Shown here piece after piece: positions 1 through 64,000 of a stretch of DNA of 64,000 nucleotides (its first letter is position 1; each line of letters opens with the position of its first letter). Origin of the DNA: Candidatus Sulfurimonas baltica (GTDB lineage Bacteria > Campylobacterota > Campylobacteria > Campylobacterales > Sulfurimonadaceae); NCBI RefSeq assembly GCF_015265455.1, contig NZ_CP054492.1:868001-932000 (forward strand), given 5' to 3'. Below the pieces are notes generated by a model, which saw only the letters and a list, made by a program, of their open reading frames with translations, made no database searches and was not told the origin of the DNA. The position numbers were made by a program, and so were the translations under genes.

Positions 1-2
1 AT

Positions 3-167
3 ACAATAAAAGAGATGTTAAATATTTTATACAACCATTATCCTAAAATAGAAGTCTTTTCTATGCTTACATGTAGTTTTGATGAGATAAAAAATAGAGA
101 TTTATATGAGTGTAGGTTAAATGAAATAGTAAAATTTATTAGTACAAAGAATTCTATTTACAAGTAA
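3..167 (+). CDS. 3' end of an unidentified gene, cut by the window edge
   Basis: An open frame enters from the left edge and ends at a TAA at 165-167, giving about 54 C-terminal residues with no in-frame stop. The residues are mixed hydrophobic and charged, like an ordinary soluble domain, with two cysteines and no motif I recognise. It lies 80 bases upstream of the P-type ATPase gene on the same strand. It could be the tail of a signalling or enzymatic protein; the function cannot be told from this fragment, and it may not be a real gene end. Confidence 0.4.
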   Translation, partial: TIKEMLNILYNHYPKIEVFSMLTCSFDEIKNRDLYECRLNEIVKFISTKNSIYK

Positions 168-247
168 ATAAAGTTATATAATCAACATCTAATATAAAAC
201 AATATAAAATACTATCATTCTCTATCACAAACTATAAAAGGTTTTTT

Positions 248-2953
248 ATGAAACATTTAATAGGTCAAAATTGGCACAGTATAGAGGCTAAAGAGATTAT
301 AGAACTATTTGAGAGTGATAGTAGCGATGGTTTATCGCCACTAAGCATAAACCACCGTGAAGAGTTCTTTGGTAAAAATATATTAAAAGAAACTAAACAA
401 GACTCTAAGTTAAAAAAATTCTTTATGCAGTTTCATAGTGCTTTAATATATATACTTTTAGGTGCATCTGCAGTGACTGCTTTTTTGCAAGAGTGGATAG
501 ATAGCGGGGTGATTTTTGCCGTAGTAATTATTAACGTTATTATAGGGTATATACAAGAGGTAAAAGCACAAGAGGCAATCGAGTCACTAAAAAATATGAT
601 GAATGCCGAAGCTATAGTGATTAGAGATGGAATAAAGATAAATATATCTTCTATTGATTTAGTCCCAGGGGACATAGTCTTACTGGAATCTGGCTCAAAA
701 GTACCTGCTGATATGAGACTTTTAGAGTGTAAAAATCTAAAAGTAGATGAGTCTATGCTCACAGGAGAATCACTCCCTTCACAAAAGAATACAGACATAC
801 ATAAAGAAAATATTACACTTAATGACAGAGACAACATGACATACTCCGGAACATATGTAACTTATGGCAGAGCAAAAGGTATAGTTGTAGCAACGGCAGG
901 GTATACAGAGCTTGGAAAAATTGCGCATCTCATAGAAAACACCACATCTATGGATACTCCCCTTACAAAGAAAATTTCAGCCTTTAGTAAAATTTTACTC
1001 TACGTGATATTAGCTCTTGCTGCATTTACATTTGTTGTTGGTATATTAAGAGATAATAGTGCGGTTGACATGTTTATGGCTTCAGTTGCTTTAGCCGTTG
1101 GAGCTATTCCAGAGGGGTTGCCTGCGGCTGTTACTATTACCCTTGCTATTGGGGTGAGTCGTATGGCTAGTAAAAATGCCATAATCAGAAAACTTCCGGC
1201 CGTTGAGACACTTGGAAGTGTTACAGTGATATGTTCAGATAAAACAGGAACCTTGACACAAAATAAGATGAGTGTTACACATATATATTGCTCAAACAAT
1301 ACATATGAAATAACCGGAAATGGGTATGAACCAAAAGGCGATTTTTTGCAAGATGGCAATAAATTAGAATTTTTCAGTGATGAATTAAAAGATCTTCTAA
1401 GAGCTGGCTATCTTTGTAATGAGTCTTATTTGGTAAACAAAGATGGACATTACAGTATAAACGGTGACCCTACTGAAGGTTCACTTATTGTTAGTGCTTT
1501 GAAAAGTGGTTATGAAGAACGGATACTAAACAAAACCTTTCCAAGAAGTGATTTGCTCCCATTTGAATCAGATAGACAGTTTATGGCTACCATCAACATG
1601 GATGTAGAGAATAATCAGAATATTTTATATTTAAAAGGTTCGGTTGAGAAAATCTTAAATATTTGTGAATTTGAATTTATAGATGAAAAACTTGGAGAAT
1701 TAAATAAAGATAAGATTCTTGAAAAAGTAAAAGAGTTCGCAGGTCAAGGTTTAAGGGTACTTGCAATTTCTAAAAAATTAGTAGCAGGAGATAAAATAGA
1801 CAGCAGGCTGCTTGATAATAAATTTATCTTCCTAGGTCTTGTGGCTATGATGGACCCACCACGGGCAGAAGCGATAGAAGCTGTTAAAGAGTCTATTGGA
1901 GCTGGAATAAAAATTATTATGATAACAGGCGATCATGCTCTTACCGCATTTTCTATAGCAAAAATGATGTCTATAGTTGACGAGGGTGCAAAGTTTGAGG
2001 AGTCAGTTATAACAGGAATAGAGCTTTCAAAAATGAGAGATAGTGAGTTGATTGAAAAAGTCTCACATGCAAGAGTATTTGCAAGGGTTGAGCCTGAACA
2101 AAAACTTCGTATAGTGGATGCCCTTCAAGCAAGGGGTGAGATAGTGGCAATGACAGGTGATGGAGTAAATGATGCTCCAGCACTAAAGCAGGCCGATATA
2201 GGGATAGCCATGGGACGAGGTGGCACAGAGGTGGCAAAAGAGGCAGCAGATATGATATTAAGCGATGACAACTTTAGCTCCATAACTCATGCCGTTAGAG
2301 AGGGAAGAAATGTATTTGATAATTTGATAAAGTTTATTACATGGACACTCCCTACAAATCTGGGAGAAGGACTTGTGATACTTTTCGCTATTATGCTTGG
2401 TTTAACACTCCCTATACTTCCGGTTCAAATTTTATGGATTAATATGTCAACTGCCATATTTTTGGGTCTAATGTTGGTTTTTGAGCCAAAAGAGAAAGGT
2501 ATTATGAAACGAAAGCCAAGAAAACCAAACTCCTCTATTCTTAGTAAAAGTATGATTGTTCAGATGTTGGTTGTTGGAGTTTACATGTTGGTTACCGCTT
2601 ATGGCATGTTTAATTATGCGATAGCAAATGGACATAGTGTTGAGTATGCCAGAACAGTCGCTGTAAATATTTTTGTTTTTGTAGAACTTTTTTATCTCTT
2701 TAACTGTAAAGAGTTAGAAAACTCAGTTTTTAAAACAGATATATTAAACAACAAGCTTTTGCTTTTAGGTGTAGGCTTAATGATTTTTGCTCAGTTAATA
2801 TTTACACATGTAAGTTTTATGAACATTATGTTTAAGAGTGAAGCTTTGGATATACAAACATGGATAGGAATATTTGTAATTGCATCCGGTGTTCTTTTTG
2901 TAGTAGAATTTAAAAGATTTATTGAGAGTATAATAGTAAATAAAACAGTTTAA
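248..2953 (+). CDS. P-type cation-transporting ATPase (P2-like)
   Basis: This is a 901-residue membrane ATPase that should move a cation across the inner membrane through an aspartyl-phosphate intermediate. The order is canonical: N-terminal cation-ATPase domain, actuator with TGES at 172-175, PEGLP in M4 near 288, phosphorylation motif DKTGTLT with Asp331, and the hinge GDGVNDAP from 637. The M4 and phosphorylation regions resemble Ca2+/Mn2+ P2A pumps. In M6, however, the SERCA-type NLVTD is replaced by NMSTA (732-736), so the key acidic ligand is Ala and the ion cannot be assumed to be calcium. AAAAGG lies just before the ATG. Only 12 bases separate it from echA, which suggests co-transcription with the hydrogenase. 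Identity as a P-type ATPase is secure; the substrate is not. Confidence 0.93.
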
Positions 2954-2965
2954 AGGTAAATATAA

Positions 2966-4720
2966 ATGTATAACATATTGATAATTTCTCCACTACTTTT
3001 TGCTCTTATTGTTTTAATGGGTGGAGTTAAATTTAAAAATATTTTAATAATATTTTTTGTTGGCGTATTGAGTATATTAAGCCTGCTAAACATGTTTTTT
3101 GCAACTACGTTTGTGAGTAACTTATCTCACATGTATCATAAGATATTTATTTTGATTGATACTCTATTGCTTTTGTACTTTTTAGCGCAGGGGATTATTA
3201 AGAAAAATCATCTTGTGAGTGGATTTGCTATAGTACAAATTCTCTTATACTCTGTAGTTTTATCTTTGTCTCCTACTCTTTTGTCAAATGATATTTTAGT
3301 TGATAATATATCATCAGTTATGTACCTTGTCATAAATATAGTAGGTGGAATTATTATTATCTATGCTATAGAATATATAAAAAGCGAAGAGTTTAGCGAG
3401 TTTAAAAAAAATGCCTTTATTGCGATACTTTTTCTTTTTTTATCGGTGATGAATTTTATTGTCTCAACCAACAACATAGAGATATTTTTTATGCTGTTTG
3501 AGTTGACTACTCTGTGCTCTTTTATACTGATAGGGTATAGGGGTGATAAAACATCATCTGAAAATGCACTAAAAGCACTATGGATGAACCAGATAGGTGG
3601 AGTTGCTATTTTAATAGCTCTGATTTTTTCAATACATAACTACAACACTATCTACTTTGACATGTTAATAACAAACATTAATGAGCTATACCTCCTTCCG
3701 ATTGTATTTTTAGCAATTGCCGGTTTTGTAAAGGGAGCGAGCATCCCGTTTGAGAAGTGGCTTTTAGGTGCTATGGTTGCACCAACTCCGGTTAGCGCAA
3801 TTTTACATAGTGCTACAATGGTGAAAATTGCCCCTTATCTAATGCTTAAGCTTGCTCCTGCAATGAGCGGGTTTGTATCTGTGACTATTACTCTTATCGG
3901 TACCTTTGTGTTTTTTAGCGCCTCACTGCTTGCTCTGAGCAAAGATTACTTTAAAGAGATATTGGGTCTTTCTACTATAGCACTTCTTGCTCTGATGATG
4001 AGTTTAGCAGCTATAGCAACAGAGGAAGCTATTATGGCTTGTTTGATTTTGATTGTATTTCATGCCGTCTCTAAGGCACTACTCTTTTTGCAAGCGGGTA
4101 TTTTGGAAAAAAGCTTCCATCTGAAATATGTTAATGATATAAACGGTTTAATCAATCACTCTCCCTTAGTTGTATTTTTTATCATTATTGGTTTTGCTTC
4201 ATTGACACTTCCACCTTTTGGAGCATTTGCTGCAAAATTTATGGCAATAGAGTCCATAGCAAAAGAGATTGTTAATAATCCTCTGTACTCTCTTGCCCTG
4301 ATATTTGTCGCACTTGGAAGTGTGTTTTTAACACTCTTGTATTTTAAAGTAGTGACAAAACTTTTTGCCAAAGATGTTGACCATAAAGAGAAGCTACATG
4401 TAAAGATTCCAAAGCTATACACATTTAGTTCATATATGCTTTTGGCTTTGCTGTTTATCGGTGTTTATGTAAGTTTTGATATAGAGTTGTTAAGTGCTTT
4501 AGAGATTATAGTTCCTTTGGTTTTAATTGCTGTAATACCAATGCTGTTTGCAATATTTGTATTTAAAAAAGCACATAGGGTAAAAGAGTATCATTGTGGC
4601 GAGAAAGACGAAGTGAAGTTAAACATGTATTACTTTGATATTCCTCAAAAGTATAAACAGCTTATTAATGTTATAGCCATATCTAGTATATTAATACTAA
4701 TTGCAGGGGTGATATTATGA
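2966..4720 (+). CDS. echA: Ech-type hydrogenase antiporter-like membrane subunit (EchA/HyfB/NuoL family)
   Basis: A 584-residue polytopic protein of the proton_antipo_M family, homologous to NuoL/M/N, HyfB/HycC and EchA. It should form the ion-translocating membrane arm of a group 4 [NiFe] hydrogenase. The conserved core is visible around residues 250-290, with a charged KGASIPFEKWL helix followed by APTPVSAILHSATMVK. It lacks the long lateral-helix extension of NuoL. The C-terminal cytoplasmic tail contains EYHCGEKDE, a feature I associate with Ech/Coo-type subunits. The stop overlaps the echB start by four bases (ATGA), so translation is probably coupled. Gene order echA-B-C-D-E-F downstream supports the assignment; HyfB-like naming would be an acceptable alternative. 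Confidence 0.88.
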   Translation: MYNILIISPLLFALIVLMGGVKFKNILIIFFVGVLSILSLLNMFFATTFVSNLSHMYHKIFILIDTLLLLYFLAQGIIKKNHLVSGFAIVQILLYSVVLSLSPTLLSNDILVDNISSVMYLVINIVGGIIIIYAIEYIKSEEFSEFKKNAFIAILFLFLSVMNFIVSTNNIEIFFMLFELTTLCSFILIGYRGDKTSSENALKALWMNQIGGVAILIALIFSIHNYNTIYFDMLITNINELYLLPIVFLAIAGFVKGASIPFEKWLLGAMVAPTPVSAILHSATMVKIAPYLMLKLAPAMSGFVSVTITLIGTFVFFSASLLALSKDYFKEILGLSTIALLALMMSLAAIATEEAIMACLILIVFHAVSKALLFLQAGILEKSFHLKYVNDINGLINHSPLVVFFIIIGFASLTLPPFGAFAAKFMAIESIAKEIVNNPLYSLALIFVALGSVFLTLLYFKVVTKLFAKDVDHKEKLHVKIPKLYTFSSYMLLALLFIGVYVSFDIELLSALEIIVPLVLIAVIPMLFAIFVFKKAHRVKEYHCGEKDEVKLNMYYFDIPQKYKQLINVIAISSILILIAGVIL

Positions 4721-5541
4721 TAGAGATAATACTGATTGTTATTGCACCCATAGTAGGCGGTTTGATTTATGGGTTTGAGAGAGTTGTAAGAGCTAGAATG
4801 CAGCGCAGACAAGGTCCTCCAATATTGCAACCATTTTATGACATGTATAAGCTGATTGGTAAGCAGGCTTTTATAGTTAACCCTAGCCACAGTATATTGG
4901 GGATAATGCACTTTGTAACTCTCTGGGTGGTTGTAGCTTTTATAATACTCGGAGAGAACTTGCTCTATGTGGTTTTTCTTCATTTGCTCTCAACTGTTTT
5001 TATAATCCTTGCAGGTTTTAGTGTAAACTCTATCTACTCTCACATAGGTTCCAACAGAGAGTTGTTAGCCACTATAGCGTATGAGCCAATCTTAATAGTT
5101 ATGGCAGTAGGATTTTATATCATAAACGGCACTTTTGATATATCAGTTATAAGAGCAAACCCATCAGAGATAATTTCACTCTTTCTAATCTTTTTGGCAT
5201 TTTTGCTGATTATCCCTATAAAGCTTAAAAAGTCTCCATTTGATGCAAGCGAGGCTCACCAAGAGATAGTTGGAGGTGTTGAGGTTGAGTTTAGCGGTGT
5301 TTTCTTTGAGTTTATATATATGGCTAAATGGCTTGAATATGTTTTTATCTACATGTTGCTTGTTTTGTTCGCAGGGGATAATCTAACCCTATCTATTGCT
5401 CTGTTTATTGGAATTTTTTTATTGGTAAATATAGTTGATAATGCTACAGCCAGAGTAAAGATGAAACATTTGATAAATATTGTTTTATCTATCGGACTTA
5501 CTCTATCGTTAGTCAATCTTATAGGACTTAGTTATGTTTGA
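4717..5541 (+). CDS. echB: Ech-type hydrogenase membrane subunit (EchB/NuoH family)
   Basis: A 274-residue protein with about eight membrane segments, of the NuoH/HycD/EchB family, which links the antiporter-like subunit to the hydrophilic hydrogenase module. Two family signatures are clear: RRQGPPILQPFYDMYKLI near residues 28-45, and FDASEAHQEIVGGVEVEF near 175-192, the acidic loop implicated in coupling. The start overlaps the echA stop, and its end overlaps echC by eight bases. The length matches Ech/Hyc subunits rather than the longer NuoH of complex I. Confidence 0.9.
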   Translation: MIEIILIVIAPIVGGLIYGFERVVRARMQRRQGPPILQPFYDMYKLIGKQAFIVNPSHSILGIMHFVTLWVVVAFIILGENLLYVVFLHLLSTVFIILAGFSVNSIYSHIGSNRELLATIAYEPILIVMAVGFYIINGTFDISVIRANPSEIISLFLIFLAFLLIIPIKLKKSPFDASEAHQEIVGGVEVEFSGVFFEFIYMAKWLEYVFIYMLLVLFAGDNLTLSIALFIGIFLLVNIVDNATARVKMKHLINIVLSIGLTLSLVNLIGLSYV

Positions 5542-6067
5542 TATAAAAAAGTACAGAAAAAAATCACCATGGATACTCCACTATAACGCAGGTAGTTGTA
5601 ATGGGTGTGATATTGAGATACTGGCATGTCTGTCACCAAAATATGACTTGGAGAGATTTGGAGTAATAAACACCGGAAATCCTAAACAATCAGATATATT
5701 TTTGGTAACTGGTCCTGTAACATACAGAAGCAGAGAGAGACTTGTGGAGCTTTATACCCAGATGCCTGAGCCAAAGATTGTTGTTGCGGTTGGAAGTTGT
5801 AGTTGTACTGGCGGTGTCTTTAGAGATATGTATAATGTAGAAGATGGCATAGATAGATATATACCGGTTGATGTCTATATACCAGGATGTGCCTCGTCAC
5901 CAGAACTTATAATTGACGGAATAGTTAAGGGATTGGAGATTTTAGAGACTAAAACAAAAGAGATGGAAAAACCTTTTAAATTATTTAAAGATAATAATTC
6001 AAAAGATGGTATTATTTCCAGAAGAGATAGTGCACTTAAAGTAGGGGAAGCTGATGAGAAAAATTGA
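5534..6067 (+). CDS. echC: Ech-type hydrogenase small subunit (EchC/NuoB family)
   Basis: A 177-residue [4Fe-4S] small subunit that passes electrons between the ferredoxin-like subunit and the [NiFe] site. The proximal-cluster ligands are visible: CNGC with Cys22 and Cys25, a cysteine in VAVGSCSCTGG, and PGCASSP. The protein is the short cytoplasmic type, without the Tat signal or extra clusters of uptake hydrogenase small subunits. The C-terminal ~40 residues are charged and less conserved. The gene overlaps echB by 8 bases and echD by 14 bases. The neighbouring EchE retains nickel ligands, which supports a hydrogenase rather than complex I. Confidence 0.92.
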   Translation: MFDIKKYRKKSPWILHYNAGSCNGCDIEILACLSPKYDLERFGVINTGNPKQSDIFLVTGPVTYRSRERLVELYTQMPEPKIVVAVGSCSCTGGVFRDMYNVEDGIDRYIPVDVYIPGCASSPELIIDGIVKGLEILETKTKEMEKPFKLFKDNNSKDGIISRRDSALKVGEADEKN

Positions 6068-6407
6068 AGTATCGCTTGAAAATATTAGAGAGAAAATAAA
6101 AGAGTTTTATAGTGAGAAAGAGTGGCATTTTATAACGCTAAACGGTGTTGCGTTAGAAGATGAAAAAATAGAAATTCAATGGATGTTTTCAAAATATGAG
6201 AGTTTGGATGAGATTGTTGTGTTTTTTACAGTAATTAATCGAGGGGATGTTGTCCCTTCTATTGCAGATATTATACCATCTGCGATAATTTCACAAAGAG
6301 AGGTAGTTGATATGTTTGGTGTTGAGGTTGATGGAAGTTTAAAAGGTTTATATTTAGATGCAGACTCTGTACAGATGCCACTGAGTGGTTGTGGGGCTAG
6401 AGCATAA
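6054..6407 (+). CDS. echD: Ech-type hydrogenase subunit (EchD/NuoC-like)
   Basis: A 117-residue protein matching the NuoC/HycE-N-terminal (30 kDa) family in size and in its last third, which has PSAIISQREVVDMFGVEVDG; EREVxDxFG is the NuoC-type hallmark. In Ech enzymes this small protein lies between EchC and EchE and helps hold the large subunit. It has no cofactor motif. It is followed at once by a sodium/phosphate-type carrier instead of echE, so the usual echD-echE junction is interrupted here. Confidence 0.82.
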   Translation: MRKIEVSLENIREKIKEFYSEKEWHFITLNGVALEDEKIEIQWMFSKYESLDEIVVFFTVINRGDVVPSIADIIPSAIISQREVVDMFGVEVDGSLKGLYLDADSVQMPLSGCGARA

Positions 6408-6408
6408 T

Positions 6409-8178
6409 ATGGGAGCAGATATATTAAAAAGATCAATATATCCACTGTTTTTATTGGCAATTGCGTATTTACTATTTTCAAGTCATGATACGAAAACAAT
6501 TATAGCAGGGATTGCCATATTCTTACTTGGTATGGTTTTTATGGAAGACGGCTTTAAGCTTTTTAGTGGAGGGATGCTTGAGAAAGTTTTAGAGAAAAGT
6601 ACGAGTACTTTGCCAAAGGCTATAGTGACTGGCTTTTTTACTACAACAATGCTACAAAGTTCATCACTAATTTCGATTATTATAATCTCATTTTTGAGTG
6701 CTGAAATGATTAGTTTGACCGGTGCTGTCGGTATAATCTTTGGCTCAAATATAGGTAGTACAACAACAGCATGGATAGTCTCATCTTTGGGTGTAAAAAT
6801 TGATATTGCATATTATGCAATGCCTATGATTATCTTTGGTGTTATTTTTAGATTTAATCAAAATAACGTATACAAAGGTTTTGGAAATATTTTAGTCGGA
6901 CTAGGTTTTGTATTTTTAGGCATAGCATATATGAAAGATGGTTTTGATGCTTTAAAAAATGGGTTGGATATTGCACAATATGCAATGGATGGATATCTTG
7001 GCGTTTTGGTATATATTCTAATTGGAGCTGTCGCAACCGTTGTCATACAGTCAAGCGGTGCAACAATGGCTCTTATTATAACAGCGGTCGCCACAGGGCA
7101 GATTGAATATGTAAATGCGCTCTCTTTGGCGATTGGTGCGAATATAGGTACTACCGTAACAGCTGTTATAGGTTCCTTGTCTTCTAACGCAAATGGAAAA
7201 AGATTGGCAGTTGCCCATTTTATTTTTAATACTGTTACAGGTTTTATAGCCATTGTATTTTTGTATCAGCTGGCAGATTTGGTAGATTTTTTAAGTTCTA
7301 GTATTGGTATAGGTGATAAAGACTATGCGATGAAGTTAGCTCTCTTTCATACTGTATTTAATATTATAGGTGTTTTGACAGTTTCTCCATTTACTTATAA
7401 ATTAGTTATTTTTTTAGAGGGTCTTTTTCAACAAAAAAATAAAAACATATCTAGAGCTAAATATTTAGATAGTGCAGTAATCGAAGTGCCAGAATCAGCA
7501 CTGGCTGCATTAAACAAAGAAGTTCTCCATTTATATGATAATGCAACGGAAGTTTTAGCTCATGCGATATCTTTGCATAGACACTCATTTTTAGGCAAAG
7601 AAAATGTTTCAGAAGTTGTAAAACAATCAAGTTCTAAAATAGATATTGATGTAGATAAATTTTATGAAACAAAAATAAAAGAACTTTACGGAGATATCGT
7701 AAACTATGCCACATTGTCACAAGATAAAATGGATGAATTTCAAATCAGAATGGTTTATTATTATAAAGTAGCCTCAAAAGATATTGTTGAAGCAATCAAG
7801 GATGTGGAAGAGTTACAAAAAAATATCAATTTTTATCAAAAAAGTAAAAATGATGTAATCAAAAATGAATATAATATATTGAGAGAAAAGATTGCTAACA
7901 CCTTAAATAAAATTCATGAAATTAGAAATAGTGATGATGATGACATGGAAATTTTACTTAAGATAAAACTTTTAAAAGAGGATGTAAAAGATCTTGACAT
8001 CATAGCAAACGGGAGGATTGATACAATCATTAGAAATAATAGTATTACCTCTAAGATGGCAACGTCATTGATAAATGATTCTTCATTTGCCTATGATATA
8101 TCAAAGAGATTGATTGAAGTCGCAGTAACACTGTTTATAAAAGATAAAGAGATAAAAACACTAGCAGGAGAGGTATAA
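6409..8178 (+). CDS. Na+/Pi cotransporter-like protein with PhoU-like C-terminal domain
   Basis: About 589 residues. The N-terminal ~330 hold two inverted Na_Pi_cotrans repeats, each with the QSSS/QSSG signature (QSSSLISIIIISF and QSSGATMALIITA) and GSNIGST / GANIGTT. The C-terminal ~230 residues are helical and PhoU-like. The family (NptA/YjbB) carries phosphate with Na+ or exports it. I chose ATG 6409, directly after the echD stop, over the GTG at 6385, which would put a stretch inside echD before the first membrane helix. The position between echD and echE is unusual and suggests either Na+ or phosphate coupling to the hydrogenase operon or simple hitch-hiking. Confidence 0.88.
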   Translation: MGADILKRSIYPLFLLAIAYLLFSSHDTKTIIAGIAIFLLGMVFMEDGFKLFSGGMLEKVLEKSTSTLPKAIVTGFFTTTMLQSSSLISIIIISFLSAEMISLTGAVGIIFGSNIGSTTTAWIVSSLGVKIDIAYYAMPMIIFGVIFRFNQNNVYKGFGNILVGLGFVFLGIAYMKDGFDALKNGLDIAQYAMDGYLGVLVYILIGAVATVVIQSSGATMALIITAVATGQIEYVNALSLAIGANIGTTVTAVIGSLSSNANGKRLAVAHFIFNTVTGFIAIVFLYQLADLVDFLSSSIGIGDKDYAMKLALFHTVFNIIGVLTVSPFTYKLVIFLEGLFQQKNKNISRAKYLDSAVIEVPESALAALNKEVLHLYDNATEVLAHAISLHRHSFLGKENVSEVVKQSSSKIDIDVDKFYETKIKELYGDIVNYATLSQDKMDEFQIRMVYYYKVASKDIVEAIKDVEELQKNINFYQKSKNDVIKNEYNILREKIANTLNKIHEIRNSDDDDMEILLKIKLLKEDVKDLDIIANGRIDTIIRNNSITSKMATSLINDSSFAYDISKRLIEVAVTLFIKDKEIKTLAGEV

Positions 8179-8420
8179 TGAAAATAGAAGAAATATTTAC
8201 TAAAGCTGAGAAGTTATTTGGTATGGAAGATTCTGAAAAAAAGAAAAGCAGAAAGAAGGCAAGAAAGTTGCTCTCTGCTATAAAAGAGAAAATATTATCA
8301 ATCAAAGAGAAGATTAAAGAATCTGATGAGAAAGAAAAGAAAAAAGGTATGAAAAAGAAGTTGTATATGCTTGGTAAAATGAGAGAAGATATTATTAAGG
8401 CATATAAAGATACTAAATGA
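8178..8420 (+). CDS. Small lysine-rich helical protein of unknown function
   Basis: An 80-residue, strongly basic and helical protein with alternating Lys/Glu runs such as EKEKKKGMKKK. It has no membrane segment and no cysteine. Its ATG overlaps the stop of the carrier gene (TAATG) and its stop overlaps the echE start, so it is translationally coupled on both sides and is likely a real protein. I recognise no family. A cytosolic assembly, chaperone or regulatory helper for the hydrogenase or the carrier is possible, but nothing in the sequence decides this. Confidence 0.75.
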   Translation: MKIEEIFTKAEKLFGMEDSEKKKSRKKARKLLSAIKEKILSIKEKIKESDEKEKKKGMKKKLYMLGKMREDIIKAYKDTK

Positions 8421-9505
8421 GTAAAAAAACCATAAACATACCGTTGGGATCACAACACATCTCTCTTTTAGAGCCTGTAAGGTTTAAGTTTGAATGTGAA
8501 AATGAAAAAATCATAGGTGTTGATTCTGATGTTGGTTTTGTTCACCGTGGCATTGAAAAAGCCTGTACTACAAAGTTTAAGTTTGATTCTATTGGCTATG
8601 TGGTTGCAAGAGTTTGTGGACTTTGTGCAATTACACACTCACTCTCTTATAGTGTTGCAATTGAGAAACTTATAGGTGCAGAGGTAAGTACAAAAGCTAA
8701 ATATTTAAGAATCTTGCTTTTAGAACTAGATAGAATTCACTCCCATATGCTTTGTCTCTCTCATACATGTGAGAACGCAGGATTTGAAGCTATGTTTATG
8801 CAGATTATGGGAGACAGAGAGCTTATTATGGAGATTCAGGAGCTTTTGACGGGCAATAGAGTTCAGTTTGATTATATAAGCATTGGCGGGGTCAATAGAG
8901 ATTTAGATGTCAATATGGCTAAACAAATAATAGAAAAACTAAAAATTGTTAAGCAAAAAGTACTCTCTTATATTGATGAATTTACAAACAATTGGAGCCT
9001 ATCTCTTAAATTTAGAGGAGTAGGGGTGTTAACTCTGGATGAGGCTTATAGATTTAATGCTATTGGACCACTTGCCCGTGCGTCAGGACTGAATATTGAT
9101 GTTAGAAATGAGATAGATTATCTTCCGTTTAATGAAGTTGGCTTTAAGATGCAAACTCACTCTGATGGAGATATCAATGCAAGAAATATAATAAGGCTCA
9201 ATGAGATACTAAATTCGATTGAGATGTGCAATAATGTTATTGAAGGTCTGCCCAATGGTGAAATTTTTACAAAAACAAAGGGAAAACCAAACGGAGAAGC
9301 AGTTGTAAGGTTTGAAGCTCCAAGAGGGGAGTTGATGTATTACATCAAGGGCAGTGGTAAGCCTATGCTTGAGAGAGTTCGAATAAAAACGCCCACTTTT
9401 GCCTGTATTCCTGCCTTTTCTCATATATTTGTTGGAGAGGATTATGCAGATGCACCGGCCATTTTGGCATCTTTTGACCCTTGTCTCTCATGCACGGCTA
9501 AATAG
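8417..9505 (+). CDS. echE: Ech-type [NiFe] hydrogenase large subunit
   Basis: A 362-residue catalytic subunit of the NuoD/HycE/EchE family. Both nickel-binding motifs are present: RVCGLC with Cys67 and Cys70, and DPCLSC with Cys356 and Cys359. This separates it from NuoD, which has lost them. The protein ends three residues after the last ligand, at CTAK, so it has no C-terminal extension of the type that hydrogenase maturation endopeptidases remove. This is known for some Ech and CO-linked enzymes. The reaction is reversible H+ reduction or H2 oxidation linked to a ferredoxin-like partner. It overlaps the lysine-rich gene by four bases and is followed by echF after nine bases. Confidence 0.94.
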   Translation: MSKKTINIPLGSQHISLLEPVRFKFECENEKIIGVDSDVGFVHRGIEKACTTKFKFDSIGYVVARVCGLCAITHSLSYSVAIEKLIGAEVSTKAKYLRILLLELDRIHSHMLCLSHTCENAGFEAMFMQIMGDRELIMEIQELLTGNRVQFDYISIGGVNRDLDVNMAKQIIEKLKIVKQKVLSYIDEFTNNWSLSLKFRGVGVLTLDEAYRFNAIGPLARASGLNIDVRNEIDYLPFNEVGFKMQTHSDGDINARNIIRLNEILNSIEMCNNVIEGLPNGEIFTKTKGKPNGEAVVRFEAPRGELMYYIKGSGKPMLERVRIKTPTFACIPAFSHIFVGEDYADAPAILASFDPCLSCTAK

Positions 9506-9514
9506 GAACATATA

Positions 9515-9922
9515 ATGTTTACATCATCCATTAATGCACTTAAAAATCTTTTTAAAAAACCGCAAACTATAGACTACCCTCTCAGACCAATAAAAAAAGA
9601 TGAAAAATATAGAGGACTTATTGAATACTGTGAGAAAGATTGTATCTACTGTCTTAAATGTGAAAAGATTTGCCCTCCGGGAGCAATTTTATTTGTACCA
9701 GTAGATAATCCACCACACAATGAGAAAAATAAAAAAAGTTTGAAATATTATTACAATCCACATCTTTGTATATATTGTACGGAGTGTGAGAGAGCTTGTC
9801 CTAAGCCAGATGAAGCTCTTTGGCAAAGCAATAAAAAGCCACCAATAGGTATTAAAAGTGACAGAGTTAATGATGAGTGGTTCGAGTTAGAAAAACTTAA
9901 AAAGGGTAATAGTGAAATATAG
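9515..9922 (+). CDS. echF: Ech-type hydrogenase ferredoxin subunit (2 x [4Fe-4S], EchF/NuoI-like)
   Basis: A 135-residue polyferredoxin with two complete CxxCxxCxxxCP motifs: CIYCLKCEKICP near residues 45-56 and CIYCTECERACP near 88-99. It carries electrons between soluble ferredoxin and the small subunit. The N-terminus begins with an amphipathic stretch (LKNLFKKPQTIDYPLRP) like NuoI/EchF proteins. It is the last structural gene of the ech set and overlaps the following aldo-keto reductase by 11 bases. No hypABCDEF maturation genes are in the window, so they must be elsewhere. Confidence 0.92.
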   Translation: MFTSSINALKNLFKKPQTIDYPLRPIKKDEKYRGLIEYCEKDCIYCLKCEKICPPGAILFVPVDNPPHNEKNKKSLKYYYNPHLCIYCTECERACPKPDEALWQSNKKPPIGIKSDRVNDEWFELEKLKKGNSEI

Positions 9923-10931
9923 ATATATAGGAAAAACAGGTCTCAGAGTAACTCCAATATGTTTAGGAACAATGAGTTTTGGTAGCTGGAGTGATGAAGC
10001 TGAGTCTTTTAAGATTATGGACAAAGCTTACGATAGAGGGATTAATTTTTTTGATACGGCCGAACTATATCCTGTACCGCCAAAGGCAGAATATGCCGGT
10101 GAGACAGAAATTATAATTGGAAAATGGCTTAAAGATAAACAGCGAGATAAATTAATCATAGCTTCAAAAGTGGCAGGAGCTGCAAATGGTTGGTTTGTTC
10201 CGCCAATCAGACATGGGATGACGGCAGTTGATAAGTTTCATATAAAAAGTGCTGTAGAGGGGAGTCTTAAACGACTTGGAACTGATTATATAGACTTATA
10301 TCAGATGCATTGGCCAGATTCCGTAGTACCGATAGAGGAGTCGTTAAAAGCTTTTGATGAGTTGGTACAAGAGGGGAAGGTTAGATACTTAGGCACTTCA
10401 AATGATAGTGCTTATGGGCTTACTAAAGCAAATGAGACATCAAAAAGATTAGGCATTTCCAGATTCGAATCTATACAAAATAACTTTTCCCTCAACAATC
10501 CAAGGTTTTTAGATGAGTTGGCAAATGTGTGTAAGAAAGAGCAGATTTCACTTCTCCCGTACTCACCTATTGGCGGAGGAGTGTTGAGTGGAAAATACAA
10601 TGGCAAGTTTTATCCCGATAATGCAAGGTATTCAGAGTATTTAAAAAGTGACAATCCTCGCATACAAGCTCAAGGCACAAGATTTGTAAATGAAAAATCA
10701 CTTAGAACTACTGCAAAATACATGGAAATAGCAAAAAAATTGGAAATGTCACCTGTCACTCTCGCTGTAGCGTATTGTAAACATTTTGATTTTGTGGCTT
10801 CTACAATCATTGGTGCAAGAAACGCAGAGCAGCTTGACGAGTCGTTTGAAGCTCTACATGTAGAGTTGAGCGATGAGACTATGGCTGAGATAAAAGCTGT
10901 TCAAGAGGATATTATGTATCCGATGGGTTGA
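9912..10931 (+). CDS. Aldo/keto reductase (Tas-like)
   Basis: A 339-residue NAD(P)H-dependent aldo/keto reductase of the TIM-barrel superfamily. The family start YRYIGKTGLRVTPICLGTM, the catalytic region FFDTAELY (Asp/Tyr), the Lys in IIASKVAG and the His in YQMHWPDS are all present, so it should be active. The substrate is unknown. The GTG start overlaps echF by 11 bases, so it is probably read from the hydrogenase transcript, although a functional link is not implied. It is convergent with the next gene, with only six bases between stops. Confidence 0.9.
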   Translation: MKYRYIGKTGLRVTPICLGTMSFGSWSDEAESFKIMDKAYDRGINFFDTAELYPVPPKAEYAGETEIIIGKWLKDKQRDKLIIASKVAGAANGWFVPPIRHGMTAVDKFHIKSAVEGSLKRLGTDYIDLYQMHWPDSVVPIEESLKAFDELVQEGKVRYLGTSNDSAYGLTKANETSKRLGISRFESIQNNFSLNNPRFLDELANVCKKEQISLLPYSPIGGGVLSGKYNGKFYPDNARYSEYLKSDNPRIQAQGTRFVNEKSLRTTAKYMEIAKKLEMSPVTLAVAYCKHFDFVASTIIGARNAEQLDESFEALHVELSDETMAEIKAVQEDIMYPMG

Positions 10932-10937
10932 AAGAAT

Positions 10938-11273
10938 CTATGGTAATGTTATTACATCACAGTCCTCTTTTACTTCTATGCACAGCTCTCTTGCAGTGTA
11001 CCAGTCAGCAATCCCTTTATCGTTATACTGATACTCTCTTTGCTTAGGCGGTATTACACTGTTTCTAAGTTTAGCTCTAATAATACCTATAACTATATAG
11101 CTGAGTATAAGTACAAAAAATGCTATAAAATAATCAAATATATACCAAGCAAGCAAAGTTGTAACATATGTTGTAAATTGTAAAAACACCCGAAGCATAA
11201 ACGATACTATCTTGCATTTTTTAGAGTTTATTTTTGGTGTTGGTTCTATCATCTCTATAAAGTTATTAGACAT
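10938..11273 (-). CDS. Small membrane protein of unknown function
   Basis: A 111-residue protein with two hydrophobic segments, roughly residues 26-47 and 48-66, and a polar C-terminal tail ending in charged and cysteine-containing sequence. AAGGA stands eight bases before the ATG. I recognise no family. It is read divergently from htpG. Confidence 0.7.
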   Translation of the reverse strand: MSNNFIEMIEPTPKINSKKCKIVSFMLRVFLQFTTYVTTLLAWYIFDYFIAFFVLILSYIVIGIIRAKLRNSVIPPKQREYQYNDKGIADWYTARELCIEVKEDCDVITLP

Positions 11274-11339
11274 ATATATTATCCTTATTTTAAGATGAAA
11301 ATTATATCAAAACAGAACTTAAATATATTATGACTAAAT

Positions 11340-11366
11340 AAAGCTTAGTCGATGGAACTAAGCTTT
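11340..11366. promoter_or_regulatory. Perfect inverted repeat upstream of htpG
   Basis: AAAGCTTAGT and ACTAAGCTTT form a perfect 10-bp stem around a 7-base loop in the divergent gap. There is no T-run on either side, so it is not a good terminator. It ends about 13 bases upstream of the candidate -35 of htpG, a position that suits a regulator site. Its sequence is not the CIRCE element (TTAGCACTC type). Confidence 0.45.
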
Positions 11367-11378
11367 GTTGATAATACT

Positions 11379-11407
11379 TTGAGCCATTAACCTTTTTTAG
11401 ATATAAT
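11379..11407 (+). promoter_or_regulatory. Candidate sigma-70 promoter of htpG
   Basis: TATAAT at 11402-11407 is preceded at a 17-base spacing by TTGAGC at 11379-11384 (4 of 6 matches to TTGACA). The htpG ATG follows at 11437 with AAGG a short distance upstream. Confidence 0.6.
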
Positions 11408-11436
11408 TTTTCAAATTATTTTCAAGGATATTTAAA

Positions 11437-13329
11437 ATGGCAAAACATCAATTTCAGACAGAAGCAAATCAAATTTTACACTTAATGATTCATTCATTAT
11501 ATTCAAATAAAGAGATTTTTATTCGTGAACTTGTTTCAAATGCTTCAGATGCACTTGATAAGCTAAATATGTTAGTTTTGACAGACGAAAAATATAAAGA
11601 AGTAACTTTCGCTCCTCGCATTGACATAATAGCAAACAAAGAAGCTAAAACATTAACAATTAAAGACACTGGTATTGGGATGAATGAAGAGGACTTAATG
11701 AGTCATCTTGGAACAATCGCAAAGTCGGGAACTAAAGCATTTTTAGAAAATCTTACAGGTGATCAAAAAGCGGATTCGAATCTAATTGGTCAGTTTGGTG
11801 TTGGTTTTTATGCTTGTTTTATGGTTGCAGACAAAGTTGAAGTTACAACAAAAAAAGCTGGTGAGACGCAAGCCTTTTTGTGGAGAAGTGCCGGAGATGG
11901 TGAGTTTGATATAGAAAACACAACCATGGATGGGCATGGAACTATGATAGTTATGCACCTTAAAGATGATGAGGGTGAATTTTTAGAGTCTCATAGAATT
12001 GAAACTATTATTAAAAAATATTCAAATCATATTCCATTTGCAATTTTCATGGACAAGGAAAAATTTGTTCCAGCAGTTAAAGATGATGATAATAAAGAGC
12101 TAGAGCCAAGCAGAACAGACATCGAGAATGTTCAAATCAACCGTGCTAATGCACTTTGGACTATCTCTAAATCTGAGATTAAAGATGAGGAGTATAAAGA
12201 CTTCTATAGCTCAATTGCTCATTCATCAGAAGAACCACTTGCCTGGATGCACAACAAAGCTGAGGGTGCTATAGAGTACACGACACTTTTTTATATTCCA
12301 AGCAAAGCACCAATGGATATGTATAGAGTTGACTATCAAACTGGAATCAAACTCTATATTAATCGTGTATTTATCACAGATGATGAAAAAGAGTTGATGC
12401 CGACATATTTAAGATTTTTAAGAGGTGTAATTGACTCTAAAGATTTACCGCTTAATGTTTCTCGTGAGATTTTACAATCAAATGCAGTGATGGCAAAAAT
12501 AAAAAATGCATCTGTAAAAAAAGTTCTCTCAGAGCTTACTAAAATGTCCAAAAATGATGCACAAAAGTATGATGCTTTTTATGCTGAATTCGGTAACGTT
12601 TTAAAAGAGGGTCTATACAATGATCATGCAAATCGTGAAAAGATTTTAGAGCTTATGAAGTTTAATACTATAAATTCTGAAGAAACTGTAATGATTGAGG
12701 ATTTTGTTAAAAAAATAGATGAAACAAAAAAAGAGATTTACTATATCACTGGAAAAACTCCTTTGGCTATGTTGAAAAATTCTCCATCATTAGAAAGATT
12801 TAAGTCTCGCAATATTGATGTTTTAGTATTAAATGAAGAGGTTGATACTATTATTTTCCCAATGGTTACTGATTATAAAGATTATAAACTTGTTCCTGTC
12901 GCAGATGCAAAATTTGAAGAGAGTGAAGAGGAAAAAAAAGAAGAAGAAGAGATAGCAAAAACTTATGAAGGTCTAGCTAAGGAATTTAAAGATGCACTTG
13001 GTGATATGGTTAAATCTGTTGAGACTACTTCTGATTTGACAGACTCTCCGGTAGCAATAAAAGTAGACAAAGAAGATCCATCTTACATGATGGCTCAAAT
13101 GATGAAGCAGATGGGGCAGGGTGGTGATATGCCGGCTCCAGCTCCAATATTGCTAATAAATCCAAAACATGAACTTTTAATTAAGCTAAAAGACTCTGCA
13201 GATCAAAACTTAATTAATGATGCTGCTCATGTTCTGCTAGATCAGGCAAAATTGTTTGATGGTCAAGAGCTGTCTGACACTGCTGATTTTATTTTAAGAC
13301 TAAACAGAATTATTGCAAAAGCTATATAA
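11437..13329 (+). CDS. htpG: Chaperone HtpG (bacterial Hsp90)
   Basis: A 630-residue ATP-dependent cytosolic chaperone. The GHKL ATPase motifs are clear in the N-terminal domain: ELVSNASDALDKL with the catalytic Glu and Asn, DTGIGM and GQFGVGFYACF. The middle and C-terminal dimerisation domains are complete and the length is typical. There is no MEEVD tail, as expected for bacteria. It stands alone, with its own promoter and a hairpin after the stop. Confidence 0.98.
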   Translation: MAKHQFQTEANQILHLMIHSLYSNKEIFIRELVSNASDALDKLNMLVLTDEKYKEVTFAPRIDIIANKEAKTLTIKDTGIGMNEEDLMSHLGTIAKSGTKAFLENLTGDQKADSNLIGQFGVGFYACFMVADKVEVTTKKAGETQAFLWRSAGDGEFDIENTTMDGHGTMIVMHLKDDEGEFLESHRIETIIKKYSNHIPFAIFMDKEKFVPAVKDDDNKELEPSRTDIENVQINRANALWTISKSEIKDEEYKDFYSSIAHSSEEPLAWMHNKAEGAIEYTTLFYIPSKAPMDMYRVDYQTGIKLYINRVFITDDEKELMPTYLRFLRGVIDSKDLPLNVSREILQSNAVMAKIKNASVKKVLSELTKMSKNDAQKYDAFYAEFGNVLKEGLYNDHANREKILELMKFNTINSEETVMIEDFVKKIDETKKEIYYITGKTPLAMLKNSPSLERFKSRNIDVLVLNEEVDTIIFPMVTDYKDYKLVPVADAKFEESEEEKKEEEEIAKTYEGLAKEFKDALGDMVKSVETTSDLTDSPVAIKVDKEDPSYMMAQMMKQMGQGGDMPAPAPILLINPKHELLIKLKDSADQNLINDAAHVLLDQAKLFDGQELSDTADFILRLNRIIAKAI

Positions 13330-13335
13330 TTTTTT

Positions 13336-13360
13336 AATGAGTGCATTTGTAGCACTCATT
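13336..13360. terminator. Hairpin after htpG
   Basis: AATGAGTGC and GCACTCATT form a perfect 9-bp stem with a 7-base loop seven bases after the htpG stop. A run of T precedes it and none follows on the plus strand, so termination may be weak. Confidence 0.5.
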
Positions 13361-13408
13361 TATACAATATAGTTTCATAAGCATTTTTAATGCTAAATAT
13401 TATTAAGT

Positions 13409-13414
13409 TATGAT
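13409..13414 (+). promoter_or_regulatory. TATGAT -10 element close to the next start codon
   Basis: TATGAT ends 11 bases before the ATG at 13426, which leaves room for only about five untranslated bases, and no Shine-Dalgarno sequence is present. The transcript may be nearly leaderless. Confidence 0.4.
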
Positions 13415-13425
13415 ATTTTATCCGT

Positions 13426-13932
13426 ATGAACAGTGAATTTAAAAATAAAAGACTACTAGAAAATGCTGAACTTCGTTTGGCTATTAACATAGTTCTAGAA
13501 GAAGGTAACTCTTTTCTTGAACATAATCTTGGTAGCTTGGATATATCATCATACCAATATGATATAAATGAAGCTGTATCAGAATTATCGTTGGATGAGT
13601 ATGTTATTTCGCATCTCGTTGAAGACTATATTATTCAAATACTAAAATCAAAAATCTCATTTTACAAATATATACAAGAGCTAAAACAAGCTGAATATGA
13701 TAATTTAGATTTGGACTATACAAAAATAAGAGACTTGGCTCATAAAAACCTTGGTGTAGTAAGAAACCTTAGAATAAATGACGCACGTACTCTTTTGGAA
13801 GTTATAATGAAAGAAGAGGACCTAGATCATTTAAGGTTGTGTGTTAAAGCTTTAGAGATAACAGCATTAAAATTAAACCCATTATGCGCATATGAAACAC
13901 TAAAACTAATTGAAGTGAAAAATACTTTATAA
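13426..13932 (+). CDS. Conserved-looking hypothetical helical protein
   Basis: A 168-residue soluble, largely helical, acidic protein with many Leu/Ile heptad-like positions. It has no signal peptide, no membrane segment and no metal motif. I do not recognise the family. No ribosome binding site precedes the ATG (the five preceding bases are TCCGT), and a TATGAT box lies just upstream. It stands alone between htpG and a minus-strand group of small membrane proteins. Confidence 0.75.
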   Translation: MNSEFKNKRLLENAELRLAINIVLEEGNSFLEHNLGSLDISSYQYDINEAVSELSLDEYVISHLVEDYIIQILKSKISFYKYIQELKQAEYDNLDLDYTKIRDLAHKNLGVVRNLRINDARTLLEVIMKEEDLDHLRLCVKALEITALKLNPLCAYETLKLIEVKNTL

Positions 13933-13934
13933 AA

Positions 13935-14099
13935 CTATTCTTTTATAGATTGTGAAACTGCTTCTAAGAGACCTGTAGGTTTTTTAGTAAACGTTTTTTC
14001 ACTAGTAGCTGGAAGAGCGAGAGCAAGCAGTATAAAAATAAATGAAAAAATTATACTGCTGAGTATTGTAAGTATAAGTTTTAATTTAAAGTTGTTCAT
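13935..14099 (-). CDS. 54-residue small membrane protein
   Basis: A short frame opens with ATG at 14099 and closes with TAG at 13935. It encodes 54 residues: a basic start (NNFKLKLIL), one hydrophobic segment at residues 8-30, and a polar tail with KTFTKKPTGLLEAV. AGGTAG lies upstream of the ATG. It is the last of three small membrane proteins in the same direction, ten bases after the 98-residue gene, which supports it as real. Function unknown. Confidence 0.6.
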   Translation of the reverse strand: MNNFKLKLILTILSSIIFSFIFILLALALPATSEKTFTKKPTGLLEAVSQSIKE

Positions 14100-14109
14100 C
14101 TTAAACTAC

Positions 14110-14406
14110 CTAAGTATTCTTTGTTGTCATATAAACCCAAAATTCTTTGTGCGAATGACCTTTATTTAAAAAGAAGAGTTGTAAAATTGTCACTCTGTAA
14201 AGTGTAACAATCATTTTAGCAAATGGAATAAAAAGACTAAGACTGACCAATAGTGATTGTTCTTTATCTCCCTTGGACTGTATCATCTCCTTCATTCCTA
14301 TGTTTTTACTAAGATAAACACCAAAAAATATTGAAAAAGCAAAGTTTAAAGTTAGTCCAAAAATTATATATGCTATAAAATCTTGTTCGTACATTCCAGC
14401 TATCAT
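14110..14406 (-). CDS. Small membrane protein of unknown function
   Basis: A 98-residue protein with hydrophobic segments at about residues 10-32 and 51-77 and a His-containing tail. GAGGA precedes the ATG. I recognise no family. Same direction as the DUF3817-like gene upstream (55 bases away) and the 54-residue gene downstream, so the three may be one transcript. Confidence 0.65.
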   Translation of the reverse strand: MIAGMYEQDFIAYIIFGLTLNFAFSIFFGVYLSKNIGMKEMIQSKGDKEQSLLVSLSLFIPFAKMIVTLYRVTILQLFFLNKGHSHKEFWVYMTTKNT

Positions 14407-14461
14407 AAAAATAAAATCCTCGTAGTTAATAGAAAAAATATTTTACCCAAAACAAACTTTT

Positions 14462-14752
14462 TTATTCATAAGTTTTTATTTTATTTTTGGTGAAAAATGT
14501 TCCAAATGGTATTAGTGAAGCAATGAAAAATATAACGCTATCCATTAGTGGCCATCTTGATTCTTTGGCAGCGCTTAAAAGAAGTAAACAGAATATTATA
14601 AATAGTATACCATGAGTCATTCCAACTATTTTTACGGCAATAGGAAGCCCCAGTAGATATTTCATTGGCATTGCAATAAAAACTAAGATGATATATGAGT
14701 ATCCCTCTATAGTATTAATTAATCCAAATTTTTTAACATTTTCATTTATCAT
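14462..14752 (-). CDS. DUF3817-like integral membrane protein
   Basis: About 96 residues with three membrane segments. Features such as TIEGYSYIILVFIAMPMKY, KIVGMTHGILF and SLIPFGTFF match the DUF3817 (YdzA-like) family of unknown role. I chose the ATG at 14752 because AAAGG lies nine bases upstream. An in-frame ATG at 14800 would add 16 basic residues without a ribosome binding site. Confidence 0.75.
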   Translation of the reverse strand: MINENVKKFGLINTIEGYSYIILVFIAMPMKYLLGLPIAVKIVGMTHGILFIIFCLLLLSAAKESRWPLMDSVIFFIASLIPFGTFFTKNKIKTYE

Positions 14753-14896
14753 GTATTTTAACCTTTTTATTTTGCGAATTATATAACCAAAAAGTAACAA
14801 TTTAACAATTCGTTAACATATATCAAATTGACACAAAGGTTTTGTAAACATATTTATAATACAATACGCACAAATTATTAATATAAGGGTGTATTT

Positions 14897-15136
14897 ATGG
14901 AAACCAACCTCGTAATAGAAGGCTTTAAATTTATGGGACTTGGAATGGGAACTGTCTTTTTATTTCTAATTATCATGATATTTGCTATGGGTCTGATGAG
15001 TAAAATGGTAGCGAAATTTTTTCCTGAAGTTAAAGTAAGTGAGAAAGTAGCAGCAGCGACTGCAGTAAATACTCAAAATAAAAACAAAAAAATTGTTGCC
15101 GCAATAACAGCAGCAATTAAACATCATAGAGGTTAA
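14897..15136 (+). CDS. oadG: Oxaloacetate decarboxylase gamma chain
   Basis: A 79-residue protein with one N-terminal membrane helix (residues 11-33) and a short Ala/Lys-rich cytoplasmic tail, the usual form of OadG. It anchors the carboxyltransferase to the membrane subunit and helps bind Zn2+. It is preceded by AAGGGTG and lies eight bases before oadA. Confidence 0.88.
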   Translation: METNLVIEGFKFMGLGMGTVFLFLIIMIFAMGLMSKMVAKFFPEVKVSEKVAAATAVNTQNKNKKIVAAITAAIKHHRG

Positions 15137-15144
15137 GGATTAAT

Positions 15145-16944
15145 ATGGCTAAAAAATTTATAGATGTAATGGATACAACCTTTAGGGATGGCTTTCAATC
15201 AGTCTTTGGCGGTCGTGTGCTTATGGAAGATTTTCTTCCAGCAGTAGCAGCGGCAAAAACGGCTGGGATAAACCACTTCGAATTCGGTGGCGGTGCTAGA
15301 TTCCAATCTTTGTACTTTTACTTAAGAGAAGATGCTTTTACGATGATGGACAAGTTTCGTGAAATAGTTGGTCCTGATGCAAATCTCCAAACTCTTGCTC
15401 GTGGTGTAAATACAGTAATGTTAGATACTGGTTCTAAAGAACTGATAGACCTACATGCAAAGTTATTTAAAAAACATGGAACAACAACTATACGTAATTT
15501 TGACGCACTTAACGATGTTGAAAACCTTAAATATTCAGGTGAAAGAATTACTCATCATGGGTTAAAGCATGAAATAGTGGTTACTATGATGGACTTGCCT
15601 CCAGGGTGTCATGGTGCACATACTACTGAATTTTACGAAAAAACTCTTCGTGAAATATTAGATAGTGGTATTCCATACACTAGTATCTGTTTTAAAGATG
15701 CATCTGGAACTTCAAATCCGCAAAAAGTTTTTGATACTATCAAGATGGCTAGAGGATTAGTTCCTGAAGGTACTCATCTTCGTCTTCATACTCATGAGAC
15801 AGCTGGTGTAAGTGTTTCTGCTTATATGGCCGCTTTAGAGGCTGGAGTTGATGGAATTGATATGGCAGCTGCGCCTGTTAGTGGTGGGACAAGTCAGCCT
15901 GATATATTAACCATGCTTCACGCTACAAAAGGTATGAATTATGACCTTGGTGGCTTAGAGATCGATAAAATTCTTACTTATGAGAAAGAACTTCAGCATT
16001 GTTTATCAGATTATTTTATGCCTCCAGAGGCTACTATGGTTTCTCCGATGATACCATTTTCTCCAATGCCAGGTGGTGCACTTACTGCAAATACTCAAAT
16101 GATGCGTGATAACGGTATTTTGGATAAATTTCCTGAAGTTATCGCTGCTATGACAGAAGTTGTAGAAAAGGGAGGTTACGGAACATCTGTAACACCTGTT
16201 TCTCAGTTTTACTTTCAACAAGCACTAAATAACGTAATGCAGGGTCCTTGGAATGCAATAGCTCCAGGTTATGGAAGAATGGTTCTTGGATATTTTGGTA
16301 AAACTCCAGTTGCTCCAGATCCAGAAATTGTAAGAATTGCTTCAGAAAAATTAGGTCTTGAGCCAACAACAGAGAAAGCATTAGATTTGGCAAATGCAGA
16401 TGAAACTAAATCATTAGCTAACTGGATAAACAAGCTAAAAGAAGAAAATCTTGAGATAACTGAAGAGAATATATTTATCGCAGCAGCTTGTCAAGAGAAA
16501 GGTATCGCATTCTTAAAAGGTGAAGGCGAGCTTAATGTTCGTAAAATATCAAACATGAAAAAAGAAAAAGGAAGTACAGATATGGGTAACGGTAATTATA
16601 CAGTAGTAGTTGATGGTCAAAAGTTTAGTGTTCAGGTTGCAGAGGGTGATGCAGATATTCAAGTAACAGCAGTTAATGGAGAGAGTGCAAAAGTATCTAC
16701 TCCAAAAATAGCATTAGGTTCAAGTGATGGTACAGATGTAAAAGCACCACTTCCAGGTAATGTTTGGAAAATAGTTGCTAATCCGGGAGATAAAATCGCA
16801 AAAGATGGTGTTATTATGATATTGGAATCTATGAAGATGGAAATAGATGTTATATCTCCTTGTGATGGAATTGTTCAGACTATAAATGTTAATACTAATG
16901 ATAAGGTAGTTGAAGGTCAACTATTAGCAGTAGTAGCAGGATAG
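15145..16944 (+). CDS. oadA: Oxaloacetate/pyruvate carboxyltransferase alpha subunit with biotin domain
   Basis: A 599-residue protein. The N-terminal TIM-barrel carboxyltransferase starts with [10 protein letters not shown] and has the metal-binding RLHTHETAG. The C-terminal biotinyl domain has ESMKM with Lys564 as biotin site, joined by an Ala/Ser/Asp linker. It moves CO2 from oxaloacetate to biotin; the beta subunit then releases it while pumping Na+. Neighbouring genes give the order gamma-alpha-beta. In autotrophs such a complex might also run for pyruvate/oxaloacetate balance. Confidence 0.95.
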
Positions 16945-16948
16945 TTTT

Positions 16949-18277
16949 ATGAAGTTTTTTATATTGAAACTATTGACGCTATTTATGTTTATGGGTCTTA
17001 GTAGCGCATTTGCTAGCGCAAATGTATCTGCTGAAGGGGCTTCTTCAACTCATAAAGAAGAGACTTATCAATCAAGATCATTTTCAGAGATGACTAGTGG
17101 TTTTTTGATGTCTACTGGTATTGTAGCCTTAGTAAGTCCTGACCCAGATGAACTAAATTCACATGGTGAAAAAATGAGTGATTTTCATAAATCATGGGGT
17201 CGTGTTATAATGATTTTAATCGCTTTTTTATTATTTTATTTAGCAATTAAAAAAGGCTTTGAGCCACTTTTGCTTCTTCCAATCGCATTTGGTGGGCTCT
17301 TAGCAAATATTCCAGTTGCAGATATGGCTGGTCCGGAAGGGTTCTTAGGTATTATATACCACATGGGGCTCTCTAATCAACTTTTCCCAATTATTATTTT
17401 TATGGGTGTTGGTGCAATGACTGATTTTGGTCCACTTTTGTCAAACCCTAAAACAGCACTTCTTGGAGGAGCTGCACAATTTGGTATATTTGGAACACTA
17501 GTTGGTGCTGTTGCACTTTCTCAATATACTACTATATTTGATTTTACTCTAAAACAAGCATCGGCAATCTCTATTATTGGTGGAGCTGATGGACCGACAT
17601 CTATTTTTATTGCAACTAATCTAGCACCAGAGCTACTTGGGGCAATTGCAGTTGCATCTTATTCATATATGGCTATGGTTCCTATTATTCAGCCTCCAAT
17701 TATGAAAGCATTAACAAATGATGCCGAGAGAAGAATAAAAATGACTACACTTCGTCACGTATCACGTTTAGAGAAATTAGTTTTCCCTATTGTTGTACTT
17801 GTTTTGGCTATTTTAGTACTTCCTGAGTCTACTCCGTTAATCGGTGCGTTTATGTTTGGTAACTTCTTAAAAGAGTCTAGTGTTGTTGACCGTTTATCTG
17901 ACACAATGCAAAATGCTTTAATTAATATTGTTACTATCTTCTTAGGTTTAGCAGTTGGTTCCAAGCTTGCTTCAGATCAGTTCTTAGTACCAGAAACATT
18001 GGCAATTTTGGCTTTGGGAATCGTGGCATTCTCTGTTGGTACTGCTTCAGGCGTTATTATGGCTAAGATTATGAATCTATTTCCAGGACATAAAATAAAC
18101 CCTCTTATAGGCTCAGCCGGTGTGTCTGCTGTTCCTATGGCTGCTCGTGTATCAAATAAAGTTGGTATGGAATATGACCGCTCAAATATGCTTCTAATGC
18201 ATGCAATGGGTCCAAATGTTGCAGGTGTTATCGGTTCAGCTGTTGCAGCTGGTGTTCTTATCTCACTCTTTAAGTAA
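16949..18277 (+). CDS. oadB: Oxaloacetate decarboxylase beta subunit, Na+ pump
   Basis: A 442-residue polytopic membrane protein that decarboxylates carboxybiotin and exports Na+. Family signatures include [23 protein letters not shown], the conserved Asp-bearing segment, and the C-terminal [19 protein letters not shown] followed by [19 protein letters not shown]. An N-terminal hydrophobic leader and a ~40-residue loop precede the core. It starts four bases after oadA; a hairpin overlaps the stop codon. Confidence 0.95.
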
Positions 18278-18292
18278 GTAATTTACTTAAAG
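18268..18292 (+). terminator. Hairpin overlapping the oadB stop
   Basis: CTTTAAGTAA and TTACTTAAAG form a 10-bp stem with a 5-base loop and include the oadB stop codon. A T-rich stretch follows about 15 bases later. Confidence 0.5.
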
Positions 18293-18308
18293 TCTAGCTT
18301 TAAATAAT

Positions 18309-18337
18309 TTTACATGTAGAGATTATCTACATGTAAA
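18309..18337. terminator. 12-bp inverted repeat between convergent oadB and cheV
   Basis: TTTACATGTAGA and TCTACATGTAAA form a perfect 12-bp stem around GATTA. It lies between two convergent stops, so it may end transcription from both sides. Each arm contains one copy of the palindrome TACATGTA that recurs in the window. Confidence 0.55.
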
Positions 18338-18349
18338 GAAATCTATCTT

Positions 18350-19303
18350 TTATATGTTCCCATTAGCAATCATAGCTTCTATAATCACTGGTATAACATT
18401 ATGACTCTTTGTTTTGTCAATAAAACCATCAGCACCTAATACTTCTGCTTCTCTTTTATTGTTTAGTCCTGTCATAGAGCTATTTACTATTATAGGAATA
18501 TGTCTTGTTATTTTATTGCTTTTAAGAAGTTTAACAACAGTAAAACCAGACATCTCAGGCATCTCTATATCTGTTATAATCGCTGGAATTTTTGAGACAT
18601 CTTCGCCTAATAAGTCTATGTAATCTATAAGCAGTTTTCCATTGTTAAATAATTTAATATCTATATTGGCATTACTGAAGATTTGAGATAGATGTTTTTG
18701 AGCAGTTTTGGAATCTTCTGCAATTAATACAGTACCGTTCATTAGTTTAGCCGGTACATCTAAATCTAGCAGATTAGCAGGTGATTCTAAAACATTAACC
18801 ATGGCTTGAGGCACAACATCGGCTAAAAGTTTTTCATAGTCTAGTACAAGACATAAGCTTCCGTCTTCTAATCTAGTATCATTTATAACTACATTGTCTT
18901 CACCAACTCTATAGCTGTCTGGTGCATGCATCTCATTCCAGTTTTTCTTAATAACTCTAAATGCAGACATAATCCTAAGTCCAATTACTATCCCGTTAAA
19001 GTCACAAATAAGAATATTTGATTTTTTTATTTCTTCTTTTGTAAGGTTTACATTTAGCCATGATGGTAGATTTAATATTGGTATTTGAAGTCCGCGTAAA
19101 ACTATAGTTCCCTCTAGTAAATGGTGGGCTGATGGAATCTGAGTCATAAAATGATTTTTAGATTCAACTACTTCTCGTGTTTTAAAAACATTAATTGCGT
19201 AAAATGCCGAACCTTCACTGTTGCTCACCCTAAATACTAAAAGTTGAACCTCATTGTTCTTTGCTAAATTTGTAACAGCATCAACTTTATCTAATACAGA
19301 CAT
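18350..19303 (-). CDS. cheV: Chemotaxis coupling protein CheV (CheW-REC)
   Basis: A 317-residue two-domain protein. Residues 15-165 form a CheW-like domain that couples chemoreceptors to CheA; residues 190-315 form a response-regulator receiver with acidic AEDS, the phospho-acceptor in ITDIEMPEMSG and Lys in FIDKTK. AAGGG precedes the ATG. It is monocistronic here, divergent from the transport operon. Confidence 0.96.
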   Translation of the reverse strand: MSVLDKVDAVTNLAKNNEVQLLVFRVSNSEGSAFYAINVFKTREVVESKNHFMTQIPSAHHLLEGTIVLRGLQIPILNLPSWLNVNLTKEEIKKSNILICDFNGIVIGLRIMSAFRVIKKNWNEMHAPDSYRVGEDNVVINDTRLEDGSLCLVLDYEKLLADVVPQAMVNVLESPANLLDLDVPAKLMNGTVLIAEDSKTAQKHLSQIFSNANIDIKLFNNGKLLIDYIDLLGEDVSKIPAIITDIEMPEMSGFTVVKLLKSNKITRHIPIIVNSSMTGLNNKREAEVLGADGFIDKTKSHNVIPVIIEAMIANGNI

Positions 19304-19427
19304 AATAACCCTTTTAATTATAGTGCTTAAATAATACCCTAAATTAAATGAAATATGCTTGAATGTTAATAATGAAATGGTAAAATGACTGTAGTAAATT
19401 GATATAAATTTATAAAAGGCATTGTAA

Positions 19428-20225
19428 GTGAAAATTATAATAATTATGTTGTTCGTATTTGATATTTTGTTTGCTAAAGTATATTATGCAAAGGTTGAAC
19501 CATTTGAGATAAGAAACATATCGTCTAATGTTTTAGGATTGGTTTTGTATGCTGATGAATCTCAGATAGGCTCTAATTTGTCATCAAAGCCGTACATTGT
19601 TATTGATGATGAGTTAGATGTTAAAGAGTTGAATTATCTTGAAGATAAACTTGGGTCTTTAAGAGAGATTGTAAAAGTCAATGAAGATATACTAAAGAAT
19701 CTTATTGAGTCCTCAGATAAGAAGAGAGAGAATTATAAGAAAGTTGTAGCTTTGAAGTTCAAAGCCTCCGTTGAAAAAGATAGAGAGTTTTATGACTTAA
19801 TTGCAAGTGAGAATCTTAATTTGAATACTCAAAAAGAGATAAATAATTTAAAAATTCAGATTGTGGATGTGAAACTAAGAAAAGCTCAGCTCCAAAGAAG
19901 CATAAAAGATAAAAATTTAAGTGCAGATGGCTTTGTCCTATACGAGATGCTTGTAAAGCCAGGACAGGTTGTTGGTATTTCAACTCCTCTTGCAAAAGTT
20001 GCAGATACCTCAAGGGCTGTGCTTACAGTATATCTTGATGAGCCGGATATCTTAAATGCAAAGGAAAAAGTACTTTATATAGATGGTGAAAAAACTTCAT
20101 ACAAAATATCTAGACTTTTAAATATTGCAGACAGTAAAAATATATCAAAATATATGGCTCAAATTGTAATAAAACCTCCAGAACTATTCTCTAAGCTTGT
20201 TAAGGTTGAATTAAAAAGTGAATAG
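19428..20225 (+). CDS. Periplasmic HlyD-like (adaptor-like) protein
   Basis: A 265-residue protein with an N-terminal signal segment, a Lys/Glu-rich coiled-coil region at about 70-165 and a lipoyl-like half with LVKPGQVVGISTPLAKV, as in membrane fusion proteins. It lacks a long membrane anchor, so it is likely periplasmic. GTG start at 19428 with AAAGG eight bases upstream. It is the first gene of a run that later contains an ABC-type membrane domain, a second adaptor and two TolC-like proteins; it overlaps the next gene by eight bases. Confidence 0.7.
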   Translation: MKIIIIMLFVFDILFAKVYYAKVEPFEIRNISSNVLGLVLYADESQIGSNLSSKPYIVIDDELDVKELNYLEDKLGSLREIVKVNEDILKNLIESSDKKRENYKKVVALKFKASVEKDREFYDLIASENLNLNTQKEINNLKIQIVDVKLRKAQLQRSIKDKNLSADGFVLYEMLVKPGQVVGISTPLAKVADTSRAVLTVYLDEPDILNAKEKVLYIDGEKTSYKISRLLNIADSKNISKYMAQIVIKPPELFSKLVKVELKSE

Positions 20226-21954
20226 TGTTACAGCATGTCCCCTAGACTGCTATGATGCATGTGAAGTTGTGTATGAACATGGCAAATTGAGTGGACTTAA
20301 AGAGGGGCATACACATGGTTTCTTATGTTCGCATCTCAATCACTATAATAAATATAAAACTATTGTGACGCCTAGATACAAAGGCGAAGCTATAAGCATG
20401 AATGAAGCGCTGTCTAAATTAAAAGAGATGGTAGCTTCTTTTAAAAAAGATGAGATATTGCACTATAGAGGTCATGGAAATTTTGCTTTGATGCAAGAGG
20501 TTACAGACCATTTTTTTGCTTCTTACGGAGCAACTTTAACTGAGGGGAGTCTCTGTGACGGAGCTGGCGAAGCTGGTATAATTGAGGGTCGTGGCAGTAA
20601 CAAAAATATGTCATTATCTGAGATAGCTAAATCAGATGTAGTTATATTCTGGGGTAGAAACCCACATGTAACGTCTTCTCATCTTTTGCCACTAATAAAA
20701 AATAAAACTATTATAGTCATTGACCCGATTAAAACTAAAATAGCAAAAGTTGCCGACATACATGTGCAGATAAAACCGCACAGTGATTTATATTTAGCAA
20801 TGCTTTTAAGCCGTTTTTTATATATCGAAGGTGGTTGCGATAACAAATTTTTAGAAGAGTTTGCTAGTGAATATGAAGACTATTATGAGCTAACTCAAAC
20901 TATAAGAATAAAAGCTACGTTAGAAAAAATTGATGTAACTCTTGGACAAATAGGCAAGATTTTAGAATTGGTAAAGAAAAAAAAAGTTGCTATAGTTTGT
21001 GGAGTTGGTATTCAAAAATATAGCGATGGTGCAGATGTGATGAGAGCTATTGATGCGTTTGCAGTTATGCTTGGGCTATTTGGCAGAGAAGGGTGTGGTG
21101 TATCTTACCTTGGGAATTCAAGAGATGGTATAAGCTCACCATTTAACTCTAAAAGTAAAAAGGTATCAAAAGTAAATACTGAGTTTAGTAACTTTAAAAC
21201 TGTTTTTATCCAAGGATCAAACCCTCTATCTCAAATGCCTGACTCTCTTAGAGTAAAAGAGTCCATAGGGAAAGTGGAAAATGTCATATATTTTGGGCTT
21301 TATGAAAATGAGACAAGTGAAGTTGCAGATTTGGTTATACCAGCAAAGTACTTTTTACACAAGAATGATATTAGAACATCATACTCACACAATGTAATCT
21401 TATCAATGCCTAAAGTTTCAGAGAGTGAAATTGGAATAAGCGAATATGATTTAAGTGCTTATCTTTGTCATGAGTTTGACATTGAGATACAATCAGAAGA
21501 TTTTTATCTAAATCATTTTAAAAGTTTTGCTGCTAGAAAACTAGATGGCTCTCTACATGTAGAAAATAGAGAAGAAATACCCTATAAAAATGGCTTTAAC
21601 ACTGATAATGGAGAGTTTGCATTTTTAGAAGAGTATGAAGCTAAAAATACGGATTACGATAAGTTTTATCTTATAACTCCAAAAAGCCCAATGAGTCTAA
21701 ATTCACAGTTTAAGCGTGAAGATAGTGTCTTTATTCACAGCTCATTAGACTTCAGTGAAGATGAAACAGTTTTAGTAACTTCTTCTTATGGAAGTTTAAA
21801 ATTAAAAGTTAAATATAATGATGATCTTCGTAGCGATTGTGTGCTAATTTATAGTGGAACTAAAGGCGTAAACAATTTAACAAGCTCAAAACACTCTCTT
21901 GATGGTAAGTGTGCAATATATCAAGAAAATATGTTACAAATTACTAGAAGTTAG
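20218..21954 (+). CDS. Molybdopterin-dependent oxidoreductase (formate dehydrogenase-like)
   Basis: A 578-residue protein of the Mo/W-bis-MGD oxidoreductase superfamily. The N-terminal [4Fe-4S] ligands are visible in CPLDCYDAC and GFLC, then the MGD-binding regions (WGRNPHVTSSHLLP, FIQGSNPLSQMP) and a C-terminal molydopterin-binding domain. It has no twin-arginine signal, so it is cytoplasmic. It is shorter than most formate dehydrogenases and lacks extra ferredoxin domains. The substrate cannot be told. GTG start, overlapping the adaptor-like gene. Its presence inside a transport operon is unexplained. Confidence 0.85.
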   Translation: MNSVTACPLDCYDACEVVYEHGKLSGLKEGHTHGFLCSHLNHYNKYKTIVTPRYKGEAISMNEALSKLKEMVASFKKDEILHYRGHGNFALMQEVTDHFFASYGATLTEGSLCDGAGEAGIIEGRGSNKNMSLSEIAKSDVVIFWGRNPHVTSSHLLPLIKNKTIIVIDPIKTKIAKVADIHVQIKPHSDLYLAMLLSRFLYIEGGCDNKFLEEFASEYEDYYELTQTIRIKATLEKIDVTLGQIGKILELVKKKKVAIVCGVGIQKYSDGADVMRAIDAFAVMLGLFGREGCGVSYLGNSRDGISSPFNSKSKKVSKVNTEFSNFKTVFIQGSNPLSQMPDSLRVKESIGKVENVIYFGLYENETSEVADLVIPAKYFLHKNDIRTSYSHNVILSMPKVSESEIGISEYDLSAYLCHEFDIEIQSEDFYLNHFKSFAARKLDGSLHVENREEIPYKNGFNTDNGEFAFLEEYEAKNTDYDKFYLITPKSPMSLNSQFKREDSVFIHSSLDFSEDETVLVTSSYGSLKLKVKYNDDLRSDCVLIYSGTKGVNNLTSSKHSLDGKCAIYQENMLQITRS

Positions 21955-21980
21955 AACAAATTTAATATGGAAAATAATAA

Positions 21981-22943
21981 ATGGGCATAAAAAGTACAGT
22001 GTTAGACGGTTTTGTAAAAACTATTCAATCTGATAAAAAAAGTATATATTACATACTCTATTATGGCTTATTAGACAGTATTCTAGCTCTTTCTATTCCA
22101 TTGGCATCTTCATTTATTATTAATGCTCTTATCGCTCATGCTTCTATATCTGTTGCTGTTTTAGGGTTTGTTATTATGTTTATTTTTTTTATGATGGCTT
22201 TCATGAGACTTATGCAAGAGTATATAGTTGAGAAGTTTGAGCAAAGGGTATTTATTGAAAATGGCTTTGATGTTGCTAAAAAGGCTTATGCTTTAAAAGA
22301 GAAAATTGTTTGTAATAGCGACCCTGTTGACAAGTTTATGAACTATTTTTTTGATATAACAACAATTCAGAAGATTTTCCCTGTTTTTGTGCTTAACGGT
22401 GCAGGGCTGATTATGCAAATATTTGTAAGTTTAATATTGCTATTTATATTTAATAATTCTCTATTTTTTGGTGCAGTCTCAATTTTCACATTTTATTTTA
22501 TTATGATTATTGTTTTAGGAAACAATGGTGTAAGCTATGCTATAGAGCGCTCAAATATGAAACATACCGCTATATACTTTTTACAAAAAATACCAACTAC
22601 AACAGGTTCTAAAGAGAAAACAATGAAAAATATTGATGAAATTATGGAGGGTTATGCTGATGCTAGAAGTAACCATTTTGGGGTTGTTATTAAGCAGTTG
22701 GCACTCACTTACATAGTTCAGGGTCTTATGTTAAGTGGTTTCTTTGTTCTTGGCGGTTATTTAGTTGTTAGAGGGGAGTTGCCAATTGGTGATTTCATTG
22801 CAGCAGAGATTCTTGTCGTTTCATTGATTTATGCTATGAACAGCTTTATAAAACAATTAGATAATATATATGATGGAATAGAAGGATATTACAAATTTGG
22901 AAAGCTATCTGCCTCTTTGGACACTCAAGAGGTGAAAAAGTAA
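21981..22943 (+). CDS. ABC-exporter transmembrane domain protein lacking the ATPase domain
   Basis: A 320-residue protein that resembles the type I-secretion/lipid-flippase ABC membrane domain: about six membrane helices, DPVDKFMNYFFDITTIQKIF in the first half, and the region before the usual domain junction (LDNIYDGIEGYYKFGKLS). A normal half-transporter continues with about 230 residues of ATPase; here the frame ends and overlaps the ATG of the adaptor gene (TAATG). No Walker A motif occurs in any neighbouring gene of this operon. It may act without ATP, like SbmA/BacA, or borrow an ATPase encoded elsewhere. Confidence 0.8.
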   Translation: MGIKSTVLDGFVKTIQSDKKSIYYILYYGLLDSILALSIPLASSFIINALIAHASISVAVLGFVIMFIFFMMAFMRLMQEYIVEKFEQRVFIENGFDVAKKAYALKEKIVCNSDPVDKFMNYFFDITTIQKIFPVFVLNGAGLIMQIFVSLILLFIFNNSLFFGAVSIFTFYFIMIIVLGNNGVSYAIERSNMKHTAIYFLQKIPTTTGSKEKTMKNIDEIMEGYADARSNHFGVVIKQLALTYIVQGLMLSGFFVLGGYLVVRGELPIGDFIAAEILVVSLIYAMNSFIKQLDNIYDGIEGYYKFGKLSASLDTQEVKK

Positions 22944-24205
22944 TGGAACTAAAGGCATTAGAAAAAACAAATTTATCTCCTATTGTAGTTAATGCAAAGA
23001 GGATTACAACCCTTCTTGTCATTATGTTTGTAGCAATGATGTTTCTTCCGTGGCAACAGACGACAAAAGGAGTAGGAAAGATTATAGCTTATGAACCGAC
23101 ACATCGGGAGCACAATGTAATAGCGCCAATATCTGGTTTTATTAAAAAATATTATATAGAAGAAAACAGATTTGTTAAAAAAGGAGAACTCCTTTTTGAA
23201 ATGGTAGATTTAGATAAAGAGTATTTAGTAAAGTTAGAGTCAGTGATTGGTGACATAAAAGCACAACATGAAAATATACAAAGTACTCTAAATATTTCAT
23301 TAGCACGCAAAAAAAATATTGAAGCAAATTTAAGAATCAGTCTCGAGATTTATGATAAAGAAATTATTCAAATACAAGAGACGTTAAAAAGATTTAATGG
23401 TAAAAAAGTTTCACTCCAAAACAGCTATGAAGTTTCTGATGCAAACTATAAAAGGATAAACCTTCTGTATTTGGATGGTATAGAGTCAAAAAGAAGTTAT
23501 GAAGTTGCCAAAAATGAGTACATTAAAGAAGGGGTAGAGGTTGAGAATATTATTATTGATATAGAGATTAAAAGCAAAAGTCTAGAAATAATAAAAAAAG
23601 AGAAAGAGCGTTATATAAAAGAACAGGAAAATGAGATTAATCTTTTACAAAACAGCATACTCTCGGATAAAAACAGATTAATAACTTTTGAAAAAGAGAT
23701 TAAAAAAACATCTATTGACCTCTCAAGGAATGTCACATCAAAGGTATTCGCATCAAAAGATGGATACCCTTTGAGAATTTTGAAAAATGACACTAATCTA
23801 TATGTAAAAAAAGGGGAGCCTGTTATTTATTTTGCTCCAGAGGCTAAGAGAAGGGTTCTCCTTTTGAAAATCAGACGAATTGATATGCCTTTAATCAAAG
23901 AGGGCTTGCAAGCAAGAGTCCAGTTTCATGGATGGCCATCTATGCAGGTTTCAGGTTGGCCTAAAATCAAGTATGGAACTTTTAGTGGAATTATTGATAA
24001 GATTGATTCCATAGCTTATGAAGATGGTGTTTTTTATGCATATATTGTAGAGGACCCAAAGGAGCCTTGGCCAACCTCAGAAATATTAAAAGTTGGAACA
24101 GAAGCTAGAGCTTGGGTCAGACTTTCAACTGTCTCTATTGGGTATGAAATCTGGAGAACACATCATGCACAGCCTCCTGTTATGGTTATAGAGAATTACA
24201 GATAA
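22943..24205 (+). CDS. HlyD-family membrane fusion (adaptor) protein
   Basis: A 420-residue adaptor with a cytoplasmic N-terminus, one membrane helix at about 28-45, a lipoyl half-motif (NVIAPISGFIKKYYI, FVKKGELLFEMVD), a long coiled coil at 95-260, the second lipoyl half (VFASKDGYPLRIL, YVKKGEPVIYF) and a beta-barrel domain. Such proteins link an inner-membrane transporter with a TolC channel across the periplasm. It overlaps its neighbours on both sides by one base, which suggests fixed stoichiometry with the ABC-type membrane protein and the outer-membrane protein. Confidence 0.9.
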   Translation: MELKALEKTNLSPIVVNAKRITTLLVIMFVAMMFLPWQQTTKGVGKIIAYEPTHREHNVIAPISGFIKKYYIEENRFVKKGELLFEMVDLDKEYLVKLESVIGDIKAQHENIQSTLNISLARKKNIEANLRISLEIYDKEIIQIQETLKRFNGKKVSLQNSYEVSDANYKRINLLYLDGIESKRSYEVAKNEYIKEGVEVENIIIDIEIKSKSLEIIKKEKERYIKEQENEINLLQNSILSDKNRLITFEKEIKKTSIDLSRNVTSKVFASKDGYPLRILKNDTNLYVKKGEPVIYFAPEAKRRVLLLKIRRIDMPLIKEGLQARVQFHGWPSMQVSGWPKIKYGTFSGIIDKIDSIAYEDGVFYAYIVEDPKEPWPTSEILKVGTEARAWVRLSTVSIGYEIWRTHHAQPPVMVIENYR

Positions 24206-25578
24206 TGATTCGTAAAATTATTATATTAACATCAATAGTTGTTTATTCTGTTTTATCACAGGAGTTGTTTACTGAAGATGAAATTAAGAAATACATGACA
24301 CATGAGAATCCATATGTGTATACCTCTTTAGGAAAAAAATATATTTATGAGCAAAAACTAAACTATGCTATGGGTGAATATGATACTAATGTATTAGCAA
24401 AGTACGAAGACAAAGAGTATCCTGTTAGTTATGGTAAATACTACACTATAGGTCTAGAAAAACCGTTGGAAAATGGTGTAGATATGAGTGTTTCTTATAG
24501 ATACGCTGATGGAACTCAAGAGTATAATAATATAAAAACATCCCAAGATGGAGAGCTTATTTTAGGTATCAAAGTGCCTGTTATTAGCCTTTTTAGTCAA
24601 ATTGATAAGCGTAGATTAAATGTTGGTTTGGCGTCTAATGATGTAGTGAAAACAGATTTTCAATACAAAGAGAGCATGCGAAGTCTTTACTATAATATTA
24701 CTCAAAACTATTATAAGCTTTTATATTTAAGGAGTCTTTGTGAAATATACAAGAGACTACTCTTAAAAGTTGAAAAAAGATATGCTTTTTTGGAGCAGGG
24801 TGTTGAAAAAGGCAATGTATCTGAAATGAAATTAATTGAGCTAAAGCAGCAGGTTATAAACGCAGAGCAGATGGTTATATCTGCGGATACAAATTATAAT
24901 AATCAATTCATGAATTTTATAAAATTTATAAACTTATCAAAAAAGAATTTTGATGAAAAATATATACTTCCAGAGTTGCCAAAAATTGAAGCTACAAACA
25001 TTGAGTTTGATAATGCTATGAATATAGCTTTGCAAAATAGAGTAGATTTAAAGATATTTAATAATGAAATACAGAAGGTAAATCTAAAGCAAAAATATAC
25101 GCAACTTTTAAAATATCCGGACTTACACGTAGGCTTATATGGCGTTTATGATATGAAAGATGACTCTGAGCATTATGACCAAACAGGTTTTAAAGTTACT
25201 CTAAACATGAGCTTTCCTATTGAACAAAGCAAATACAGTGCAAATAATTTGGAAAATAAATATAGCCTAACCCTTTTGGATGCTGACAAAAAGAGGCTCT
25301 TTCTTGAGCTAGAAACAAATCTGAAAAATATAATTTTCTCTTTGTATGCTTTAGAGAAAAATATAGAAAAATCACAAAATGAACTTGAATTAATAAAAAA
25401 ATTGGAAAATATGGAGAAAAAAAAGTACGATTTGGGATCAAGTACTCTTTTTATGCTTAACCAAAGAGAGATACAAACAATTGAGACTGAAAAAAAACTG
25501 TTAAAAAACACGCTGGAGTATTTGCTGATTTACCAAGAGTATATAAATGAGACAAACCTATACTCTGCGGGGAGCTAA
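24205..25578 (+). CDS. TolC-family outer-membrane channel protein (first of two)
   Basis: A 457-residue protein with a short signal sequence (IIILTSIVVYSVLSQ), and long helical regions with YYKLLYLRSLCEIYKRLL and a second copy of the same helix-strand pattern near the C-terminus, as in outer-membrane efflux proteins. It should provide the exit duct for the adaptor encoded just upstream, with which its start overlaps. Confidence 0.85.
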   Translation: MIRKIIILTSIVVYSVLSQELFTEDEIKKYMTHENPYVYTSLGKKYIYEQKLNYAMGEYDTNVLAKYEDKEYPVSYGKYYTIGLEKPLENGVDMSVSYRYADGTQEYNNIKTSQDGELILGIKVPVISLFSQIDKRRLNVGLASNDVVKTDFQYKESMRSLYYNITQNYYKLLYLRSLCEIYKRLLLKVEKRYAFLEQGVEKGNVSEMKLIELKQQVINAEQMVISADTNYNNQFMNFIKFINLSKKNFDEKYILPELPKIEATNIEFDNAMNIALQNRVDLKIFNNEIQKVNLKQKYTQLLKYPDLHVGLYGVYDMKDDSEHYDQTGFKVTLNMSFPIEQSKYSANNLENKYSLTLLDADKKRLFLELETNLKNIIFSLYALEKNIEKSQNELELIKKLENMEKKKYDLGSSTLFMLNQREIQTIETEKKLLKNTLEYLLIYQEYINETNLYSAGS

Positions 25579-25623
25579 TAAATGAAAATTTTAGATATAA
25601 TTATTATAAAAAATATTGGGTAG

Positions 25624-26811
25624 ATGATGAATATAATAGAATTAGATAAAAAGTATGTTTTACCTACATACGCAAGAGCAGACGTAGAGTTTGTGAGTGG
25701 AAAAAATGCAAGATTGATTGATGCTAACGGCAAAAAATATATCGATTTTACTTCAGGCATTGGAGTTGTTAGTGTTGGTCATGCTAACGAGAGAGTGAAT
25801 AGTGCAATCTCAAAGCAACTCTCAAATATTACTCACATGTCAAATCTTTACTATACAGCACCTCAAGCTCTTGCAGCAAAAAAGATAGTTGAAGCTAGCG
25901 GCTACGATATGATGTGTTTTTTTGGAAACAGCGGTGCTGAGGCAAACGAGGGTGCTATTAAAATTGCAAGAAAGTTCGGTGAGAGAGACGGGGAGATAAA
26001 AAGATATAAAATAATCACTCTTCAACACTCATTTCACGGTCGAACTATTACAACAGTAAAAGCAACAGGGCAAGAGTCTATGCATAACTATTTTGGCCCA
26101 TTTCCTGATGGTTTTGTTTATGCTGACAATATTGCTCAGGTAGAGAGTTTGCTTGACAACCACACTTGTGCTGTAATGATAGAACTTGTTCAAGGCGAGG
26201 GTGGAGTGCAACCACAAAATAAAGAGGAAGTTCAAGCCTTGGAAAAACTTCTTAAATCTAAAAATATTTTACTTATTGTTGATGAAGTACAGACCGGGGC
26301 ATATAGAACCGGTGAGTTCTTAGCTTCAAATGTTTATGAAATAACACCAGACATTATAACTTTGGCAAAAGGTGTTGGAGGTGGAGTACCAATAGGCGTT
26401 GTGATGACAGGGTTAAAAGAGATATTCGCACATGGAGACCATGGCTCTACTTTTGGCGGAAATTTTTTAAGTACAACTGCAGCATGTGAAGTTATTGATA
26501 TTTTAAAAGAGCACAAAGAGTGTGGAGATTTAGAGATAACTTCTTTATACTTTAACCAAGCACTAGAAAAATTCTACTCAGCAAATAAAAATTTATTTAC
26601 TTCAAAAGTCGGTATTGGGATGATGTGTGGACTTAGAGTTAAAGATGCAGATACCTTAGGTAGAATAATAAAAAGTGCAAGAGAAAATGGTGTCATGGTT
26701 TTAAAAGCCGGAAAAAATACTTTAAGATTTTTACCGCCACTAACAATTACAAATGAGGAAATTGATGAAGGTTTTAAATCTCTTAATCGCGCTATTACTT
26801 CTATGCAATAG
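25624..26811 (+). CDS. argD: Acetylornithine aminotransferase
   Basis: A 395-residue class III PLP-dependent aminotransferase. The fold signatures are clear: FTSGIGVVSVGHAN, FFGNSGAEANEGAIK, QHSFHGRT, VDEVQTGAYRTG and the PLP lysine in LAKGVGGG (about residue 249). It makes N-acetylornithine for arginine synthesis and may also serve lysine synthesis. Start could be either of two adjacent ATGs at 25624 and 25627. It is placed between two tolC-like genes, not with other arg genes; the overlap with the next gene suggests an operon. Confidence 0.95.
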   Translation: MMNIIELDKKYVLPTYARADVEFVSGKNARLIDANGKKYIDFTSGIGVVSVGHANERVNSAISKQLSNITHMSNLYYTAPQALAAKKIVEASGYDMMCFFGNSGAEANEGAIKIARKFGERDGEIKRYKIITLQHSFHGRTITTVKATGQESMHNYFGPFPDGFVYADNIAQVESLLDNHTCAVMIELVQGEGGVQPQNKEEVQALEKLLKSKNILLIVDEVQTGAYRTGEFLASNVYEITPDIITLAKGVGGGVPIGVVMTGLKEIFAHGDHGSTFGGNFLSTTAACEVIDILKEHKECGDLEITSLYFNQALEKFYSANKNLFTSKVGIGMMCGLRVKDADTLGRIIKSARENGVMVLKAGKNTLRFLPPLTITNEEIDEGFKSLNRAITSMQ

Positions 26812-27985
26812 CTCGCTTTTAGCGGACGAAAAGAAGCTAGAAGAGTATATATCTGACAATAAAAAAGAGCAGTTTGATTATGATTATCAAAAAAATGAGG
26901 CAGAGAGTTCTAAGCTTCGTGACTCTTGGATTGCTCCTTTAAATCTAAACTATAGTTACTCAAAAAGTAATCCTTATGATAATAAACAGACTCAGCAGAG
27001 TGCTGGGATTTCTATGGCTCAGCCAATTTTTCAAAGTGGTGGAATTTATTATGGGATTAAGTTTGCAGAGGCTTCTAGACTTTATTCGAACTACTCTATT
27101 GATGTTGCAAAAAGAAAATTAGCCAAAGATGCAGTATCACTTTTGATGCAAATTCAGCAGATTGATTTAAAAGAGAGTAAGCAAAAGATTGTAATTAAGA
27201 ATTCTGAAATAAACCTTGCACAAAAACAAGAAAACTATCTAAATGGACAACTTGACTCCGGATTTTTAGATAATGCAATTATAGAGAGAAATATTGCTAT
27301 ACAGGCACTTTATGATATACAAACTAACAAAGAGAGAATTATCTCAAAGTTTAATGCTATTAGCGATATGAACTATATGGATGCATATATTCCACATTTA
27401 AAACTTTTAAGTTTAGAACAGTTTCTAGAGTACAACATAATTTTAAATATGTCAAACAGCGAGATTGAAAAAAACAGATACTCTAAAGATGTAATAGTTG
27501 CAAAATATCTTCCTAAGGTTAGTCTTACAGCTGGGTATACTTGGCAGGAGAGTCAAAACCAGCAGTTTACGCCGAACTCTCCATCTGTTTCAAATGAAAC
27601 AGACTACTACAACTACGGGATTAAAGCTTATATGCCGTTGGATATTAACAGTTTTAAAGATATAGAATCTGCAAGAGTTGATTACTTGAAATCGAAAGTT
27701 ACAATTGAAGATAGAAAAAGAGAGTTGAAAGCGATTTTTGAGCAAGTTATGCAAAATATAGAAAATTTTGAGAAGAAAAAACAACTTAGTTCAGAGAATA
27801 TGGATATATACATTAGATTGCTTTCTCAAACAAATGAGCTTCATGTTGCCGGATATAAGACAGAATATGATGTTGAACTTTTACAAAACTCTGTTAATAT
27901 TCAAGTCATTGATGTGAAAATATTTGAACTAGACAAACAGCTTGAACTTTTAACACTTTATGAGATGTATAAAAATGAAATTTAG
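26765..27985 (+). CDS. TolC-family outer-membrane protein (second of two)
   Basis: A 406-residue protein with a clear signal peptide (VLNLLIALLLLCNSSLLA) and two outer-membrane-efflux repeats, the first with SAGISMAQPIFQSGG. I chose the ATG at 26765 because GAGGA stands five to six bases upstream; the ATG at 26753 lies within that site. The gene begins inside the 3' end of argD. Only about 25 percent of what I can align by eye matches the other TolC-like protein, so it is not a recent copy. Confidence 0.85.
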   Translation: MKVLNLLIALLLLCNSSLLADEKKLEEYISDNKKEQFDYDYQKNEAESSKLRDSWIAPLNLNYSYSKSNPYDNKQTQQSAGISMAQPIFQSGGIYYGIKFAEASRLYSNYSIDVAKRKLAKDAVSLLMQIQQIDLKESKQKIVIKNSEINLAQKQENYLNGQLDSGFLDNAIIERNIAIQALYDIQTNKERIISKFNAISDMNYMDAYIPHLKLLSLEQFLEYNIILNMSNSEIEKNRYSKDVIVAKYLPKVSLTAGYTWQESQNQQFTPNSPSVSNETDYYNYGIKAYMPLDINSFKDIESARVDYLKSKVTIEDRKRELKAIFEQVMQNIENFEKKKQLSSENMDIYIRLLSQTNELHVAGYKTEYDVELLQNSVNIQVIDVKIFELDKQLELLTLYEMYKNEI

Positions 27986-28979
27986 CGAGTATATGGGCGA
28001 GTGGCTTTATGGAGAAGATGGTTATTATGCAACTTATAAAAACATAGGCAAAAGTGGAGATTTTTACACGGCGGTAAGTACAAGTAAATTTTTTGGCGGA
28101 ACCATAGCAAAACACATAATCTCTTTGGTTGATGAGGGCTTTTTACAAGGGAATGGCACAGTTTGTGAAATAGGAGCTCATCACGGCTACTTTTTGGCTG
28201 ATGTTATAGAGTTTATTTATACTCTCAGACCAAAACTATTAACTACTTTAAAGTTTGCAATCATAGAGCGTTTTGATGATTTGCAAGAGTTTCAAAAGGG
28301 TTACTTTGAAGAGTCATTCGGAGATGCTATCTCACTTACTCACTATAAATCTTTAAGTGAGCTAAAGTGTGAAAGTGCTTTTTTTATTGCAAACGAGATA
28401 TTTGATGCCTTCCCTTGTGAACTTTACTATAAAGGTAAAACAGCTAGAATTGATGGGCACAATATAGAGTTTAATGAAGATAATGAGTGGGTAAAATCTA
28501 AGGCAGAAAAATATAATAAAGACAGAGGGGAGATAGCTGTCGGTTATGAAGAATTTGCAAAAGAGATGGCTTCTACATGTAGAAAATTTGAGTTTATGAC
28601 ATTTGACTACGGAGAGATGGCGGCACGTCCCGATTTTTCATTAAGAGTTTACACTAAGCATGAAGTTATTCCATTTTTTCTCACAGACAATGAAGATAAA
28701 AAAATAAAAAGAGATCAACTCTTTGCAAACTCTGATATAACATACGATGTTACATTTGAACATGTTAAAGATGCCTACGAAGAGGCTGGTGTAAAGTTTA
28801 TAGAGATAAAAGCTCAAATGGTTGCCCTTGTAGACATGGGGATTTTAGAACTTTTGGAGATATTAGAAGCAAATGTTGAAGAGAAAATATATAGACAAGA
28901 GTTGGAAAAAGCAAAAATGCTTATAATGCCAAACTTTTTAGGTGAACGTTTTAAAATGGTAAAGTTTAGAAAAGACTAA
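27975..28979 (+). CDS. MidA/NDUFAF7-family SAM-dependent methyltransferase
   Basis: About 334 residues, DUF185/MidA family. Signatures are LYGEDGYYAT, KSGDFYTAVSTSKFFGG, EIGAHHGYFLADV and ANEIFDAFPCELYY. Mitochondrial members methylate an arginine of complex I subunit NDUFS2; the bacterial role is less clear. A related subunit, EchE, is encoded in this window, but whether it is a substrate is only a thought. The ATG at 27975 is preferred to that at 27960. It overlaps the TolC-like gene by 11 bases and ends the operon, convergent with pilT. Confidence 0.88.
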   Translation: MKFSEYMGEWLYGEDGYYATYKNIGKSGDFYTAVSTSKFFGGTIAKHIISLVDEGFLQGNGTVCEIGAHHGYFLADVIEFIYTLRPKLLTTLKFAIIERFDDLQEFQKGYFEESFGDAISLTHYKSLSELKCESAFFIANEIFDAFPCELYYKGKTARIDGHNIEFNEDNEWVKSKAEKYNKDRGEIAVGYEEFAKEMASTCRKFEFMTFDYGEMAARPDFSLRVYTKHEVIPFFLTDNEDKKIKRDQLFANSDITYDVTFEHVKDAYEEAGVKFIEIKAQMVALVDMGILELLEILEANVEEKIYRQELEKAKMLIMPNFLGERFKMVKFRKD

Positions 28980-28996
28980 ACTTTACGAAACATATT

Positions 28997-30076
28997 TTAT
29001 AAATTCTCTATTATCTTAATAAGCTCTTCAGGTCTATTAGAACTCGCAATAGCAGTCTCTTTTGATATAAGTCGTTTTTGTAAAAAAGCTACAAGTTGAT
29101 CAGTCTGAGTAGTCATATTCGTCTCATTTTGATTTAGTTGCATTTGAGAGTATAATTGGTGAACTTTGTCTTCTCGTATTAGATTTTGTATAGCAGGATT
29201 TGTAATAAGAACTTCCTGTGTGGCTATTACACCACCTCCAGTTCTTGGCATAAGAGACTGTGAAACAACAGCAATTAGCGAAGATGAGAGTTGTGCTCTT
29301 ATCTGGGCCTGTTCTGCTGCGTCAAATACATCAATAATACGGTTAATAGTTGCAGGTGCTGAATTTGTATGAAGTGTTCCAAATACAATGTGACCAGTTT
29401 CAGCCGCTGTTAAAGCTGCTCCAATAGTCTCTTTATCTCTCATCTCCCCAATTAATATTACATCAGGATCTTGTCTTAATGCATATTTCAGAGCAGTAGC
29501 AAATGATTTTGTGTTTTCGCCCACCTCTCTTTGAGAAAATAGTGATTTTATATTTTTATGAACAAACTCAACTGGGTCTTCAATTGTAATAATATGTTTG
29601 TTTGCTGTTATGTTTATTTCATGTAGCATTGAAGCGAGAGTAGTTGATTTACCGCTACCAGTTGGTCCTGTAACTAAAATAAGACCTTTCTCTTTTTTTA
29701 CTAACTCTTTAAATATTGGGTTATTATTAAATTTTTCAAGAGGTGGTATCTCGATTGGAATCATACGAAAAGCACAGGCAATGCCCTCAATTGTACGGTA
29801 ATAATTAACACGAAAACGACCAATGTCGTTAAGTTCAAATGAGAAGTCAAGTTCATTATTCTCTTCAAACTCTTTCTTTTGTTTATCTTCAATAAGAGAG
29901 TATGCCATTTCTTCTACTTGTTTTGCAGTTAAAATTGGAAGATTCAAAGGTTTTAATGCCTTATCTATTCTAATCTGAGGCTCACTTCCAGGTACGAGAT
30001 GTAAATCCGAAGAATTAAAGTGTAGAACACTTTTAAGCAACTTTTTTATGTCTATGGTTTTTGTCTCTTCACTCAT
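28997..30076 (-). CDS. pilT: Type IV pilus retraction ATPase PilT
   Basis: A 359-residue cytoplasmic hexameric ATPase that retracts type IV pili. Walker A GPTGSGKSTTLASML, Asp box EDPVEFVH, Walker B LIGEMRD and the His box GHIVFGTLHTNSA are all present, and the length suits PilT rather than PilB. AAAGGA precedes the ATG, which overlaps the ArsC-like gene by four bases. No other pilus genes lie nearby. Confidence 0.95.
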   Translation of the reverse strand: MSEETKTIDIKKLLKSVLHFNSSDLHLVPGSEPQIRIDKALKPLNLPILTAKQVEEMAYSLIEDKQKKEFEENNELDFSFELNDIGRFRVNYYRTIEGIACAFRMIPIEIPPLEKFNNNPIFKELVKKEKGLILVTGPTGSGKSTTLASMLHEINITANKHIITIEDPVEFVHKNIKSLFSQREVGENTKSFATALKYALRQDPDVILIGEMRDKETIGAALTAAETGHIVFGTLHTNSAPATINRIIDVFDAAEQAQIRAQLSSSLIAVVSQSLMPRTGGGVIATQEVLITNPAIQNLIREDKVHQLYSQMQLNQNETNMTTQTDQLVAFLQKRLISKETAIASSNRPEELIKIIENL

Positions 30077-30414
30077 AACAATTCCTTTATATACTCAGTT
30101 TCATTATAGCTAACTAGAACTTTATTATCAAATTCTATTACAGGTCTTTTAATTAGAAGGTTCTCTTTACAGAGCAACTCTTTTTTTGCGTTATCATCTG
30201 GATTTAAAGCCTTTAGATTAAGCGTTCTGTATGTTGTGCTTCTTGAATTAAACAGTGTTTTCATATCTACATGTAAAAGCCAATAAGATACTTTTTCACA
30301 TCCAACTTCGTCTGTTTTAAAATCTTGCAACTCATATTTTATATTATGTTCTTTAAAAAATGAGAGTGCTTTTTTTACACTGTCACAGTTTTTAATCCCA
30401 TAAATTTTTATCAT
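30073..30414 (-). CDS. ArsC/YffB-family protein
   Basis: A 113-residue thioredoxin-fold protein of the ArsC/Spx/YffB family, with YGIKNCDSVKKALSF at the start (single cysteine) and the conserved RPVIEFDN near the end. YffB-type proteins have not been shown to reduce arsenate, so I do not call it an arsenate reductase. It lies between gatC and pilT in a tight minus-strand cluster. Confidence 0.85.
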   Translation of the reverse strand: MIKIYGIKNCDSVKKALSFFKEHNIKYELQDFKTDEVGCEKVSYWLLHVDMKTLFNSRSTTYRTLNLKALNPDDNAKKELLCKENLLIKRPVIEFDNKVLVSYNETEYIKELL

Positions 30415-30416
30415 TA

Positions 30417-30707
30417 TTACTCTATTATTTTAGGAACTATAAAGAAATGATCACCACTCAATGGTGCATTTTTAAGTATATCATCATTTATTTTACTGTT
30501 GCAATATGGAGAATCTTCTCTAAGTATTGTTGCCTCGTCATTCATGGCAAATTTAGCATCAACACCATCCGTGTTTAATTCGCTTAGATTATCAACAAAA
30601 CTTACTATTTCAGAAAGCTGAGTGATGATTTCCTCTCTTTTATCGTCTGAAACTTTTAAAAAAGATAATTTTTCCAATTTAGTCAATAGTGCGTCATCTA
30701 CTTGCAT
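30417..30707 (-). CDS. gatC: Aspartyl/glutamyl-tRNA amidotransferase subunit C
   Basis: A 96-residue protein with family features LTKLEKLSFL near the start and the C-terminal LREDSPY segment followed by FFIVPKIIE. GatC stabilises GatA in the GatCAB complex that amidates Glu-tRNA(Gln) and Asp-tRNA(Asn). AGGA precedes the ATG. Two bases separate it from the next gene; gatA and gatB are elsewhere. Confidence 0.93.
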   Translation of the reverse strand: MQVDDALLTKLEKLSFLKVSDDKREEIITQLSEIVSFVDNLSELNTDGVDAKFAMNDEATILREDSPYCNSKINDDILKNAPLSGDHFFIVPKIIE

Positions 30708-30831
30708 GTAAATCCTATATATATTAATTTACATGATTGTAACAAAAAAAATCTATCTATTTGATGAAACTTTAACAAACTATGCGATATTATTTTGAAC
30801 TTTTTAAAATATATGAAATAAAGGAACTTTT

Positions 30832-31419
30832 TTGAGCTTAAAAGATAATATTGACATGGTAAAAGAGGAGCTGAATTCAGAAGAGAAATTTTTTGAAAAA
30901 GCTGTTATAACTGAAAGATTTGTTAAAAAATATAAAAATCTAATGATAATTACAGTAGCTTCAATTATTCTAGTTGTTGGTGCAAATATAGCATATAATG
31001 CAAATGAGCAAAGTAAGATAACTGCTGCAAACGTTGCATTAATTAAACTTCAAAACGATGCTGGGGATTTAGATGCGCTTAATGAATTAAAATCTTTAAG
31101 CCCTAATTTATATGATGTTTGGATTTTTTCAAAAGCAGTAGCAGACAAAGATATAGAAACAATTAAAAAACTCAAAAACTCAAAAGCTTTAATAATAGAT
31201 GATTTAGTTAAATATGAATTAGCCAATGATGCCGTCTCTTTAAATGAGTATGCTTCAAAACAAGATGCTATTTTTAGAGATTTAGCACTGCTTCAAAGTG
31301 CTGTTTTACTTTTAAATGAAAATAAAATAGAAGAAGCTCATAATAAACTCTTAAAAATATCTCAAGAGTCACCACTAAGTAATTTAGCAAAATCTCTTAT
31401 TCATTACGGGATAAAGTAA
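30832..31419 (+). CDS. YfgM-like tetratricopeptide membrane protein
   Basis: A 195-residue protein with a short cytoplasmic N-terminus, one membrane helix at about 42-60 and a periplasmic helical domain of TPR-like character. TTG start with AAGGA seven bases upstream. In E. coli yfgM sits just upstream of bamB and its product associates with the Sec translocon; here the next gene is a BamB-like lipoprotein, so the context supports the call. Confidence 0.75.
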   Translation: MSLKDNIDMVKEELNSEEKFFEKAVITERFVKKYKNLMIITVASIILVVGANIAYNANEQSKITAANVALIKLQNDAGDLDALNELKSLSPNLYDVWIFSKAVADKDIETIKKLKNSKALIIDDLVKYELANDAVSLNEYASKQDAIFRDLALLQSAVLLLNENKIEEAHNKLLKISQESPLSNLAKSLIHYGIK

Positions 31420-31423
31420 TATT

Positions 31424-32419
31424 TTGAAACTTTTATCACTTATTTTAATAACAACAACAGCTATCTTCTTTAACGCTTGTAGCTCTAAAGAAGTATATGA
31501 ACCTAAAAATGTTGTAGATAGTTGGGCCAAGGCTGGAAGCAGTGATGTAACTATAGAAAATATCGCATCTGATTCGGCTCTTGTTCAAGAGAGAAAAGTA
31601 TTAGTTGAGGGTAAAGTATTAAATATAAAAATATCTGACAATTATAAATTGCTTGGCTACAGTGACGGCTGGGTTATAAGTTCAAATATTGACGGTAATT
31701 TAACGATGCAGTCTGTTGAGAACAGTGCAAAAGTTGAGAGCTTTGACCTTAAAAAAACTATTGCTACTGCAAGTGTTAAAGATGATGTGTTGGCAGTTTT
31801 ATTTATAGATAATGAGATTGCTCTTTACTCAATATCTACAAAATCTATACTTTTAAAAGAGCAGGGTGATACAGCTGTAGTTGTAAATTCTAAAATTGTT
31901 AAGCCATATTTTAAAGATGATTTAATTCTATTTTCAACTCTTGATGGAAAAGTTGTAATTATAAACTCAACACTCAAAAAGAAACTAAGAACTATCATAG
32001 TGAGTAGTGAAAACTATTTTAATAATATCATCTATTTTAATTTAGTTGACAATAAAATCATAGCTGCTACCGGACATAAAATACTCTCTTTTTCAAACAA
32101 AGAGATTAGAGCAAAATATGATATCAGAAGTGTTGTAGATGATGGAAAAACTATTTTTTTAAATACAAAGCAGGGTGAAGTAGTTGCTTTAACTCCTGAA
32201 CTTAAAGAAAATGCAAAAGTGAAGTTTCCTTTCGCCCATTTTCTTGGGATGATTGTTACCTCTGATAAGTTGTATGTTCTAGAAAAAGAGGGGTATCTTA
32301 TCGAGATGAGTAAAGATCTATTGGAGTATAAAGTCTATGATGTAGATGTGGATGACGGATATATATTTATTGATGATAAGATATTTTATGTTGTTGATGA
32401 GTATATTTCTGTAGAGTAG
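31424..32419 (+). CDS. BamB-like lipoprotein
   Basis: A 331-residue protein with a lipoprotein signal ending FFNAC, then repeated short beta segments (for example DGWVISSNIDGNLTMQ, DDLILFSTLDGKVVII) typical of a beta-propeller. BamB helps the Bam complex insert outer-membrane proteins. TTG start, four bases after the YfgM-like gene. The repeats are weak, so the identity rests on position, the lipobox and the pattern. Confidence 0.7.
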   Translation: MKLLSLILITTTAIFFNACSSKEVYEPKNVVDSWAKAGSSDVTIENIASDSALVQERKVLVEGKVLNIKISDNYKLLGYSDGWVISSNIDGNLTMQSVENSAKVESFDLKKTIATASVKDDVLAVLFIDNEIALYSISTKSILLKEQGDTAVVVNSKIVKPYFKDDLILFSTLDGKVVIINSTLKKKLRTIIVSSENYFNNIIYFNLVDNKIIAATGHKILSFSNKEIRAKYDIRSVVDDGKTIFLNTKQGEVVALTPELKENAKVKFPFAHFLGMIVTSDKLYVLEKEGYLIEMSKDLLEYKVYDVDVDDGYIFIDDKIFYVVDEYISVE

Positions 32420-32429
32420 CAATAGTCTT

Positions 32430-33272
32430 ATGACGATATCTACAATGTCAAATGAGTTAGAGGCATTTGTGGAGTATATAAGCGTTACAAGGGCTCTCAG
32501 CAAAAGAAGTATAGAAGCTTACAGAGGTGATTTAAACACTCTTGAGGAGACTCTTGGAAGAGCTCTGATAACTCTAGACTCAAAAACTCTTTTTTCTGCA
32601 CTTAGTATATATAAAAACAAGAGAACTCTAAATAGAAAACTATCTTCTGTAAATGCTTTTTTTGAGTTCTGCTACAAGAGTCAGTTTAAAGATGAAAAAA
32701 CAAAACTTAAGCTCTCAAAAATTCCAAAACTGCTTCCAAAATTTCTTTCATACAAAGAGATACAAAATTCGCTTGATTCAATAGATAGAAGTTCATGGAT
32801 AGGTCTTAGAGATTATGCACTTATAATCTATTTATACGCAACTGGTACAAGAATAAGCGAGTGTTTATCTTTAAAATCAGATGATATAGATGGTGAGTGG
32901 CTTCGTATTCGACATGCCAAGGGTGAAAAAGAGAGAATAGTTCCCATCGCAAAAGTAGCAGTTGATGCAGTTAAAAGATACTTGAGTGAGTTTAAATATG
33001 AAAATGAATTTATTTGGTGTAACTACAAGGGTGAAAGTCTAAGTAGAATCTCTGCATATAAAATAACACAAAAGTATCTAGGAGTATCTCCACATGTACT
33101 TCGTCACTCCTACGCTACAGCACTAATAACCGGAGGTGCTGATTTAAGAGTTGTGCAAGAACTTTTAGGCCACTCTTCCCTTTTAACTACGCAGATATAT
33201 ACACATATTCAAAAGCAAAATCTAAAAGATACTGTCGATGTTTGTCACCCGATGGCAAAGGAAAATATATGA
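32430..33272 (+). CDS. Tyrosine recombinase (XerC/XerD-like)
   Basis: A 280-residue site-specific recombinase with SAM-like N-terminal and catalytic C-terminal domains. Catalytic residues are visible: Arg141 in ATGTRISE, Lys in HAKGEKERIV, His222 and Arg225 in HVLRH, the His in LGHSS and the nucleophile Tyr257 in QIYTHI. It is complete, so probably active. It is clearly shorter than the XerH type of Helicobacter and Campylobacter; whether it acts at a dif site is unknown. I saw no integron or att sites beside it. Confidence 0.92.
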   Translation: MTISTMSNELEAFVEYISVTRALSKRSIEAYRGDLNTLEETLGRALITLDSKTLFSALSIYKNKRTLNRKLSSVNAFFEFCYKSQFKDEKTKLKLSKIPKLLPKFLSYKEIQNSLDSIDRSSWIGLRDYALIIYLYATGTRISECLSLKSDDIDGEWLRIRHAKGEKERIVPIAKVAVDAVKRYLSEFKYENEFIWCNYKGESLSRISAYKITQKYLGVSPHVLRHSYATALITGGADLRVVQELLGHSSLLTTQIYTHIQKQNLKDTVDVCHPMAKENI

Positions 33273-33742
33273 ACAAGGTTAATAATAGCTTATTTTCAAT
33301 ACCATTTTTAAAATCTCTTTTTTTTACCCAAAACAAGTGGCATCAACACGGGGTTTTAGCTCATACACTTCGTGTAACATATAATATTTTAAAGGCTGGA
33401 GAGTGGAAGTTTTTTATGGCAGGAATACTGCACGACATTGGGAAGCCATTTACGGCGTATAAAAAAGATAAAGAGGATGTTGAGTATAATGAGTACAGTT
33501 TTACAGACCATGAAGAGAGAAGTTATCAAATAATAAAGAATTGGCCTTTTATAAGTAAATATACAAAAGATATAGTGAGATACCACTATTTGATACGTGA
33601 TATTAAAAAAAGTGAAAAAGAGGATTTGCCAAGATTTTATGAAAAAAAAGAGATATGGGAAACGCTTGACGAGACAATAAAAGCAGATTTAGATAGATTT
33701 ATGCTTTATGATGATTTGGGAAAAGGGGATAAAAAAAGATGA
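33269..33742 (+). CDS. HD-domain phosphohydrolase
   Basis: About 157 residues with an HD motif: His in LAHTLRV, then GILHDIGKP, and a distal His/Asp set including DHEERSY. Such proteins hydrolyse nucleotides or phosphoesters using two metals. I chose the ATG at 33269, which overlaps the recombinase stop (ATGA) and follows AAGGA, over a TTG at 33242. Confidence 0.85.
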   Translation: MNKVNNSLFSIPFLKSLFFTQNKWHQHGVLAHTLRVTYNILKAGEWKFFMAGILHDIGKPFTAYKKDKEDVEYNEYSFTDHEERSYQIIKNWPFISKYTKDIVRYHYLIRDIKKSEKEDLPRFYEKKEIWETLDETIKADLDRFMLYDDLGKGDKKR

Positions 33743-33779
33743 AATGTTTGATTTTCCAAATAATTAGGAGTTTATAGAG

Positions 33780-34286
33780 ATGATGAGAAAAATGATACCA
33801 TATTCAGCAGTAATAGTGTTAGTTTTAATAATTGTTACACTTTTTTTATCGCTTGCCTCAACAAAAAAGATGGTAGTCATAATTGAAGGGAATACAAATC
33901 AAATACCAATTGAGATGAAGATAGGTGTTTTTCAAGATAGTGACTGCGGAATGGTTATCAATGATTTAAGAGATGCATCACAAGTGATATCTAAAAACGC
34001 AAAAAGTTGGTTTTTCCATGACCACGGCGGAATGATAAAATGGCTTGAAGATAAAGAGTTCAAATCTGATGCAAAGATTTGGGTTATGAGTAGAGATACT
34101 AAAAAATGGATAGATGCAAGAACTGCTTATTATTCACTTATAGATGATACACCTATGGGTTACGGATTTGGTGCTTATGAGTTTAAAAAAGATTTACATG
34201 TAGATTTTGATACAATGCGTTTAAGAATGCTAAGAGGGGAGACTCTTAAAAATCCGCGTATAAAAAAACAGCTATTAGGGAACTAA
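33780..34286 (+). CDS. NosL-like membrane-anchored copper-binding protein
   Basis: A 168-residue protein with one N-terminal membrane helix (residues 8-25). The core resembles NosL: DCGMVI, a later WFFHDHGGMIKWL, WIDARTAYY and the C-terminal TPMGYGFGAYEF. NosL proteins bind Cu(I) and help load nitrous oxide reductase. It has no lipobox, unlike typical NosL. The following gene is SafE-like, which also suits copper-enzyme maturation. Confidence 0.8.
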   Translation: MMRKMIPYSAVIVLVLIIVTLFLSLASTKKMVVIIEGNTNQIPIEMKIGVFQDSDCGMVINDLRDASQVISKNAKSWFFHDHGGMIKWLEDKEFKSDAKIWVMSRDTKKWIDARTAYYSLIDDTPMGYGFGAYEFKKDLHVDFDTMRLRMLRGETLKNPRIKKQLLGN

Positions 34287-34295
34287 ATACTTAAT

Positions 34296-35009
34296 ATGGA
34301 AACAGTAAATATTATATCTATTATTAGTATCGCTTTTTTAGGCTCTTTTGGTCACTGTATTGGTATGTGTGGCGGGATTGTTTTGGCTTATTCAGCAATA
34401 AAAATACAACCTCAGAGTTCAAAAATTTCCAAAACTAAAGCCCATCTTCTTTACTCTTTTGGAAGAGTTTTTACATATTCTATTCTTGGCGCAATATTTG
34501 GAGGACTTGGAGGGGTAGTTACTTTTAACAATACTGCAAATGGTACACTGCTTATCGTTGCGGGAATTGCAATGGTTTTGGCCGGACTCTCACTTATGGG
34601 AAAGATAAAATTCTTAACTCTTATTGAGCACTCTATATCTTCCTCCTCACTTTATAAAAATGCTTTTAAGCAGGTTTTGAACTCGAAATCAAATATTAGT
34701 TTTTTTATTCTTGGAATGTTGAATGGTCTTTTACCATGTGGATTTGTTTACTTTTTTGCGATTACTGCAGCAAGTACAGCAAGCCCAGTTTATGGTGCTT
34801 TTGTTATGGCTATTTTTGGATTAAGTACAATTCCGGCAATGTTTTCTATTGGCTTTTTAGCATCGTTATCTAATGCAACAAATTTTAGAAATATGATGAT
34901 GAGTCTCTCATCTTTTGCTGTAATCCTTTATGGTGTTCACACTCTTTACAATGGATTTGATTATATCACTAGAGCAGATAAGACATTAGCAGAGTGCCAT
35001 ACTAAATAA
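34296..35009 (+). CDS. SafE-like (sulfite exporter TauE/SafE family) membrane protein
   Basis: A 237-residue protein with about six membrane segments. It carries GHCIGMCGGIVLAYS near the start and LNGLLPCGFVYFF in the middle, the cysteine-containing motifs of the SafE/UreH-like group found beside copper oxidase and nosL genes. Transport of copper or sulphite are both possible. It lies ten bases after the NosL-like gene, so the two are likely one unit. Confidence 0.85.
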   Translation: METVNIISIISIAFLGSFGHCIGMCGGIVLAYSAIKIQPQSSKISKTKAHLLYSFGRVFTYSILGAIFGGLGGVVTFNNTANGTLLIVAGIAMVLAGLSLMGKIKFLTLIEHSISSSSLYKNAFKQVLNSKSNISFFILGMLNGLLPCGFVYFFAITAASTASPVYGAFVMAIFGLSTIPAMFSIGFLASLSNATNFRNMMMSLSSFAVILYGVHTLYNGFDYITRADKTLAECHTK

Positions 35010-35025
35010 ATTTATATTTAAATGA

Positions 35026-35031
35026 TATAAT
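35026..35031 (+). promoter_or_regulatory. TATAAT -10 before the HDOD gene
   Basis: TATAAT lies 22 bases before the TTG start at 35054, with AAAGG between as the ribosome binding site. No convincing -35 is seen, which is common in Campylobacterota. Confidence 0.45.
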
Positions 35032-35053
35032 ATATTCAAAAAAGGTAATTGTA

Positions 35054-35872
35054 TTGAAAAGTTCTATTATAGACAGTATCAAAGCCCTTCCTCCACTCTC
35101 AACAACAATAGTGGAAATCAACAGAATATATGCAGATGGAGACTCTACAATAAAAGAGATGTCAAAGGCTATAGAACATGATCCTATGATAATCGCGAAT
35201 CTTCTTAAGGCAGCAAACTCTCCACTGTATGGTTTCGCACAACAGATAAAAAATGCTTCTCAAGCTGTAAGCCTTTTTGGTATGGGAATGACTCGCTCTA
35301 TTGCTATAGGAAATTCAGTTAGAAAACTTCTTAATGTGGACATGAAGCCATATGGAATAACATCAGAAAAATTTGCAGAAATTTCATTACTTCAAGCTAC
35401 TTTAATACTCAACTGGTATAAAAAAGTAGATAAAAAGAAGGCTGAAACACTCTATTTGGCGGCATTTTTACAAGAGACAGGTAAAATTTTAATAGCAAGT
35501 GATGTAATTCAGAGTGACGAAGCAATCAGTTTTGCAAGTGAAGTTGAGACATCAAATAATTTAGCAATGGTTGAAAAATCTTACTCAGATGTTACATGTG
35601 GTGAAGTTACAGCATTAGTATTTGAACATTGGGGATTTGATAAAGATTTTGTAGAGATGATTAGATATTCAGATAATCCAATGGCTGCTCCAGATGACAT
35701 AAGGGAGTACGCTACAGCTTTAAACATTGTAAAAACAATCATACCTATAAATAAACCATTAAATGAGATGGGGATAAACTTTGGACTTAAAAAAGCACTT
35801 GATGCAGGTTATAATCATGAGCTATTAGAAGATTCCGTTGATGACCTTATTGACACTCCTGAAAATGAATAA
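35054..35872 (+). CDS. HDOD-domain signalling protein
   Basis: A 272-residue HDOD protein: LPPLSTTIVEINRI at the start, then EHDPMIIANLLKAANSPLYG and a degenerate HD region. HDOD proteins act in signal output without clear catalysis. TTG start with AAAGG upstream. Confidence 0.88.
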   Translation: MKSSIIDSIKALPPLSTTIVEINRIYADGDSTIKEMSKAIEHDPMIIANLLKAANSPLYGFAQQIKNASQAVSLFGMGMTRSIAIGNSVRKLLNVDMKPYGITSEKFAEISLLQATLILNWYKKVDKKKAETLYLAAFLQETGKILIASDVIQSDEAISFASEVETSNNLAMVEKSYSDVTCGEVTALVFEHWGFDKDFVEMIRYSDNPMAAPDDIREYATALNIVKTIIPINKPLNEMGINFGLKKALDAGYNHELLEDSVDDLIDTPENE

Positions 35873-36385
35873 ATGAGTAATAAATATAATAACAAGACGC
35901 ACAAAGAAGGGTTGCTTCAAAGAATGGCAATTCAGGGTTTAAAAGAAAAGATAGACCCATTGGATGAAAATTATCCAGAGTATGAAAAAATAATTAAAAA
36001 AGAGATAACTGCTCTTGAAAAAATAAAGTTTGACGGATACATGTTGCTTTTAGCAGATGTTGTTTTGGTTTCAAGAGAGATATCTGGTTTTGTCTCTTGT
36101 TTTGGAAGTATTCAGAACTCTTTAACAGCCTTTGTTTTGAATATTGTTGATATCTACGAATTTGATAAAAAGAATTTTAAAAATTTTACACCATTTACTA
36201 AAAAGCCAATTGTAAATATTTTAATTTCAAGTTATGCAAATGCTGGTTGTGTTGGATATGTAAAGCATAAGTATTCAAATATAATTAAAAAATCTAAAAA
36301 AAGAACTATTATTTTTAACGATGACTTGATAATAAAGTTTGTTGATTTAGGAATTGAGATAAAAGTTAAACAAACACAAGAATAA
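35873..36385 (+). CDS. Hypothetical protein beside HDOD gene
   Basis: A 170-residue soluble protein, basic at its C-terminus, with no motif I recognise. Its ATG follows the HDOD stop directly, and polA begins 10 bases after its end, so it lies in one transcription unit with both. Function unknown. Confidence 0.75.
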   Translation: MSNKYNNKTHKEGLLQRMAIQGLKEKIDPLDENYPEYEKIIKKEITALEKIKFDGYMLLLADVVLVSREISGFVSCFGSIQNSLTAFVLNIVDIYEFDKKNFKNFTPFTKKPIVNILISSYANAGCVGYVKHKYSNIIKKSKKRTIIFNDDLIIKFVDLGIEIKVKQTQE

Positions 36386-36395
36386 TAGGATATAT

Positions 36396-39116
36396 ATGAG
36401 CAAAACAGTTACAATAATAGACACATTCGGATTTTTTTTCCGTAGTTTCTATGCACTCCCCTCGCACCTTAAAAACAAAGACGGCTTCCCCACAGGACTT
36501 TTAACAGGCTTCACGAACTTTATATCAACGCTTCAAAAACAGCATGACAGCGACTATATTATATTCGCTATTGACACAAAGGGCAATACTTTTAGAAATG
36601 AGATTGACCCAAACTATAAAGCAAATCGCAAGGCTCCCCCTGAAGAGCTTACAATGCAACTCCCAATTGCAATAGAGTGGATAGACAAAATGGGGTATAA
36701 AACTCTTGGTAAGGTTGGTTACGAAGCTGATGATATAATAGCTACTGTTACACATTTTGCAAGAGAGAATAACTACAACGTAAGAGTCGTTTCACATGAT
36801 AAAGATCTTTACCAACTCATAGATGATGGGAAGGTTGTGGTAGTAGATGCAATTAAAAGAAAGAGCATGGATGAAGATGCATGTTTTGCCAAATATGGCA
36901 TAACTCCAAAGCAGTTTATAGATTACCAGTCTATATTGGGTGACTCTGCCGACAATGTACCTGGCGTAAAAGGGATAGGTAAAGTAGGGGCAGAGAAGCT
37001 TTTAGTAGAGTATGGATGCTTAGATAATATTTATGCAAATATTGATGAGATAAAACCAGCTGGTGTAAAGAGTAAGCTTATAGAGTCAAAAGAGGGCGCT
37101 TACATGTCAAAAGAGCTTGTAACTCTAAGACATGATGTGTTTGATGAGTTTGATTTTGAAGAGTATAAGATGGATATTGAACATCCGTTTTTAAATATTT
37201 ATGATGAGCTTGTAAAGTATGAACAAAATGCCATTTTAAGAACTTTACATGCTAAAAATATGGTTAGCACTCAAACACATCAAGATGCTGTTAAAAAAGT
37301 AGAGATAGAGATACAAGAGACAAGAAAATTGGATTTTAAAGCGACTCTGATAACTGACATTAAAGAGTTAAACAGAGTGTTAAACACATTGGACAAAGAG
37401 ACAATAGTGGCTTTTGACACTGAGACAACAGGACTTGAGTATGAAAAAGACAGCTTAGTCGGTTTTAGTTTTAGCTTTAATGACCTTGAAGCCTATTATG
37501 TCCCATTTGCCCACTTTTATTTAGGTGTACCAGAACAAATCAGTTTAGATGATGCTAAGGTAGCAATTAAAAAGATATTTAACTCTAAAGTAGTTGGACA
37601 CAACCTTAAGTTTGATTTGCATTTTGTCACTAGGTTCTTAGAAGATGATAGTTTAGATATTTATGCAGATTCTATTATATTAGCTTGGCTTATTAATCCT
37701 GAGAGTGCTTTGTCTCTTGATAAATTGGCAGATAAACTTTTAAATCACACTATGGTAGCTTTTAAAGATACAGTTAAAAAAGGGGAGACATTCGCAGGTG
37801 TTGAAGTTGAAGATGCTTGTAAATATGCTGCGGAAGATGCCTTTATAACTTTAAAACTTTATAATCTTTTTTTAGAGAAGTTAGAACTTCAAGGGGCAGA
37901 TTATTTAATACAAGAGGCTCTACATGTAGAGGTTCCTTTCATTAAAACTCTTTTGAAAATGGAAAAAGAGGGGATAAAAGTAAATAGTGTGTTTTTAGAG
38001 GAGTTTTTGGTTGATGTAAAAGAGAATTTGGGTGAATTAACAAAAAGTATATATTCATTAGCAGGTAGTGAGTTTAATATTAATTCAACGCAACAGTTAG
38101 GAGTTATACTTTTTGAACATTTAGGGCTCCCAGTTGGCAAGAAAACAAAAACTGGCTACTCAACAAACGAACAAGTTTTAAGCTCATTAGAAGATAAACA
38201 CGAGATTATCCCTAAATTGCTAGAGTACAGAGAAGTCTATAAGCTTTATTCAACATATATTGAACCTCTTTTGAAGCTAAGCAAGGAAGACAAATTTAGC
38301 CGCATACACACCTCTTTTGTTCAAACAGGAACTGCTACAGGGAGACTTAGCTCTAAAAATCCTAACTTGCAAAACATTCCAACTAGAACAAAACTAGGAT
38401 CTAAAATCAGAGAAGCTTTTGTATCTGGTGAGGGTAAAAAACTTATAGGTATTGACTACTCACAAATTGAGCTTAGACTTCTGGCACACTTCTCCCAAGA
38501 CAGGGTTCTTGTCGATGCTTTTACTAATGATAAAGATATACATATGCAAACTGCTATTGCACTTTTTGGCGAAGAGGATGCAGCCTCTAAAAGAAATGTT
38601 GCCAAAACAGTAAACTTTGGACTTCTTTACGGGATGGGGCAAAAAAAATTATCAGATACTTTGGGTATTACAACTAAAGAGGCTAAAGAGATTATAGAAA
38701 AATACTTTGAGTCATTCCCGACAGTTAGAACATATTTTCGCTCTATCGTAGATAACTCTAAGGAGTTTGGATATGTGGAGACTTTACTAAAACGCCGTAG
38801 ATATTTTGACTATGAAAATGCTACTCCTATGTTTAAAGCAGCATATGAGAGAGAGTCTGTAAACAGCCTCTTTCAGGGAAGTGCATCTGACCTAATTAAG
38901 TTGTCAATGAATAAAATTCATAAAGTAATAGAAGATGAAAATTTAAATGTCAAGATGCTTCTTCAAATTCACGATGAGTTGATATTTGAAGTAAACGAGA
39001 ATGAAGCAGAAATTTTAGGTCAAAGATTTAAAGATATAATGGAAAATATAATGAAGCTTAACGTGCCTCTTAAGGCAAGTATGAACATTGGAAATAACTG
39101 GAGCGAGCTCAAGTAG
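36396..39116 (+). CDS. polA: DNA polymerase I
   Basis: A 906-residue three-domain repair polymerase. The N-terminal 5' nuclease (about 1-290) has GYEADD and LGDSADNVPGVKGIG. The middle 3'-5' exonuclease (about 310-500) keeps FDTETTG, HNLKFDLHF and YAAEDAF, so proofreading looks intact. The polymerase domain has TGRLSSKNPNLQNIP, IDYSQIELRLLAH, KTVNFGLLYGMG and QIHDELIFEV. AGGA precedes the ATG. Confidence 0.98.
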   Translation: MSKTVTIIDTFGFFFRSFYALPSHLKNKDGFPTGLLTGFTNFISTLQKQHDSDYIIFAIDTKGNTFRNEIDPNYKANRKAPPEELTMQLPIAIEWIDKMGYKTLGKVGYEADDIIATVTHFARENNYNVRVVSHDKDLYQLIDDGKVVVVDAIKRKSMDEDACFAKYGITPKQFIDYQSILGDSADNVPGVKGIGKVGAEKLLVEYGCLDNIYANIDEIKPAGVKSKLIESKEGAYMSKELVTLRHDVFDEFDFEEYKMDIEHPFLNIYDELVKYEQNAILRTLHAKNMVSTQTHQDAVKKVEIEIQETRKLDFKATLITDIKELNRVLNTLDKETIVAFDTETTGLEYEKDSLVGFSFSFNDLEAYYVPFAHFYLGVPEQISLDDAKVAIKKIFNSKVVGHNLKFDLHFVTRFLEDDSLDIYADSIILAWLINPESALSLDKLADKLLNHTMVAFKDTVKKGETFAGVEVEDACKYAAEDAFITLKLYNLFLEKLELQGADYLIQEALHVEVPFIKTLLKMEKEGIKVNSVFLEEFLVDVKENLGELTKSIYSLAGSEFNINSTQQLGVILFEHLGLPVGKKTKTGYSTNEQVLSSLEDKHEIIPKLLEYREVYKLYSTYIEPLLKLSKEDKFSRIHTSFVQTGTATGRLSSKNPNLQNIPTRTKLGSKIREAFVSGEGKKLIGIDYSQIELRLLAHFSQDRVLVDAFTNDKDIHMQTAIALFGEEDAASKRNVAKTVNFGLLYGMGQKKLSDTLGITTKEAKEIIEKYFESFPTVRTYFRSIVDNSKEFGYVETLLKRRRYFDYENATPMFKAAYERESVNSLFQGSASDLIKLSMNKIHKVIEDENLNVKMLLQIHDELIFEVNENEAEILGQRFKDIMENIMKLNVPLKASMNIGNNWSELK

Positions 39117-39122
39117 CCTCAT

Positions 39123-40334
39123 ATGTTAAAACAATACAAAGAAGCAATAGAAAAAAGCAATATAATTTCTAAAACTGATATTAATGGAATTATCACTTTT
39201 GTAAATGATGAATTTTGTAAAATCAGTGGCTATTCAAGAGATGAACTTATTGGCAAAAACCATAATATAGTAAGACATCCTGATATAGATGCCTCAAAAT
39301 TCAAATTTCTTTGGGAAACTGTCAAAGCCAAAGATATTTATAAAGATACTGTTAAAAATAGAGCAAAGGACGGTTCTACATTTTATGTGAATACAACTAT
39401 AGTTCCCATTCTTGATGAAAATGACAATATTGATGAATTTATAGCAATTAGATATGACGTAACAAGAGAAGTTATTTTAAAAGAGGAACTTTTAAAAAAA
39501 GAGATAGAGTATGAAGAGTTAAATAAAACACTTGAAAAAAGAGTCCAAGAACAAACAAAAGAGCTTCAAGAGTTAAACAAAACGCTCGAACAGCGAGTCA
39601 AAGAAGAGATAACTAAAAATGAAGAGAAACAGCGTGTTATGTTTTGGCAGTCTAGACATGCAAGTCTTGGTCAGATGTTGGCAAATATAGCCCACCAGTG
39701 GAGACAGCCACTAACTGAGTTGAATTTAGCCATATTTAGTATAAAAAAAGCTGCGATTAATAACAACAGTGATGATTTGTCAAAGTTTTACAAAGAGAGT
39801 AAAAAAATAATAAAAAATATGTCAGAAACTATAGATGACTTCACTAATTTTTTTAAGCCAAAAAAAGAAAAATACTATTTTAATATAAGCGGTAGCATAA
39901 GGGAATCAATAACTCTTTTGGATAACTCGATTAAGGATGATTTGATAAATATTAAAACAGACTTGACAGATATAAAAGTTCTTGGGGTAGAAAATGAACT
40001 TACACAGGTAATTATAAACCTAATTAATAACTCCAAAGATGCTTTTATTAATAATGCTATTTTGATAAGAGAGATGAGTATTATTACCAAAAAAGATGAT
40101 GGTTTTGCGATAATAGAAGTTAAAGATAATGCTGGTGGGATACATAAAGAGAATTTAGAAAAAATTTTTGAGCCGTATTTTACAACAAAGCATAAAAGTC
40201 AAGGGACAGGATTGGGGTTATTTATGTCAAAAATGATTTGTGAGCAAGGGTTAAATGGTTTTATGTATGTAAATAGTAAAAAAGGCACAACAAGTTTTAT
40301 AATAAAAATACCATTGGATAAAAATGAAAAATAG
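39123..40334 (+). CDS. Cytosolic PAS-domain sensor histidine kinase
   Basis: A 403-residue kinase with no membrane segment. Residues 10-115 form a PAS domain (GIITFVNDEFCKISGYSRDELIGK), followed by a coiled coil with near-repeats of ELNKTLEKRVQEQ at about 130-175, the phospho-acceptor region with His191 in IAHQWRQP, and the ATP-binding domain with NLINNSKDAF, DNAGGI and GTGLGLFM. The PAS resembles Aer/redox types; the stimulus is unknown. The last 11 bases overlap the response regulator gene. Confidence 0.93.
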   Translation: MLKQYKEAIEKSNIISKTDINGIITFVNDEFCKISGYSRDELIGKNHNIVRHPDIDASKFKFLWETVKAKDIYKDTVKNRAKDGSTFYVNTTIVPILDENDNIDEFIAIRYDVTREVILKEELLKKEIEYEELNKTLEKRVQEQTKELQELNKTLEQRVKEEITKNEEKQRVMFWQSRHASLGQMLANIAHQWRQPLTELNLAIFSIKKAAINNNSDDLSKFYKESKKIIKNMSETIDDFTNFFKPKKEKYYFNISGSIRESITLLDNSIKDDLINIKTDLTDIKVLGVENELTQVIINLINNSKDAFINNAILIREMSIITKKDDGFAIIEVKDNAGGIHKENLEKIFEPYFTTKHKSQGTGLGLFMSKMICEQGLNGFMYVNSKKGTTSFIIKIPLDKNEK

Positions 40335-41022
40335 AGTATTAAAGCAGCTGAAAGTTCTATTAGTAGAAGATGAAGAAAATATTGCGAGACTTTTAAAAGA
40401 TGCCATCGGAGATAACTTTTTAAGTTTTCTTATTGCCAACGATGGAAAAGAAGGCTTAGAAATGTTTCTTAAATACTCTCCTGATATTGTCATAACAGAT
40501 ATTAATATGCCTCGACTTAACGGTCTTGATATGTCAAAAAAATTAAAAAGTATGAATCCAAGTATTCCAATAATTATTTTAAGTGCATTTAGTGAAAAAG
40601 AGAAGTTGTTTAGCGCTATAGATATTGGTGTGACAAAATATTTTTTAAAACCGTTTGACCCTGATGAGTTGCTTGATTATATTGATAGTATCTCTGAAAA
40701 AATAGCTTCTAAAGCAGTGACACTAAGTGAAGGTTTTGTCTTTAACAAAAGTACATGCAGTCTCTATAAAAATGACAGGTTCGTCTCGTTGTCAAAAAAA
40801 GAGAGTGCATTTTTTGCACTTCTGCTCGAAAACAAGAACAGTATTATTGATGATGAAAATATTAAAATTTCTCTTTGGCCCAAAGAAGAAGTGAGTGATG
40901 AGAGACTTAGAACGTTTATAAGAAGAGTCAGAGCAAAAACTTCAAAAAAGTTAATAAATAATGTAAAGGGAGTAGGGTATCAAATCTATTTTACCAGTGT
41001 AAATTCTATCTATAATTTTTAA
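40324..41022 (+). CDS. Response regulator with winged-helix output domain
   Basis: A 232-residue OmpR-type regulator. The receiver has VEDEEN, phospho-acceptor Asp59 in VITDINMPRLNG and Lys in YFLKPFDP. The C-terminal ~95 residues form a winged helix ending in RTFIRRVRAKTSKKL and GVGYQI. It is the partner of the overlapping kinase gene. Targets are not known; the next gene, the M1-ChaN-PDZ fusion, is a possible one. Confidence 0.93.
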   Translation: MKNRVLKQLKVLLVEDEENIARLLKDAIGDNFLSFLIANDGKEGLEMFLKYSPDIVITDINMPRLNGLDMSKKLKSMNPSIPIIILSAFSEKEKLFSAIDIGVTKYFLKPFDPDELLDYIDSISEKIASKAVTLSEGFVFNKSTCSLYKNDRFVSLSKKESAFFALLLENKNSIIDDENIKISLWPKEEVSDERLRTFIRRVRAKTSKKLINNVKGVGYQIYFTSVNSIYNF

Positions 41023-41083
41023 ATATACTCCTTTGTATTCTTATTGTTGCTACAATATCAACTCTTACATGTAAAGGAAAACT

Positions 41084-43918
41084 ATGAAAAAATTACTATT
41101 ATTAACAACTATCCTTCTCTCTTTTGCTTATTCTCATGAATGTAAATATACGCTTGAGATTAATTTGGATACAGAAAAAGGGCTGCTACAAGGTCGTTCA
41201 ATAATTGAAAGTGATCACCCTTCTATGAAACTGCTCGATACAAAAGCAAATATTACAGGCGTTAAAAATGCAAAACTAACTGTAAATGAAAATACCCCTT
41301 ACCTTATTAAAGAAGATGTTAATAGCCCCCTTGAGATGACGTTCTCACACAATTTTCAAGCAATAAATTCAGATGCAATTTTACTTGAATCTTGGTACCC
41401 TAAAATAGATGTTTTGTGTAAATATGAAACTATAATTTCTAATTCCAAAATCACAACTGTTGTTGAAGCAACAAAAGTAACTGATGATGGAACATCAAAA
41501 CACTTTATATTTGAAAACCCAATAGAGTCACTGCATTTAGTCGCATCTAAAAACTATGTAGTTAATTTTAAAACAACTAAAGATGCAATGGAACTCTCCA
41601 CCTACTTATATCCTAATGATGCAAATTTATCAAATACATATATTCAAAGAAGCGAAAAATATTTTAATCTTTATAAAAATATTTTTGGATTTATACCTTT
41701 TACAAAATTTTCAGTTGTGGAAACTCCTTTTCCTGCCGGATACTCTATGCCTACATATACTCTTATTGGAAAACAGATTATTAATAAAGATTTTGTTTTA
41801 GATAACTCATTGGGGCATGAGATAGCACACCAATGGTTCGGTGGCTATGTATATTCACCGGACCAGGGGAACTGGGTAGAGGGGATGACTACTTTTTATT
41901 CTGATTATCTTTACGCAAAACAAAATTCAAAAGCGGCTGAGTATAGAAAAGACATATTGATAAAGTATAACTCATTTGTAAATCAAAACAATGAAACAGC
42001 CCTCATTGAGTTTACTCATAAAAATAAAGAGAGTAAAAATGCTATTGGATACGGTAAAGCCACTTTCTTTTTTTACATGTTGGAGAAAAAAATAGGTGAA
42101 GATGCATTTAATAGAGGGGTTAAAAAACTACTTCAAATGTACACTTACAAAACGGCATCATATAAGAATCTAAGAGAGATATTTGAAGAGGCTTCAGGTG
42201 AAAAACTTTTAGATTTTTTTATAACTTGGGTTTACAACAAGGGAGCATTGGATGTTAAAATTGATAATATTAATTTGATGTTTTTAAAAGACAAATATAT
42301 CCTAGAATTTGATACAGTTGGTAGCATACAACTTGGAAACTTACCAATATCAGTCTGCTCAGATGATGAGTGTTTATATACTACAATCGATATTAGTAAA
42401 AAAAGTCAGCGTTTAGAGTTGGATATTGAACCAACAAAGATTGTTGTTGATGAATCATATGACATTTTTAGAAAGTTGGATGAGCGAGAAGTTCCTCCCG
42501 TTATTTCAAAAATTATTCAAGATAATACTCTTGTAGTGGTTGATAAAGACGATGAGAAAAAATTCTCTAAAATCATGTTCGCATATAAAAATTTTAAATA
42601 TGCCGATGAAATAACATTTGATGAGATAAAAAACAACAATATTTTAATATTTGGAGCTAAAAACTCATTTTTGAAGAAGTTTGCACTTAATTTTAAAATG
42701 GAAGGTGAAGGAAAAATCGAAGTGTTTAAAAATCCTTTAAACAGTTTGAATGTTATTGCAGTGTTTGATGTAGAACAAATTTCCAATACTTTTTTATACA
42801 AATTGAAACATCTTGGAAAATACTCAACAGTAGTTATTAAAGATGGAGTAATTGTTGAAAAAACAACTAAGGAGTCCTTAAACGGGATTACATACAAAAT
42901 TAATAGCGGCTCATTCGCACAAAAACCAAAGAGACAAAAGCTTGGTGATACTTTTAAAGAGATAGTTGATAACAAGGTTGTGTTTATTGGGGAGATGCAT
43001 ACTGAGTTCTCAAGTCATCTCAATCAACTAAAGATAATTAAGGCAATGTATAAAAATAATCCAAAACTCTCTATAGGTATGGAAATGTTTCAAAAGCCAT
43101 TTCAAAAATATCTAGATGCATTTATATCAGGAACAATAAGTGAAAAAGAGATGCTTAAAAATACTGAGTATTTTCAGAGATGGAAATATGACTATGAACT
43201 ATATAGACCAATTATGCTTTTTGCCAAAGAGAAGAATATACCAGTAATTGCACTTAATATAGATAGGGCTATTACAAAAGTAGTAGTAAGTGAGGGGTTG
43301 GATGCACTCAGTGATATTCAGCGTGTACAAGTGCCTAGTTCTATTGATTTTTCCAATGAAAAGTATAAGGAACAACTAAAATCAATATATTCAATGCATC
43401 AATCTAAAAGTTTTAAAAGTTTTGAGGAGTTTTACCATGCACAACTTTTGTGGGATGAGTCAATGGCTATGAATATTTCTGAATATATGAAAAAAAATCC
43501 AGATTATAATATGGCTGTATTAGCCGGAAATGGTCATGTTATGTATGGATATGGTATTCCAAGCAGGATGGAGAGACGAGGCATTGTAGATTATGCAATT
43601 ACTCTAAATATGACAAACTCTGAAGCAGGAATTGCAGATTATATACTATCTTCATCACCTGTTGGCACGCAAAAAGCAAAAAAACTTGGTGTGTATCTAG
43701 AGTCAAATGAAAAATTAAATGTAATTAATATTGTAGAGAACTCTTCTGCTGCTAAAGCTGGTATAAAAGTAGGTGATACAATTGTCTCTTTAAACGGTGT
43801 TTTGCTTAAAGATAAATATAGTCTTCAAGCAGAACTTGCATTTTTAGACGGCAGTGGAAATGTTGTTCTGCTTAGGGATTCAAAAGAAATTAATGTTAAA
43901 ATTGAGTTTTCTAATTAA
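41084..43918 (+). CDS. Exported M1 peptidase-like / ChaN-like / PDZ fusion protein
   Basis: A 944-residue exported protein with a signal peptide (KKLLLLTTILLSFAYS). Residues ~20-480 resemble M1 metallopeptidases: HEIAHQWFGG (zinc His245, His249), then Glu266 in NWVEGMT, giving a HExxH-x16-E spacing two shorter than usual. The M1 exopeptidase GAMEN motif is not evident (GYSMPTY is in its place). Residues ~620-860 resemble the ChaN/DUF399 family of haem or iron-linked proteins (FIGEMHTEFSSH, GMEMFQ, NGHVMYGYG). Residues ~865-944 form a PDZ domain (AAKAGIKVGDTIVSLNG). AAGGA precedes the ATG. I know of no standard protein with these three parts. Confidence 0.85.
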   Translation: MKKLLLLTTILLSFAYSHECKYTLEINLDTEKGLLQGRSIIESDHPSMKLLDTKANITGVKNAKLTVNENTPYLIKEDVNSPLEMTFSHNFQAINSDAILLESWYPKIDVLCKYETIISNSKITTVVEATKVTDDGTSKHFIFENPIESLHLVASKNYVVNFKTTKDAMELSTYLYPNDANLSNTYIQRSEKYFNLYKNIFGFIPFTKFSVVETPFPAGYSMPTYTLIGKQIINKDFVLDNSLGHEIAHQWFGGYVYSPDQGNWVEGMTTFYSDYLYAKQNSKAAEYRKDILIKYNSFVNQNNETALIEFTHKNKESKNAIGYGKATFFFYMLEKKIGEDAFNRGVKKLLQMYTYKTASYKNLREIFEEASGEKLLDFFITWVYNKGALDVKIDNINLMFLKDKYILEFDTVGSIQLGNLPISVCSDDECLYTTIDISKKSQRLELDIEPTKIVVDESYDIFRKLDEREVPPVISKIIQDNTLVVVDKDDEKKFSKIMFAYKNFKYADEITFDEIKNNNILIFGAKNSFLKKFALNFKMEGEGKIEVFKNPLNSLNVIAVFDVEQISNTFLYKLKHLGKYSTVVIKDGVIVEKTTKESLNGITYKINSGSFAQKPKRQKLGDTFKEIVDNKVVFIGEMHTEFSSHLNQLKIIKAMYKNNPKLSIGMEMFQKPFQKYLDAFISGTISEKEMLKNTEYFQRWKYDYELYRPIMLFAKEKNIPVIALNIDRAITKVVVSEGLDALSDIQRVQVPSSIDFSNEKYKEQLKSIYSMHQSKSFKSFEEFYHAQLLWDESMAMNISEYMKKNPDYNMAVLAGNGHVMYGYGIPSRMERRGIVDYAITLNMTNSEAGIADYILSSSPVGTQKAKKLGVYLESNEKLNVINIVENSSAAKAGIKVGDTIVSLNGVLLKDKYSLQAELAFLDGSGNVVLLRDSKEINVKIEFSN

Positions 43919-43971
43919 AATAATTGTTTTAATATAATATAATAAGTTTAATGATATTCAAGGGAGTTTTT

Positions 43972-44631
43972 ATGAGACAGAATGAGTTGTACAAATGCAA
44001 TAAGTGTGGAAATATCGTAGAGATACAAAAAGTGGGTGGCGGTGAGTTGCACTGCTGTGGACAAGCTATGGAGATGGTTACTAAAAGTTTAACTTCTGTT
44101 AATCTAATGAAAGCTTTTGCAGGTGAATCACAAGCTAGAAACAAATATGAATATTTTGCTAAAGTGGCGCAAAAAGAGGGTTTCAGAGATATTGCAGAAC
44201 ACTTTCAAAGAGCAGCTAATAATGAAAAACATCATGCAAAGATGGAACTTGCATTAAGCAATAGAATGACAAATAGTAGTGATAATAGTTTTGGAAATAC
44301 AAAAGAGAATCTTCAGTCTGCAATAGATGGTGAATCTTATGAAAATTTAATAATGTATCCTGAATTTGCACAGATTGCAAAGGATGAGGGGTTCACTGAA
44401 GCGGCAAAGCTCTTTTCAGGTATAGGGCAAGTTGAAGTTGAACATGAAAAGATGTTTAAAATGCTTTTACAGAGACTTGAAATTGATGCTGAATTTATTA
44501 GTGAAAATAAAGAAGAAGCTTGGATTTGTGAAGTTTGCGGTCACATTCATTATGGTAAAAAAGCGTTAAAAAATTGTCCTGTATGTGACCATCCGCAGGA
44601 GTATCAATCAAGATTAAATACTAAAAAATAG
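43972..44631 (+). CDS. Desulforubrerythrin (desulforedoxin-rubrerythrin-rubredoxin)
   Basis: About 219 residues with three parts: an N-terminal desulforedoxin-like FeS4 site (CNKCGN, then CCGQ), a four-helix diiron domain (ESQARNKYEYF, EKHHAKM, E-rich helices with EVEHEKMF), and a C-terminal rubredoxin (CEVCGH, CPVCDH). This matches the desulforubrerythrin described in Campylobacter jejuni, a peroxide-reducing enzyme of microaerophiles. ATG 43972 has AAGGGAG upstream; a further ATG at 43951 lies in front of that site. Confidence 0.93.
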   Translation: MRQNELYKCNKCGNIVEIQKVGGGELHCCGQAMEMVTKSLTSVNLMKAFAGESQARNKYEYFAKVAQKEGFRDIAEHFQRAANNEKHHAKMELALSNRMTNSSDNSFGNTKENLQSAIDGESYENLIMYPEFAQIAKDEGFTEAAKLFSGIGQVEVEHEKMFKMLLQRLEIDAEFISENKEEAWICEVCGHIHYGKKALKNCPVCDHPQEYQSRLNTKK

Positions 44632-44634
44632 CAC

Positions 44635-44669
44635 AGTAGTTTTGAAGTAAACTACTAATGGTTTACTTC
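44635..44669. terminator. Overlapping hairpins between convergent genes
   Basis: AGTAGTTT pairs with AAACTACT (8 bp) and, alternatively, GAAGTAAAC pairs with GTTTACTTC (9 bp). The two stems overlap and are mutually exclusive. They lie between convergent stops and likely end both transcripts. Confidence 0.5.
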
Positions 44670-44978
44670 TCTATTTAAAACTTTTTCAACCGAAGCAATC
44701 TTTGACTTTAGTCTATTTTGCTTACTATTTCTTATATCAAACTTCAAAGATGAATATACTCTGTCGCACTCTTTAAGTTGCTCATAGGCAAGTTCTATTA
44801 TAGCTAGTGCTTCTTTCAACGTATCTGTCTCAATAATGGTTCCCATTGGCGTAAGCTGATAGGAGACACCTGATCTGTCTATAACATCTATTACTTTGCT
44901 GACCTGTGCTGAAACTGAATCTCCATCTCGACAATTTTCCGATATAGGAAACATACTGAACTCTAGTAATATACTCAT
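44655..44978 (-). CDS. MTH1187/YqgV-family (thiamine-binding superfamily) protein
   Basis: A 107-residue small ferredoxin-fold protein of the UPF0045/MTH1187 type: LLEFSMFPI, SVSAQVSKVIDVIDRSGV, YQLTPMGTIIE and a conserved C-terminal helix. Family members may bind thiamine or similar small ligands. GAGAGG precedes the ATG. It lies downstream of the repeat lipoprotein gene in the same direction, 15 bases after it. Confidence 0.85.
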   Translation of the reverse strand: MSILLEFSMFPISENCRDGDSVSAQVSKVIDVIDRSGVSYQLTPMGTIIETDTLKEALAIIELAYEQLKECDRVYSSLKFDIRNSKQNRLKSKIASVEKVLNREVNH

Positions 44979-44993
44979 GCGTTGACCTCTCTT

Positions 44994-46406
44994 TTATTTA
45001 ATAAACTCTAGTGCTTTATAGGATTTTATTCCATTTATTTTGTGAAATTTATCTGAGCCCTCTACTTCATACACAATCGTAAATCCATAGTTAAATTTTT
45101 GTTCCAGTGAATTAATTATGAAAGATCTTCTAAATGGAAGATAAATATTTTTGGCTGTATTTGGAGCGATTAACATTGAGTCAAAAGAATATTCGTCCTC
45201 CCCATAGTGCTCTGTAAGAGAGAGTATTTTTATTAGTTTACTTGTAGCATTACTTATATTTAAATTTGAATCAATTGTTTGTAACTTTATATTTTTATCT
45301 GAGATTAAAAAAATTTTTGGTTTATTTTTAGAGTAGATTTGTTTAAAAACTGATAATTGAACTTCAGCATCAGGATTACTTATGTACTTTATTAGTCCGG
45401 AATCTTCTTTAACTGCAATAAATTGAACTTCTTTATCTGGATTTTCTATATATTCAATTAGTCCAGCTCTGTGTTTGACTGCAATTATTTGAGCCTCTAT
45501 ATCTGGAGTTTTTATGTATCGTATAAGTTCCGGATTTTGTTTTAAAGCAATAAGTTGAGTCTCTTTATCCGGTTTATCTATATGTTCAATAAGAGTAGCA
45601 TCTTGTCTAATAACAACAAGTTGAACCTCTTTATTTTGATCTTTGATATATTTAATAAGAGAAGGATTTTTTTTAACAGCAATAAGTTGAATTTGTATAT
45701 CCGGATTTTTTATGAATTCAATAAGATTAGGATTCTCATTTACAGCAATAAGTTGAACTTCTCTGTCTTGGTTTTCTATATATTCAATAAGGTTTGCATT
45801 TTGTTTTACAGCAATAAGCTGAATATCTTTGTCAGGATTTTTTATATACTCTATTAGTTTAGGATTTTGTTTAATGGCAATAAGCTGAATTTCCTTAATT
45901 GGATTTTTTATATACTTAATAAGCTCAAAATTTTGTTTAATTGCAATAAGTTGAACGTCTCTTTCAGGATTATTGATGTATATAATTGCGGATGGGTCTT
46001 GATTTACTGATATAAGTTGTATCTCTTTATCAGGGTTTTGTATATATCTAATAAGGTCAGTGTTGTGTTTTATGGCAATTAACTGAACCTCTTTATCTGG
46101 GTTTTTAATATATATAATCGTTGAAGGGTCTTCATTTACTGCAATTAATTGAACCTCTTTAGCCGGGTTTTCAATATATTTAATAAGTTCACTATTTTGT
46201 TTTACAGCAATGAGTTGAACTTCACTACATGGGTTCTCTATGCTTTCAATACATGCCGGATATTTATTGACGGCTGATATTTGCTCTTGTATTGAAGCAA
46301 GATTTAAATTGTTAATGCTCCCATTAGAAGGAGCAGATGCACAGCCGGCAAAAATGCTTCCAATAAAAAACACGATTATTAATTCAATTATAATAACTAT
46401 TTTCAT
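44994..46406 (-). CDS. Lipoprotein with about fourteen 22-residue repeats
   Basis: About 470 residues. The signal ends in the lipobox FAGC, so the protein is a lipoprotein. From about residue 45 to 355 it is built of around fourteen 22-residue units of the form IxNPDKEVQLIAVKQNPxLI plus one or two residues, resembling half-units of DUF4116. The repeat helices suggest a solenoid that could bind another protein at the envelope. The C-terminal ~110 residues are non-repetitive. ATG 46406 has AAAGG upstream; the ATG at 46451 adds a stretch without a good site. Confidence 0.8.
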   Translation of the reverse strand: MKIVIIIELIIVFFIGSIFAGCASAPSNGSINNLNLASIQEQISAVNKYPACIESIENPCSEVQLIAVKQNSELIKYIENPAKEVQLIAVNEDPSTIIYIKNPDKEVQLIAIKHNTDLIRYIQNPDKEIQLISVNQDPSAIIYINNPERDVQLIAIKQNFELIKYIKNPIKEIQLIAIKQNPKLIEYIKNPDKDIQLIAVKQNANLIEYIENQDREVQLIAVNENPNLIEFIKNPDIQIQLIAVKKNPSLIKYIKDQNKEVQLVVIRQDATLIEHIDKPDKETQLIALKQNPELIRYIKTPDIEAQIIAVKHRAGLIEYIENPDKEVQFIAVKEDSGLIKYISNPDAEVQLSVFKQIYSKNKPKIFLISDKNIKLQTIDSNLNISNATSKLIKILSLTEHYGEDEYSFDSMLIAPNTAKNIYLPFRRSFIINSLEQKFNYGFTIVYEVEGSDKFHKINGIKSYKALEFIK

Positions 46407-46507
46407 TTTATACCTTTTATTAATTATATACAAAGTTTGTAACATAATCAAAATAAGTATACTTTTTTTTATTGAAAACTACATCTCTATTAAAAATAAG
46501 CATATTA

Positions 46508-46533
46508 AGTTAATTGTCTAAATTACTAAATAG
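46508..46533 (+). promoter_or_regulatory. Conserved 26-nt element upstream of the ArsM-like gene (copy 1)
   Basis: AGTTAATTGTCTAAATT is followed by A and then CTAAATAG. It is identical, apart from that one base, to copy 2 at 48943-48968, upstream of the convergent MerT-rhodanese gene. It lies 45 bases before the ATG, just before a TATGAT box, which suits an operator. Confidence 0.6.
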
Positions 46534-46540
46534 ACTAAAT

Positions 46541-46546
46541 TATGAT
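46541..46546 (+). promoter_or_regulatory. TATGAT -10 of the ArsM-like gene
   Basis: TATGAT ends 31 bases before the ATG at 46578, eight bases after the shared 26-nt element; AAAGGA serves as ribosome binding site. Confidence 0.45.
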
Positions 46547-46577
46547 ATTATTTTATTCTTAAAAACAAAGGAATACT

Positions 46578-47966
46578 ATGGCTAACCTTGATTCAATTAT
46601 TGAACTATATTCAGATCTTGCAGACAACCCATTAAAAGATTTTGGTTGGAAAAAAGGATTCACCAATGCAAAATCTCATGGATACAGGGATGAGTGGTTT
46701 GAAATATTGCCCCAAGAGATATGGAAATACTGCGCAGCAGTTGGAAATCCATTTTTAAATGCAGAGATAAATAGCGGAGATGTTGTAGTTGATTTAGGCT
46801 GCGGTGCAGGTGTTGATTTGCTAGTAAGTGCACAGTTAGTAGGGGAAGATGGACGAGCAATAGGGGTTGATATCACACCAAAGATGGTTGAAAAAGCAAA
46901 AGAACATGCAGATATGGCTGGCTTCTTACATGTAGATGTGATAGAGAGTAGTTTTGACAATATACCATTAGAAGATGAGAGTGTGGATGTCGTGATTTCT
47001 AACGGGGCAATTAACTTGACAAGCTGTAAAGAGAGTGTTTTTGCTGAGATATTTCGTATATTAAAGCCAGATGGGAAACTCTTTTTTGCAGATATTATTG
47101 ATATATCAAAAGATGATAAATCATCTACATGTTGCTCGGCAGAAGCAGTAAAAGAAGAGAGTTGCTGTTCTGAGAGTGAAGTTCAGAGTTCTTGGGCAAA
47201 TTGTGTAGCTGGAACTTTAAAACAAGAGAAGCTTATTGATATTATGAATAACGCCGGTTTTACAGATATTGAGTGTACTGGCCTGACTGATTACACAACA
47301 TCAGATACTACAAGAGGTGCTACTTTTAGGGGTGTTAAAAATATATTAAAGCAGAGTAGACAAAAGCATTGGAATGATGTGTTTATAGAAAAAGATTATA
47401 CTCAGGTTTTGTGGCACCAAAACTCTCCAGTATTATCTTTAAAACTTATACAAAAGTATGGTATTGCAGATGAAGATGCAATTATAGATGTTGGTTGTGG
47501 AGCCTCTTTCTTGGTTGATAATCTTATTGAAAAAAATTACAAAAATATTACTCTTCTTGATATTGCCGAGTCCTCTTTAGATATTGTAAAAGAGAGACTT
47601 GGAGAGTTGGGCTCAGCCGTCAGATACAAATGTTGTGATGTGACCCAGTTTGAAGCGACCAACAGTTTTGCCCTTTGGCACGACAGGGCAGTTTTTCATT
47701 TCTTGCTAGATGCAAACGATAGAAAAAAATATCTTAAAAGTATGTATCAGGCATTAAAGTCCGGTGGCATAGCAGTTATAAGCACTTTTGCAATTGACGG
47801 ACCGCAGCAGTGTTGTGGATTGGATATTGTCCAGTATGATGCCCAAAAAATGAAAGAAGAGTTGATAGATGGGTTAGAACTTTTAGAGAGTTTTGAGATG
47901 CAGCACTTGACACCAAAAAACAGTTATCAAGCATACATCTGTTTTATTATTAAAGCTACTAAATAG
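46578..47966 (+). CDS. ArsM-like methyltransferase fused to a second class I methyltransferase
   Basis: A 462-residue protein. Residues ~1-255 resemble ArsM arsenite methyltransferases: VVDLGCGAGVDLLVSA, ISNGAINLTSCKE, RILKPDGKLFFADI, and a Cys-rich stretch with TCCSAE and SCCSES. Residues ~275-462 form another SAM-dependent methyltransferase (IIDVGCGASFLVDN, LWHDRAVFHFLL, KSGGIAVISTFA). ArsM proteins methylate As(III) for detoxification. Whether the second half acts on arsenic, selenium or another thiol-reactive compound is unknown. AAAGGA precedes the ATG. Confidence 0.85.
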   Translation: MANLDSIIELYSDLADNPLKDFGWKKGFTNAKSHGYRDEWFEILPQEIWKYCAAVGNPFLNAEINSGDVVVDLGCGAGVDLLVSAQLVGEDGRAIGVDITPKMVEKAKEHADMAGFLHVDVIESSFDNIPLEDESVDVVISNGAINLTSCKESVFAEIFRILKPDGKLFFADIIDISKDDKSSTCCSAEAVKEESCCSESEVQSSWANCVAGTLKQEKLIDIMNNAGFTDIECTGLTDYTTSDTTRGATFRGVKNILKQSRQKHWNDVFIEKDYTQVLWHQNSPVLSLKLIQKYGIADEDAIIDVGCGASFLVDNLIEKNYKNITLLDIAESSLDIVKERLGELGSAVRYKCCDVTQFEATNSFALWHDRAVFHFLLDANDRKKYLKSMYQALKSGGIAVISTFAIDGPQQCCGLDIVQYDAQKMKEELIDGLELLESFEMQHLTPKNSYQAYICFIIKATK

Positions 47967-47980
47967 TAGCTTTAGTTTTT
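47952..47980. terminator. Intrinsic terminator between convergent genes
   Basis: AAAGCTACT and AGTAGCTTT form a perfect 9-bp stem around AAAT, followed by AGTTTTTTT. It includes the stop of the ArsM-like gene. It faces the stop of the MerT-rhodanese gene and may serve both strands. Confidence 0.8.
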
Positions 47981-47985
47981 TTGGT

Positions 47986-48876
47986 CTATATCTCGTCCTC
48001 TGATTTAATTACAGGTTTCTCATTCTCAATAAAGGGGTAACCGGCTCTAGCCCAGCCCTTTACACCGGCAGTTAGGTTATATACATTTTTATAACCTAAG
48101 TGTTTCATAGCCTGAGCTGCTAATAAACTTCTCGCTCCCAAACGACTATATACTACGATTACAGTGTTTTTGTTATCAATTATTCCTAAAACTTTAAATT
48201 CTAAATCACATCTAGATATTGCATAACTCTCATCATCTGTATATATCTCTGCCTTAACTTTTTTTGATGCGCCTCTTACATCTAAAAGAGTTACATCTTC
48301 TCCATTGTCAAGCATTTTTTTCAACACAGCAGGGCTCATCTCCTCTACTTCAACTCTTGCGTCAGCAAGCATTTTGTCAAGATCTTTATTTCCAGTTCCC
48401 GTGCAGGCCTGCTGGTTGCAGGCAGTAGGATTTGCTTTTTCATTGCTCATATATTTTAAAACAGGTAGGCTTTTTATCGGTTTTACAACTTCATTTTCAA
48501 CGATTGTTTCAGTTGTGCAGCTATTACAATCTGCCTCAACATTGAAGTATTTATATCCCCATATAGGAAAAGAAAGCATAATAATCGAAAACAGAGTTAC
48601 TGTTGCTAAAAACTTTTTACTAGAGAAAAATCCAATCTTGCTTTCATCATCACAAGCACAATTAATATCATCTTTTTTTGTTTTTAGCTTATCCCACCAA
48701 GCATAAAGCAACACTAAAATAGTTAGACCAACTAAGTAATTATGATATGGTTGCATCCAAGAAAAAGATGAAGCCAAACTACTTGATCCTGCAAGTACTG
48801 CCAATACTGGAGTTACACAGCAAAGAGACGCTGCCACTGTTGCCACGATAGTAGCCATTATTTTTTTATTCGCCAT
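47986..48876 (-). CDS. MerT-like membrane domain fused to a rhodanese-like domain without catalytic Cys
   Basis: A 296-residue protein. The N-terminal ~125 residues have three membrane helices and the MerT-type pair SLCCVTPVLAVLAG, then cysteines in NCACDD and CNSC. The C-terminal ~120 residues form a rhodanese domain (VTLLDVRGASKKV, GYKNVYNLTAGVKGW). The active-site loop reads VYSRLGARS, with Ser244 where rhodaneses have Cys, so sulphur transfer is doubtful. It may carry a metal or metalloid, by homology to MerT. AGGA precedes the ATG. Confidence 0.85.
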   Translation of the reverse strand: MANKKIMATIVATVAASLCCVTPVLAVLAGSSSLASSFSWMQPYHNYLVGLTILVLLYAWWDKLKTKKDDINCACDDESKIGFFSSKKFLATVTLFSIIMLSFPIWGYKYFNVEADCNSCTTETIVENEVVKPIKSLPVLKYMSNEKANPTACNQQACTGTGNKDLDKMLADARVEVEEMSPAVLKKMLDNGEDVTLLDVRGASKKVKAEIYTDDESYAISRCDLEFKVLGIIDNKNTVIVVYSRLGARSLLAAQAMKHLGYKNVYNLTAGVKGWARAGYPFIENEKPVIKSEDEI

Positions 48877-48942
48877 CTAATATATTCCTGTCTTATAGTA
48901 TGAATTTTAAGGAGAAGAGTACAGTGATAACCCTTAATAAGC

Positions 48943-48968
48943 AGTTAATTGTCTAAATTGCTAAATAG
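48943..48968 (+). promoter_or_regulatory. Conserved 26-nt element upstream of the MerT-rhodanese gene (copy 2)
   Basis: AGTTAATTGTCTAAATT is followed by G and then CTAAATAG; 25 of 26 bases match copy 1 at 46508-46533. It stands 67 bases before the minus-strand start codon at 48876, with the same orientation on the plus strand as copy 1, so opposite relative to its gene. A symmetric operator or a shared regulator is likely. Confidence 0.6.
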
Positions 48969-49032
48969 CTTTAATTGATATTAAACGAATGATAGGAATT
49001 GATTAGTGCTTTACACATTTGTAAATGGGTAT

Positions 49033-49467
49033 TTAATTTAAATACCCATACATATTTGTTCGTTCAAATTTTTTAGCAAGCATTGGGGCAGTCGCACCTC
49101 TTGCATTTGCAATTGATTTGTCTGCACCTTTTTCAACAAGAAGTTTGCAAAGAGATGGTACATCATCCATAATAGACTCCATTAGAGGTGTCCAGCCAAC
49201 GCCATCTATCTTGTTGATATCTGCACCTTTTTCTAAAAGCAGCTCAACCATAGGAGTTCTCTCTCTCCTGATAGTTACATGTAGAAGTGTCCATCCATAT
49301 TTATTTTGGATATTTATATCTTCTAGTTCATTAACAATAGCGCCAAAAAGTTCTAAGTCATTTTCGTAAACTACCTTCTCAAGTAGTTCAAAAATATCTT
49401 CAAATTTTTCATTGTAGTTTTTTACTTTATTTTGTATATTATCTGATAATGTATTTATATTTTGCAT
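49033..49467 (-). CDS. Ankyrin-repeat protein
   Basis: A 144-residue protein with about three ankyrin repeats (GWTLLHVTIRRERTPMVELL, GADINKIDGVGWTPLM, and CKLLVEKGADKSIAN). It has no signal peptide. AAGGGG precedes the ATG. Twenty-six bases separate it from the FabL-like gene, so it is likely the last gene of that operon. A protein-binding role is likely; the partner is unknown. Confidence 0.88.
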   Translation of the reverse strand: MQNINTLSDNIQNKVKNYNEKFEDIFELLEKVVYENDLELFGAIVNELEDINIQNKYGWTLLHVTIRRERTPMVELLLEKGADINKIDGVGWTPLMESIMDDVPSLCKLLVEKGADKSIANARGATAPMLAKKFERTNMYGYLN

Positions 49468-49493
49468 CCATGACCCCTTATAAGTTTAACTAT

Positions 49494-50276
49494 TTATTGA
49501 AAAGAAGTTCCACCATCAATTACTATAGTCTGACCAGTCAACCAAGAAGATTCACTACCACATAAAAATAGACAAGCTCCAGTTAAATCTGTAGCTTCAC
49601 CCATACGGCTAAGAGGAGAACGTTTAACGACTTCATCTTTAACCACTTCGTAGTTAGGAAACGCTTTTAGTGCATCAGTATCAATCGGGCCACCGCTTAC
49701 AGCGTTTACTCTGATGTTTTTTTCTCCAAGTTCAGCAGCTGCATAACGAACCATAGCTTCAACTGCAGCTTTGTTTGTACCGTGACCTGCATAGTTTGGA
49801 GTGTAAACAAGGTTACCGGTAGAACTCATACTTATAATACTTCCACCGCCAATTTTCTCCATTCTTTTCGCAGCTTCTTGAGCACCTACAACAAAAGCAT
49901 CAACGGTAGCTGTATATATATTGTTTAAACCTTTTGGTTTAAGTCTCATAAATGGACCAAATCCACCAACTACGGCACGACCAGAGATAATAGCATTTGA
50001 TATAAAAAAGTCTAGTCTGTCAAAGTCTTCATCAAAAAGTTTATATACATCTTGGTAAGTTAAAGGTTCTAAAATATCTAATTTATAAGCTCTGCACTTA
50101 ACACCATAGTTTGCTTCTATGTCTGCGACTATATCATTAGCACTATCTGCACTTGAGGCATATGTAAATGCTACATTACACCCTTGCTTAGCAAAAGCAT
50201 AAACGATTGCTTTACCTATTCCACGAGTTCCACCACTAATAAATAAAGTTTTTCCTTGAATGCTATTTTGTGTCAA
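49494..50276 (-). CDS. SDR-family enoyl-ACP reductase-like protein (FabL-like)
   Basis: About 260 residues. The Rossmann motif GGTRGIGKAI, the catalytic set with Ser (SMSSTG), Tyr (NYAGHGTNKAA), and the phrase NAVSGGPIDTDALKAFPN recall Bacillus FabL enoyl-ACP reductase. I prefer a TTG start at 50276, which follows AAAGGA at a spacing of seven, over the ATG at 50297, which lies inside dapA without a site. Position after dapA matches the Helicobacter order. If FabL-like, it works in fatty acid elongation. Confidence 0.8.
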   Translation of the reverse strand: MTQNSIQGKTLFISGGTRGIGKAIVYAFAKQGCNVAFTYASSADSANDIVADIEANYGVKCRAYKLDILEPLTYQDVYKLFDEDFDRLDFFISNAIISGRAVVGGFGPFMRLKPKGLNNIYTATVDAFVVGAQEAAKRMEKIGGGSIISMSSTGNLVYTPNYAGHGTNKAAVEAMVRYAAAELGEKNIRVNAVSGGPIDTDALKAFPNYEVVKDEVVKRSPLSRMGEATDLTGACLFLCGSESSWLTGQTIVIDGGTSFQ

Positions 50277-50277
50277 T

Positions 50278-51171
50278 TTATAGTCCTTTGATTTCATAGT
50301 TTTTCATAATAGTTTCTAGTTTTTTCATATTTTCAACGCTTGGAGCAACTAGAGGAAGTCTGTACTCTAAAGTGTTTATAAGTCCAGCTATATACATAGC
50401 GGCTTTTATCATAACAGGATTGGACTCAATAAAGAGAACTTTATTAATAGGAAATAGCAAGTCATTTATAGCTTTTGAACCTGCAAAGTCACCGCTTAAT
50501 GCTTTTGCAACAAGTTGGCTCTTTAAATCAGGTAGCAAGTTTGAAGTAACAGAAGTTATTCCTGCTCCACCATTAGCTAAGATTGGGTAATCGATTGAAT
50601 CATCACCAGAAAATACTTTAAGCTCAGGTCTGCGAGAGAGAAGCTCTATTGTTCTCTCTAAGCTTCCAGTAGCTTCTTTGATTCCATAAATATTTTTTAC
50701 ATCGTCAAACAGTCTTATTACAGTATCTGCTTCGATGTCAACCACTGTACGGCCAGGAACGTTGTAAAGCATAAACGGAAGGTCACTTACAGACTCTGCA
50801 ATAGCTTTATAGTGCTGGTATAGACCCTCTTGAGAAGGTTTGTTATAGTAAGGAGCAACTGAAAATATAGCATCCACACCACATTTTTGTGCAGTTATTG
50901 CAGCTTTAATAGCTTCTGCAGTTGAGTTACTACCTGCGCCCGCAAGAACTTTTGTGCCAGTTCCTTTACACACCTCTACTGCTATCTCCATACATCTTTT
51001 ATCTTCGTCGTATGTAAGTGTCGCACTCTCGCCAGTTGTTCCAACTGGACAAACAGCGTTTATTCCGTTGTTTATTTGTCTTTTTATCAGGTCAGCATAA
51101 GACTGCTCATCTAATTTTCCATTTTTAAATGGAGTAATCAGTGCAGTGGTTGAACCAGTTACGATATTCAT
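50278..51171 (-). CDS. dapA: 4-hydroxy-tetrahydrodipicolinate synthase
   Basis: About 297 residues, a TIM-barrel lyase of lysine/diaminopimelate synthesis. Signatures: VCPVGTTGESATLT with the family Thr pair, APYYNKPSQEGLYQHY, the Tyr in LYNVPGRT and the Schiff-base Lys in IYGIKEATG. ATG 51171 has AAGG nine bases upstream; a TTG lies one codon before. The FabL-like gene follows directly. Confidence 0.96.
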   Translation of the reverse strand: MNIVTGSTTALITPFKNGKLDEQSYADLIKRQINNGINAVCPVGTTGESATLTYDEDKRCMEIAVEVCKGTGTKVLAGAGSNSTAEAIKAAITAQKCGVDAIFSVAPYYNKPSQEGLYQHYKAIAESVSDLPFMLYNVPGRTVVDIEADTVIRLFDDVKNIYGIKEATGSLERTIELLSRRPELKVFSGDDSIDYPILANGGAGITSVTSNLLPDLKSQLVAKALSGDFAGSKAINDLLFPINKVLFIESNPVMIKAAMYIAGLINTLEYRLPLVAPSVENMKKLETIMKNYEIKGL

Positions 51172-51247
51172 CAATATAGCCTTCTTTAATTAATACGCAA
51201 TTATATCGAAAAAGATTTAATATCAAGAAGTTCAACAGCTTATTCGA

Positions 51248-51253
51248 TATAAT
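51248..51253 (+). promoter_or_regulatory. TATAAT at leaderless spacing from the NYN-like gene
   Basis: TATAAT ends seven bases before the ATG at 51261, so transcription would start at or near the start codon, and no ribosome binding site is present. A leaderless mRNA is likely if this is the promoter. Confidence 0.4.
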
Positions 51254-51260
51254 AATTTAT

Positions 51261-51998
51261 ATGAAAAAAATTATTATAAATAAAAAATTTTATGGCAATA
51301 TTGATCTTCCTAAAACAAGAAACGCATATAAGCATTTTGTATCAATAGTACGGGCTTTTTCTTCTAATGAAGAGATAACTATAGAAACTATGTACCAAAA
51401 TCACAAACTAAAGAGTTTTAACAGCTACCAAAGAGGAGGATGTGCTGATGAACTTCTTGAATTAGAAATGTATATAAAACTATCATCGCTTTTAAGTTTT
51501 AGCGCTGAATCAGCAGTTAAACTTAAAAATAAAATAGAATTTATAAATGATAATGCTTATGTGAATTTAAATATTTCAAACAATTTGATACTTTTTAATA
51601 AAAAAGTTCCTGCAAAAGCAAAGAAGGCTTATGTTTTTTGGGATATAGAAAACTTTTCAAATATTTCTCCTATGTTCTCTCATATTATTGAGCCTTTTGA
51701 AATAGAAGATGAAAATATATATGTATCTTGCAATCCAGATTCATTGTATCTGTTTAAGGCTGAGTGGGAAGCGGATTTATATGATTTTGGTAAAACTCTA
51801 AACTCCTTTAATTTTACAAAGTGTGACCATGGTAAAAATGTTGCAGACGGAATTTTACTTAAAAACTTTGAAGACTTAAAACCAGTTGATGCAGATATTT
51901 ATGTAGTTACCTATGATATAGAGCTAAAAGAGAGGTTTAGGGAGTCTTGTAGCAAGAGCAATAATTTATATGTTCTACAAAGAAAGATTTTAAATTAA
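51261..51998 (+). CDS. NYN/PIN-like domain protein
   Basis: A 245-residue protein. The C-terminal half carries AYVFWDIENFS, a typical NYN start with its acidic residues, CDHGKNVADGILLKNF and IYVVTYDIELKERF, which fit the acidic positions of an RNase-like NYN domain. The N-terminal ~115 residues are basic with KLSSLLSF helices and no motif I know. It is read alone, divergent from dapA. RNA cleavage is plausible, not shown. Confidence 0.6.
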   Translation: MKKIIINKKFYGNIDLPKTRNAYKHFVSIVRAFSSNEEITIETMYQNHKLKSFNSYQRGGCADELLELEMYIKLSSLLSFSAESAVKLKNKIEFINDNAYVNLNISNNLILFNKKVPAKAKKAYVFWDIENFSNISPMFSHIIEPFEIEDENIYVSCNPDSLYLFKAEWEADLYDFGKTLNSFNFTKCDHGKNVADGILLKNFEDLKPVDADIYVVTYDIELKERFRESCSKSNNLYVLQRKILN

Positions 51999-52058
51999 AT
52001 TTAGAGATCGCACAAGTTTATGTGCGCCTCGTTTAAATAATTTTTTTTATTCAGGTTG

Positions 52059-52406
52059 TTAGCGGTTGCGACCTCCGCCCATTCCTTGTCCCATTCCACC
52101 GCCTTGTCCCATTCCTTGTCCCATTGGCTCATCAGGAATTGTAACACCACGCTCTTTAGCTCGAATTCTCATTCGCTCATGGTTTTCATTACGAATTTGT
52201 TCCCTCTCCTCAGCATTTTTCGCATTACGCATTCTGTTGCGCATTTCAGTTCGCTCTTGTTCTGTCATTAACTGACTGCCGTACATTTGCGTTTGCTCGC
52301 GTGTTTGTTCTCTGTATTGTTCGTTCTCATCAGCAGACAGTGTTAATCCTGAAGATAAAATCAGGGCAGCTGCCAATACGGATAGTATCAATGGTTTTTT
52401 TATCAT
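52059..52406 (-). CDS. Exported Arg/Glu-rich protein with Gly-Met-Gln tail
   Basis: About 115 residues: a signal peptide (KKPLILSVLAAALILSSGLTLS), a helical region rich in Arg, Glu and Met (MTEQERTEMRNRMRNAK), and a C-terminal low-complexity tail of GQGMG/GGG units. Methionine-rich tails may bind Cu(I), but this is a guess. AAGGAG stands seven bases before the ATG at 52406; the ATG at 52451 is not preceded by a site. It is not homologous to anything I can name. Confidence 0.75.
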   Translation of the reverse strand: MIKKPLILSVLAAALILSSGLTLSADENEQYREQTREQTQMYGSQLMTEQERTEMRNRMRNAKNAEEREQIRNENHERMRIRAKERGVTIPDEPMGQGMGQGGGMGQGMGGGRNR

Positions 52407-52439
52407 AATAAACTCCTTATAAGTAGGGCTGTTAAATTT

Positions 52440-52474
52440 GACGTATCCCACCCAACCCGTAACATGAGTACGTC
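52440..52474 (-). promoter_or_regulatory. G-rich inverted repeat in the leader of the exported protein gene
   Basis: On the coding strand GACGTA, a 23-base loop with runs of G (GGGTTGGGTGGG) and TACGTC lie 34 bases upstream of the start. This is an unusually GC-rich patch in an AT-rich region. It could be a folded leader or protein site; I recognise no riboswitch class. Confidence 0.35.
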
Positions 52475-52680
52475 TAACTAAAAGTCAGGTAATATTATAT
52501 ATCTTCTAACCTTAAATAACAAGAATAGTTTATTATAATTTAATTTTTATATGCAAAAATATTGTCATTCCAAGCTTTACTTGAAATCTAGTTTATGAAA
52601 TTAATCAGAGGTCTTAACTAAAATTTGTTTTGATATATAATAGAATGATTTAAAAGAAAGAAGATGGAAAAAAGGTAAAG

Positions 52681-53979
52681 TTACTTACCCTTTTTCAAAA
52701 TGAGTGTTGTTGACTTGTTAAAATCAAAATATTTTTTTGCTATATCTTGAACATTTTTAACAGTTATTTTTTCGATATTTTCTTCATAAGTTAAAAGAGG
52801 TGTTAAATCTCCACGAACTAAGTAACTACCAAAAAGATTAGCTACTGAAGTTGAACTCTCTAATGAGTAGATAAAATCAGATTTAGAGTTAATTTTAACT
52901 TTTTCTATCTCACTCTCTAGAACTTTCTTATTTTTTATAAGCTCTATCTGTTCAATAAGCTCTTTTTCTACATCTTCAGCTTTTACTCCCGGATTACAAG
53001 ATGCTAAAAATATAAAAAGACCCGGATCTATATTTTCCATATTGTAGGCATATACACTGTTTACGAGACGTTTTTTATCTATTAACTCTTTATAGAGTCT
53101 TGAACTTTTTCCTGAAAAGAGTATCTCTGAAATTACACTTAAAGTAACTTGGTCTTCACTTTTAAAGTCAGGAATATGAAAAGTAATTGCAAGCATCTCA
53201 ACTTCACTGTCCCTGTATATTGTCACTCTTTTAGGACCGTCTTGCTCAGGCTCTACAAACTTGAACTCAGGAATTTTCCCTTTGTTTTTGATGCTCCCAA
53301 ACTCTTTTTTTGCACGTTTGAATACATCTTTTGCATCTACATCGCCAGTTACCATCAAAATAGCATTATTTGGCTGATAGTAAGTCTTATGAAAGTCTTT
53401 TATATCTTTTATGGTCCATGTTTTAATATCATTCATAAAACCAATCGGTGTCCAGTGGTATGGATGGTATACATAGGCGTTGTTAAACATTGCAAAGTAA
53501 AGATAGCCAAGAGGAGAGTTCTCTGTTCTCCATCTTCTCTCTTCCGCCACGACATCACGCTCTGGTTGAAATTCTTTATCTTTAAGGTTAAGATTTTTCA
53601 TAAGTTCAGCGTAAAGACCCAAAGATTTTTCAAGATTATCCGTACTTGATTTTATGTAATAGTGAGTGTAATCAAAGCTTGTAGATGCATTGTTTACACC
53701 TCCTATACTCTTCACCTCTTTGTCAAATTGACCTGCAGGAAGGTTTGTCGTTGATTTAAAGTTCATATGCTCAAGCATGTGGGCAATACCTGTTTTGCCC
53801 ATAACCTCGTTTCTGCTACCAACCTTGTAAAAAATATCGGTGCTTATTACATTGGTGGAGTTTTTAAGAGGAATTACAACTACTTGTAGTCCGTTCTTTA
53901 GAGTTTGTGTTTCATATTTTGGTAGTGATGATGCCATAAGTGTTCCTAAAATTAGTGTGAATGCTAAGAATAATTTCAT
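52681..53979 (-). CDS. M16-family zinc peptidase
   Basis: About 432 residues with a signal peptide (LFLAFTLILGTLMA). Zinc motif HMLEH in GIAHMLEHMNFKS, and later Glu in VVAEERRWR, are present. The protein is of the pitrilysin (PqqL-like) family and likely periplasmic. ATG 53979 lies one base after the pyrD stop. In Helicobacter the same gene pair is adjacent. Confidence 0.9.
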   Translation of the reverse strand: MKLFLAFTLILGTLMASSLPKYETQTLKNGLQVVVIPLKNSTNVISTDIFYKVGSRNEVMGKTGIAHMLEHMNFKSTTNLPAGQFDKEVKSIGGVNNASTSFDYTHYYIKSSTDNLEKSLGLYAELMKNLNLKDKEFQPERDVVAEERRWRTENSPLGYLYFAMFNNAYVYHPYHWTPIGFMNDIKTWTIKDIKDFHKTYYQPNNAILMVTGDVDAKDVFKRAKKEFGSIKNKGKIPEFKFVEPEQDGPKRVTIYRDSEVEMLAITFHIPDFKSEDQVTLSVISEILFSGKSSRLYKELIDKKRLVNSVYAYNMENIDPGLFIFLASCNPGVKAEDVEKELIEQIELIKNKKVLESEIEKVKINSKSDFIYSLESSTSVANLFGSYLVRGDLTPLLTYEENIEKITVKNVQDIAKKYFDFNKSTTLILKKGK

Positions 53980-53980
53980 A

Positions 53981-55039
53981 TTATTTTCTATCTGCACCGA
54001 TTGCCTGGGTTATGTTTGTGTAACCGTCAGCTTTAATAAGCTCTGTAAGCTCAATATTTATATTTTTTATCATGTCAGGACCGTGAAATACAAGTCCGCT
54101 AAGTATCTGAACAAGTGAAGCTCCAGCTTTTATGCGTTTGTACGCTTCCTCGGCGGAGTCTATACCTCCAACTGAAATAAGAGTTGTTTTTCCATAAAGC
54201 TCTTTTGCAATAGCTTCAAAAATCTCAAAACTTTTTTTCTTTAAAACAGCGCCGCTTAGTCCGCCTTTATCATAAGGTGAATTTACAAGCGAGTAGTCTA
54301 TTGTAGTGTTGGTAGCAATTATGCCATCAGCACCTTTTTGCACTGCCAATTTTGTAAGTGCAACTGCATCTTCAGGCGTCATGTCTGGTGCAATTTTTAG
54401 TAAAATAGGTTTATCTGTGATAGCTTTTGCTTCAGAGAAAAGCTTTGTAATAAACTCTTCATTTTGCAAGTCACGAAGACCAGGTGTATTTGGAGATGAG
54501 ATATTTATTACTAAATAATCTCCTAGTCCATGAAGCGCTTTAATAAGAGTTGTGTAGTCATTTATAGCTTCACTCTCAGAGGTAAGTTTGTTCTTACCAA
54601 TGTTAACACCTATTGGAGTTGTAAACGGAAAACGCTCTTTGAGTCTTTTTTGAGCTTTTAGAAGACCTTCGTTGTTGAAGCCCATTGCATTTTGAATAGT
54701 TTCTTCTTCTATGTGTCTCCACATTCTAGGCTTAGGATTTCCTTCCTGCGGCTTTGGAGTAAGAGTTCCAATTTCAGTAAAACCAAAACCTAAAATCTGC
54801 ATACCGCGAATCATGGTTGCATTTTTGTCAAATCCAGCGCCAAGTCCGACAGGGTTTAAAAAAGTACGTCCAAAAAGCTCTTGAGACAAAACATCGTTGG
54901 TAATGAAATGAGACTCCAAGAAAGAGTTGAAAGGAATTTGGCAAAGATTAGGAAGTCTAAGTACGGTCTCTGCTACATGGTGAGCATTCTCAGGTTGAAG
55001 TTTAAATAGCCAAGGTTTTATGCTTTGATAATTTATCAT
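53981..55039 (-). CDS. pyrD: Dihydroorotate dehydrogenase (class 2, quinone-linked)
   Basis: A 352-residue FMN enzyme of pyrimidine synthesis. The N-terminal extension typical of class 2 (HHVAETVLRL) precedes the barrel with GLGAGFDKNA, GFGFTEIGTLT, NAMGFNNEG, NISSPNTPGL with the catalytic Ser, KIAPD and GGIDSAEEA. It is membrane-associated and uses quinone. M16 peptidase gene follows directly. Confidence 0.97.
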   Translation of the reverse strand: MINYQSIKPWLFKLQPENAHHVAETVLRLPNLCQIPFNSFLESHFITNDVLSQELFGRTFLNPVGLGAGFDKNATMIRGMQILGFGFTEIGTLTPKPQEGNPKPRMWRHIEEETIQNAMGFNNEGLLKAQKRLKERFPFTTPIGVNIGKNKLTSESEAINDYTTLIKALHGLGDYLVINISSPNTPGLRDLQNEEFITKLFSEAKAITDKPILLKIAPDMTPEDAVALTKLAVQKGADGIIATNTTIDYSLVNSPYDKGGLSGAVLKKKSFEIFEAIAKELYGKTTLISVGGIDSAEEAYKRIKAGASLVQILSGLVFHGPDMIKNINIELTELIKADGYTNITQAIGADRK

Positions 55040-55099
55040 GACTTATATTTTGCCTTTACAATAATTTAGTGATTATACTGAAAAAAAGGTAAAGGTTTA

Positions 55100-55678
55100 T
55101 TAATACTTTGTTGCTTCGTCTGCAAGAGCGAGCATCTGTGTATCTCCGGAGCTGTCACCAAAGGCACAAATCTTCTCATAATCTTTTAGATTTAGGTGCT
55201 TTTTTATACGGTTTTCTTTTTCTATGCCATGGCAGTTTGGTGTTAAAAATTTACCTGTAAATAGGCCGTTTATAAACTCAAGTTGTGTCGAGAGGAGTTC
55301 AATGCCGTTTTTGTCACACCATGGTTGAAGCCAACACATTATAGAGGCTGAAACTATGATAACTCTGTCTCCGTTTGCTTGATGTTTTTTAACTATTTGC
55401 ATTCTCTCGTTTATTACAATAGAGTCCAGCTTCTCATGAGAGAATTTTGTGGCAATATCTCTAAAATTATCTTCGCTAATTCCATTAAAAAAAATTCTAA
55501 AAAGGTGCTCTTTTGCTACGCTGTTTTTCATTAACCTAAGTTGCCAAAGAATAAAGTAGGGAAAAAATTTAATCATATTTAAGATATATCTGCCTCTAGA
55601 GACACTGTATTTTAAAAACTCTCCAAGTGAGTCTTTGCTTGTTAATGTCCCATCAAAATCAAATAGTGCTAGTGTCAT
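55100..55678 (-). CDS. HAD-IB family phosphatase (SerB-like)
   Basis: A 192-residue HAD phosphatase: catalytic DFDGTLT, Ser in IIVSASIMCW, and GDSSGDTQML at the end. The two-aspartate motif shows a phosphoserine-phosphatase-like fold. It lies directly after the GT39 gene and ends the polyprenyl-pentose cluster, so it is a candidate for the dephosphorylation of polyprenyl-phosphoribose phosphate. Confidence 0.85.
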   Translation of the reverse strand: MTLALFDFDGTLTSKDSLGEFLKYSVSRGRYILNMIKFFPYFILWQLRLMKNSVAKEHLFRIFFNGISEDNFRDIATKFSHEKLDSIVINERMQIVKKHQANGDRVIIVSASIMCWLQPWCDKNGIELLSTQLEFINGLFTGKFLTPNCHGIEKENRIKKHLNLKDYEKICAFGDSSGDTQMLALADEATKY

Positions 55679-57169
55679 TTACATACTCTCATCATTTTTA
55701 AAATATCTATCTTTGAAGTAACACTCTCCAATAGGAAGCCACTCTGGTATATTATAAAATCTTTCATTTTGAAAATCTAAGTAGTTTGATTTATACTCTT
55801 CATAGTTAAACTCTCTACAAGTAGCCATATAAAAGTTTGCCTTTTTAATCTCTTTTTTCTCGATCGTGTAAGATTTACAAACTTGCTTTAGCTGATTTTC
55901 ATCAATTGGCTTTTTCTTAAAGAGAGTTATATCTTTATTCGATAAACTCCTTACATCCAGCAGTTTGTCATCCATACGCCCATATTTTGATCCGCTAAAG
56001 AGTACCGTAACATCTTTTTTGCAGTGATAAGAGAGAACAGAGGCAGTTGAGTAGCTGAATGTAAAAATCTGCTTATCACTTAGTTTGTCAAGCTCTTTGC
56101 AAATCTCCTCAGGCTGAGTGTAGAGAAGTATATCTGAGTATTTATTGTGATTTTTTAGCATTGAAGTTGGAAATAGTAAAACAGTTATAAATACTGCTAC
56201 ATGTACAAATGTGAAAACGGCGTTATATTTGAATAGTTTAGTCATATATTTATCATCTAAAAAAGTAAACAGTAAAAATATATACGGCACGAAAATTAAG
56301 AACCAGTGGAGTCCTATTTGATTTTTTAACGAGACGATAAAGAATACGAAAAAGCCAAATGTTAATATAATAGAAAGAAGTTTTAAGAGTTTTGTTTTTT
56401 CAAATTTTGTTTTAAATAAAAAGTACAATCCCCATGGAGTTAGAACATATAAAATAAGTCCAAAATAGCCAATTACTGTCCCTATGTTGTAACTATTCTC
56501 TTGTGTTCTGGCAAAGAAGTTAAATATTATATTGTTCCAGCAGCTGTTATAGTTAAAGTATAGATTTTCAGCTATAAACAGCAATATAATAACAGTAACA
56601 ACTAGCACATTTTTGACAGCTTTTGATTTGTACATGTAGAGTGAAAAAACAAGTAATGAGAGCATTAAAAATACAGCAAAATATTTACTCAAAAATGCAG
56701 AACCTAAAAATATACCGGCAAGTAAAGCATACCTGAACCACTCTTTTTTCTCCAGTGAATAGAGTAAAAACAAAGTTCCAAGAGAGCTAAAAAAGAGCAG
56801 GGCAATATCGTTTGTCATAAGTGCCAGAAGCAGGTCAACAGGTGATGCTAAAAATATAAGAGCTACTAAAAAGGCTTTTGTGTTTCTAACTTTGTAGAGT
56901 AGGGCTATTTTATAGATAACATAGGCCGCTACAAAAGTTGTCACAACAGCAAATAATCTGAAAAATATGTAGCTCTCGTTTACAAAACTCATAAGGTATA
57001 TCAGCCAGCCAACCATAGGTGGATGGTCATAATACCCTAAACTGAGGTTCTGCCCCCATTTTATGAAGTATGCCTCATCACCTGTAAGCGGCAAAAATGA
57101 AAGAATTAAAATCTTAAAAAAGAAGATTATATAGAGGGTCTTAACCTCTTTGTTATAGTACTCTCTCAT
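55679..57169 (-). CDS. GT39/ArnT-like glycosyltransferase, polyprenyl-phosphate-dependent
   Basis: A 496-residue membrane glycosyltransferase with about ten to twelve helices. The signature LPLTGDEAYFIKWG and GYYDHPPMVGWL mark GT39/ArnT-type enzymes that use polyprenyl-phospho-sugars at the periplasmic face. The ~120-residue C-terminal periplasmic region has two cysteine-containing segments. It overlaps the DprE2-like gene by four bases. It could transfer the pentose made by the neighbouring enzymes to LPS, pilin or other glycan. Confidence 0.85.
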   Translation of the reverse strand: MREYYNKEVKTLYIIFFFKILILSFLPLTGDEAYFIKWGQNLSLGYYDHPPMVGWLIYLMSFVNESYIFFRLFAVVTTFVAAYVIYKIALLYKVRNTKAFLVALIFLASPVDLLLALMTNDIALLFFSSLGTLFLLYSLEKKEWFRYALLAGIFLGSAFLSKYFAVFLMLSLLVFSLYMYKSKAVKNVLVVTVIILLFIAENLYFNYNSCWNNIIFNFFARTQENSYNIGTVIGYFGLILYVLTPWGLYFLFKTKFEKTKLLKLLSIILTFGFFVFFIVSLKNQIGLHWFLIFVPYIFLLFTFLDDKYMTKLFKYNAVFTFVHVAVFITVLLFPTSMLKNHNKYSDILLYTQPEEICKELDKLSDKQIFTFSYSTASVLSYHCKKDVTVLFSGSKYGRMDDKLLDVRSLSNKDITLFKKKPIDENQLKQVCKSYTIEKKEIKKANFYMATCREFNYEEYKSNYLDFQNERFYNIPEWLPIGECYFKDRYFKNDESM

Positions 57170-57897
57170 ATGCTCATTTTCTTAAACATGAACTCTGGAA
57201 TATGTTTAATTATAAGCATTACAAGAAGCCAAATAGATTTGGTGTAGAGTACGTTTCTCCCTTTTTGCTGAGCGTTGTATATATCATTTGCTACATCTTC
57301 AGGCTCAGCAGTTAGTTTCTCAGGTAAATCTAAATTTTCAGTCATTTTAGTGTTTACAAAGCCCGGTTTTACAGTAAGGACACTTACCCCACTCTCATAT
57401 AGTCTGTTTCTTAAACCACCTAAGTAAGCAGTAAAAGCAGCTTTAGAACTTCCGTAAATGTAGTTTGCTTTTCTCCCTCTGTCACCAGCAACAGAACTAA
57501 CTCCAACTATAAAACCTCTGCGCTCACTCTCAAAATCATTAGCAACAATATTTAAAATACTAACTGCTCCTGTGTAGTTTACATTTATAGTTTGCAGTGA
57601 CTCATTGAAATCTTTTTGTGCAAGTTTTTGCTCAACCATATAGCCAGATACAACTATGACTCCAAGAGGTTTCTCTTGTAGTTCTTTATAGAAGCTTTCA
57701 TGCGTTTCATAAGCAGTTATATCAAACTCTTTAAGCTCTACATGTACGCCTGAACGAACTTCAATATCTTGCTTTAAATCTTCTAAAGATGAGCTCTCTC
57801 TTGCAGCTAAATAAAGGTTGTAGCCATTTTTTGCATAAGTTCTTGCAACTTCTTTTGCGATGTCGCTTTTTGCGCCGATTATTAAAACATAACTCAT
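57166..57897 (-). CDS. DprE2-like SDR (polyprenylphospho-2-keto-pentose reductase)
   Basis: A 243-residue SDR with N-terminal VLIIGAKSDIA, catalytic Ser/Tyr/Lys in GVSSVAGDRGRKANYIYGSSKAA split as SSVAGDRGRKANY plus YGSSK, and VLTVKPGFVNTKMT. The same phrases are present in mycobacterial DprE2, which reduces the keto form to decaprenylphospho-arabinose. AAGGG precedes the ATG, which overlaps the DprE1-like gene. Context makes the role likely. Confidence 0.85.
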   Translation of the reverse strand: MSYVLIIGAKSDIAKEVARTYAKNGYNLYLAARESSSLEDLKQDIEVRSGVHVELKEFDITAYETHESFYKELQEKPLGVIVVSGYMVEQKLAQKDFNESLQTINVNYTGAVSILNIVANDFESERRGFIVGVSSVAGDRGRKANYIYGSSKAAFTAYLGGLRNRLYESGVSVLTVKPGFVNTKMTENLDLPEKLTAEPEDVANDIYNAQQKGRNVLYTKSIWLLVMLIIKHIPEFMFKKMSI

Positions 57898-59186
57898 ATC
57901 TCTACCCTTTTTGATTGTAATGAATTGAATTTACTATCCATATTGTTCTCTTTTCTAAACTCTCTAAATTTATCTATTTGAGGATAACCTTGCTCAAAAG
58001 TCTCTTTACTTACACGTACATCTTTTGTTAGGTAAATTTTACCGCTGTACTTAACTACAATCTCATCGAGTTTGTTTAAAAGCTCAAAAAGACCATCTTC
58101 TATCTTAAAATCAAGTGCCAAGGAATACCCCTCTATCGGAAAAGAGAGGTAGTTTTCATTGGCTTTGCCATATAATTTTAAAACTGCTAAAAATGAGCCT
58201 TTCCCAGAGGTGGAAATCTCACGTAGAATCTCACTTAAACCTTCAAAACTGCTCTCTTTAGGGAGGATAAACTGATACTGCGTAAAGCCGTTTTTACCAT
58301 AAATTCTATTCCAATTTCCTATGGCATCTAAAGGATAGAAAAATGTATCTATATCAACTTTTTGTTTAGATACTCCATCCGGAGCTTTTGCATAATAGAG
58401 CCAGTTGAAAGCTTTTACGCTTAAAGTGTTTAGAGCAAAAGATGGAAAGTTAAAAGGTATGCTTAACTTCTTTTTGCTTTTGTACTCAAGGTTGCCGTCA
58501 TCTGCGAAATCTCCAACCATTAAAAGACATTTTCCAATGTTTTCACCTTGTGCTAGGCAGTCTATCCAAGCCACGGAGTAGGGGAGGTTTTTGTTGCTCT
58601 CAAAAGCTTCGAAAGTCTCTTTTAAATTTTTAGTTTTTATGGTTGTCTGGTTTATAAACTTGGAGTTGATTTTTTTTAGAGAAATTTTAGCTTCTAGTAT
58701 AACACCCGTAAGTCCCATACCGCCGCATGTAGCTAAAAAAAGTTCATCCCCTTTTTTTACAGATTTGATAGTCCCGTCTTCAAGCATAATGGTAAATTCT
58801 TCAACACACTCGCTAAAACATCCCTCTATATGGTGATTTTTTCCGTGAACATCACTGGCAATTGCTCCGCCAACTGTTATAAGTTTTGTCCCTGGTGTTA
58901 CTTTTAAAAACCAGCCACGAGGTACAAAAGAGTCAAGTATCTCACTTAGTAGAACTCCCGCTTGACATGTAAGCACTCCGGCACTCTCATCAAAATGCAA
59001 AAAATTGTTGTATGGTTTTACATAAAGAATATTTTCGTTTATAGCACTGTCTCCGTAGCTTCGCCCGTTTCCAAAAGGTATAAACTCTTTACTCTCTTTA
59101 ATGTAGTTACAAAGAGTTGTTGTGTCTCTTAGAGAAAATTTTTGATTTTTGATTTTTGGGTACATTCCCCAACTTATTAAACTCAC
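57894..59186 (-). CDS. DprE1-like FAD-dependent oxidoreductase
   Basis: A 430-residue FAD-binding type 4 oxidoreductase. The FAD motifs FGNGRSYGDSAI and TVGGAIASDVHGKNHH, and YLTKDVRVSKETF near the C-terminus, match mycobacterial DprE1, which oxidises decaprenylphospho-ribose at C2. Where DprE1 has the Cys that benzothiazinones attack (GWNVCVDF as I recall it), this protein has GYSLALDF, so Ala there. GTG start, with AAGGGG upstream. Confidence 0.88.
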   Translation of the reverse strand: MSLISWGMYPKIKNQKFSLRDTTTLCNYIKESKEFIPFGNGRSYGDSAINENILYVKPYNNFLHFDESAGVLTCQAGVLLSEILDSFVPRGWFLKVTPGTKLITVGGAIASDVHGKNHHIEGCFSECVEEFTIMLEDGTIKSVKKGDELFLATCGGMGLTGVILEAKISLKKINSKFINQTTIKTKNLKETFEAFESNKNLPYSVAWIDCLAQGENIGKCLLMVGDFADDGNLEYKSKKKLSIPFNFPSFALNTLSVKAFNWLYYAKAPDGVSKQKVDIDTFFYPLDAIGNWNRIYGKNGFTQYQFILPKESSFEGLSEILREISTSGKGSFLAVLKLYGKANENYLSFPIEGYSLALDFKIEDGLFELLNKLDEIVVKYSGKIYLTKDVRVSKETFEQGYPQIDKFREFRKENNMDSKFNSLQSKRVEI

Positions 59187-59189
59187 GAC

Positions 59190-59579
59190 TTACCCCTTAA
59201 ATACAAATTTTTTATCTAAAAAATATTTCACAACATACCCAATGCTAAGACCAACTACTGCACCTATGTATTTTGCATTTTCATCTTCGTACATGTAGTC
59301 GAAACCAATCTCAAAGCCCCAGAATATAAAGGTCGTTAAAACTCCCATAAGAGAGTATAAAAGAAACTTTTTACCGTCATCTTTTTTGCTCTTTGGCGTA
59401 TGGAAGAATATATACTTTTTATCTAATATATACTTCAAAACAAGACCAGCCAACGTCCCAACAAACATAGCCGTATAGAGTGATAAAAAACCATCATAGA
59501 TAATAAAACTAAAATACTGAAACAATATATTTACTACAGTAGATATGATAGCAAACAGTGCATATCTAATAATCATCAT
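59190..59579 (-). CDS. GtrA-family membrane protein
   Basis: A 129-residue GtrA/DPMS-like protein with four membrane helices, including LVLKYILDKKYIFF and the repeated VKYFLDKKFVF near the end. GtrA proteins are linked with flipping polyprenyl-phospho-sugars; Mycobacterium Rv3789, also next to dprE1, is of this family. The start overlaps the UbiA-like gene stop. Confidence 0.9.
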   Translation of the reverse strand: MMIIRYALFAIISTVVNILFQYFSFIIYDGFLSLYTAMFVGTLAGLVLKYILDKKYIFFHTPKSKKDDGKKFLLYSLMGVLTTFIFWGFEIGFDYMYEDENAKYIGAVVGLSIGYVVKYFLDKKFVFKG

Positions 59580-60442
59580 ATAAGTTTAGTTATACCTATA
59601 AAGCTTATTAGCCAAAAGACAATCGTTAGTTTTAAAAACCTGTCTCGTATTACCACTTTTGTTGGGCTTCCGCTATCTTGTTCAACAAAGGTTATCTGCA
59701 TATATCTCAGAACTCCTAGTATTACAAAAAATGAAGTTATATAAAGATAGTTTGTATCTAACCTTTGTATAACCTCTGGCGAAATCGTGTACTGTATATA
59801 GCTAACCACTACAACTCCTGCCATAAGCACCATTGCAGCATTTACAAACTCTAAGTTGTATCCGTCTATGTTTTTTCTAGTCTCTTGCCCTAGAAGTGAT
59901 AGTAGAACATCATCTCTTCTTTTTGCTAAGGCTAAAAATATTGCCAGCAGGAATGTCATAATAATTATCCACATTGAGAGCTCAATTCCCGTAACTGCCG
60001 AACCCGCAAAAAGCCTCAACACAAATCCTGTTGCGATAATGAATATATCTAAAATAGCGATATGTTTTAGTTTTGTAGAGTAGAGAATATTAAGAATAAA
60101 ATATATGAGAAGTACAACGAAAAGTTGAGTATAAAAAATAAATGATATAGAGAGTGAGAATACAGACAATAGTAAAATCAGCAATTTAGCAGTTTTCTCA
60201 GAGACTTTTTCTGATGCTAAAGGGCGATTTTTTTTAATCGGATGGGCTCTATCTTCATCTACATCCATAAGGTCATTAAAAATGTAAATACTGCTCGCAA
60301 GAATAGAAAATAGAACAAAGGCAATAAAAGTGTTTAAATTATTCTCAGCATTGAAATATGAAAAAGAGAAAAGCAGGGGCATAAAAATGAATAAATTCTT
60401 TATATATTGATGTACTCTAAACAGCGTAAATATATCACTCAA
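59576..60442 (-). CDS. UbiA-family prenyltransferase, DPPR-synthase-like
   Basis: A 288-residue UbiA prenyltransferase with nine helices, with RVHQYIKNLFIFMPL, FNDLMDVDEDRAHPIK and NRPLAS. The NDxxDxxxD and HPxK motifs are those of phosphoribose:polyprenyl-phosphate transferases (Rv3806c type) rather than quinone UbiA. TTG start with AAGGA upstream. It should make the first intermediate from PRPP and polyprenyl phosphate. This is the first gene of the cluster. Confidence 0.87.
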   Translation of the reverse strand: MSDIFTLFRVHQYIKNLFIFMPLLFSFSYFNAENNLNTFIAFVLFSILASSIYIFNDLMDVDEDRAHPIKKNRPLASEKVSEKTAKLLILLLSVFSLSISFIFYTQLFVVLLIYFILNILYSTKLKHIAILDIFIIATGFVLRLFAGSAVTGIELSMWIIIMTFLLAIFLALAKRRDDVLLSLLGQETRKNIDGYNLEFVNAAMVLMAGVVVVSYIQYTISPEVIQRLDTNYLYITSFFVILGVLRYMQITFVEQDSGSPTKVVIRDRFLKLTIVFWLISFIGITKLI

Positions 60443-60525
60443 AAACTAAATCCTTAAACTAATTTAAAGTAGATTATAACATTAAAAGTATAGAATTTGC
60501 ATAAATGAACATATATGGAGATATT

Positions 60526-61086
60526 ATGACAAAAGTTTTAGTGCCACTGGCAAGAGGATTTGAAGAGATAGAAGCCGTCAGTATTATTGATGTTTTAAGA
60601 CGAGCAGAAATAGAGGTGCTTATAGCCTCTTTAAATGATGATAGCTCGGTAAAAGGTGCTAATAGTATATCAATCATAAGTGATATAAATATTAATAATG
60701 TAGTAGTAGATGAATTAGATATGATAGTTTTACCTGGTGGAGTTGAGGGAACTTTTGCACTTGCAGAAGATGAAAACGTACAAAGAATTTTAAAAGAGAT
60801 GGACTCTAAAGGAAAATATATTGGAGCAATTTGTGCAGCACCTTTTGCTTTAAGTGAGGCTGGAGTTTTAAAGCACAATTACACATGTTATCCCTCATTT
60901 GAAAAACACATTAGAGAAGATGGATATCGTGCAGATGAGGCAATGGTTGTAGAAGATGGTAATGTTATGACATCAAGAGGACCGGCAACAGCGATATGTT
61001 TTGCACTTGCAATAGTAAAAAAATTAAAGGGTGAAAAGACATATTCTTTGATAAAGAGTGGACTTTTGGCAGACTTTTGTAAATAA
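60526..61086 (+). CDS. DJ-1/PfpI family protein
   Basis: About 186 residues with the nucleophile elbow GAICAAPFAL (the conserved Cys), the Glu near the N-terminus (GFEEIEA) and ATAICFALAIV. Such proteins act in glyoxal defence, deglycation or as chaperones; the exact function is open. The ATG at 60526 has GGAG upstream; ATG 60505 adds seven residues. Confidence 0.9.
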   Translation: MTKVLVPLARGFEEIEAVSIIDVLRRAEIEVLIASLNDDSSVKGANSISIISDININNVVVDELDMIVLPGGVEGTFALAEDENVQRILKEMDSKGKYIGAICAAPFALSEAGVLKHNYTCYPSFEKHIREDGYRADEAMVVEDGNVMTSRGPATAICFALAIVKKLKGEKTYSLIKSGLLADFCK

Positions 61087-61178
61087 TAAAAAATATCAGC
61101 AAAATTAAGAATATATAAATAAAGAAAGTGATAAAATCGTCACAAGAAAAATTTAAGTTCAATAGAAGGATGAACAAT

Positions 61179-61913
61179 ATGAGAAAAAGTATTAGCGGTA
61201 TTGCATTAGGTTTACTAATTGCTTTAGCACCAAATATATTAAGCGCAGCAGGTCCACATGATGGTATAACTTGTTTAGGTTGTCACAGTACTCACTTTGC
61301 GGTAGATGATAAGTTATTTGCTGTAAAAAATACAAAAATGAAAAACCCTCTAAACAGAGAAAGTTTTGATAAGCTAACTGCAAAAAATTGTTTAGGTTGT
61401 CATGAGTTAACTCAATTTGGTGGAGCAGGTATTAGACCAGTTCACATGCATACTACACACCCTATCGGTATGGTTCCAAATCCAAAAATCGCAAGTGTGC
61501 CAACTAACTTACTTAAAAATGGAATGCTTGATTGTATTAGTTGTCATGAAGCACATCCATCTAACAAAAACTTTATGTACTTAAGAGTAAACACTAATGC
61601 TGATGGAGGCAATATTCAAAAGCTTTGTGCTGTTTGTCATGATGCTAAAGTAGATTATGATTCTGCTGGTATTAAGAAACTTAGCGATATCAGAATATTT
61701 AGTGCAATGGATCAAGAAAAAGGTTCAGGATTCTTTTTAAGAGATGATGTTGTAATACAAAATCCAACAAAAAGCTATATCAAGCCTTTAGGTAAACTAC
61801 AAGAAAATGATATTATGCCAAATTACCAAAATCAACCTGATTGGGTTTATTCTCCAACAATCAATCCTTTAGATGATTTTAAAGATACAACTACAGCACC
61901 AAAGAAAAAATAG
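61179..61913 (+). CDS. Periplasmic tetrahaem cytochrome c
   Basis: About 244 residues with a signal peptide (KSISGIALGLLIALAPNILSA) and four CxxCH sites: CLGCH, CLGCH, CISCH and CAVCH. There is no membrane anchor after the signal. Many further His may serve as distal ligands. It resembles small doubled-CxxCH cytochromes of respiratory chains; the partner is unknown. AAGGA precedes the ATG at 61179. Confidence 0.9.
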   Translation: MRKSISGIALGLLIALAPNILSAAGPHDGITCLGCHSTHFAVDDKLFAVKNTKMKNPLNRESFDKLTAKNCLGCHELTQFGGAGIRPVHMHTTHPIGMVPNPKIASVPTNLLKNGMLDCISCHEAHPSNKNFMYLRVNTNADGGNIQKLCAVCHDAKVDYDSAGIKKLSDIRIFSAMDQEKGSGFFLRDDVVIQNPTKSYIKPLGKLQENDIMPNYQNQPDWVYSPTINPLDDFKDTTTAPKKK

Positions 61914-61923
61914 TACTACATGT

Positions 61924-61954
61924 AAAGAGAAGCAGATTGCATCTGCTTCTCTTT
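61924..61954. terminator. Strong hairpin between convergent genes
   Basis: A 14-bp perfect stem, AAAGAGAAGCAGAT and ATCTGCTTCTCTTT, with a three-base loop TGC lies 11 bases after the cytochrome stop. T-rich sequence follows, so termination on the plus strand is likely, and the minus strand may use it too. Confidence 0.75.
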
Positions 61955-61992
61955 ATCTTCCACTCAACTAATCATAATTATTTTGTTTTTTG

Positions 61993-62910
61993 TCAAACTT
62001 CTCTTATAAAAACTAAATTTTTTAAAGACCTATCTTCATTTTCACTTGCAAACTCTTTTACATTTTCAAGCCGCTTTACAAATTTAAAACTTGGTGAGAG
62101 CTCTTTTATAAGCTCTATAATAAAACTTGCATCTAGCTCAGGGGAGTTGAGACAAGCTAACAGTGTACAATTCTCTGATGCAATATCTGGCAGTTTTTTG
62201 ATAATCTTCTCGTAATCTTTTGTAGCCTCAAAACTCCCTTTTTGAAAGCTTGGCGGATCTATAATAATCAAATCATGGGGACCTTTTTTCTTTATTCGTG
62301 AGAAAGATTTTAAGATGTTATATGGCAAAAAAGCAACACCTTTGGTATCTATGTTGTTTAAGTGATGATTTTCTCTTCCTGTGGTTAATGCACCTTTGCT
62401 CATGTCAATATTTGAAACACTCTTAGCACCGCCGAGTTTTGCCGCAACACTAAAAGCGCATGTGTATGAGAAGAGGTTTAAGACACTTTTATCTTTTGCA
62501 TTTACTCTTACAAACTCTCTGCCGTTTTTCATATCAGGAAAATAGCCGCTGTTTTGGTTTGAGAGAAGATTTAGTTTTATCTTCATTCCGTTTTCTACTA
62601 CATGTAGATTATCTTGAAGCTCTCCCACTACAACTTCGCTTGGACTCCCTTTAATATATCTTCGCTGAATAACCAAAGTTTTGTGTCTACATGTAGAGAT
62701 GAAATTTTTTAACATCTCAACCAACTCAGTCTCTAATTTAGGTTGCATCTCAAAGTAAAGAGCAACACTCAAAATCTCATCAATAGAGTCAATAGTTAAG
62801 TGCTTCCAACCCTCATAAAGTTCGCCACGACCATGAAAAAGCCTTTTAAATTCAGTTGATAAATCTTTTGAGTTTTCTTGCAGAAGTGCTTGTATATCGT
62901 TTATATTCAA
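61993..62910 (-). CDS. SAM-dependent RNA methyltransferase (RlmI/RlmL-like domain)
   Basis: A 305-residue class I methyltransferase. The core reads NSGYFPDMKNGREFV, VLNLFSYTCAFSVAA, SNIDMSKGAL and IIIDPPSFQKG, as in the C-terminal methyltransferase of RlmI and RlmKL, which modify 23S rRNA. There is no PUA or THUMP domain. TTG start. A decayed copy of part of this gene lies at 63526-63675. Confidence 0.87.
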   Translation of the reverse strand: MNINDIQALLQENSKDLSTEFKRLFHGRGELYEGWKHLTIDSIDEILSVALYFEMQPKLETELVEMLKNFISTCRHKTLVIQRRYIKGSPSEVVVGELQDNLHVVENGMKIKLNLLSNQNSGYFPDMKNGREFVRVNAKDKSVLNLFSYTCAFSVAAKLGGAKSVSNIDMSKGALTTGRENHHLNNIDTKGVAFLPYNILKSFSRIKKKGPHDLIIIDPPSFQKGSFEATKDYEKIIKKLPDIASENCTLLACLNSPELDASFIIELIKELSPSFKFVKRLENVKEFASENEDRSLKNLVFIREV

Positions 62911-63040
62911 AATTATTCTCTATTTTATATATTTATTTAAAATAATATCAAATATTACATCAAGCTAAACTTTTTATAAGATAATTAAGATAAACTTGCG
63001 TTGGAATATTAATTGCTTAAATTAAACAAAGGATAACAAA

Positions 63041-63394
63041 ATGAAAAACTTCTCTGACTATTCAATATTTGAAAATATTGAAATACAAACAAAAAAAGCG
63101 TTGATGGAAACTATAAATGGTTTGAGTGATAATTTAGTTATTTCTCATATTATGGGTACATATAAGTCTTACACTAGCAAGCCTATAACATTTCAAGATA
63201 TATTGAATCAAGTTGATGATATATTATATGGTGATAATGGCGGACAAGCATCTCTAGCAACACTTCAATGTGCTGAAAATTTTAAAAGAAATTTTTCAAG
63301 TGCCTATTTAGATATTCAAAAAAATAATATAGAATACTCAGCAGGTTTATTGGAGCAAAACAAATCAGTAACTGATGTTGCTTTTTTGGCATAA
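63041..63394 (+). CDS. Hypothetical protein
   Basis: A 117-residue soluble protein with no motif I recognise; helical by eye. AAAGGA stands before the ATG. It is followed at once by a strong hairpin that includes its stop. Function unknown. Confidence 0.75.
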   Translation: MKNFSDYSIFENIEIQTKKALMETINGLSDNLVISHIMGTYKSYTSKPITFQDILNQVDDILYGDNGGQASLATLQCAENFKRNFSSAYLDIQKNNIEYSAGLLEQNKSVTDVAFLA

Positions 63395-63420
63395 AGTAGA
63401 CTTAAGCAAGTCTACTTTAT
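63391..63420. terminator. Intrinsic terminator of the 117-residue gene
   Basis: ATAAAGTAGACTT and AAGTCTACTTTAT form a 13-bp stem around AAGC, including the gene's stop codon, and T-rich sequence (TTAATTATACTTTTT) follows. Confidence 0.75.
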
Positions 63421-63424
63421 TTAA

Positions 63425-63523
63425 TTATACTTTTTCCCAAAAAATCCCCTGCTGCGTATCCATAATACTAACACCCAAGGCTAAAATCTAATCACGAAGT
63501 TTGTTAGAACTCTCAAAGCCTTT
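63425..63523 (-). pseudogene. Remnant of the 3' end of cysS
   Basis: The minus strand reads about 30 residues similar to the C-terminus of cysteinyl-tRNA synthetases: KGFESSNKLRD, an in-frame TAG at 63488-63490, then ILALGVSIMDTQQGIFWEKV and a TAA. The family pattern is a helix with RDxL followed by GxxxxDTxxGxxW. No larger cysS frame continues upstream, because at 63526 the sequence switches to a different gene fragment. It is a broken copy, not an active gene. Confidence 0.6.
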
Positions 63524-63525
63524 TT

Positions 63526-63675
63526 GATTATCTTGAAGCTCTCCCACTACAACTTCGCTTGGACTCCCTTTAATATATCTTCTCTAAATAACCAAAGTTT
63601 TGTGCCTACATGTAGAGATGGAATCTTTCAACCCTCATAAAGTCCGCCACGCCATGAAAAAGCCTTTTAAATCCA
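63526..63675 (-). pseudogene. Decayed partial copy of the RNA methyltransferase gene
   Basis: The first ~99 bases (63526-63624) match 62607-62705 with four differences by eye; the next ~48 bases (63628-63675) match about 62806-62854. The roughly 100 bases between the two blocks in the intact gene are missing. A one-base loss near 63650 breaks the frame and stops occur. The copy is therefore young but inactive. Confidence 0.8.
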
Positions 63676-63690
63676 ATGCTATTATGTGTT

Positions 63691-63999
63691 TTATATATGT
63701 GCAGTTTTATTAGAATAATTTCTAAGGGCAACTCTAGAAGCCTTGTCAACAAGAGTAAAAACATTGTCTATACTGTTTTTTACACTACTTTTTTTATGCC
63801 CTTTTACTTTAACAAATTCACATCTCAATAAATCAGTAAACTTATAAAACTCAATATAGAGCTCACGGTTTTTTATCTGCTTGTTATTCTTTGATATGTA
63901 GTTGTTCTTTTCAAAACGCTCTCGTCTGTCTTTTAGACCTATAATATTCTGACAATCTGTATATATTGTAATCTCATGAAGCTCCGGAGTTATTTCACT
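63691..63999 (-). CDS. 3' end of an RNase H-like gene, cut by the window edge
   Basis: A minus-strand frame enters from the right edge and ends with TAA at 63691-63693, giving about 102 C-terminal residues. EITIYTDCQNIIGL has the RNase H Asp in YTD; later FVKVKGHKKSSVKNSIDN has the GH and Asp of the active site. It resembles ribonuclease HI; its N-terminal part is outside the window. It reads towards the debris described above. Confidence 0.7.
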   Translation of the reverse strand, partial: SEITPELHEITIYTDCQNIIGLKDRRERFEKNNYISKNNKQIKNRELYIEFYKFTDLLRCEFVKVKGHKKSSVKNSIDNVFTLVDKASRVALRNYSNKTAHI

Positions 64000-64000
64000 T

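Follow-up and report, generated by a model that had tools for sequence, protein, structure and literature searches.

Which regulator controls two convergent genes of apparently metalloid type, each preceded by nearly the same 26-base element, is the question raised by the stretch of the Candidatus Sulfurimonas baltica genome analyzed here (64,000 nucleotides, hereafter the window). The first gene (46578-47966, + strand) encodes a protein of 462 aa with an ArsM-like N half and a second methyltransferase in the C half, while the other (47986-48876, - strand) encodes a protein of 296 aa in which a MerT-like membrane domain is fused to a rhodanese domain. The element (O26) follows the pattern AGTTAATTGTCTAAATT[A/G]CTAAATAG, and its two + strand copies, AGTTAATTGTCTAAATTACTAAATAG at 46508-46533 (predicted operator upstream of the ArsM-like gene) and AGTTAATTGTCTAAATTGCTAAATAG at 48943-48968 (predicted operator upstream of the MerT-rhodanese gene), are identical at 25 of the 26 bases. 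Both the elements and the convergent layout described in a sequence-only reading of this DNA were thus confirmed. That reading had also claimed a shared terminator; a terminator-like hairpin with a T-run lies between the two genes at the ArsM-like end (47949-47976) and was detected on the + strand only. The gaps between O26 and the start codons are 44 bases (ArsM-like) and 66 bases (MerT-rhodanese), and since both copies lie in one chromosomal orientation, the direction of O26 relative to the gene is opposite at the two sites: copy 1 is oriented as seen upstream of arsR in relatives, and copy 2 is reversed relative to the MerT-rhodanese gene, like in the divergent arsR/MerT region of relatives. 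Judging from sequence comparisons, both copies are very probably operators of one ArsR/SmtB repressor encoded some 630 kb away, which would work in trans and respond to a thiol-reactive inducer.

A search of the whole window with a 23-base core (≤ 3 mismatches) returned the two copies alone (0.00 in 100 shuffles), and a 24-base form run at the same tolerance against the whole genome (G000; 2,737,757 bases) found the window pair alone as well (0 in the reversed control), i.e., no scatter of unrelated copies. A half-site scan of this genome with TTAATTGTC-N6-RCTAAATA gave the window pair at 0 mismatches, none at 1 mismatch, and two places at 2 mismatches, one in the promoter of the arsR orthologue and the other inside an ORF that we take to be RND-transporter-like; this last one, a single extra 2-mismatch site, was regarded as chance. 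Half-site matches were limited to 0–2 mismatches because ≤ 3 gives 59 places vs. 32 in the control. The site in the arsR promoter differs from O26 at 5 of 25 compared positions. Given that the regulator gene is ~630 kb distant and that its own promoter is among the next-best half-site matches, the window looks like part of a split regulon controlled in trans. An RNA element was discarded as an explanation, with no Rfam match at gathering score between 43000 and 52000 of the window.

The candidate regulator gene (G000:C1:1545467-1545832, minus strand, followed by dsbD) encodes a protein 81% identical to its orthologue in genome G009. It scored 26.1 bits with PF01022 (HTH_5; cut-off 22) and 51.4 bits with the NCBIfam HTH_metalloreg model (cut-off 55), the respective values for the orthologue in G011 being 33.9 and 55.8. 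The AlphaFold model of another orthologue (L105, pLDDT 78.9) is a winged helix, with SrnR, CadC, and As(III)-responsive ArsR as the nearest folds. Related loci were collected by an ArsR profile search that gave 125 candidate stretches, of which the best 80 yielded 79 loci; in L139 the match begins at residue 14, and the counts of promoters and cysteines exclude this locus and therefore cover 78 of the 79. Two cysteines, Cys33 and Cys50, are conserved in 13/13 regulators and in 78/78 of those from the best 80 of 125 stretches, the second being found at 48 rather than 50 in two shorter regulators. In the model, helices 2 and 3 are joined by an extra hairpin that carries both.

In relatives, O26 is typically flanked on one side by an ArsR-family gene and on the other, divergent from it, by a gene for a MerT-rhodanese, rhodanese, DsrE, DsbD, or methyltransferase protein, e.g., by arsR and rhodanese/MerT genes in G009, G026, and G018 (in the last, the MerT start was set by eye). 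With ≤ 3 mismatches it was present at 31 sites in the 79 loci (best 80 of 125 stretches) plus L064 and L066, of which 30 are distinct as L066 and L121 are one contig; 12 of the 31 carry an exact copy of either window 26-mer (best 80 of 125 stretches). A dyad, ATTTAG-N8-CTAAAT (≤ 2 mismatches; 20 exact), starts 55–58 bp from O26 at 27 of the 31 sites (best 80 of 125), and with 0–1 mismatch it was recovered from 61 of the 78 regions upstream of ArsR genes (best 80 of 125; 0.38 per shuffled set). No dyad within 2 mismatches was found in 13 of the 78 regulator promoters (best 80 of 125), namely L104, L106, L109, L111, L125, L127, L128, L131, L132, L145, L146, L158, and L166, among which L104 and L106 have an exact O26 and L109 a 3-mismatch O26 further up. 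This second dyad is absent beside the window copies, and the exact form ATTTAGC-N6-GCTAAAT was not found in the genome of S. baltica; the dyad alone was rejected as a regulon finder there (36 places at ≤ 2 mismatches vs. 14 in the control, none exact). In a sample of 298 genomes of the order, screened for the regulator by an ArsR match at E 1e-20, a 25-base form of O26 (≤ 2 mismatches) occurred in 5, all within the 24 genomes with the regulator (hypergeometric 2e-6), and was missing from the other 19. Four of the six sites in this sample end 39–51 bases ahead of the arsR start, the other two being the window copies. The close relative G032 has both O26 copies in place, and its arsR promoter contains no site within 5 mismatches of O26 (AATTTTC-N6-GCTAAAT could be discerned by eye); the split arrangement of these two genomes is probably shared by descent and hence not independent. 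The earlier proposal of a regulon site for an ArsR/SmtB regulator encoded outside the window has thereby gained a candidate gene, together with O26 or the dyad in most promoters of the family.

At the ArsM-like gene, a -10 element (TATTAT, 46546-46551, + strand) is predicted from the sequence 13 bases past O26, which is the modal spacing, and the -35 region would fall within O26; the promoter scan gave TATGAT at offset 8, a 5-of-6 match equal to TATTAT. For the MerT-rhodanese gene, the scan found no -10 of ≥ 4/6 near 48916-48921 (- strand), where TACTCT is a weak candidate by comparison with a better TATCAT of G032 nearby. Across the sites scanned, the -10 starts 12–14 bases past O26 at 24 of 35 sites and, on the other side, lies at 22 bases at 13 of 35, and with such spacing the operator would extend into the -35 region on either side. 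The promoter on the non-arsR side is less certain, as the scan also peaks there at offset 2 (11/35). We infer that a repressor dimer may sit on each O26, cover the -35 region, and keep the genes for the ArsM-like methyltransferase and the MerT-rhodanese off, and that it would also shut its own gene via the weaker site. A thiol-reactive inducer could then bind or bridge Cys33 and Cys50, upon which the repressor would leave the DNA. In most relatives with O26, arsR and its divergent targets have the element between them; the window shows a split state, with the targets away from the regulator and one operator for each.

As for the inducer, sulfane sulfur or polysulfide has in our view about an even chance and is slightly favoured over a soft metal(loid) (As, Sb, Hg, Se, or Te), which we hold to be somewhat less probable. 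A metal(loid) would act through the same ArsR operator, and the gene pair would then serve detoxification by MerT-domain transport and ArsM-like methylation. The ArsM-like and MerT-like families of the two window proteins agree with this. The N half of the ArsM-like protein aligns to solved ArsM structures; however, the conserved cysteines of ArsM bind As(III), and the one in the ‘SNCV’ motif is replaced by Gly in 18/18 aligned ArsM-like sequences, with Cys52 and Cys209 invariant. The window enzyme further differs from ArsM arsenite methyltransferase in its fused second methyltransferase domain and in its score with the NCBIfam ArsM model (171, cut-off 263). In the MerT domain, the vicinal CC pair of the first membrane helix is invariant in 15/15 sequences, which argues for a metal(loid); the window protein falls just below the Pfam MerT cut-off (31.6 vs. 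32.9) and scores 139.8 with the MerTP model (cut-off 180). Its rhodanese active-site Cys is a Ser (YSRLGARS), and the catalytic Cys is kept in 2 of the 14 MerT-fused ORFs from the 79 loci (best 80 of 125 stretches). On the side of the regulator, CadC and As(III)-responsive ArsR are among the nearest folds and in an alignment with Lmo1102, which we take to be CadC, Cys50 coincides with the first Cys of the CVC site, but the second position of this CxC, with which helix 3 begins, is Thr or Ser in the regulator. The gene neighborhoods, evaluated within the fetched flanks from the 40 largest clusters, include some metal-type genes at three loci per type, i.e., what we presume to be an ArsP/SO_0444-type permease (L113, L154, L157), a second ArsR of the CVC type (L113, L128, L157), a protein resembling copper ATPases (L125, L131, L132), and a protein for cation efflux (L113, L150, L152). 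Sulfurtransferase genes are the commoner partners, though, with rhodanese/DsrE in 62 of the 79 loci (best 80 of 125; fetched flanks) vs. MerT or ArsM in 28 of the 79 (best 80 of 125; fetched flanks), and no arsenate or mercuric reductase was recognised in the 40 largest clusters. The arsenic or mercury part of the earlier reading is thus not established, because the ArsM motif Cys and the rhodanese Cys are missing and sulfurtransferases are the commonest neighbors of the regulator, even if some loci do have metal-type genes. The missing key cysteines also call for caution, as ArsM-like or MerT-like names alone are no proof of arsenic or mercury resistance.

A different regulator could own O26, e.g., a response regulator on direct CTAAAT repeats, with the ArsR gene merely a frequent neighbor or target, which we regard as improbable. 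O26 can indeed be read as such direct repeats, its conservation exceeds that of a plain dyad, and one half is asymmetric; the left half, AATTGTC, makes a poor arm of a dyad, so that a further protein might contribute to the conservation of O26. However, O26 was not found in any of the 274 genomes of the sample that lack this ArsR, regulators of a second group that are without O26 retain the dyad directly ahead of the arsR -10, and the variants at L109 and L120 form a transition to the dyad. A link of O26 to ArsM as such was rejected, given that G031 has an ArsM-like gene (59%) without an ArsR match and with nothing closer to O26 than 8 mismatches within its 14-kb locus. That the two short, almost identical sequences, 2.4 kb from each other, are a dispersed repeat, a mobile-element remnant, or chance is extremely unlikely in view of the genome-wide and shuffled searches above and of the conserved position of O26 in regulator promoters across genera.

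The ArsR/SmtB repressor favoured here shares with autorepressors such as ArsR, CadC, SmtB, and CzrA the winged-helix fold, the HTH_5 match, and a dyad that covers the regulator promoter and that of divergent targets, whereas it differs in an insert that separates helix 2 from helix 3 and is preceded by Cys33 and followed by Cys50, in the lack of a CVC pair, and in window targets far from the regulator gene. With the sulfane-sulfur repressors SqrR, BigR, SoxR, and sHdrR it has in common the ArsR family, sulfur-related targets, and conserved cysteines, one of which lies in the last helix. In SqrR, one cysteine lies in helix 2 and its partner in the last helix; the regulator here has no Cys in its helix-2 segment (17-27 in the model), a predicted hairpin bears its invariant pair, and Cys102 of the last helix is not universal (Ser in G032, Tyr in G010). 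The BigR model (cut-off 155) gave 19.5 bits for the G011 orthologue, the S. baltica regulator not being among the matches listed. The sulfane-sulfur repressors use Cys50 and Cys116 (SoxR numbering; PMC10451225, PMC12423496). The Tso selenoprotein operon (PMC13188914) is similar in its ArsR-type regulator (TsoR, an NCBIfam name) and in rhodanese/DsbD-like NCBIfam names, while the scores here are far below the cut-offs (TsoR model NF045707: 26.9 and 33.1 bits vs. 115; TsoB: 25.7 vs. 805) and the ORFs were translated with Cys rather than Sec. The window proteins also matched ArsM-like and MerT-like selenoprotein models, with scores below the model cut-offs.

By title and abstract, nothing was found in the literature that describes this regulator or operator, nor did literature listings yield a description of the ATTTAG-N8-CTAAAT dyad. 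Tentatively, and with a little less than even confidence, we suggest an unnamed group of Campylobacterota ArsR sensors, defined by the hairpin Cys33/Cys50 and a dyad + O26 unit 55–58 bp apart, with a sulfur-transfer/methylation regulon that may detoxify sulfane sulfur or a soft element; here it would be split and act in trans via two O26 copies on an ArsM-like enzyme and a rhodanese devoid of catalytic activity, repurposed from the handling of metal(loid)s. A regulator, operator, and target set would thereby become testable in chemosynthetic vent and sediment Campylobacterota, for which little was found in the literature on such regulation, and the fixed operator pair with its split form lends itself well to studying the break-up of a regulon. 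In Sulfurovum indicum, two rhodanese-like genes are reported to be raised ~2.8-fold on elemental sulfur (PMC10045233).

The 26-mer is present twice in the window, in + orientation both times and with 25 of 26 bases common to the two copies. Copy 1 (46508-46533) lies upstream of a gene (46578-47966, + strand) encoding a 462-aa protein made of two methyltransferase halves, one of them ArsM-like, while copy 2 (48943-48968) lies upstream of a gene (47986-48876, - strand) encoding a 296-aa protein in which a MerT-like domain is fused to a rhodanese domain. The sequence-only reading had placed two near-identical elements at these positions, and both were recovered there. It had also proposed a genome-wide scan for many unrelated copies: at ≤ 3 mismatches, just the two window sites were found in the 2.74-Mb genome (reversed control, 0; window shuffles, 0.00). 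The two genes converge as had been claimed, whereas the terminator they were said to share appeared as a hairpin on the + strand only (47949-47976). No Rfam family matched near the copies.

In the closest relative found (G032), the proteins of the window pair are 87% and 91% identical and both 26-mers are at the same places. In two other relatives (G009 and G026), an operon of related genes is divergent from a gene for a 122-aa ArsR-family protein, and the intergenic region holds the 26-mer with two changes and one change, respectively; a further relative (G018) has it exactly in the arsR promoter. Using the G009 protein as query, a sole match (81% identical) was obtained in the source genome, at G000:C1:1545467-1545832, approximately 630 kb from the window, with dsbD as the next gene. 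Its promoter carries a degenerate 26-mer (5 of 25 compared positions changed) upstream of a TATAAT. When the genome was scanned with the motif split into two halves around six unconstrained bases, the window sites had 0 mismatches, no place had 1, and two had 2, i.e., this arsR promoter and a site within an RND-transporter-like ORF; the 55 further places at 3 mismatches (59 in total vs. 32 in the reversed control at ≤ 3) were given no weight. Judged from sequence, the two 26-mers are real and specific predicted operators, with the gene of the proposed ArsR-family repressor located elsewhere in the genome. In L090:5626-10190, the arsR-dsbD pair directly follows a two-component system composed of a response regulator and a histidine kinase.

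Specificity was assessed in 298 genomes of the order (26-mer at ≤ 2 mismatches, ArsR at E 1e-20 or better). The 26-mer was found in 5 genomes, all within the 24 that have the ArsR (chance 2e-6), which leaves 19 with the regulator and without the 26-mer; four of the six sites end 39-51 bases upstream of the arsR start, the remaining two being those of the window. One relative (G031) has the ArsM-like gene and lacks the ArsR, and its 14-kb locus held no match to the 26-mer closer than 8 mismatches. A second regulator group has a dyad form of the site (ATTTAG-N8-CTAAAT).

A profile of 13 regulators gave 79 loci (from the best 80 of 125 candidate stretches), with record titles of Sulfurimonas, Sulfurovum, Arcobacter-type, Sulfuricurvum, Sulfurospirillum and family- to phylum-level Campylobacterota, and one of Epsilonproteobacteria. 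Promoters and cysteines were counted in 78 of them, omitting L139, where the match starts at residue 14. The dyad was exact in 31 of the 78 upstream regions and had one mismatch in 30 (shuffles, 0 and 0.38, respectively), two in 4, and three or more in 13, among which L104 and L106 carry an exact 26-mer. Together with loci L064 and L066 (the latter a repeat of L121), the 79 loci contain 31 sites of the 26-mer at ≤ 3 mismatches (30 distinct), 12 of them the same sequence as a window copy. At 27 of the 31, a dyad starts 55-58 bp away (20 exact, 5 with one mismatch, 2 with two). Loci L119 (4429-4510) and L124 (2058-2139) each have a second complete unit, in which an exact dyad lies 56 bp from a 26-mer that has T in place of C at a single position. 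The dyad side of this unit is turned towards a small gene of c-type-cytochrome-like character (CKKCH motif in L124), which points to an additional regulator target.

Predicted -10 elements were scanned at 35 sites of the 26-mer, including those of the window and G032. They start 12-14 bases past it at 24 sites, so that the arsR-side -35 region would fall under the 26-mer; on the opposite side they start at 22 bases in 13 sites and at 2 bases in 11, and the -35 of the divergent promoter would also be covered in many loci. Such coverage is what a repressor site would show. Apart from the window pair, 7 of the 35 sites (the second ones of L106, L119 and L124, those of L111 and L128, and both in G032) are not immediately upstream of arsR, so the window is not alone in using the 26-mer apart from arsR. 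The commonest order among relatives with the 26-mer is arsR, 26-mer, dyad, targets. In the source genome and G032, neither arsR nor the dyad accompanies the 26-mer of the MerT-rhodanese gene, and the ArsM-like gene is preceded by a promoter of the arsR type that has a separate 26-mer; this arrangement may have derived from a split of the regulon, the order of events being likewise inferred.

Each of the 78 regulators contains three cysteines and no more, at positions 33, 50 and 102 or, in two shorter proteins, at 33, 48 and 100. In the smaller set Cys33 and Cys50 were invariant (13/13), and Cys102 is replaced by Ser in G032 and by Tyr in G010. In the structure model of an orthologue (L105; mean pLDDT 78.9, falling to 55 for residues 31-40 and 52 for 41-50), helices 2 and 3 are separated by short strands that carry Cys33 and Cys50 and were interpreted as an additional hairpin, the region modelled with the least certainty; Cys102 belongs to the last helix. 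The nearest solved folds were SrnR, CadC and ArsR, with BigR and SqrR ranking lower. Cys50 aligns by sequence with the first Cys of the Lmo1102 CVC site. The cysteine arrangement differs from both the CVC site and the SqrR pair. Sensing of sulfane sulfur via two cysteines is described for SoxR, sHdrR, SqrR and BigR (PMC10451225, PMC12423496), and PMC13188914 names a Tso operon. No description of the regulator or operator was found in the open-access literature searched; the kind of system is already known, and the novelty, within that literature, lies in the operator, the cysteine layout and the split form.

In the fetched flanks of the 79 loci (some short), rhodanese or DsrE was present in 62 (rhodanese 54, DsrE1 36), ArsM-like N halves in 24, MerT-like in 17 and DsbD in 13; metal-type genes are also among the neighbours, in 3 loci per cluster. 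The catalytic Cys is kept, by pattern, in 41 of 46 stand-alone rhodanese ORFs (1 Ser, 4 unread by the pattern); it is kept in only 2 of 14 MerT-fused ones (L110, L114), the other 12 having Ser, Gly, Asp or Thr; in the window protein it is Ser. In the ArsM-like family the 'SNCV' Cys is Gly in 18/18, with Cys52 and Cys209 invariant. It is therefore doubtful that the window pair methylates arsenic or transfers sulfur, and we consider a sulfur-linked function no less probable than resistance to metal(loid)s. Of the proposed regulon for an arsenic- or mercury-type sensor, the site for an ArsR-family regulator encoded outside the window is supported; that it responds to arsenic or mercury is not established. 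As several NCBIfam matches of the ArsM-like protein are selenoprotein families, it may be a Cys relative of them.

The linker of the ArsM-like half contains CC pairs. Elsewhere in the window, 43951-44631 encodes a fusion of a desulfoferrodoxin N-terminal domain and rubrerythrin, 44994-46403 a protein of many DUF4116-type repeats with a lipoprotein-like start, and an AT-rich hairpin, ATGGGTATTTAATTTAAATACCCAT (49025-49049), lies where the ankyrin-repeat gene 49033-49467 ends.
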